Of a stretch of 24,204 bases of DNA, positions 1-24,204 are shown one piece after another (the stretch's first letter is position 1; every line of letters begins with the position of its first letter). Below the pieces are notes generated by a model, which saw nothing but the letters and a program-made list of their open reading frames with translations, was not told where the DNA came from and did no database searches. The DNA lies in IMG/VR virus record IMGVR_UViG_3300042294_001105, positions 1 through 24,204 of that record; one strand, given 5' to 3'. The position numbers were made by a program, and so were the translations under genes. Origin of the DNA: a virus.

Positions 1-1
1 C

Positions 2-484
2 TATGACCAATCCGAAGTTGAACCCATCGACCTTGCCACCATCATCAGCCAAGACGCTGATCTGCTCGAAGACACCCGCACGGGTACTCCGGTGCTGTAT
101 CACTTTACTGGCAGGAATACGAGCGGAGTTGCACAGCTTGATCTGTATCCGCGATTGGAAACTGCTGGGACGATAAGCCTGCGAGTTGTGGAAAAACTGA
201 AGTGCCTTACCCGCACCAACATCATTGTTGATTTCCCGCCGACCACGCAGGCGTTGGATGACGAGCTTCGCCTTCCGCACGTCCATCAGGTCGTTCTTTC
301 CCTGACCCATGCGGACGCGCTCGAACGTGAACGGCAGTACGCCAAGGCTCAGTCGGTCGTTCAGACCGCCAATGCCGACCTTGCGGCGATGGCTAACTAC
401 GAACTGAGCCAGGTTGGTGGGATCAAGCAGATCACGCCGTCCAGCTTGGGCGACCTAACCACCGAAGAAATCACCGCCTCCTAA
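2..484 (+). CDS. Head-tail adaptor-like protein, C-terminal part
   Basis: The reading frame is open from base 2, so the gene starts left of the window; 160 residues are visible. The visible part has the layout of podoviral adaptor or head-completion proteins: a segment ending in 'VLYHF' followed by a short turn, a 'LDLYPRLE' strand, then a polar strand, 'DELRLPHVHQVVLSLTHADALERERQY' (LP..hh..hh pattern) and a C-terminal helix. This matches the general pattern of SU10-type/T7 gp11-like adaptors, where a 'lyP' strand precedes an 'LP..y' helix and an amphipathic helix packs on the portal. It sits directly before the nozzle-like gene, with its TAA overlapping the next ATG by one base, which is the expected adaptor-nozzle order. 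The family call rests on pattern and gene order only. Confidence 0.5.
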   Translation, partial: YDQSEVEPIDLATIISQDADLLEDTRTGTPVLYHFTGRNTSGVAQLDLYPRLETAGTISLRVVEKLKCLTRTNIIVDFPPTTQALDDELRLPHVHQVVLSLTHADALERERQYAKAQSVVQTANADLAAMANYELSQVGGIKQITPSSLGDLTTEEITAS

Positions 485-2337
485 TGCCATACTACTCGGA
501 CAACCTCGACGACCTTCTGGCGTTTGACGGCATCCGCAGTTTTGCGGGTGGTCAGGCCAGCGGTCTGCAATCAGACCTGCTTGCTGCCAATCAGGTGCAG
601 GAGATGTACAACATGACCCTGTCTCCCAAGGGGAGTCTTGAGACTCGCTTGGGTGCAGATGCATTTTGCTCCACGGCCACAAGCGCGCTTGGATCAATTG
701 GAGGCTTTCGCTTTTTTGACACGGCGCAGTACGAACAGGTTGTCACGGTAACACAGGGCAGGCTTTACACGATTGACTCCAACGGCAACGCTGACCTCCA
801 CCCGGCGGACGAAACTTGGAGTCAGGTCAACCGCACTTTCGGAAGCGAGGTGCAATTCTGGGCGGACGGATTTTCGGAAGACATCGACGTTAAGATTTCA
901 ATGGCGCAGTTCAACGACAAGATGTACATGGCCGATGCCAACGGAGACCTTTTTTATTGGGATGGTCAGATTGCCCAAAGGCAGGGTGGCAAAGTAAGGG
1001 CGATTACGGTCACGACCGGTGGGTCGAACTACACCAGTGCGACCGCCATTGTGACCGGGCCAAGCTGGGGCGGATCTTTGCCCACGCTGACAACCACGGT
1101 GGCCGGAGGAGCCGTTACCGGCGTGGTTGTGGTTGACGGCGGATCTGGGTACTCGGCCACACCCACGGTGACAATCATTGGCGATGGCTCTGGGGCAACG
1201 GCAACGGCAACTGTTAGTCCGCCTCCTCAAAACTTGCGTCTGCTTATTAACACCGGCAACCGCCTGTTTGCGGTAGGCTCCGGCACTGGGCGCAATACGC
1301 TTTACGCATCCGACATTCTGGATGCCTCCATTTGGGATGCGTCAAACTCAATTATTGTAAATGCCGACGATGGCGATGAAATCACGGCCATTGTCCAGTA
1401 CTACCAGAATCGAATCATTGTTTTCAAGAAACGCCGAATCTTTCAGGTTACAATCCCGCCGGATGCCACATCCGGGGCGGATTGGACGGTTGAGCTTATC
1501 TCAAACAACGTTGGATGCGTTGCCGAACAGACAGCCGTACAGGTCAGTTCCGACATCTTTTTCCTTGCCGATGATGGCGTGCGGTCGCTGGTTCGGTCGG
1601 CTGCCGACGACTTTACTTCGGTTGGTTTGCCAATTTCAGAGGTGGTCAAGGATGTAATTCAGTCCATCAACACGGCAGAGATCGGGATCGCTTCTGCCTT
1701 GTTTTACGACAACCGCTACTTCCTGGCCATTCCAACCGAGGCCAACGATTACAACGACACGCTCTTGGTGTATAACACCGTTCTTGGGGCGTTTGAGGGA
1801 ACTTGGTCTCCGCAAGTCATGCAGTTTACTTTAAGCAACTTTGACGGCGAAGGCGTGCGTGCTTTAGGCAAGGCAACCAACGGCGTGATCTTGAGATACA
1901 ACGGACACAAGAATCCTTCTCAGGTAACATCCGCAGATTATCAAGACGCTGGCGTTGACTACCAATCCTACGTCCGAACAAAGGACTTTGACTTTGGCGA
2001 TCCCTTTGCCGAAAAGCACGGCAGCCATTTTGAGGTGGTGTTTGACGACTCATTTTCAACCGACACGACCATTTCCATCCAGCGGGATATTGACGTTGGC
2101 GATATTGACGTTCAGCCCAATCTTAACCCATCCAGCGCGGCTCTTACACTTCCATTTACCCTGCCAGCGCAGTTGCCTTCCTCGGTCAAGAAAAGGATTG
2201 CCAGCGACCTACGAGCGTACCAGAAATGGCGTTTGTTGAATATCAAGATCACCAGTGCGGCCAACAAGCTCGCCATTCGCCAGATTACGGCTGCGGCTAA
2301 TCCAGACACCATTGAGGTGCAGAAGAACATATCGTGA
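484..2337 (+). CDS. Tail nozzle / tail tubular protein B-like structural protein
   Basis: This 617-residue virion protein opens with the pattern typical of podoviral nozzle proteins: 'FAGGQASG' (residues 20-27), 'DLLAANQVQEMYNM' (31-44) and 'KGSLETRLGA' (49-58), i.e. a 'G....d.Laanqv....N.......G.l.tR.G' start. The rest is rich in beta strands and short blade-like repeats ('FFLADDGVRSLVR', 'VLRYNGHKNPS'), consistent with a beta-propeller nozzle. Residues 169-246 carry an inserted Gly/Thr/Val-rich repeat (listed separately). In T7-like particles the nozzle sits under the adaptor and closes the tail, and the preceding gene is adaptor-like. Start ATG overlaps the previous stop by one base; its own stop overlaps the GTG of the next gene. 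Confidence is good for a tail structural role and moderate for 'nozzle'. Confidence 0.6.
   Translation: MPYYSDNLDDLLAFDGIRSFAGGQASGLQSDLLAANQVQEMYNMTLSPKGSLETRLGADAFCSTATSALGSIGGFRFFDTAQYEQVVTVTQGRLYTIDSNGNADLHPADETWSQVNRTFGSEVQFWADGFSEDIDVKISMAQFNDKMYMADANGDLFYWDGQIAQRQGGKVRAITVTTGGSNYTSATAIVTGPSWGGSLPTLTTTVAGGAVTGVVVVDGGSGYSATPTVTIIGDGSGATATATVSPPPQNLRLLINTGNRLFAVGSGTGRNTLYASDILDASIWDASNSIIVNADDGDEITAIVQYYQNRIIVFKKRRIFQVTIPPDATSGADWTVELISNNVGCVAEQTAVQVSSDIFFLADDGVRSLVRSAADDFTSVGLPISEVVKDVIQSINTAEIGIASALFYDNRYFLAIPTEANDYNDTLLVYNTVLGAFEGTWSPQVMQFTLSNFDGEGVRALGKATNGVILRYNGHKNPSQVTSADYQDAGVDYQSYVRTKDFDFGDPFAEKHGSHFEVVFDDSFSTDTTISIQRDIDVGDIDVQPNLNPSSAALTLPFTLPAQLPSSVKKRIASDLRAYQKWRLLNIKITSAANKLAIRQITAAANPDTIEVQKNIS
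988..1221 (+). repeat. Gly/Thr/Val-rich structural repeat inserted in nozzle-like protein
   Basis: Two diverged repeats encode 'VTTGGSNYTSATAIVTG' and 'VVDGGSGYSATPTVTIIG', each followed by a 'GG..GATAT/TLTTTV' strand. The unit 'GGSGYt.aPtVti.G.GsGAtAtat' is widespread in phage structural and adhesin-like proteins. It probably forms a small surface-exposed beta domain on the tail. The units are similar in protein but not at DNA level. Confidence 0.6.
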
Positions 2338-2723
2338 CGGCGGTAGAGTTTATCGAGGCTTCCGGCGTGCCGGAATCAACCTGGCCAACCTTTAGGGAAT
2401 GGTTTAACTGGCACTCCGAGCGTGGCCTGGTTGGGGTAGCCAAGGATGGCGATGAGGTGGCCGGGGTAGCCATTGCCAGGTGCATTAAGGGCATGGAAGC
2501 CCCTGAGCCTTATGAACATGACGAAGCTGGAGAGAGTGTGTTCGTGGACTTGACCGTGACCTCGATTGATGGTAAAAGTAACGCCTTGAGTCGCAAGGCT
2601 CTAAAGTGCCTGCTGAGTATCCTTTGGGATAGATTCGGTCCGCGCAGGAGGATCACCTTCAAGCGTAACGGCACATATAAGGAGTATGACTACTACAATT
2701 TTATGCGAAAGGCACTAAACTAA
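2334..2723 (+). CDS. Small phage protein, possible GNAT-like fold
   Basis: A 129-residue protein starting at GTG, which overlaps the TGA of the nozzle gene (GTGA); its own TAA overlaps the next ATG. Visible features are 'RGLVGVAKDGDEVAGVAIARCI' (two strands around a turn) and 'SVFVDLTVTSIDGKSNALSRKALKCLLSILWDRFGPRRRITFKRNGTYKEYDYYNFMRKAL'. The order strand, 'vt...G.s.al..l', helix, 'i.f.R.gk...y....' resembles the core of GNAT-like phage proteins that lie among the internal virion genes of podoviruses. No acetyl-CoA loop (Q/RxxGxG/A) is clear, so enzymatic activity should not be assumed. A structural or assembly role is equally possible. Confidence 0.4.
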   Translation: MTAVEFIEASGVPESTWPTFREWFNWHSERGLVGVAKDGDEVAGVAIARCIKGMEAPEPYEHDEAGESVFVDLTVTSIDGKSNALSRKALKCLLSILWDRFGPRRRITFKRNGTYKEYDYYNFMRKALN

Positions 2724-3274
2724 TGGGCGGCGGACCATCCATCCCAGCACCCCCTCCTCCTCCCGACCCCCTAAAGGCGGCGCAGGCCAATTCCCTTTTC
2801 TACCGATCCTCGCTGGAAACCTACGTTGAGAAGGCTCCAGACATTGCGGCTTTGGAAAACGCCCTTCGGATCAAGTATATGCCCGAACAGCGTCAGTTGG
2901 AACGCCAGCTTTCCGCAGCCGACCAGCTTGCCCAGGTTCAGACCGGCCTCCAGCTTGAGAGGCAGTACGGACCGCAACGCACGATGGAAACGCTTCGTCG
3001 GCAGTACGAGTATAGCCCGGAAGCCTTTGCATTGAATCGTGGGTTGGGAAGTCAGCTTACCCGCCAGTTCGAGCGCACCTATGGCGTTAGCCCGTTTGCA
3101 AGTGTGGAGCCAATGGTTGCCTACGGCGGCGGCGTGGCTCCGGTCAATTACACCGGAGGCATTGCCCCGCAGATCGGTGCGCCTGCCTATACCACCGAGA
3201 TTGGCGATGTGTTGGCGCGTAACGTAGAAGCCCAGAAGAAGACGACAGCAAAATTTAGGGCTGGGAAGATTTAG
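2723..3274 (+). CDS. Internal virion-like protein with Gly/Pro-rich N-terminus
   Basis: A 183-residue protein beginning 'MGGGPSIPAPPPPPDP', a Gly-then-polyproline start common in small internal (gp14-like) virion proteins of podoviruses. A helical, coiled-coil-like central part follows (about residues 18-105, rich in Q, E, R, L: 'EQRQLERQLSAADQLAQVQTGLQLERQYG'). The C-terminal half is Gly/Ala/Pro-rich and ends in a basic tail 'KKTTAKFRAGKI'. It is tightly coupled to the preceding gene (TAATG) and followed after one base by another virion-type gene. It probably enters the capsid with, or sits near, the portal. Homology is not recognised beyond this layout. Confidence 0.5.
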   Translation: MGGGPSIPAPPPPPDPLKAAQANSLFYRSSLETYVEKAPDIAALENALRIKYMPEQRQLERQLSAADQLAQVQTGLQLERQYGPQRTMETLRRQYEYSPEAFALNRGLGSQLTRQFERTYGVSPFASVEPMVAYGGGVAPVNYTGGIAPQIGAPAYTTEIGDVLARNVEAQKKTTAKFRAGKI

Positions 3275-3275
3275 T

Positions 3276-4823
3276 ATGTCACGCGCTAACGCATACAGAA
3301 CAAGGGGATACAATGTAAGAGCAGGATATAAGATAGATGAAGACGGTCAAATTGTAGAGGCTCCATGGAGTAATTTTTATATTTTGAGAAGAGATGGTGC
3401 TGCTCAACAGGCAGAAAAAGCATCAAAAGATTATTCAGAATATCCATACACAAGCCTCATACAAGCACAAAACGCGCAAGCCAAACAACAGCAAGAAAAA
3501 ATTAAAAATGCCGAGGAAGAGACAAGAAAATTAAAAGATAAGTACGAATCAGAGCTTTCTAAAGAACGTCAATATTCCGCGCTTGCAGACCAGATCGCTG
3601 GTCTTACTGGAGGTGTTCGTCGCGGTGGTGGAGGAGCAGATTTGAACCAAGCAATCAACCAATTGGGTGCTGGAAGGAACTATGGAGCATCCGATCTTTC
3701 ATCCCGACTAAACTTTCAGGTCTCCGACCAGCAGATCGTTGACGATTACAACGCAACCCGTCTTGGCCGACTTAACCGAATTGTTGAAGATGGAAACTCC
3801 CAGATTGCCGGTATTCAATCCAGACTTGATGCGGCTAATCAGCTTTTTGAAGGGTTACCGACAGGAGACCCAAGACGCACTTCGGCAAAAGTTTCTATTG
3901 AGCAGTTAAAATCAGACCTTGCCAGCGTTCAGGGCGCAGTCACCAAGGCCGGACAGCAGATCACAGATTTTAAGCCAATTACTCCGACCGATGCGGAAGG
4001 ACTTAAAGAGATCACGGCGTTCCGCGAGTTTATCAAGTTGCCGGAGGAACGTGCCGGAGATCAGCTAAAGCAAATTGACCCAGAGGCATACAAGACAGCA
4101 GTCGGTCTTGGGCAACGCTATCGTCAGCTTGCGACCGAGGAGTTGCCTGCAACAACGACTCCGCAGACGGAGCAACTTCGCAACACCATCGAACAGGAAG
4201 CACTTAACCAGCTTCGCCTTGGCTCGACCTTGGGAGCCGAGGAAAGGCGTGGATATGAGCAGGCCGTGCGTGCCGCCCAGACCGCCCGTGGCAACATCTT
4301 CGGCCTTGGACCGGCAGTGCAGGAAGCGGCGCAGATCGGTGCCGCCGGGGAACAACGCAAGCTTGCGCGTTACGGGGCGGCGCAGCAGTTCCTGGCTTCC
4401 GGAGAAACGACCGGTGGCGCAGCCGCTCGTGACCTTGCGCTTCGCGAGGGCTTGACCCAGCAACGCCTGGGCGCGGCTTCCGGCTTTCTGGCTGGTGGAC
4501 CTTCGCTTGCCAACTTGGCCCAGCAACGGCTCGGCCAACAGAACCTTGCGGCGCAACAGTACATTCAGGCCAATCAACCCCTGCCTGGGCAGTTCCAGAC
4601 TCAGGGTATGCCGCAGCAGTTTTATCAAGCTGCAAATCCAGAAATTCCAGTACAGCTTGCTGGCAATGCAGCCAACATCTACGGAACAATGTCTGACTAT
4701 CAGGCCCAAACCTACGGAGCCTATACTCGTGCTGTCGCATCCCAGCCGACCGGCGCACAGCAATTTGGCTCGATTCTTAGCGGAATTAGCGGACTTATTC
4801 CGAGTTTCAGCTTCAGCAAGTAA
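3276..4823 (+). CDS. Coiled-coil internal virion protein
   Basis: A 515-residue protein. Residues about 45-100 are Lys/Glu/Gln-rich and heptad-like ('AKQQQEKIKNAEEETRKLKDKYESEL'). The middle part is helical ('IVEDGNSQIAGIQSRLDAANQLFEGLP'). The last 200 residues are Ala/Gln/Leu/Gly-rich and repetitive in character ('EAAQIGAAGEQRKLARYGAAQQFLA', 'LANLAQQRLGQQNLAAQQYIQANQ'), ending in a hydrophobic 'FGSILSGISGLIPSFSF' segment that could contact membrane. This composition is usual for ejected internal virion proteins. The first 100 codons are AT-rich with AGA/ATA codons, while the rest is GC-richer, suggesting mosaic origin. No enzymatic motif is seen. Confidence 0.5.
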   Translation: MSRANAYRTRGYNVRAGYKIDEDGQIVEAPWSNFYILRRDGAAQQAEKASKDYSEYPYTSLIQAQNAQAKQQQEKIKNAEEETRKLKDKYESELSKERQYSALADQIAGLTGGVRRGGGGADLNQAINQLGAGRNYGASDLSSRLNFQVSDQQIVDDYNATRLGRLNRIVEDGNSQIAGIQSRLDAANQLFEGLPTGDPRRTSAKVSIEQLKSDLASVQGAVTKAGQQITDFKPITPTDAEGLKEITAFREFIKLPEERAGDQLKQIDPEAYKTAVGLGQRYRQLATEELPATTTPQTEQLRNTIEQEALNQLRLGSTLGAEERRGYEQAVRAAQTARGNIFGLGPAVQEAAQIGAAGEQRKLARYGAAQQFLASGETTGGAAARDLALREGLTQQRLGAASGFLAGGPSLANLAQQRLGQQNLAAQQYIQANQPLPGQFQTQGMPQQFYQAANPEIPVQLAGNAANIYGTMSDYQAQTYGAYTRAVASQPTGAQQFGSILSGISGLIPSFSFSK

Positions 4824-4832
4824 GGAGAGTTT

Positions 4833-5570
4833 ATGCCGTTTCAATTCAATATCGAGGGACCGGAAACCAAAAGAGCGCGGGAAATGACCCAATCATTACA
4901 GGAGGAGCAACTTCGTCGATACCAAGAAGACAGAATGGCAAGGGAGTATGAGGCATCAAGACAAGTGATGCCTTATGAAAATTTCAAGATTGATGTTGGC
5001 GGTGAAATGATTGATTTTCGAGCTTTAAGTCCAGAGCAAAAACAGGCATGGAAACAACAGCAGGAAGCCAACTGGATGATGGATCAAAATTTGAAGATGG
5101 AAAAATACAAGACCCAGATGGCTAAAGCTGAAGTTGAAATGGAAAAACTAAATGCCGAAAGAGCGAAAATAGGATCTGAAATAAATAAAGGAAATGTAAG
5201 ACCTGGACTAGATATTCTTCCAATCACAAAACCTTATACAGAGCAAATGTCTGAAATTGACGCAAGGATTAAGGAGCAGCAGGAAAAATATATGCGTGCC
5301 GGTTTTGGAGCGCAATCCATGACATCAGAAACAATGCCATCTTCTTACGGTGTTCCGCCTGTCACAAAACCACAACCAGCACAGCCAGCCCAACAGGCAC
5401 AACAGCCGCAAGCCCAGCAGGCACCAGCGCAACAAGCAGAAATCCCATCCTATGCCGACGAGGCCGCAGCCAAATCCGCAGGCGCAAAGGTTGGGGACAT
5501 TATCATCCTTCAAAACGTTAAAAAAGCAGATGGCACGGTTGGTCCGGCAAAAGTAAGACTGACCCGTTAA
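4833..5570 (+). CDS. Helical virion-associated protein with Q/A/P-rich linker
   Basis: A 245-residue protein with a clear SD (AAGGAG) 7 bases before ATG. Residues 12-45 and about 70-115 are charged helices ('TQSLQEEQLRRYQEDRMAREYEASR', 'KMEKYKTQMAKAEVEMEKLNAERAKIGSEINKG'). Residues about 178-207 are a low-complexity linker of Gln, Ala and Pro ('PAQPAQQAQQPQAQQAPAQQ'). The last 38 residues form a compact domain ('SYADEAAAKSAGAKVGDIIILQNVKKADGTVGPAKVRLTR'), which looks like a small beta domain seen at the C-termini of phage virion proteins. It lies between two internal-virion-type genes. The function is not recognised; it probably belongs to the particle. Confidence 0.45.
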   Translation: MPFQFNIEGPETKRAREMTQSLQEEQLRRYQEDRMAREYEASRQVMPYENFKIDVGGEMIDFRALSPEQKQAWKQQQEANWMMDQNLKMEKYKTQMAKAEVEMEKLNAERAKIGSEINKGNVRPGLDILPITKPYTEQMSEIDARIKEQQEKYMRAGFGAQSMTSETMPSSYGVPPVTKPQPAQPAQQAQQPQAQQAPAQQAEIPSYADEAAAKSAGAKVGDIIILQNVKKADGTVGPAKVRLTR

Positions 5571-5573
5571 TTT

Positions 5574-8500
5574 ATGGGCTACGAAGTCCTAGAGGACGAA
5601 AAGCCCGGATACGAAGTCCTGCCAGAAGAGCAGGCCGGATACGAGGTTGTTGAGGAAATTACGACTCCCAAGCAAGCCGAGAAACCATCCGTTCAGGCAG
5701 AGCCAACCGAGCCGGTAAATCCATCTCTTATCGGAGCATCGTTAAGATCGGTTGGAGAGCAGGTTATTCCTGGAGCCTCTGCCGTAGCTGGAACTCTTTT
5801 GGGTGCTGCTGCTGGTGCGCCAGGCGGCCCTGTTGGTATAGCTGCTGGTGCATTGGCTGGCGGTACGCTTGGATATAAAATAGGCGAAACAGGCCAGCAA
5901 GGTTTGGCTAGGCTTTTGGCCGGAGAGCAGGGATATGAGGATTACCAAAGGCTTCGCGAGGCCGATAAATCCAGATACCCAATAGCCACAACTTCGCTTG
6001 AAATTGCGACACCAATTGCAATTGGTGCCGGTGCAGCAAGACCTACGCTTGCTATTGATAGATTCCAGCAAGCTTTTAAACCGCAGATTGCGCCTGTTGC
6101 GCGAGCGGCGGAAGAGGCTGCCGCTGGTCAGCCAATTAGGCCTGGAACAGTTGGTGAGGCAGGATTCGAAAGTGGAGTTAAGGCACCTGAATTTAAAATG
6201 CCAGAGCCTCCCAAGGGTTATGCAATAGCCAAAACTGCGCTTCGTGAGCTTAAATCAGAGAAAGTTCCAACTGCCGTTAAGGCCGAGATTGCAACCCAGC
6301 CGGATACGGTAAGGAAAATTTACGGAGTCGCGGCAAAGCGTGCAGAGCTTGAGGATCTTCCAACAGATGAATTGTCAAGAGTTGCCAGAGAAAGCACAGA
6401 CCCGATTGAATCACAGGGAGCAAGAGCATTGCTGTACGCAAGGAACATTGACAATGATCCCGCAAGTGCGGCTGCGAATTTAAACGAGTTTGTTAAAATG
6501 AACTCGCAATTTGGACTTGGCTTAAGAAATATACAGGAATACATAAATACTCCGGCTGGATATGTTTCAACAATAAAGCAACAGGCTGAATCAGTTGGCA
6601 GAAAAATTCCAGCACAAGTTGAGCAACGACTGACCGATTTGTTTACAAAAAGCAAACAATCAAAAGATGCTCTTAAAACCGCAATAAACAATTATAGAAA
6701 TACCCTAACAGACGATTCAGCAAGGCTTGCAGAAGAAGCGCAAAAAAATGCACAGCGCGATGCGGTAGAGCTTCAGCGATACTCAAGAAATGTAATACCA
6801 AAAAGATTTTTAACGGAAACTTTTCCGCAGGCCATTCAGCTTACATTGCTGACACCACTATCTTTAACAAAGAATATATTCTTTAACGTAAATAGGGCAG
6901 TTGCCCAAACAGGTGTAAGGGCGATTGCGAATGTGGGTGATTCAGTTATTTCATTTTTATCAAAACAACCAAAGACAATTGCACAGTCGCCAACAACCGC
7001 ACAGGCTGCAATTGGTGGCGCAATATCTGGATTTAAGGAAGCTGGAAGAACATTTTTTAAGACAGGCATACCTGAAAAAGCTGCGCTTGCCGGTGAGGGT
7101 GTAAAGGGTACAGATGTATTTAGATCCCTTGCACAAGCCATAACAGGAAAAGACCTTGTTGTAAATGAAAAAGGAAAGGTTGCGGTCGCAGACAGAATCA
7201 GAAAGTTTGCTGAGGGCGTGATCGGTTCGTATACGGAGCCTATGGGCAGGGGTCTTGCTGTCGGAGATTTGCCATTTAGAAGGGCGGCAGAGGCAAGGCT
7301 AGTTGCGGAAAGGGCATTGATAAAAGGAGCCAGCAGGGAAGAGGCATTGGCAGCAGCAAGGTTTCCAAAAAAATCTGAATTGAGCGCGATTGAGAATGAG
7401 GCAGCCAGGGCAACCTTTCAGCAAAACACAAAGCTTACAAGCGCAATTCAAAGAGTGGCCGATGTTATTGCAAGCATACCTGCGGTTGGCCCACTACTTT
7501 TAAGGTCAAATATTCCATACATTAAAACTCCGGTTAACGTGGTTAGCGATGTTGTGGATATCGCAGTTCCTCCGATTGCTTTCGTAAAGTCTATATACTA
7601 CGCAAATAAAGGAGACCGAAGGCAGGCATTGGATATGGCTGCCAGGGGTATTGTTGGCTCGGTAATGGGCATGGCCGCATCTGCACTTTATAGGGCTGGC
7701 CTTATTACTGGATCTGCTGGTAAAAGCGAAAAACAGCGAGGTATAGAGTATGAAGTTCAGCCTCCAAATACATTAAACAAATCTGGCCTAGAAAGACTTT
7801 TACGCGGTGAAGATCCGTCCATACAACCTGGTGATGAAATAAAAAGTTTTGAAAATTTTGGATATCTTGGAACTGTTTTTAATGTGTATGCAAACGTTCT
7901 TTCAAAAGAGGGAAGTTCTGGAATCATTGAGGACGCTGCCAATGTGGCATTTCTTGGCATACCAAACGTTGCAAGCTACACATTAAACCAAACATTTCTT
8001 AAAAGCACAAACACGCTGCTCAACGCAATCAACAGAGAGCAGTATGATGGATATCTTCAGTCGCTATATGGATCGGTTTCTTCAGTAGCATTTCCTGGCA
8101 CATTGCAGGCAATCAATCGTGCAACAAGAGAGTATATGGTTGACATAAAGTCAGATGACAAACTTCAAGGATTCCAGAATGTATTAAAATCAAAAATGCC
8201 TGAATTTGCCGCCAATGCACTTAATCTGGAAAAACTACCACTAACAAGAAATATGTGGGGCGAGCCTGTAAAGCAGACACCGGAGGGTGAAAATCCGTTT
8301 TTCTATAATTTCTTTGATGTAACAAGAAGCAGATCGGTTAAGTCGGATGAATCAAACTTGTTTCTTTATAAACTATGGAAAGACACAAAAAATCCTGACG
8401 TATTGCCATCAGTTCCTGGTAGAAACATCACAATTAAGGGTACGACTTATAGGCTTACAGAAGAACAATATGCCAATTTTCAAGAAGAAGTTGGTCGAAG

Positions 8501-8666
8501 AAGGAAAGCTCTTGTGGACAGGGATGTTGAAAGCCCAACCTTCATAGTGGCAGAGCCAGAGTTTCAGATTAAAAGACTAAAGAGCAGTTATGAAAAAGGA
8601 CTTGAGGACGGAAGAAAACAATTCATAAAATTAAATAGAGAAGATCTTGTTCCAATGGAGAAATAA
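5574..8666 (+). CDS. Giant internal virion / large polyvalent protein (LPD38-like C-terminal part)
   Basis: A 1030-residue protein. The N-terminus has three 'GYEV' tags exactly 10 residues apart (residues 2, 12, 22). Residues about 60-105 form a Gly/Ala-rich hydrophobic segment ('GASAVAGTLLGAAAGAPGG') with glycine-zipper character, and more hydrophobic stretches lie around residues 625-710 ('VADVIASIPAVGPLLL', 'GIVGSVMGMAASALYRAGLITG'). The part from 'SNIPYIKTPVNVV' through 'LYRAGLITGSAG' to 'FPGTLQAINRATREY...LPLTRNMWGEPVK' follows the pattern of the LPD38-type domain found near the C-termini of phage large polyvalent proteins. Such proteins are packaged in the capsid and ejected with DNA, and may help form the channel across the envelope. 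The DNA is clearly AT-richer than flanking genes from about 6150 to 8650. Only three bases separate it from the upstream stop. Confidence 0.65.
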   Translation: MGYEVLEDEKPGYEVLPEEQAGYEVVEEITTPKQAEKPSVQAEPTEPVNPSLIGASLRSVGEQVIPGASAVAGTLLGAAAGAPGGPVGIAAGALAGGTLGYKIGETGQQGLARLLAGEQGYEDYQRLREADKSRYPIATTSLEIATPIAIGAGAARPTLAIDRFQQAFKPQIAPVARAAEEAAAGQPIRPGTVGEAGFESGVKAPEFKMPEPPKGYAIAKTALRELKSEKVPTAVKAEIATQPDTVRKIYGVAAKRAELEDLPTDELSRVARESTDPIESQGARALLYARNIDNDPASAAANLNEFVKMNSQFGLGLRNIQEYINTPAGYVSTIKQQAESVGRKIPAQVEQRLTDLFTKSKQSKDALKTAINNYRNTLTDDSARLAEEAQKNAQRDAVELQRYSRNVIPKRFLTETFPQAIQLTLLTPLSLTKNIFFNVNRAVAQTGVRAIANVGDSVISFLSKQPKTIAQSPTTAQAAIGGAISGFKEAGRTFFKTGIPEKAALAGEGVKGTDVFRSLAQAITGKDLVVNEKGKVAVADRIRKFAEGVIGSYTEPMGRGLAVGDLPFRRAAEARLVAERALIKGASREEALAAARFPKKSELSAIENEAARATFQQNTKLTSAIQRVADVIASIPAVGPLLLRSNIPYIKTPVNVVSDVVDIAVPPIAFVKSIYYANKGDRRQALDMAARGIVGSVMGMAASALYRAGLITGSAGKSEKQRGIEYEVQPPNTLNKSGLERLLRGEDPSIQPGDEIKSFENFGYLGTVFNVYANVLSKEGSSGIIEDAANVAFLGIPNVASYTLNQTFLKSTNTLLNAINREQYDGYLQSLYGSVSSVAFPGTLQAINRATREYMVDIKSDDKLQGFQNVLKSKMPEFAANALNLEKLPLTRNMWGEPVKQTPEGENPFFYNFFDVTRSRSVKSDESNLFLYKLWKDTKNPDVLPSVPGRNITIKGTTYRLTEEQYANFQEEVGRRRKALVDRDVESPTFIVAEPEFQIKRLKSSYEKGLEDGRKQFIKLNREDLVPMEK

Positions 8667-8667
8667 A

Positions 8668-9408
8668 ATGCAAAGATACGAAAAGAAGATGGCGGAAATG
8701 TTTAAGAAGGTAGAACCAGCCGCTCGCCCCACGCAAGGGCAGGCCGGATTGCAGCAAGTTGCGCCGATCAAGACAGAGACTCCGGTCCAGCCCGAACAAG
8801 GATACGAGATGCCAAGCGTTGGTTATGAAATTATTTCCGACGAGCCTCAGAAGCCTGCGGAAGACCCGCTTGTTTCAGCGGCGATGCAGACAGTTGATTG
8901 GGAGGCCAGAAGGGATAAGCGCGGAAATCTGTCAATTTACGCCTTGCCCAGCGGTGATCTTGGCGGAAACTACGAAGTGGCTGGTATCAATGACCGATAT
9001 CATCCCCAGGCATTTAAAAAAATATCTTCACTACCGGCAGAGCAACGCGAAAAGGCGGCTGCCGAATATATTAGGCAATACACATCTCCATTTGTAAATC
9101 AATTGCCTGAACAGATTCGACCATTCGCCCAAGACCTTGCATTCAACCGTGGTGCCGGTGGTGCAACCAAATACATCCAACAGGGTCTTAACAGTCTTGG
9201 ACAAAAAGTATCAATAGATGGAAGGCTTGGACCTCAAACATTGCAAGCAATACAGGGTGTTGACCCAAAGGCCCTGATGAAAGCAGCAAGCCAGGCCCAA
9301 TTACAAGATGAGTATGCTAGAGCCAGATCAAACCCGGAAAGAAGGAAATTTCTTCAGGGTCTTGAGAATAGGATCAACAACCGGCTATCGCTATTCGGAG
9401 CCGTCTGA
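8668..9408 (+). CDS. GH108-type muramidase (virion peptidoglycan hydrolase)
   Basis: A 246-residue protein. I chose ATG 8668, one base after the upstream stop, with SD GGAG at 8657, over an in-frame TTG at 8647 inside the previous gene. Residues 1-65 are a linker with two GYE tags ('GYEMPS', 'GYEIISDE'). Residues 68-115 hold the catalytic part: 'DWEARRDKRGNLSIYALPSGDLGG' then 'YEVAGINDRYHP'; Glu79 is the likely general acid. Residues 150-205 are the predicted peptidoglycan domain ('FAQDLAFNRGAGGATKYIQQGL', 'DGRLGPQTLQAI'). This is the GH108 plus PG_binding_3 layout of N-acetylmuramidases. No signal peptide or holin lies next to it, and it follows the internal virion genes, so a role in local cell-wall opening during entry is more likely than host lysis. 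Confidence 0.75.
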   Translation: MQRYEKKMAEMFKKVEPAARPTQGQAGLQQVAPIKTETPVQPEQGYEMPSVGYEIISDEPQKPAEDPLVSAAMQTVDWEARRDKRGNLSIYALPSGDLGGNYEVAGINDRYHPQAFKKISSLPAEQREKAAAEYIRQYTSPFVNQLPEQIRPFAQDLAFNRGAGGATKYIQQGLNSLGQKVSIDGRLGPQTLQAIQGVDPKALMKAASQAQLQDEYARARSNPERRKFLQGLENRINNRLSLFGAV

Positions 9409-9738
9409 TTCGTAAATATAGGTCTGCCCATTATTGCCAGCAAAATAGTTCCCAACCCTTGTTCTTAAGGTTGCATCATTGCTGTAAGAAAAGTCTCCGT
9501 CAATCACGGTTAGCTTTCCATTCCCATAATACATATTTCCACAAGACCCATACAAGCCACGCGGAGTTATGAATAAAGGACCATTTTGCACAACTAGCCC
9601 ATTGCGTGTAATGGCAACCCCACGCCCACCGCTGAACACGGCATTGCCGGACGGGTATGTAGTTCCCACGAATTCGTCCAAATCCTCACCCATCACCGGT
9701 GCCACCAGCACCGCCATTAGGAATAGTATTGCTTTCAT
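9391..9738 (-). CDS. Secreted small protein with signal peptide (moron-like)
   Basis: A 115-residue minus-strand protein that overlaps the muramidase end by 18 bases. I prefer ATG 9738 (SD GGAG nine bases upstream) to the in-frame ATG 9756. The N-terminus 'MKAILFLMAVLVAPVMG' is a textbook Sec signal peptide with a hydrophobic core and likely cleavage after 'VMG'. The mature part has Gly/Tyr/Asn-rich strands ('GRGVAITRNGLVVQNGPLFITPRGLYGSCGNMYYGNGKLTVIDGDFSYSNDATLRTRVGNYF') with a repeated strand-turn character; 'GNGKLTVIDGDFSY' is reminiscent of bacterial secreted proteins of unknown function. It is isolated, oppositely oriented and has a TTGACT box 35 bases upstream, so it probably has its own promoter. 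This fits a cargo gene acting on the host envelope. Confidence 0.65.
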   Translation of the reverse strand: MKAILFLMAVLVAPVMGEDLDEFVGTTYPSGNAVFSGGRGVAITRNGLVVQNGPLFITPRGLYGSCGNMYYGNGKLTVIDGDFSYSNDATLRTRVGNYFAGNNGQTYIYESDGSE

Positions 9739-9767
9739 GCGTAAAAACTCCAGCATCTGCGCCGTCT

Positions 9768-9773
9768 AGTCAA
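9768..9773 (-). promoter_or_regulatory. TTGACT box upstream of the secreted-protein gene
   Basis: TTGACT on the minus strand begins 35 bases before the ATG at 9738. No convincing -10 hexamer lies 16-18 bases downstream. The box belongs to a set of four with the same spacing to a start codon (see findings). Confidence 0.35.
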
Positions 9774-9775
9774 GC

Positions 9776-10156
9776 ATGAAATTATCCGCCAGACAAATAG
9801 GTGCAGTAGGCGTGGCCCGTGTGGCCGGTGCGCTTTTTCGCAACGGGTATAGCGTGCTGACCCCGATGGAGGATTTTTCCAGCTACGACCTGGTGGCCGA
9901 GCGCAACGGAAAGTTTCACCGAATCCAGATCAAGACCACCAGCAAGCCGGAACACGACAAACTTCATTATCGTTTTATGACAAGTTCCGGGCATCAGGGA
10001 AAGGTGATGTACACCAAGGCCAAGGTTGATTATATTATCTGCTGGGCGATGGATGAGGATTTATTCTGGATTCTAAAGCCGCACGAATGTCGCACCACCA
10101 CCAAGAAGTTTTACCCAAATTCAGGTTCCTCATGGCGAATCATAAACGACCTCTGA
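9776..10156 (+). CDS. PD-(D/E)XK endonuclease-like protein (PDDEXK_5 type)
   Basis: A 126-residue protein. The core is 'GAVGVARVAGALFRNGYSVLTPMEDFSSYDLVAERNGKFHRIQIKTTS': helix, 'G..V..P..D...yDlV.E.ngk...iQiKTt'. This is the pattern of the small PD-(D/E)XK family that includes I-Ssp6803I-like intron endonucleases. Candidate metal-binding residues are Asp38 and Gln51-x-Lys53, with the usual Glu replaced by Gln, as is frequent in this family. The C-terminal part 'YIICWAMDEDLFWILKPHECRTT' is the expected second strand pair. It is the first gene of the plus-strand early block. It could be a free-standing homing-type nuclease or a DNA-processing enzyme; no intron was found. Confidence 0.65.
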   Translation: MKLSARQIGAVGVARVAGALFRNGYSVLTPMEDFSSYDLVAERNGKFHRIQIKTTSKPEHDKLHYRFMTSSGHQGKVMYTKAKVDYIICWAMDEDLFWILKPHECRTTTKKFYPNSGSSWRIINDL

Positions 10157-10314
10157 CCCCCAAACAGGCTTGGCGTCTGTTCGAGGATGCCATTAAAGAT
10201 ACTGATGATATCGAGAAGGCTGCCGAATGGATACGCAGGCACCCGCAGATTGCCAAGAAGATGACCGGTGCGGGGTTATTAGCCTGCTTTGACGAAGACA
10301 TAAAAAAGTATTGA
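10132..10314 (+). CDS. Small helical protein, unknown function
   Basis: A 60-residue protein if started at ATG 10132 ('MANHKRPLTPKQAWRLFEDA'); an upstream ATG at 10087 in the same frame would add a His-rich stretch that is the shadow of the preceding gene. The sequence 'TPKQAWRLFEDAIKDTDDIEKAAEWIRRHPQIAKKMTGAGLLACFDEDIKKY' is all helical and charged. No strong SD is visible, so translation may be coupled to the 25-base overlap with the upstream gene. No family recognised. Confidence 0.45.
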   Translation: MANHKRPLTPKQAWRLFEDAIKDTDDIEKAAEWIRRHPQIAKKMTGAGLLACFDEDIKKY

Positions 10315-10327
10315 CTCAATTTTGACA
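10311..10327 (+). promoter_or_regulatory. Tandem TTGACT/TTGACA boxes upstream of resolvase-like gene
   Basis: TTGACT at 10311 lies 34 bases before ATG 10345, and TTGACA follows at 10322. Both look like -35 hexamers but no good -10 follows either. The first shares its distance to the start codon with three other genes in the window. Confidence 0.35.
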
Positions 10328-10344
10328 CGCCTCCAATGTGGGGC

Positions 10345-10779
10345 ATGGCAATCAATTCAAGACGCAAAGGCGCGGCAGGCGAGCGAGAGTTTGCATCCTA
10401 CCTAAGAGAGCAGGGTTGGCAGAAAGCACGGCGCACCCAACAATACGCCGGTGATCCAGAGGGCGGTTCTGGGGATGTGGTCTGCGCGAACTTCCCATTT
10501 CATTGCGAGGTCAAGCGTTGCCAGCAGATCAAGCCGGAGCAATGGATGGCCCAGGCCAAGGGCGATGCGCCGGAAGGCAAGATCCCGGCGGTGTTCTTTC
10601 GCCGCAACGGAGAGAAGAAGTGGCTGGCCATCATTGAGGCCGACGACCTTTGCGAAATCGCCCGTCATATTGCCCCTCCTAATTTCACGGTCGATGTCGT
10701 CCAGACCGCGCCCGTGGCCACGACCGTAGCCCAAGGATTTGTAATGCCTTCCACCCCACTAAACCCAAACCAAATATAG
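10345..10779 (+). CDS. Holliday-junction-resolvase-like PD-(D/E)XK nuclease
   Basis: A 144-residue protein. Start ATG 10345 gives the conserved opening 'MAINSRRKGAAGEREFASYL'; an in-frame ATG lies three codons earlier. Catalytic pattern: Glu13 in helix 1, Asp44 in 'GSGDVV', Glu55-x-Lys57 in 'CEVKR', then 'WMAQAKGD' and 'PAVFFRRNG-KKWLAIIEADD'. This is the layout of Hjc-like or putative PD-(D/E)XK phage nucleases that cut branched DNA during replication or packaging. It is followed 14 bases later by the SSB-like gene, which supports a role in recombination-dependent replication. Confidence 0.7.
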   Translation: MAINSRRKGAAGEREFASYLREQGWQKARRTQQYAGDPEGGSGDVVCANFPFHCEVKRCQQIKPEQWMAQAKGDAPEGKIPAVFFRRNGEKKWLAIIEADDLCEIARHIAPPNFTVDVVQTAPVATTVAQGFVMPSTPLNPNQI

Positions 10780-10793
10780 AAAGGTAAAATAAC

Positions 10794-11441
10794 ATGAGCC
10801 TAACCATCAGTGAAACATCCAAAAATACGGAACGTCAACTACCAGAGGCGGGAGCCACGGTCGGCGTTCTATTCAGCCTTGTCGATCTCGGTACCCAGGA
10901 AGTTACCTGGGACGGAGAGACCAAGTGGACCCCTAAACTCCGCTTGGCTTTCGAGTTGCCTGAACAGGTGATCGAAGGCGAGGTGACTGAGAATGGCAAA
11001 ACCACAAAGGTGACGAAACCGATGGTCGTTTCCATCGAACTCACCCGCAGCCTTGGCGAGCGTGCGACCTTGCGGAAGCACCTTGAAACTTGGCGCGGTC
11101 AGGCGTTCACCAGCAAAGAACTCGCCAGCTTCAGCCTCAAGAACCTCTTGGGCAAGGCTTGCTTGCTCACTCTGGTTCACAAGACCAGCCAGGCCGGGCG
11201 CAACTACTGCGCGATCCAAGGCATCGCCAAGTTGCCCAAGTCGATGAAGGCTCCGGCCACCACCCAAAACAGCCAGGTCTTCTACGAGATCGAGCAGGGT
11301 GAGGGAGGCCAGTTTGGCGAACTGCCGGAATGGTTGCAGGAGAAGATCCGTTCCAGCAAGGAGTTGTCCGGTGCGTCTTCGGCACCGCAGGCTAAAGCTG
11401 CCACCAGCACTGACGCAGACGGCAACCCGATGCCGTTCTAA
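10794..11441 (+). CDS. Single-stranded DNA-binding-like protein
   Basis: A 215-residue protein with SD (GAAAGG) upstream. Pattern: 'GATVGVLFSLVDLGTQEV', 'KLRLAFELPE', 'SIELTRSLGERATLRKHLETWRGQAFTSKELASFSLKNLLGKACLLTLVHKTSQAGRNYCAIQGIAKLPK'. This is a beta-rich phage family often annotated as ssDNA-binding or replication protein. The C-terminal 40 residues are disordered and end 'TDADGNPMPF', the acidic tail plus terminal Pro-Phe that SSBs use to recruit partner proteins. It lies between resolvase-like and exonuclease-like genes. The function is inferred from pattern, tail and context. Confidence 0.65.
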   Translation: MSLTISETSKNTERQLPEAGATVGVLFSLVDLGTQEVTWDGETKWTPKLRLAFELPEQVIEGEVTENGKTTKVTKPMVVSIELTRSLGERATLRKHLETWRGQAFTSKELASFSLKNLLGKACLLTLVHKTSQAGRNYCAIQGIAKLPKSMKAPATTQNSQVFYEIEQGEGGQFGELPEWLQEKIRSSKELSGASSAPQAKAATSTDADGNPMPF

Positions 11442-11445
11442 TCAG

Positions 11446-12264
11446 ATGGCTCTTACTCTCACGCAGAAAGAGCCATCGACCGCTAAACTCGTTCAAACCG
11501 AGTCCAGCGGACATTGGTACACACAGGAAGGCGAGTCCGCCCACGTTGTCATTGGAAAGAACGGCAACGAGCGCAACACCACGGTTACGGACGCGCGCAA
11601 GATGGGTTTGCTCCCATCGGTCACAAGCGTCCTGGGCATCATGGATAAACCTCAACTCACGGCATGGAAGATCGAGCAGGCCATCATGTCCTCGCTAACG
11701 CTTCCGAAGGAGGACGGTGAAACACTCGAAGAGTACGCAAAGCGGGTCGTCAAAGACTCGAAGCAATCCACAACCAAGGCGGCGGAACACGGCACGAAAA
11801 TGCACGAACAAATGGAGCATATCCTACTTGGACGTGATTGTTCCAAAGACCCGGAACTCCAGCCGTATATCAAGACGTTTAGAGAGTGGGCTGAAGACAA
11901 TATCGAAAGAACCTATTGGTGCGAAAAAGCACTGGTTGGTGCTGGTTACGCTGGACGATGCGATGCCTACGTCAAGCTGAAGGGAATTGGTGACGCAATC
12001 ATCGACCTTAAGAACCGCAAGGTAAATCCGAAGTACGACCCGTTCTACGATAGCGACTGCGCCCAACTTTGGGCCTATCGCATAGCCTCGGATAACCCCC
12101 AGGCTGCGTGTGTTTCGGTGGTCTTGGCTGCCAACGATCCCGAAACGTTGGTGATACACCAGTGGAGCGAGGAGGAACTGCACGAAGCCGGAATCGCCTT
12201 CAGTGCCATGCTCAAGGTCTGGGCGTGGTCAAAGAAGTACAACCCGCCGGGGATGAAACTATGA
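11446..12264 (+). CDS. RecB/Cas4-like PD-(D/E)XK exonuclease
   Basis: A 272-residue protein starting at ATG 11446, four bases after the SSB-like gene; the longer upstream frame is shadow. Nuclease motifs: 'HGTKMHEQME' (115-124, helix with His and Glu), 'YAGRCDAYVKL' (Asp173), 'AIIDLKNRK' (Asp187-x-Lys189) and 'AQLWAYRIAS' (Gln207..Tyr211). Order and spacing fit RecB-like or lambda-exonuclease-like phage nucleases. It would resect double-strand ends and hand ssDNA to the SSB-like protein next door. No annealing protein (Redβ/RecT) is evident in the window. Its TGA overlaps the next ATG (ATGA). Confidence 0.75.
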   Translation: MALTLTQKEPSTAKLVQTESSGHWYTQEGESAHVVIGKNGNERNTTVTDARKMGLLPSVTSVLGIMDKPQLTAWKIEQAIMSSLTLPKEDGETLEEYAKRVVKDSKQSTTKAAEHGTKMHEQMEHILLGRDCSKDPELQPYIKTFREWAEDNIERTYWCEKALVGAGYAGRCDAYVKLKGIGDAIIDLKNRKVNPKYDPFYDSDCAQLWAYRIASDNPQAACVSVVLAANDPETLVIHQWSEEELHEAGIAFSAMLKVWAWSKKYNPPGMKL

Positions 12265-12557
12265 CACCACCCACCATAGAAGAACTTGGTAAAGCCGCCG
12301 AGGATATAACGTGGCGCGTTATGGGCAAAGGCTCGGAGAAATCCGCCTACGGAGAATGGTTTCATGTTGACAAGCCGGTGCATGATTACCATATAGGTCG
12401 TGCTATGCGTCACTTGTCCACGGCCATGTTGCAGTTGCAGAAGTCAACGCCTTGCCCGGACAACAACGGCGAAACGGCTGCGGATCACCTCGAAAGGGCT
12501 TTGGTCCGCGCCTTGTTTGCCTGGGCGCAAATCAAAAAGGAAGTACCACGACTATGA
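12261..12557 (+). CDS. Small phage protein, unknown (weak DUF5664-like pattern)
   Basis: A 98-residue protein started at ATG 12261, overlapping the exonuclease stop as ATGA. The sequence 'DYHIGRAMRHLSTAMLQLQKSTPCPDNNGETAADHLERALVRALFAWAQIKKE' is helical, with a 'D...G.....HLeRAlvRal' motif that weakly recalls the His-containing helices of phage DUF5664/MazG-related proteins. No catalytic set is convincing. It is part of a strictly coupled gene chain (12261-13733) and is therefore expressed with the nuclease and glycosyltransferase. Confidence 0.45.
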   Translation: MTPPTIEELGKAAEDITWRVMGKGSEKSAYGEWFHVDKPVHDYHIGRAMRHLSTAMLQLQKSTPCPDNNGETAADHLERALVRALFAWAQIKKEVPRL

Positions 12558-12829
12558 GGAAAATAGAGGATATCAAAGTAACATTCATCTGGGGAGGCCG
12601 CGAAGTCACGGCATGGGGCGACTGCGATTACAAGACGCACCGCATTGACATCGGGCCGCAGGGTTACCGAGAACACGTCATGGCGGACGTGCCTTACGAT
12701 ATGTCAATCTCTCGCATCACGGTTTGCCACGGTGACGCAGACATCGCCAACCCCGAGCCGGAACTGCTGGAATTTGCCGAGCAGCTTCTCATGGAGGAAG
12801 CCGACGAACAACTTTGCGAGGTGGCATGA
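12554..12829 (+). CDS. Small phage protein, unknown function
   Basis: A 91-residue protein, ATG 12554 overlapping the previous TGA. N-terminal strands ('IKVTFIWGGREVTAWGDCDYKTHRIDIGPQGYREHVMADV') are followed by an acidic helical tail ('EPELLEFAEQLLMEEADEQLCEVA'). It resembles small beta-plus-acidic-helix proteins common in phage early regions, but no family is recognised. Its TGA overlaps the glycosyltransferase ATG. Confidence 0.5.
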   Translation: MRKIEDIKVTFIWGGREVTAWGDCDYKTHRIDIGPQGYREHVMADVPYDMSISRITVCHGDADIANPEPELLEFAEQLLMEEADEQLCEVA

Positions 12830-13491
12830 AGAAAGTTGTAGTCACGCAGGCTTTTGGGGATGATTGGCTTGAGGTTCTCAAGCTGACCAAGCCGCGCATG
12901 GAGGAGTATTGCCGTAGGCACGAGCAGGACTTTATCTCCATCGAGAAGCCGCTGGCGCATCCGGTTCAGTACAGCAAGCTTATCATCCCGCACCTGATGA
13001 CGACCAAGGGGTACGATGTCGTTACCTTCCTTGACGCTGATGTGTTGGTCGCGCTGGACTGCCCTGACATCTCCAAGGATGTAGAGAAGTTCTGCGCCTT
13101 TGACGAAGGTGCCTACCTTGACCGCAAGCCGGGAATGACGGCACTGGCCAAGGCTTTTGGTTACAAGATCGAGCCAAGGTTCTACGTCAACACGGGTGTC
13201 TTTGTGGTTACGAAAAGCTTTGCCGGAATCTTCGCACAGCCGCCCATAGGATTGTTCCCCAATCACTTTGCCGAACAGACCTGGATGAACATCATGGCGC
13301 ACCTGTGCGATCTGGATCTTCAGGAGCTTGACCCGTCCTTTAACTGCATGACCAGCGTCGAGGAACACTTCGGGCTGAACCGATATATGGATGCCCAGAT
13401 GATCCACTACGCCGGACAATCCAACGACATGGCCAAGCTTCGCGGCCAGATTGAGGCTGACATCAAGAAGCTGGAAGAGGAGATCCGATGA
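12826..13491 (+). CDS. GT-A fold glycosyltransferase (GT8-like)
   Basis: A 221-residue protein; ATG 12826 overlaps the upstream TGA and has a GAGG SD. Motifs: 'PVQYSKLIIPHLMTTKGYDVVTFLDADVLV' with the metal/nucleotide-sugar DxD at Asp70-Ala-Asp72, 'FYVNTGVFVV' (119-128), 'FAEQTWMN' (148-155) and 'MIHYAGQ' (192-198). This set is typical of GT8-like nucleotide-diphospho-sugar transferases. It acts in the cytoplasm on an acceptor that cannot be read from the sequence. A hydroxylase gene and a GT9 gene lie 0.9 and 3.1 kb downstream. A charged C-terminal helix (200-221) may mediate contacts. Confidence 0.7.
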   Translation: MKKVVVTQAFGDDWLEVLKLTKPRMEEYCRRHEQDFISIEKPLAHPVQYSKLIIPHLMTTKGYDVVTFLDADVLVALDCPDISKDVEKFCAFDEGAYLDRKPGMTALAKAFGYKIEPRFYVNTGVFVVTKSFAGIFAQPPIGLFPNHFAEQTWMNIMAHLCDLDLQELDPSFNCMTSVEEHFGLNRYMDAQMIHYAGQSNDMAKLRGQIEADIKKLEEEIR

Positions 13492-13733
13492 CCTCGGTCA
13501 AGGTGATCCCGCATGGAGACAAGTGGCGGGTGGTGACGGAGTCTATGGAGAACCCGGTTGGTCCGCGCCTGTGGGGTGCCGAGCCTCCCAACGGGTTGCC
13601 GACAGCCGACGATGTGTTCGACGACAAGCAGAACGCTCTGGATGCGGCGCGGCTATGGAACGCTTATTCGGCCTGGGCCGAGGATCGTTCTGGAAAGAGG
13701 AAGAAATGGTCAAAGCTGAAGCGAACCGCCTGA
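13488..13733 (+). CDS. Small phage protein, unknown function
   Basis: An 81-residue protein with ATGA coupling to the glycosyltransferase. 'VKVIPHGDKWRVVTESMENPVGPRLWGAE' looks like a small beta sheet; 'TADDVFDDKQNALDAARLWNAYSAWAEDRSGKRKKWSKLKR' is a helix with a strongly basic end. The overall pattern 'g.kW.v.......f....kAl..A...n' is common in small phage proteins. It overlaps the next gene by 28 bases. Confidence 0.5.
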   Translation: MTSVKVIPHGDKWRVVTESMENPVGPRLWGAEPPNGLPTADDVFDDKQNALDAARLWNAYSAWAEDRSGKRKKWSKLKRTA

Positions 13734-14035
13734 CCCACGAGGAGCGGGTCAAGCTGCTCGCCAGCGAGATTGCCATCCGGGCGATCTACGACCTGCGCCT
13801 ATTGCAACGCCGCAAGGTATTGGTCGGGGACGAACTGACACCGGCGAACAAGCGTCCGGGCCTGAAAGACTGTTGCTGCTACCGCGAGGAGGACAACATA
13901 AAAAACCTGCTTGACGATTTCAAGAACGGCACCGTACTCTTTTGGTGCAGGATGGGCGGGGCGAACATCGACCAATCCACCCTGAACAAAATGCTTAAGA
14001 GGAGGAAAGATGACGGACTATCTGAAGTTCTTTAG
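13706..14035 (+). CDS. Small Cys-containing phage protein, unknown
   Basis: A 109-residue protein. Start ATG 13706 is preceded by an AAAGAGG SD; the frame is open further upstream but only as shadow of the previous genes. A helical N-half ('LTHEERVKLLASEIAIRAIYDLRLLQRRKVL') is followed by 'LKDCCCYREEDNIKNLLDDFKNGTVLFWCRMGGANID'. The Cys triplet plus Cys near residue 86 could bind metal, but no known finger spacing is seen. It overlaps both neighbours. Confidence 0.5.
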   Translation: MVKAEANRLTHEERVKLLASEIAIRAIYDLRLLQRRKVLVGDELTPANKRPGLKDCCCYREEDNIKNLLDDFKNGTVLFWCRMGGANIDQSTLNKMLKRRKDDGLSEVL

Positions 14036-14177
14036 CGAGGTGAGCGCACGCGTCATCTTGTTCGCCCTGCTTGCGGGCGCAGGGATGATGTTGCTGGTGT
14101 TCGCCGGAAGCTTCATGGCATGGCTGATTGCAAAATCAAGAGAGGAGAAATCACAATGGATGAATTGGGACAAATAA
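14010..14177 (+). CDS. Small single-span membrane protein (55 aa)
   Basis: ATG 14010 follows a very strong SD (GGAGGAAAG). The 55 residues contain one long hydrophobic segment, 'VILFALLAGAGMMLLVFAG' plus 'SFMAWLI' (about residues 15-40), flanked by 'MTDYLKFFSEVSAR' and a polar tail 'AKSREEKSQWMNWDK'. The helix has small-residue packing motifs (G/A-x-x-G). It overlaps the genes on both sides in other frames. Size and topology fit a holin-like or superinfection-exclusion peptide, but also any small phage membrane protein. Confidence 0.6.
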   Translation: MTDYLKFFSEVSARVILFALLAGAGMMLLVFAGSFMAWLIAKSREEKSQWMNWDK

Positions 14178-14395
14178 AGTTTCTCGGCGAGCGCGAGGTA
14201 AAAATGATCGAAATGAAATTCGACATGGATGACATTGCGTCCGACAAGCTGGCATCCATTGGATTTAACAGGATCAAGTATGATCGCGAGGAATTGGCGA
14301 GTTACGCCATCAAAAAGCTTCTGGAGGAATACGTTGAAAGGAAGAACAAATGCAAACCAAAAAAGCGTTCAAGCAAAAAATCCTCACGGCGGTAA
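14156..14395 (+). CDS. Small basic-tailed phage protein, unknown
   Basis: A 79-residue protein started at ATG 14156 with SD GAGGAG; an in-frame ATG at 14120 lies inside the membrane-protein gene and lacks an SD. The body 'GEREVKMIEMKFDMDDIASDKLASIGFNRIKYDREELASYAIKKLLEEYVERK' is alpha/beta. The C-terminus is highly basic ('KPKKRSSKKSSRR'), suggesting nucleic-acid contact. It overlaps the oxygenase gene by 46 bases. No family recognised. Confidence 0.5.
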   Translation: MDELGQIKFLGEREVKMIEMKFDMDDIASDKLASIGFNRIKYDREELASYAIKKLLEEYVERKNKCKPKKRSSKKSSRR

Positions 14396-14922
14396 CCGTA
14401 CCGCAAGTCCTGACCCGCTCGCAGTGCGAGATGATTATTCGCGATGCGGAGGTCATCGGGATGAAGCGCGCGCCGGTGTTGTCGAAGGACGGCACCCACG
14501 TTGCCAGCCGCACCCGGACCTGCTCGTCGTGCTGGATACCCAAGGCACCGCACTTCCAGTGGCTTTACAATTACCTGGCCGCAGTGGTGGATCAGGTCAA
14601 CACGGAACACTATCGCTTCGACATAATGGATATGCAGCAGCTTCAGGTGCTGAGGTATCGCCCATTCCAGAAGTTCAGGTGGCACTTCGACACCTATGAC
14701 GGTAGCGACCGCAAGCTGACCTGCGTTATCAACCTATCCCGCCCTCAGGAATATGTGGGCGGAGGGTTGCGCGTAGAGGCCGATTGGCATGGGGTGGAGA
14801 AGTCCACGCACCAGGGATCGGCAAACTTCTTCCCTTCATGGATCAAGCACAAGGCCAAGGCACCCCTGCTCGGAACGCGCTGGGCGTTGGTAGCATGGAT
14901 CACAGGGCCGCAATGGAAGTAG
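14350..14922 (+). CDS. 2-oxoglutarate/Fe(II)-dependent oxygenase (P4H/PKHD-like)
   Basis: A 190-residue protein with SD GAAAGGAAG. Motifs: 'LTRSQCEMIIRDAE' (entry helix of prolyl-hydroxylase-like oxygenases), 'QLQVLRYRPFQKFRWHFDTYDG' containing the iron ligands His112-x-Asp114, 'LTCVINLSRPQEYVGGGLRVE' (the 'vi.Ls.p.dY.GGeL' strand), and 'ANFFPSWIKHKAKAPLLGTRWALVAWITGPQW' with distal iron ligand His167 and 2-oxoglutarate-binding Arg178. This is a complete double-stranded beta-helix hydroxylase. The target could be a protein side chain, a nucleobase or a small molecule. It sits between two glycosyltransferase genes, so a hydroxylated and then glycosylated product is an attractive but unproven idea. 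Confidence 0.8.
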   Translation: MQTKKAFKQKILTAVTVPQVLTRSQCEMIIRDAEVIGMKRAPVLSKDGTHVASRTRTCSSCWIPKAPHFQWLYNYLAAVVDQVNTEHYRFDIMDMQQLQVLRYRPFQKFRWHFDTYDGSDRKLTCVINLSRPQEYVGGGLRVEADWHGVEKSTHQGSANFFPSWIKHKAKAPLLGTRWALVAWITGPQWK

Positions 14923-14990
14923 GCCCGACCGAGATGCTGATGTTTGCCATCGGCATTGCCCTCATGGCGATGTGGATGGATCGCAAATGA
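14913..14990 (+). CDS. Micro membrane protein (25 aa)
   Basis: ATG 14913 overlaps the end of the oxygenase gene, and its TGA (14988-14990) overlaps the ATG of the next gene as ATGA. The 25 residues are almost entirely a hydrophobic helix ('MEVGPTEMLMFAIGIALMAMWMDRK'). Both overlaps argue that it is translated, since it bridges a gap in an otherwise coupled chain. The SD is weak, so it likely depends on coupling. Confidence 0.5.
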   Translation: MEVGPTEMLMFAIGIALMAMWMDRK

Positions 14991-15583
14991 CCTTTGCCTC
15001 CAACCTACCGCGCCACCAGTACGTCATGGTGAACCGCAAGTTTATCTCACAGGGCAACGAGAGCGGATGGGAGGATGCCGTATGGTTCGGGCTGTACTCC
15101 GTGCCGCACCGGGCCTGGGGTTGCACGGTCATGCTGAAGTGCGGTGCGTTGTACCGGGGGCTACCGCTGCACGCCCTTGCCTTCCCCAACGGAACGAGCG
15201 AGCCGTGGACCCTGGGAGACGCACAGCGGTGGGATTGTTTCGGCTGGAACTTCACGACCATCGAGTACGACTATCTGCGCGAATTGGATTGCCAGGTGTG
15301 GCTGGCCGGTAGGCAGACATGGATGCGGGGAGCCTATATGTTCACCGCCGAGCCGTATGGGGATGGGTACAGCCTGGAGCCGAGCCAAACCAAGTCGCAT
15401 CACTTCATTGAGCTTGCCAATGGAAGGATCGCCTGTGTTCCCGGCAACAACGTCTTATTCACGGAGGCATCGTTCACGGGTAAGAATGGAGTTGCCAAGC
15501 CGACATGGCTGAAGGTACAAACACAGGTATTCCACGCCGAGGAACAGCCGTTCGACGGCGTGGTTGGGGAGGAGACAGCATGA
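14987..15583 (+). CDS. Conserved-looking phage protein, unknown (198 aa)
   Basis: A 198-residue protein; ATG 14987 overlaps the stop of the micro protein (an in-frame ATG at 14972 is possible). Rich in Trp, Tyr and Gly, beta type: 'GWEDAVWFGLYSVPHRAWGCTVMLKCGALYRGLPLHALAF', 'WDCFGWNFTTIEYDYLRELDCQVW', 'FIELANGRIACVPGNNVLFTEASFTGK'. The sequence looks like a compact multi-domain beta protein. No catalytic signature is recognised. It overlaps the next gene by four bases (ATGA). Confidence 0.55.
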   Translation: MTFASNLPRHQYVMVNRKFISQGNESGWEDAVWFGLYSVPHRAWGCTVMLKCGALYRGLPLHALAFPNGTSEPWTLGDAQRWDCFGWNFTTIEYDYLRELDCQVWLAGRQTWMRGAYMFTAEPYGDGYSLEPSQTKSHHFIELANGRIACVPGNNVLFTEASFTGKNGVAKPTWLKVQTQVFHAEEQPFDGVVGEETA

Positions 15584-15786
15584 CCATATATCAGGTGGCA
15601 AGGTTGGAGGTTGAGGCACTCAAAGAGTTTCTCGACATGGACAACTGCCACCCAGGAAACCTGATGGACTCAAGCTGCTCGCCGCTTTATTGGATTATGA
15701 ACCAAATGCTGTACGACAAGTTTCACGGACACGGCTGGGAGTTGGATCTATTGGCCGGTAGATTCGTGAAAACAAAAGGAGAGTGA
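15580..15786 (+). CDS. Small phage protein, unknown (68 aa)
   Basis: A 68-residue protein, ATG 15580 overlapping the upstream TGA. 'ARLEVEALKEFLDMDNCHPGNLMDSSCSPLYWIMNQMLYDKFHGHGWELDLLAGRFVKTKGE' is helical. No family recognised; kept because of coupling and natural composition. Confidence 0.5.
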   Translation: MTIYQVARLEVEALKEFLDMDNCHPGNLMDSSCSPLYWIMNQMLYDKFHGHGWELDLLAGRFVKTKGE

Positions 15787-15787
15787 T

Positions 15788-15973
15788 ATGCCACTAGGCA
15801 AAGACATCGGAAAGAACATTCGTGAACTACGCGCCGACAATAAACGCAAGGGCAAGGCTCGCGGGGCTGGAGGTAAGCCGCGCTCGCAGAAGCAGATCCT
15901 GGCCATCGCGCTTCGGTCTGCCGGGGTGCCGCCCAAGGGTGGTCCTCGCCGGTTCCGTATGCGGAGTCGGTAA
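15788..15973 (+). CDS. Small basic protein, DUF6496-like
   Basis: A 61-residue, very basic protein preceded by an AGGAG SD. The pattern 'GKDIGKNIRELRADNKRKGKARGAGGKPRSQKQILAIALRSAG' resembles the small phage/bacterial DUF6496 type, whose 'G.gG.vksr.QAiAIaLs.A' motif ends the protein. The function of the family is unknown; the charge suggests nucleic-acid binding. Its TAA overlaps the next ATG. Confidence 0.55.
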   Translation: MPLGKDIGKNIRELRADNKRKGKARGAGGKPRSQKQILAIALRSAGVPPKGGPRRFRMRSR

Positions 15974-16170
15974 TGTCGGAAGATCGCATGGCGTGGTTGG
16001 CCGAGATTCTGGCGCGGGTGCGCCGGAGTCTGGCCAGCCACAGGGACAAGATAAACCACGCCGAGGCACACAAGGTTCGCGAGGTCATCGCGGACGTTGA
16101 CGCGGCGGCTTTAATCACAAAGGAGATAAGGAATGAACACACAGGAAGCAGTAGCGCAGGTACTAACTGA
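15973..16170 (+). CDS. Small helical phage protein, unknown
   Basis: A 65-residue protein coupled to the upstream gene (TAATG). 'MAWLAEILARVRRSLASHRDKINHAEAHKVREVIADVDAAALITKEI' is one or two charged helices. Its 3' end overlaps the next gene by 38 bases and contains that gene's strong SD. No family recognised. Confidence 0.45.
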   Translation: MSEDRMAWLAEILARVRRSLASHRDKINHAEAHKVREVIADVDAAALITKEIRNEHTGSSSAGTN

Positions 16171-16564
16171 CCGGGTCAGCACGACCGAGACAAACATCAA
16201 GGTGCTGGAGGCGAGGCTTGTCGCCGCAGTCCAGACCATCCAGCAACTTCGCCACGAGATCAGCATTGGTCGGATCGAGCGCACCAAGGCCAACGAATCG
16301 GATGCGGCGCGGGTCGTTGCCGGGATTCGTGACGAGCGGGAGATCGTGGTGCCGGAGGCACTGAAGATCGCCAAGCCAAAGATCAGGAAGGGAAAGATGA
16401 AAAGCGGCGGCGGAAACAGGACAAGGCAGATGGTCCTGAAACGCTGGGGGTTGTGGCGTATCCAGTACGAGCAGGGCTACACCACCAGGCAGATTGCCTC
16501 TGCATGGAAGTGCAACCGCTCTTCGATTGATTATGCCAGGGAACATCATTGGGGCGCGGAATAG
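16133..16564 (+). CDS. Coiled coil plus DnaA-domain-IV-like HTH protein
   Basis: A 143-residue protein with a strong SD (AAGGAGATAAGG). Residues 15-70 are a heptad-rich coiled coil ('TTETNIKVLEARLVAAVQTIQQLRHEISIGRIERTK'). Residues 85-98 are a basic linker ('KPKIRKGKMKSGGGNR'). Residues 99-143 are a helix-turn-helix: 'RWGLWRIQYEQGYTTRQIASAWKCNRSSIDYAREH', whose 'hs.rqIA..w...rSsidyA' core resembles the DNA-binding domain IV of DnaA and Trp-repressor-like HTHs. A dimeric DNA-binding protein, perhaps a regulator or an origin-binding factor, is likely. It ends the coupled chain; the next gene has its own leader. Confidence 0.6.
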   Translation: MNTQEAVAQVLTDRVSTTETNIKVLEARLVAAVQTIQQLRHEISIGRIERTKANESDAARVVAGIRDEREIVVPEALKIAKPKIRKGKMKSGGGNRTRQMVLKRWGLWRIQYEQGYTTRQIASAWKCNRSSIDYAREHHWGAE

Positions 16565-16565
16565 T

Positions 16566-16600
16566 TTGACTCTAAATAGATTCACAATAGAAAGGACACC
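16566..16600 (+). promoter_or_regulatory. TTGACT box and leader of the GT9 gene
   Basis: TTGACT begins 35 bases before ATG 16601. A TAGAAA hexamer lies 16 bases after it and could serve as -10, but transcription would then start at the ATG and lose the SD (GAAAGG at 16591-16596). Either the gene can be leaderless or the TTGACT box has another role. Confidence 0.35.
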
Positions 16601-17698
16601 ATGAAACTCTGGACCAACCAAACCAACTCAATCCACAAAGTCGATGACTCGATGCTTTTCCCGCGCAACACCTATGTGTTGCCCGACGAGCTTACCGGAC
16701 CGATGTGGGAAGACTCCATACCCTGTCCGCACAAGATCAAGCCGTACTATCCTGGCCGCGCGACCGGCGGTGCCACGGCGGTGTACCGGGCCGGAGCGAT
16801 TGGGGATGCAATCATCACGACTGCCTTTGTGCATTATTTGGTCAACGAGTCGGGCGGGTGCGTGGATGTGTACGCACCGGCCAGGAACCTTCCGCTTTAT
16901 GCCGGGCTGGGAGCCAAGCTGTTCCCGCTTCCGCCTACGCTGGAAGCCTGGGATAGCTATGACGCGCACCTGCCGACCGACGACTTGTTCTCCGGCCAGG
17001 TTGGCAATACCAAGCTGGGTACTGGTCCGGGCAACTGCTACGACAGGATTTACACCTGGATGAATGCGGGGGACGTAGATCCAAAGTATAAACGCCCACA
17101 CCTATACCTGATCGAGCCAGACCACAAGGAACTTATGGAAATGGGCAAGTGGCCAATTAAACAGGATTATTTTGCGTATCATGTAAGTTCATCCGGCCCG
17201 ACCAGAACCTACCCGCCCAAGCAAGGACAGGAAGCCGTGCTGGCATTGCTCGAGGCTTTCCCGAACCACAAGGCCGTCATCATCGGGCTGGACAACTCCA
17301 ACAACTTCAAGGTGGATCACCCTCGCGTGATCGACCTGTTCAACACGACCAAGCAGTTCCGCTCGCTGTTCCCGATTGTAAGTGGAGCCGACTTCGTGGT
17401 TGCGCCGGACAGCAGTGTCAACCATGTGGCCGCCGCCTTCGACACGCCTTGTGTGTCGCTATGGGGCAGCTATCACCCGGACGACCGAATGACCTACTAT
17501 CCAAAGAACATTTCGGTCTTCAAGCCGGACACCTGCCCACACGCTCCGTGCCGCCCTCATGCGGGTCTACCGCAGCAGAAGTGCAAGGACGCGACAAACA
17601 AGACACCGAAGACGCAGATGTGGTGCAATGCCCTTCGCAACATCACCTCGCAGGATATTGTCGAGGCGGCGAAGAAGGCGATGGAGTTGGAGGGATAA
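16601..17698 (+). CDS. Glycosyltransferase family 9 (heptosyltransferase-like)
   Basis: A 365-residue GT-B glycosyltransferase with SD GAAAGG. N-terminal domain: 'YRAGAIGDAIITTAFVHYLV' (62-81), the GT9 'GiGDal..tp.l..L' start. C-terminal nucleotide-sugar domain: 'AVIIGLDNSNNF', then 'ISGADFVVAPDSSVNHVAAAFDTPCVSLWGSYHPDD' (about 261-295), the hallmark of ADP-heptose:LPS heptosyltransferases (D270-S-S/G, then H275). The last 60 residues add four Cys (312, 317, 328, 342), unusual for GT9 and possibly a zinc site. In bacteria the family builds LPS core. In a phage it may change a surface glycan or act with the oxygenase and GT-A enzyme. Confidence 0.75.
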   Translation: MKLWTNQTNSIHKVDDSMLFPRNTYVLPDELTGPMWEDSIPCPHKIKPYYPGRATGGATAVYRAGAIGDAIITTAFVHYLVNESGGCVDVYAPARNLPLYAGLGAKLFPLPPTLEAWDSYDAHLPTDDLFSGQVGNTKLGTGPGNCYDRIYTWMNAGDVDPKYKRPHLYLIEPDHKELMEMGKWPIKQDYFAYHVSSSGPTRTYPPKQGQEAVLALLEAFPNHKAVIIGLDNSNNFKVDHPRVIDLFNTTKQFRSLFPIVSGADFVVAPDSSVNHVAAAFDTPCVSLWGSYHPDDRMTYYPKNISVFKPDTCPHAPCRPHAGLPQQKCKDATNKTPKTQMWCNALRNITSQDIVEAAKKAMELEG

Positions 17699-17711
17699 TT
17701 TAATCCGGCGC

Positions 17712-17956
17712 ATGGTGTGCGGAGAGATTCCGCAACGGGAAGTCCTCCTAGTGTGTTCTCCCCTTGAAACAAAGCCGGATTGTTTTTATTATGAACCGAT
17801 GCCCCGAATGGTACGCAAGGAGATCTTGCGGCTGGCCACGAAAGTTCGGCCATTTGAAACAAAGGGGCATTATACTTTGCATTAGACAAACTAATAGGCA
17901 CACCGAACATCCTTGCGTCATGCGATCCTGATGTCATTGTGCTGGGAAATAAATGA
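17712..17956 (+). CDS. Small gene in two frames: possible -1 frameshift product (81 aa)
   Basis: Frame one runs from ATG 17712 to TAG 17885 ('MVCGEIPQREVLLVCSPLET', ...'RMVRKEILRLATKVRPFETKG'). The -1 frame continues a natural-looking protein from 17867 ('ALYFALDKLIGTPNILASCD', 'PDVIVLGNK') to TGA 17956, whose bases overlap an ATG. The two join at 17861-17867, which reads A-AAG-GGG in the zero frame, an X-XXY-YYZ slippery heptamer. The joined product is 81 residues. Alternatives are an indel (real decay or sequencing error) or chance. The start lacks a good SD (GGAGGG is 18 bases away), so expression is uncertain. No family recognised. Confidence 0.4.
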
Positions 17957-17978
17957 ACTTTCAAGCTAAGACATTGCC

Positions 17979-18614
17979 ATGATGTACGACAAGCATGGCA
18001 ACCGCCCGACCAAGGGCGCAAGAAGCATCGACTACGACGACACGGTGCTGATCGCCAAGTGTGGTCCGATCAAGTTTCACCATTGGGCCAGGGAAACCGC
18101 CGACCCGGACACATGGAGCGAGCCGGAGACAGACTGGCACCTGGAATGGAAAACCCACTTCCACAAGGACAACGTGGAGAAGTCAATCGAGGTGGACGGC
18201 ATCAAGCACCGCATGGACGCGAGGATGTATGTAGGAGGGGTTCGTCATGCCATCGAGTTCCAGCACAGCCCGATCAGCGTTGAGGAGATCCAGCAACGCG
18301 AGGCTGGCTACGTCAACATGGTATGGATCTTTGACTGCATCGGCAAGGAAATGCCAAGCAATCATGTCGGGGATGGCATCATCAGGATATGGTGGAAGAG
18401 GCCGCGCACGTCTATCCTGTGGTGCAACCAGCCGGTGCTGCTGGACATTGGCGATGCTGGCGTTTACCAGCTCATTTCAATGCCTGAATATGAAAATGAT
18501 TTTTGGTATGGACGGCATTGCCACAAGCGTGAGATGATCGAGACGCTAACGAGCGGCACGTTTTCACAATCAACGAAAGCACTGGAACAACTAATCAAGG
18601 AGGGCGCGGCATGA
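17979..18614 (+). CDS. CoiA-like PD-(D/E)XK nuclease
   Basis: A 211-residue protein. The N-terminus 'MMYDKHGNRPTKGARSIDYDDTVLIAKCGPIKFHHWARE' matches the small N-terminal domain of CoiA-like proteins. The nuclease core follows: 'DPDTWSEPETDWHLEWKTHF' (Glu49..His54..Trp57-Lys58), 'HRMDARM' (Asp80), 'AIEFQHSPISVEEIQQREAGYVNMVWIFD' (Glu93-x-Gln95). This is the competence-protein CoiA-like branch of the PD-(D/E)XK fold, common in phages. No SD precedes ATG 17979; a nine-codon ATG frame (17953-17982) ends exactly over it and starts over the stop of the upstream two-frame gene, so coupling is possible. Its stop overlaps the primase ATG. Confidence 0.7.
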   Translation: MMYDKHGNRPTKGARSIDYDDTVLIAKCGPIKFHHWARETADPDTWSEPETDWHLEWKTHFHKDNVEKSIEVDGIKHRMDARMYVGGVRHAIEFQHSPISVEEIQQREAGYVNMVWIFDCIGKEMPSNHVGDGIIRIWWKRPRTSILWCNQPVLLDIGDAGVYQLISMPEYENDFWYGRHCHKREMIETLTSGTFSQSTKALEQLIKEGAA

Positions 18615-20566
18615 CGCAGGAAAAGGTGATGGATCTGATGAAATTTTTGGGGGAAGACTGCGTGCTTTTGCCCATACCTACCGGCGAGAAGAGGCCGATG
18701 GATGCAGGCTGGCAGAAGACAACCCCGGCGGCGGCAAGGAAGCCGGAGCATCTGCGCCGACTTGAGGCGGGCAACATCGGGGTGTTGCTTGGCAAGGCTG
18801 GTGGCGGGCTGTGTTCGATTGACATCGACAGCGACGAGTCTGCGGAAGAGTTTGCCAAGCTGAACCCAACCCTGACCAAAACGCTCCAGACCAAGGGAGC
18901 CAGGGGCAGGAACTTCTGGGTCAGGATTGAGGGCGAGTTTCCGCCGCTGGCCAAGATCACGGATTGGGGGGAATGGAGGAGTGACGGCGGGCAGACGGTG
19001 ATCTGGGGCAAGCACCCGACAGGTGGCAACTACAAGTGGATCGTGGTGGAGAAGCCGATCACGATCAAGTTCTCCGACATTGTGTGGCCGGACCATCTGG
19101 ACCTGCCTTGGAAGATCAAGGTGGACAATGCCTACAACGACCTAGTCGAGGAGTTTGGCAAGCCGTGGAAGGAGGTCAGGGACAAGAAGGAGCGGGAGTT
19201 CATCGTCAGCCTTAACCAACCCTTCTGGGCGGGTAAGTACCAGCACGATCACCGGGTATTGTACGAACCGCAGGAGCAGGACTTTTACGAATACGAGGGC
19301 GAGCGCGGGATATGGCGGGTCAAGTCGGAGGATGCCATCAAGCAGGAGATCAGCCGCGACATCCTGAAGTTCAGCCGCGAGCAAAACAGGCCGGAGATTG
19401 AACACATGAGATCGGACAACTCGCTGGCCGGAATCGTGCGCCAGCTTCGCGGTATCGTGGAGCATCGGGATGCCTTCACCCTGCACCGCATCCCAGGGGT
19501 GCATTGCTCCAATCGCTTCATCAAGTTCGAGGCGGGGGCAATCGAGGAGCATGAGTTCAGCCCTGACTTCTTCTCGCGCAATCAATGCCCGGTCGAGTTC
19601 AGGGGGTTGGATCTGGTGCCGGAAAGATTTTTGAATGAACTGGCCGTGCCAGCCATCCCAGATCCAGACGATCTGCTCTTGTTCCAGAAGTATCTTGGGA
19701 TGTGCCTGTTCGGGCGCAACATCATCCAGAGGTTCATGGTGCTGTACGGTCAGGCGGGTGGCGGCAAATCAACCCTGCACAACGTGGTTCACCTGCTTTC
19801 GGGCAAGGAGAACATGGCGCAGCTACGCACCCAGCACCTCGACAAGCAGTTTGAGCTTTACCGCTACCGCGCCAAGACGCTCCTGTCCGGCGTGGACGTG
19901 CCAGGGAACTTTCTGCAAATGGGCGGGGCCAAGGTCATCAAGGGGCTTACCGGAGGTGACGTGCTGGATGCGGAAGGCAAGGGGATTAACGATGGTTATC
20001 ACATCGTTGGCAACTACAACATCATCATCACGGCCAACGAGAAGCTGCGGGTCAGCCTGGAGGGGGATGTCGAGGCTTGGAGACGCAGGTTGCTTTTGCT
20101 GGAGTTCAACCAGCCACCGCCCGCAAGGAAGATCGACCGCTTTGCGGAGAAGCTGGTGGAGGAGGAAGGTCCGGCCATCCTTGCTTGGGGCTTGCGGGGC
20201 TTCCTGCTACTACAGAAAGACGTGGAAGAGACGGGCGACATCCGCCTGCCCGACTCCCAGGCCAAGCGTATCCATAACCTATTGGCAGAGTCAGAGTCGG
20301 TTGACCATTTCATCCATGACCGGGTGGACAAGGTAAAAGGATCGGATGTAACAATGGAGGAGTTTGTTCAGCTATACGGCCTGTATTGCGCCGAGAAGGG
20401 CTGGAGGCCGCTGTCCGGCTCACGCATGAGTCACCTCATCAGGGACAAGATGCTGGAGCTTCGCCAGAGCAATATCTCCAACAGCGTCAGGAAGTCCAAG
20501 AAGGGCTTCAGAAACATCCATGTGCAGGGTCAGGAGGAGGAGGGCTATGCCGATGCTGGATTCTAA
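18611..20566 (+). CDS. Primase-polymerase / SF3 helicase fusion
   Basis: A 651-residue replication protein with ATGA coupling and an AAGGAGGG SD. Residues 1-150 are an AEP prim-pol domain: 'GEKRPMDAGWQ', 'NIGVLLGKAGGGLCSIDIDSDE' (catalytic Asp71, Asp73), 'KGARGRNFWVRI', 'DGGQTVIWGKHPTGGNYKW'. Residues about 240-345 are a D5_N-like linker. Residues 370-500 are the SF3 helicase: Walker A 'LYGQAGGGKSTLHNVV' (378-393), B-like 'LLSGVDVPG' (424-432), motif C 'NIIITANEKLRVS' (Asn476), arginine finger in 'WRRRLLLLEFNQP' (490-502). A winged-helix-like tail follows ('TMEEFVQLYGLYCAEKGWRPLSGSRMSHLIRDKM'). It unwinds the origin and synthesises primers. Its 3' end encodes the polypurine SD of the next gene. 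Confidence 0.85.
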   Translation: MTQEKVMDLMKFLGEDCVLLPIPTGEKRPMDAGWQKTTPAAARKPEHLRRLEAGNIGVLLGKAGGGLCSIDIDSDESAEEFAKLNPTLTKTLQTKGARGRNFWVRIEGEFPPLAKITDWGEWRSDGGQTVIWGKHPTGGNYKWIVVEKPITIKFSDIVWPDHLDLPWKIKVDNAYNDLVEEFGKPWKEVRDKKEREFIVSLNQPFWAGKYQHDHRVLYEPQEQDFYEYEGERGIWRVKSEDAIKQEISRDILKFSREQNRPEIEHMRSDNSLAGIVRQLRGIVEHRDAFTLHRIPGVHCSNRFIKFEAGAIEEHEFSPDFFSRNQCPVEFRGLDLVPERFLNELAVPAIPDPDDLLLFQKYLGMCLFGRNIIQRFMVLYGQAGGGKSTLHNVVHLLSGKENMAQLRTQHLDKQFELYRYRAKTLLSGVDVPGNFLQMGGAKVIKGLTGGDVLDAEGKGINDGYHIVGNYNIIITANEKLRVSLEGDVEAWRRRLLLLEFNQPPPARKIDRFAEKLVEEEGPAILAWGLRGFLLLQKDVEETGDIRLPDSQAKRIHNLLAESESVDHFIHDRVDKVKGSDVTMEEFVQLYGLYCAEKGWRPLSGSRMSHLIRDKMLELRQSNISNSVRKSKKGFRNIHVQGQEEEGYADAGF

Positions 20567-21284
20567 GAAGCTGGTTGGTAATGTCGGCGGGGCTTGGGTC
20601 AGAGGTACGCCGACCAAAACCACCTCCAAGGGCGATGAGTACCGCTGCCCAGCTTGCGCCCAGGGGGGCGGTGATGCGGGTGGTCAGCATCTTATAGTGT
20701 TCAAGGATAGGGCCACCTTTGCCTGCGCTGCTTACCCAAATGACCTAAATCATAGGAGAATTATATGGAATCTAGCCGGGGATAAGAACAAGGGTAGGCC
20801 GGAGCCTATCGTACCAAGAAAGGTGGAGCAGAAGAATACCTTCATAGGAAAGCACGTCATGGATATGGAGAAGCTGGCCAAGGAGGTGAGGGAGAGGGAT
20901 GCGGATCTTGTCGCAGCAAGGAAGGAGAGGGAAGCGGAAGCCAAGCGGCTTGCTAAAGTTACTATTAAAGAAACACAACATATAGACGCTAAATGCGACA
21001 AAGAGCGGTTTGGGACGTTTGGGACGGTTATTTTGAGTTCAGCTAATATGCCCCCACCCCCTAATAAAGAAACTACTATTATAAACCATGGTGGGGGGTA
21101 TGCTCCGATGACATACGAAAAGGCATCCCAAACGTCCCAAGTTAGGCCAACCATGCCCATGGGTGCTTCGCCCATGCCGGAAGGGTATTGCCGTACCTGC
21201 TGGAATAAATGGGGTAAGATGGTCAGGGAATACGAGGACATAGGCTGCGAGATTTGTGCGGCCAAAGAAGCCGTATTGGTGTAG
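20547..21284 (+). CDS. Zinc-finger protein linked to the primase (CHC2-like plus zinc ribbon)
   Basis: A 245-residue protein; ATG 20547 follows a purine-rich SD (GGAGGAGGAGGG) within the primase gene. Residues 30-75 resemble a primase zinc-binding domain: 'DEYRCPACAQGGGDAGGQHLIVFKDRATFACAAYPND', with Cys34-x2-Cys37 and Cys60. Residues 104-140 are a charged coiled coil. Residues 155-205 are low complexity and encode inverted DNA repeats. Residues 215-237 are a C-terminal zinc ribbon ('CRTCWNKWGKMVREYEDIGCEIC'). The upstream prim-pol/helicase lacks a zinc finger, so this may be its split-off DNA-recognition subunit. No Toprim motif is seen. Confidence 0.6.
   Translation: MPMLDSKKLVGNVGGAWVRGTPTKTTSKGDEYRCPACAQGGGDAGGQHLIVFKDRATFACAAYPNDLNHRRIIWNLAGDKNKGRPEPIVPRKVEQKNTFIGKHVMDMEKLAKEVRERDADLVAARKEREAEAKRLAKVTIKETQHIDAKCDKERFGTFGTVILSSANMPPPPNKETTIINHGGGYAPMTYEKASQTSQVRPTMPMGASPMPEGYCRTCWNKWGKMVREYEDIGCEICAAKEAVLV
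21010..21140. repeat. Inverted repeat with tandem TTTGGGACG iterons
   Basis: TTTGGGACG occurs twice in tandem (21009-21026). The 15-mer at 21010-21024 (TTGGGACGTTTGGGA) returns as its exact reverse complement at 21126-21140. Nested inside, CCCCCACC (21051-21058) faces GGTGGGGG (21090-21097). The loop contains the AT-rich stretch 21061-21085. It lies inside the zinc-finger gene. Confidence 0.7.
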
Positions 21285-21299
21285 CTCTTTTTAGATCCT

Positions 21300-21321
21300 C
21301 CCGCTTGTGCTAAACTGCGGG
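21300..21321 (+). promoter_or_regulatory. Small hairpin directly before the 21323 start codon
   Basis: CCCGC (21300-21304) can pair with GCGGG (21317-21321), one base before ATG 21323. The 3' arm GCGGGA is the only SD-like sequence, so the hairpin could hide the ribosome site. The stem is only five base pairs. Confidence 0.3.
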
Positions 21322-21322
21322 A

Positions 21323-21469
21323 ATGAAACGCCCCGGCCTATACGCCAACATCAACGCCCGCCGTAAGGCTGGCACATCCCGCCCTAAATCCCAATCTACC
21401 ATTTCACCCCGCACTTGGCGCATGATGAAGGCCAAGAAGGGCGGCTTCAGTGAAAAGCCCAAGGGTTGA
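21323..21469 (+). CDS. Small basic conserved phage protein (48 aa)
   Basis: A 48-residue protein, 'MKRPGLYANINARRKAGTSR' followed by 'PKSQSTISPRTWRMMKAKKGGFSEKPKG'. The 'krpGLYaNI..rRkaG.s......isp' opening is a familiar motif of very small basic phage proteins found near structural or replication genes; the function is unknown. It overlaps the next gene by 20 bases. Recognition rests on the opening motif. Confidence 0.6.
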   Translation: MKRPGLYANINARRKAGTSRPKSQSTISPRTWRMMKAKKGGFSEKPKG

Positions 21470-21692
21470 CCTGGCCTGGGCGTATATCGAGCTTCTCCTG
21501 ACAGAGAACTCCCGCCTGCATCAGACCATAGCCAAGGTGGACCGACTCTGTGGTGACATCTTAGCCGACTGCTCCCGCGAGGTGTACGAGGCAAACATGG
21601 TCAGCCTGACAGATGACCTAGAGGACTTGGGAAAGTTCCTTGAAGTACACCAAGAAAAGATTAAACTACTGGCAGGAGCATTAAACCAATGA
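21450..21692 (+). CDS. Small helical phage protein, unknown (80 aa)
   Basis: Starts at GTG 21450 with SD AAGGGCGG in the preceding gene. The 80 residues are helical with heptad spacing ('VDLAWAYIELLLTENSRLHQTIAKVDRLCGDILADCSREVYEANMVSLTDDLEDLGKFLEVHQEKIKLLAGAL'). It is probably a small coiled-coil protein. Its TGA overlaps the next ATG. No family recognised. Confidence 0.5.
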   Translation: MKSPRVDLAWAYIELLLTENSRLHQTIAKVDRLCGDILADCSREVYEANMVSLTDDLEDLGKFLEVHQEKIKLLAGALNQ

Positions 21693-21919
21693 AACAATCC
21701 CCATGCAACAGGCCGGTGCGTACCCCTGGAGGGTCAAAGAAGTTTAAGGTTCGAGCCTGTTCGGGTGGCAAGTCCAAGACCATCCGCTTTGGCGATCCAA
21801 AGATGACCATTAAGAAGTCCATACCAGGACGGCGCAAGAGCTTTAGGGCTAGGCATCGGTGTGACAGCAACCCGCCCAGCAAGCTTACGGCTAGGTACTG
21901 GTCTTGCCGCAAGTGGTAG
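21689..21919 (+). CDS. Conserved small basic phage protein (FGD...SFRARH...ARYWSC type)
   Basis: A 76-residue protein, ATGA-coupled. Motif order: 'KKFKVRACSGGKSKTIRFGDPKMTIKK', 'GRRKSFRARHRCDSNPPSKLTARYWSCRKW'. The signature 'vrFGD..M.Ik...p.RRkSFrARH.Cd......ARYWSC..W' is widely conserved in phages, including cyanophages. The role is not established to my knowledge; two or three Cys and a His may bind zinc. It is the last plus-strand gene before the convergent minus-strand operon. Confidence 0.65.
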   Translation: MKQSPCNRPVRTPGGSKKFKVRACSGGKSKTIRFGDPKMTIKKSIPGRRKSFRARHRCDSNPPSKLTARYWSCRKW

Positions 21920-22183
21920 TCAGTTGAAAAGTAAGAAGGCTTTAAAATCGACGTATTGCCACCTAGGAGCCTCGCCACGAGGTCATGCATCTGGAATCAA
22001 TAAAGTGGCTGAGGATAAAGAAGCACCCCTAAGTTTGCGTTTAAATGAGGAATCCTATCGCCAAGCTACCGTTCTTGCGGCTCCTTTAGGCAACCGAGCG
22101 TGCTGTATTTCAATAGGCTGAACTACCGTTCATATCCCTTATAGGACATAGCGTCCTTATACCGCCCTTATAGGGTCGCCACC
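21920..22183. other. Convergent intergenic region with short repeats and hairpins
   Basis: The region separates plus-strand genes from the minus-strand operon. It holds CCTCG-CCA-CGAGG (a perfect five-bp hairpin at about 21970), three CCTTATA repeats between 22136 and 22176, and overlapping stems CCCT-TAT-AGGG and TAGGGT-CGCC-ACCCTA (22171-22186), the latter covering the stop codon of the minus-strand gene. A frame without a standard ATG start (TTG at about 21924 to TGA 22121) encodes 'KEAPLSLRLNEESYRQATVLA', which looks slightly RHH-like but is not convincing. A two-way terminator function is possible; no U-tract is present. Confidence 0.35.
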
Positions 22184-22351
22184 CTACCGTTCGTTCTGCT
22201 CCCGCCACTTAGCCCAACGCTCCCGCTGAATGCGCGACACTTTTTCGTAATGCTCCCGCGATAGTTTTCTGGCCTTCTGCGGTCCCTTAACGCTCCCGCC
22301 CATTCGGCCTAGGCTGGAAAGATACTCTTTGATAATTTGTTCCTTGGTCAT
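22184..22351 (-). CDS. Small GG...ARkLS...RW-type protein (55 aa)
   Basis: A 55-residue minus-strand protein with a strong SD (CAGGAGC, six bases before ATG 22351). Sequence 'MTKEQIIKEYLSSLGRMGGS' then 'VKGPQKARKLSREHYEKVSRIQRERWAKWREQNER'. The motif 'G.mGGs.kg..kArkLS.e....vsr...eRWak' is common in small bacterial and phage proteins of unknown function, predicted helical and basic. Four GCGGGAGC octamers fall within and just around the gene; they mostly encode Arg-Glu. It is the last gene of the minus-strand operon. Confidence 0.65.
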   Translation of the reverse strand: MTKEQIIKEYLSSLGRMGGSVKGPQKARKLSREHYEKVSRIQRERWAKWREQNER

Positions 22352-22372
22352 AATGCTCCTGGTTAATTGCTG

Positions 22373-22417
22373 CGCTGCCGTTTATTGGTCAAATAAAATC
22401 GCCACGCTGCCGTTTAT
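22373..22417 (-). repeat. Direct repeat ATAAACGGCAGCG upstream of the 55-aa gene
   Basis: The 13-mer ATAAACGGCAGCG (minus strand) occurs at 22373-22385 and 22405-22417, 32 bases apart, close to three helical turns. A TTGACC hexamer (22387-22392) lies between them. Position upstream of the 22351 start suggests an operator pair. Degenerate AACGGYAG copies occur at 22066, 22123 and 22184. Confidence 0.6.
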
Positions 22418-22443
22418 GGGCGGATGGCGGATTAGGCGAACCG

Positions 22444-22464
22444 GCCAAGGGGTAGAACCTTGGC
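22444..22464 (-). promoter_or_regulatory. Intercistronic hairpin GCCAAGG/CCTTGGC
   Basis: A perfect seven-bp stem with a seven-base loop, eight bases after the stop of the 72-aa gene. No U-run follows on the minus strand, so it is not a classical intrinsic terminator. It may stabilise the upstream message or weakly terminate. Confidence 0.5.
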
Positions 22465-22472
22465 GGTGTGGG

Positions 22473-22691
22473 TTAACTTATCGGATCAAATGGATCATCG
22501 GTGTTTGTCACATCATAAACACAATGCAATTCAACCCCGCAATCTCCTGTTTCATAATACTTGCCGCCATTCCACTTTTCTTGAGCAAGTTTTTCAGCTT
22601 GCTTTGCGTCTTTTGCGTATAGGTCAATGACAAATGTTTCAGTTTGCTTGAACTCTATTTTATATTTTCTTTTACCTGCTTTTGCTTTCAT
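22473..22691 (-). CDS. Small phage protein, unknown (72 aa)
   Basis: Started at ATG 22691, which has a very strong SD (AAGGAGGACA); the frame is open upstream through the structured leader but without an SD. Sequence 'KYKIEFKQTETFVIDLYAKDAKQAEKLAQEKWNGGKYYETGDCGVELHCVYDV' follows the common small-protein pattern 'y.v.f..tetf.i.v.Akd..eAe.lA.e.w', a beta-alpha-beta unit seen in many phage and bacterial proteins of unknown role. The leader contains element E2. Confidence 0.6.
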   Translation of the reverse strand: MKAKAGKRKYKIEFKQTETFVIDLYAKDAKQAEKLAQEKWNGGKYYETGDCGVELHCVYDVTNTDDPFDPIS

Positions 22692-22751
22692 TGTCCTCCT
22701 TCTTTCTTTCATCCCCACCGCCAGGATTGACCCGGCTGCGGTTCCGTTTGT

Positions 22752-22816
22752 TAGGTTGATTCTATCGAATCTCACCTTTGCTTCCCCCGATTAAGGGGGA
22801 AGACAAGGGGAGACTA
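22752..22816 (-). ncRNA. Structured intergenic element E2 (covarying with E1)
   Basis: Minus-strand transcript order: AGTCT; outer stem CCTTG with CAAAGG (one bulged A); inner stem CTTCCCCC-TTAATC-GGGGGAAG (22781-22802); then hairpin GATTC-GATA-GAATC (22758-22771) and AACCTA. It starts at the stop codon of the 52-aa gene and lies in the leader of the 72-aa gene. It is homologous to E1, with base-paired double substitutions. Confidence 0.7.
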
Positions 22817-22972
22817 GTCCGCCTTCAGTAGCTTAACCAAATAGACATATGTCTTTTCCATTTCCTCATTGCTCAAGTCTAATTCGTGGGCGACATATTC
22901 CCGATAGTCTTTATCCTCAAGCGCAATTCTCGCAACTTCTTCGATAATGATTTGTCTTTCGTTCTTTTTCAT
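22814..22972 (-). CDS. Small acidic helical protein, unknown (52 aa)
   Basis: Started at ATG 22972 with an AAGGGAA-type SD; the frame is open upstream through element E1 but without an SD. The 52 residues ('MKKNERQIIIEEVARIALED', 'KDYREYVAHELDLSNEEMEKTYVYLVKLLKAD') form two or three charged helices. No family recognised. It lies between elements E1 and E2 in the minus-strand operon. Confidence 0.6.
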   Translation of the reverse strand: MKKNERQIIIEEVARIALEDKDYREYVAHELDLSNEEMEKTYVYLVKLLKAD

Positions 22973-22999
22973 AGTGCGTTCCCTTTCTTTTGTTGTTTT

Positions 23000-23064
23000 T
23001 AGGTTCGACCCTATCGGGTCTCGCCTCCGTTCCCCTCCATTACGAGGGGAAACGAGGAAAGACT
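23000..23064 (-). ncRNA. Structured intergenic element E1 (covarying with E2)
   Basis: Minus-strand order: AGTCT; outer stem CCTCG with CGGAGG (one bulged G); inner stem TTCCCCTC-GTAATG-GAGGGGAA (23030-23051); then hairpin GACCC-GATA-GGGTC (23007-23020) and AACCTA. It starts at the stop codon of the 31-aa gene and lies in the leader of the 52-aa gene. Same architecture as E2 with different stem sequences. Confidence 0.7.
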
Positions 23065-23159
23065 TATTTCCGACCGATAAACATAGCAAACGCCACCAAG
23101 ATCCCGCCCAAAATCAAACCATGGGCGAAGTAAACTGCGCCGTGGATTTCTGCGATCAT
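23064..23159 (-). CDS. Micro membrane protein (31 aa)
   Basis: ATG 23159 follows a near-perfect SD (AAAGGAGGTG). The 31 residues contain a single hydrophobic helix, 'FAHGLILGGILVAFAMFIG', after 'MIAEIHGAVY' and before 'RK'. The glycine-rich helix suggests a membrane peptide that oligomerises. The strong SD indicates high translation. No family recognised. Confidence 0.6.
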   Translation of the reverse strand: MIAEIHGAVYFAHGLILGGILVAFAMFIGRK

Positions 23160-23176
23160 CGCCACACCTCCTTTCG

Positions 23177-23187
23177 TATGGTATAAT
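23177..23187 (+). promoter_or_regulatory. Extended -10 promoter-like sequence (plus strand)
   Basis: TATGGTATAAT is a perfect extended -10 (TGnTATAAT) with a poor -35 (TCGCCA, 17 bases upstream). It points rightward, against the minus-strand operon, and would produce an RNA through the hairpin at 23204-23253 and antisense to the 84-aa gene. Confidence 0.35.
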
Positions 23188-23203
23188 TTTCGACTCCTCT
23201 TTC

Positions 23204-23253
23204 CCTTCTCCACGCTTCGGCACGCTCATACGATTCGAAGCGAAGGAGGAAGG
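23204..23253. promoter_or_regulatory. Long imperfect hairpin between minus-strand genes
   Basis: Arms CCTT-CTCC-A-CGCTTCG (23204-23219) and CGAAGCG-AA-GGAG-G-AAGG (23236-23253) pair over 15 base pairs with two small bulges and a 16-base loop. It lies between the 84-aa and 31-aa genes. There is no U-tract on either strand. It is not homologous to E1/E2. Confidence 0.55.
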
Positions 23254-23283
23254 ACCCGGCTCTTGAGTAAATGCAGAAGCAGA

Positions 23284-23538
23284 TCATTCAGCAAAAACGA
23301 AGCAATAACCTTCGTTCCTCGGCAAAGCTCCACCAATCACCGGCCTATTCCACTCCATGTTTTTGGTTTTATCTGCCAGTTTCCGTTGCAATGTGTGACA
23401 GGCCGCAAGGTGGGCCGTGTCTTGATTGTGTTCGTGAGGGTATGGGATCTGAACTGACCCCGCCTCGCAATATGCCTTGATCCTGCTTCCCCGCAGATTG
23501 GTGCAAGGAAGGTATTTTGTTTTTATGGCTTGTTTCAT
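23284..23538 (-). CDS. Conserved small phage protein (KYLP.TN.RGSRIKA type)
   Basis: An 84-residue protein with SD AAAGGAA. The opening 'MKQAIKTKYLPCTNLRGSRIKAYCEAGSVQIPYPHEHNQDTAHLAACHTL' and closing 'PVIGGALPRNEGYCFVF' match a small family seen in phages and bacteria: 'i.TKYlp.TN.RGsRikA......v.iPyp....aH..Aa..L....w.....gG.lp..g.vFVf'. The function is unknown. It is the third gene of the minus-strand operon. Confidence 0.7.
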   Translation of the reverse strand: MKQAIKTKYLPCTNLRGSRIKAYCEAGSVQIPYPHEHNQDTAHLAACHTLQRKLADKTKNMEWNRPVIGGALPRNEGYCFVFAE

Positions 23539-23566
23539 GTGTGCGTTTCCTTTCTTTAGTTTTTGG

Positions 23567-23644
23567 TTATTCTTGCCAATACATCTTGGCGAGAAAATAG
23601 GTTGTCAGGATCAGCGTAGGGGCGAGGAGGATGGATTCGATCAT
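23567..23644 (-). CDS. Micro membrane protein (25 aa)
   Basis: ATG 23644 overlaps the TGA of the upstream 86-aa gene (ATGA), with a GGGGA SD inside that gene. The 25 residues 'MIESILLAPTLILTTYFLAK' plus 'MYWQE' are a single transmembrane helix. Coupling plus SD support real translation. Confidence 0.55.
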   Translation of the reverse strand: MIESILLAPTLILTTYFLAKMYWQE

Positions 23645-23901
23645 TTTAATTCCCCGCTAGGCATAAAAGCGAAGGCGTTCCCGCCTGTGTCAAGAAACTC
23701 GTTTTTCTTCTTGCGGACAACCATGAAGCAGTTTCCCGACTTGGTTTCGATCAAATAGATCGAAGCCGCCGTGAATCCACGATCCACGACAATGTGATCT
23801 TTTACCAAGATCGTCTTGATCGAGTTATCGGGTGAGAACATGGTATAGGTTTTCCCGACTTGTAAAAAGTCGGCCGGTTTGGGTGCGTGTGTCGTTTGCA
23901 T
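23641..23901 (-). CDS. Small beta-rich phage protein, first gene of minus-strand operon (86 aa)
   Basis: An 86-residue protein. 'FLQVGKTYTMFSPDNSIKTILVKDHIVVDRGFTAASIYLIETKSGNCFMVVRKKKNEFLDTGGNAFAFMP' reads as an SH3-like or OB-like small barrel, with 'l.vGktYt...' as first strand. No family recognised. A TTGACA box lies 34 bases before its ATG, and no clear SD is visible, so it could be leaderless. It is the first gene of the leftward operon. Confidence 0.6.
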   Translation of the reverse strand: MQTTHAPKPADFLQVGKTYTMFSPDNSIKTILVKDHIVVDRGFTAASIYLIETKSGNCFMVVRKKKNEFLDTGGNAFAFMPSGELK

Positions 23902-23969
23902 AAATGGAGCCTAGTCCAAGCGGGTTGGTTATGTCAACAATTATTTTTGAGAATCTTTTGTGGTAGGTT
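23902..23969. promoter_or_regulatory. Divergent promoter region with TTGACA box
   Basis: The 68 bases separate the leftward operon from the rightward terminase gene. On the minus strand TTGACA (23930-23935) is followed after 18 bases by TAGGCT, keeping the key T, A and T of a -10; transcription would then start at about the ATG. For the plus strand only AT-rich sequence is seen, no clear hexamers. Confidence 0.45.
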
Positions 23970-24204
23970 ATGCGGGTGGAAAATCCGCCCGAAGAACTTC
24001 CAGAAAAATCAAAGAATGGACGTGTGGCATTTACGAAAGAGATCGAGGAAAAATGCCTTTCCGCTTGTTCCTCTGGCTTCACTCTCGAAAAGTGTGCTGG
24101 CTTGGTAGGCGTTCCAGTTGGAACGATTAAAACTTGGGTGCATAGAAACCCGGCTTTCGGCAGAAAGATGGAAACCGCAAGAAAAAATCACGAGCTAAAA
24201 CTTT
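23970..24204 (+). CDS. Terminase small subunit-like protein, N-terminal part
   Basis: ATG 23970 with TAGG-type SD; open to the right edge (78 codons visible). Sequence 'GRVAFTKEIEEKCLSACSSGFTLEKCAGLVGVPVGTIKTWVHRNPAFGRKMETARK' contains the helix-turn-helix of small terminases: 'h....G.tle.cA..vGVp..Ti..Wv..nP.F...h..Ar'. The small subunit recognises the packaging site and feeds DNA to the large subunit, which should lie just outside the window. A generic HTH regulator is the alternative. Confidence 0.65.
   Translation, partial: MRVENPPEELPEKSKNGRVAFTKEIEEKCLSACSSGFTLEKCAGLVGVPVGTIKTWVHRNPAFGRKMETARKNHELKL

Follow-up and report, generated by a model that had tools for sequence, protein, structure and literature searches.

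What is the role of two RNA elements that sit one gene apart in a cluster of small phage genes, each opening at the stop codon of one gene and lying ahead of the next? The window, meaning the whole stretch of DNA analysed here, is an IMG/VR phage contig of 24,204 bases that constitutes one whole record, and both elements belong to its minus-strand small-gene cluster. In gene order, with all features on the minus strand, a 31-aa small membrane-protein-like gene (MIAEIHGAVYFAHGLILGGILVAFAMFIGRK; 23064-23159) ends in a TAA stop codon (23064-23066) that adjoins and begins element B (23000-23064). A short leader with a ribosome-binding site (..AAAAGAAAGGGAAC..; 22973-22999) follows and leads into a 52-aa gene between both elements (22814-22972), whose terminal TAG (22814-22816) opens element A (22752-22816). 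The longer leader past element A holds an extra hairpin (ACCGCAGCCGGG..CCTGGCGGT; 22717-22742), which recurs after the last element in many relatives, and downstream of it lies a 72-aa gene (MKAKAGKRKYK...; 22473-22691). The two genes beside the elements have no relatives in Pfam or PHROG. A preliminary description had placed both elements at these positions and on this strand, each opening at a stop codon, and it was correct to do so; the stems and loops that it listed, and its AGTCT and AACCTA motifs, are present as given, and the six compensated differences that it saw between A and B are real. Both elements fold far more stably than their dinucleotide shuffles (z of -4.4 and -3.8), with 0 of 200 shuffles folding as well.

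Other features of the window deserve a brief record. Two small genes have ribosome-binding leaders (22974-22997 and 23541-23564) that form an 88% direct repeat, part of a shared AAAGAAAGG leader module. The leader (22360-22480) of the next minus-strand gene (22184-22351) contains AAACGGCAGCG twice and a CCAAGG/CCTTGG hairpin, and the AAACGGCAGCG module is also found after the element in several relatives (L031, L042, L043, and L046). A Prim-Pol/primase-helicase gene occupies 18611-20566, and the element lies in the cluster neighbouring its relatives in many, not all, contigs. This phage also has a glycosyltransferase family 9 (heptosyltransferase-like) gene at 16601-17698.

Each element can form a hairpin of 20 levels, here called fold 1, which begins at the base after the upstream stop codon and consists of 4 bp, a 2x2 loop, 4 bp, a second 2x2 loop, and 8 bp. 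The outer stem is GTCT/AGAY, the middle stem CCTY/RAGG, and the inner 2x2 loop GU/CR, followed by the 8-level inner stem and a loop of 5-9 nt. In element B, segment 1 (GTCTTTCCTCGT; 23052-23063) provides the 5′ strand of the outer and middle stems, the inner hairpin (23030-23051) has an 8-bp stem (TTCCCCTC/GAGGGGAA) and a 6-nt loop, and segment 2 (CGGAGGCGAGAC; 23018-23029) pairs with segment 1. The corresponding parts of element A are segment 1 (GTCTCCCCTTGT; 22803-22814), the first G of which is the final base of the TAG stop, an inner hairpin (CTTCCCCC/GGGGGAAG; 22781-22802) with a 6-nt loop, and segment 2 (CAAAGGTGAGAT; 22769-22780). The distance from stop codon to inner stem, which is segment 1, is always 12 nt. 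The motifs and stems of the layout proposed earlier do exist, but AGTCT is not a free motif, since GTCT pairs with AGAY; the outer stem is for this reason longer than first described, and the pairing of AGTCT with GAGAY joins it into a single fold-1 hairpin. Similarly, the supposed single bulged purine makes better sense as a 2x2 internal loop in which G-U faces C-R, given that one sister lineage carries G instead of C at this place. Fold-1 lengths (12 + 8 paired levels) are constant in all copies, across lineages of differing sequence. The outer stem occurs as GTCT/AGAC, GTTT/AAAC, GCTT/AAGC, GTCA/TGAC, GTCC/GGAT, and ACTT/AAGT, and the middle stem as CCTY/RAGG or CCAT/ATGG. The sequence of the inner stem and the loops vary freely, while the G-U of the inner 2x2 loop and a pyrimidine mismatch are conserved.

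The family to which A and B belong is represented by approximately 148 distinct copies, spread over roughly 110 phage contigs of IMG/VR. The first relatives were obtained from IMG/VR with two sequence patterns, one per element half, together with searches by neighbouring proteins; three further patterns built on sister lineages then gave many more loci, and none of the patterns contained a stop codon. With a covariance model, each virus record yielded one or two copies, located in that small-gene cluster in every case whose context was inspected. Rfam 15 returned no match at E<=1 within the 24,204-nt window, and in 10 relatives only a hammerhead, outside the element; the suggestion of a new phage RNA family, absent from Rfam at this threshold, is supported. 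INPHARED isolated-phage DNA had no match to the element. GTDB contigs gave 62 pattern matches, of which only one had the element (L118, a 3.2-kb contig from a freshwater MAG bin that is probably viral); the others look like chance. A weak model match in a MAG relative (L282) was also discarded, being a single long hairpin at the end of a chromosomal gene, with no fold 2 of the kind described below. As for the host, the terminase of a 35-kb near-identical contig is closest to those of Akkermansia phages (38% identity; Chambord closest), from which we would hazard Verrucomicrobiota as a weak guess. Akkermansia phage Chambord itself has no copy of the element.

The main set of copies was filtered for fold-1 pairing, which flatters fold 1, and was unfiltered for fold 2. 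This concern is answered by an unbiased set chosen only by the upstream protein: loci were fetched by the 31-aa protein, and the sequence past its stop codon was read. Among 44 such loci, 29 had the element, 13 a bare short leader, one a terminator-like hairpin (L199), and one the element one gene later (L189). The 29 element loci yield 21 distinct cores in which all stem pairs are standard (336/336), compared with a mean of 290 standard pairs (sd 4.5, maximum 307) when arms are exchanged between copies. In L199, the structure that replaces the element after the 31-aa gene is a G+C-rich hairpin followed by TTTTATT, resembling an intrinsic terminator. A tree-aware covariation test, custom-written after the R-scape idea with a Fitch-count null and an APC-corrected G statistic, ranked five fold-1 pairs and one fold-2 pair as the top six of 1326 column pairs, all of them in proposed stems, with no other pair at E<=0.1. 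Furthermore, G-U cells in fold 1 outnumber A-C cells by 208 to 2, which identifies the gene-sense transcript as the molecule that folds; together with the free sequence change of the inner stem, this asymmetry led us to reject a DNA-binding palindrome. Selection on structure, initially proposed from two copies, is borne out by covariation in every variable stem of the approximately 148. Homologues with unpaired stems were looked for, and the stems stay paired; moreover, copies in different phages differ strongly with pairing kept, so that recent duplication fails as an alternative. The structure of the element is near certain.

The preliminary description listed an outer stem and a GATA hairpin; the pairing of GTCT with AGAY and the GATA hairpin share bases and cannot coexist. 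Fold 1 has a 12-base 3′ strand, and the last 9 bases of this strand double as the 5′ arm of the GATA hairpin. With an extension to AGG/CCT, this hairpin constitutes fold 2, of the form AGG(Y) .. GAYYC-GATA-GRRTC .. (A)CCT. Because of these shared bases, fold 1 and fold 2 are mutually exclusive. In element B, the last 9 bases of segment 2 alternatively pair with the downstream part of the GATA hairpin and segment 3, forming AGG..GACCC-GATA-GGGTC..CCT (23001-23026), the predicted post-cleavage 5′ end of the downstream message; in element A, segment 2 is likewise common to both folds, and the fold-2 hairpin is AGGT..GATTC-GATA-GAATC..ACCT (22753-22777). Both folds are conserved with compensatory changes. 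The basal fold-2 stem tracks its partner across lineages (AGGTC/GACCT, AGGTC/GGCCT, AGGAT/ATCCT, and TGGAT/ATTCA), and over 21 distinct segment-2/segment-3 combinations 90 of 105 basal pairs form, against 78.7±2.8 when shuffled (0 of 5000 shuffles as good). In L195, segment 2 carries T for A, and the fold-1 and fold-2 partners both show the matching change (CCAT / ATGG / ATTCA). In lineages with GTTT or GCTT, the GATA hairpin partly loses its two lower pairs, and the basal stem is longer instead. Masking segment 1 leads to fold 2 in 144 of 148 copies, as opposed to 27% with shuffled downstream letters, at a mean cost of 4.4 kcal/mol. A product beginning at AGG or TGG has a 5′-terminal stem preceded by at most one unpaired base in 53 of 53 cases. 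In two contigs (L052:4841 and L063:4958) the fold-2 loop appears inverted (CTATCG for CGATAG) with its arms kept, as if a palindrome had flipped.

An in-frame stop codon precedes 147 of the 148 copies, 121 of them without a gap. The genes around it are varied: through the element, the 31-aa gene leads to any of about a dozen different genes, and one downstream gene is found after several different upstream genes, which places the element at the joints of a mosaic. It is non-obligatory after the 31-aa gene, given its absence at that junction in 13 of 44 relatives; among the records inspected of those relatives, it is present after the next gene. Scans of the leaders called no intrinsic terminator at A or B, where the hairpins are followed by AACCTA and no U-run, and found no promoter site of the sigma-70 type, the type scanned for. 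The ribosome-binding site of the next gene lies 15-60 nt beyond the element and is hidden by neither fold. Type II hammerhead ribozymes (RF02276, 45 bits) occur in two relatives, both of which have the element as well; at L189:2405-2465 and L190:1340-1400 they lie between a stop codon and the AAAGAAAGG leader, approximately 600 nt upstream of the 31-aa gene.

From these properties we infer how the element works. It is most likely an intercistronic site where a multi-gene mRNA is cut or where expression switches from one gene to another. Of the two structures, fold 1 is usually the more stable, and its transcription is completed first; fold 2 can therefore form only once segment 1 is taken away or covered. 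Cleavage by RNase III and cover by a ribosome are the two explanations that use all of the evidence, and we favour the former, namely that the element is a cis-acting intercistronic site for RNase III-type cleavage, after which the downstream product refolds with a hairpin at its 5′ end, a proposal that we put at slightly short of an even chance. Fold 1 would arise first during transcription, and host RNase III, as it does in the T7 early region, would cut it close to the inner 2x2 loop. The inner hairpin would stay on the upstream message as a 3′-end barrier, and the downstream message, having lost segment 1, would refold and thereby enclose its 5′ end in the fold-2 hairpin, a closure that would protect it against 5′-end-dependent decay. 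By these steps, small genes that lie side by side on one transcript would have their fates uncoupled by the element. Cleavage is preferred because a self-cleaving RNA, the hammerhead, occurs in the equivalent slot, because size and layout are T7-like, and because the AGG/TGG product has a 5′-terminal hairpin. Against it, T7 sites are not locked to a stop codon, a pure cleavage site has no obvious need for position-by-position conservation of fold 2, and the junction after the same gene lacks the element in the 13 relatives noted above.

A ribosome-gated switch is a serious rival. A terminating ribosome would cover approximately 12 nt, which is segment 1, and leave the RNA to adopt fold 2; without upstream translation fold 1 would form, and the choice of fold would control the expression of the next gene or the fate of its message. 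The near-invariable stop codon at the element edge and the constant 12 nt of segment 1 are better accounted for in this way than by cleavage, and the fine balance between the folds, seen in the masking cost, and covariation in both of them also fit. However, neither fold hides the next ribosome-binding site, there is no U-run for an attenuator terminator, and the upstream genes are varied with no conserved stalling codons, so that we regard such gating as possible but doubtful. The same doubt attaches to its corollary, that the element is a bistable RNA switch of a class new for phages, with a ribosome terminating over exactly 12 nt choosing the fold and thereby setting the processing or expression of the next gene. 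The mosaic of genes raises a different idea, that the element mainly offers shared homology for shuffling small genes between phages, as proposed for the PeSLs of T4-like phages. The many partners of the 31-aa gene, the recurrence of one downstream gene after different upstream genes, and the recombined haplotypes of the two element halves would all suit such a cassette, but homology alone would keep neither pairing amid sequence change nor two overlapping folds, and the G-U/A-C asymmetry shows selection at the RNA level. We consider this unlikely, and gene shuffling is likely a consequence of the element and not its selected function.

A phage or host RNA-binding protein, acting as repressor or stabiliser, might instead recognise the hairpin and its conserved internal loops; conservation of the G-U in the inner 2x2 loop and of the pyrimidine mismatch is in keeping with this, as are several copies across operons. 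Fold 2, the stop-codon lock, and the free turnover of the inner-stem sequence would then go unexplained, and no candidate binder was identified, which makes a protein site quite improbable. The hammerhead in the equivalent slot of two relatives, together with the strict length constraints, might even suggest a new self-cleaving ribozyme, but, apart from a few bases of the internal loops, the element has no conserved unpaired catalytic core, its loops vary freely, and we give this very little credence. The preliminary description had offered an attenuator, a processing site, or a protein-binding site; these remain rivals, but the constant place at the stop codon, two folds that overlap, and a hammerhead in an equivalent slot narrow the range to processing or a translation-gated switch, with RNase III-type processing the reading that we favour.

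The element is a well-supported structured RNA family without an Rfam entry, spread over roughly 110 contigs of phages. Selection acts on two folds that overlap, which is unusual among intercistronic elements. Through it, one can test directly how compact phages keep the expression of co-transcribed small genes apart. Moreover, the presence of a hammerhead in an equivalent slot hints that phages of this group may in general resort to cutting RNA between cistrons.

Several known systems share some of these properties. The promoter early stem-loops (PeSLs) of T4-like phages are promoter-terminator motifs according to a passage in PMC4503421 (citing Arbiol 2010 and Comeau 2014). Like the element, they are intergenic stem-loop modules at junctions of shuffled small genes, whereas the leaders described here contain no promoter recognised by a sigma-70-type scan and no recognised terminator, and selection acts on two RNA folds. 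The extended start-associated sequences (ESAS) of cluster K mycobacteriophages are likewise imperfect inverted repeats that recur before many small genes within a single group of phages, with little support for mRNA hairpins according to their authors (PMC3203893). In contrast to ESAS, which mark a gene start, the element marks a stop codon and keeps pairing in every stem; the ESAS hallmark, 17-bp imperfect inverted repeats upstream of a 13-bp SAS at the start codon, is absent here. An integron attC-like site (GTTRRRY / RYYYAAC boxes) was rejected by eye, as the ends AGTCT and AACCTA are not complementary and B has no GTTRRRY box, and an intrinsic terminator was rejected for want of a U-run after the hairpins. 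By the features tested, the element is not an intrinsic terminator, PeSL, ESAS, or attC site. The type II hammerhead (RF02276) resembles it in position, with a stop codon on one side and the same AAAGAAAGG leader on the other in L189 and L190, but the element has neither a hammerhead core nor an Rfam match. In ribosome-controlled attenuators, such as the trp, tnaC, and erm leaders, one strand is common to two exclusive hairpins, and a ribosome can cover the competing strand. The element too has two mutually exclusive hairpins with a shared strand, but no leader peptide, intrinsic terminator, or hidden ribosome-binding site. RNase III cuts double-stranded RNA and targets T7 transcripts (PMC5371410). 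The element shares with T7 RNase III sites an intercistronic hairpin of about two helical turns (~20 bp) with an internal loop, downstream of a stop codon and with no U-run; it differs in its stop-codon lock, in sequence, and in host, and cleavage in the present phages is a prediction. The T7 intercistronic regions that we folded, which we take to be RNase III sites, are stem-internal loop-stem hairpins, one of them beginning at a stop codon. We know of no conserved alternative fold at T7 RNase III sites. By analogy, the element would appear to work most like a T7 RNase III site combined with the shared strand of an attenuator.
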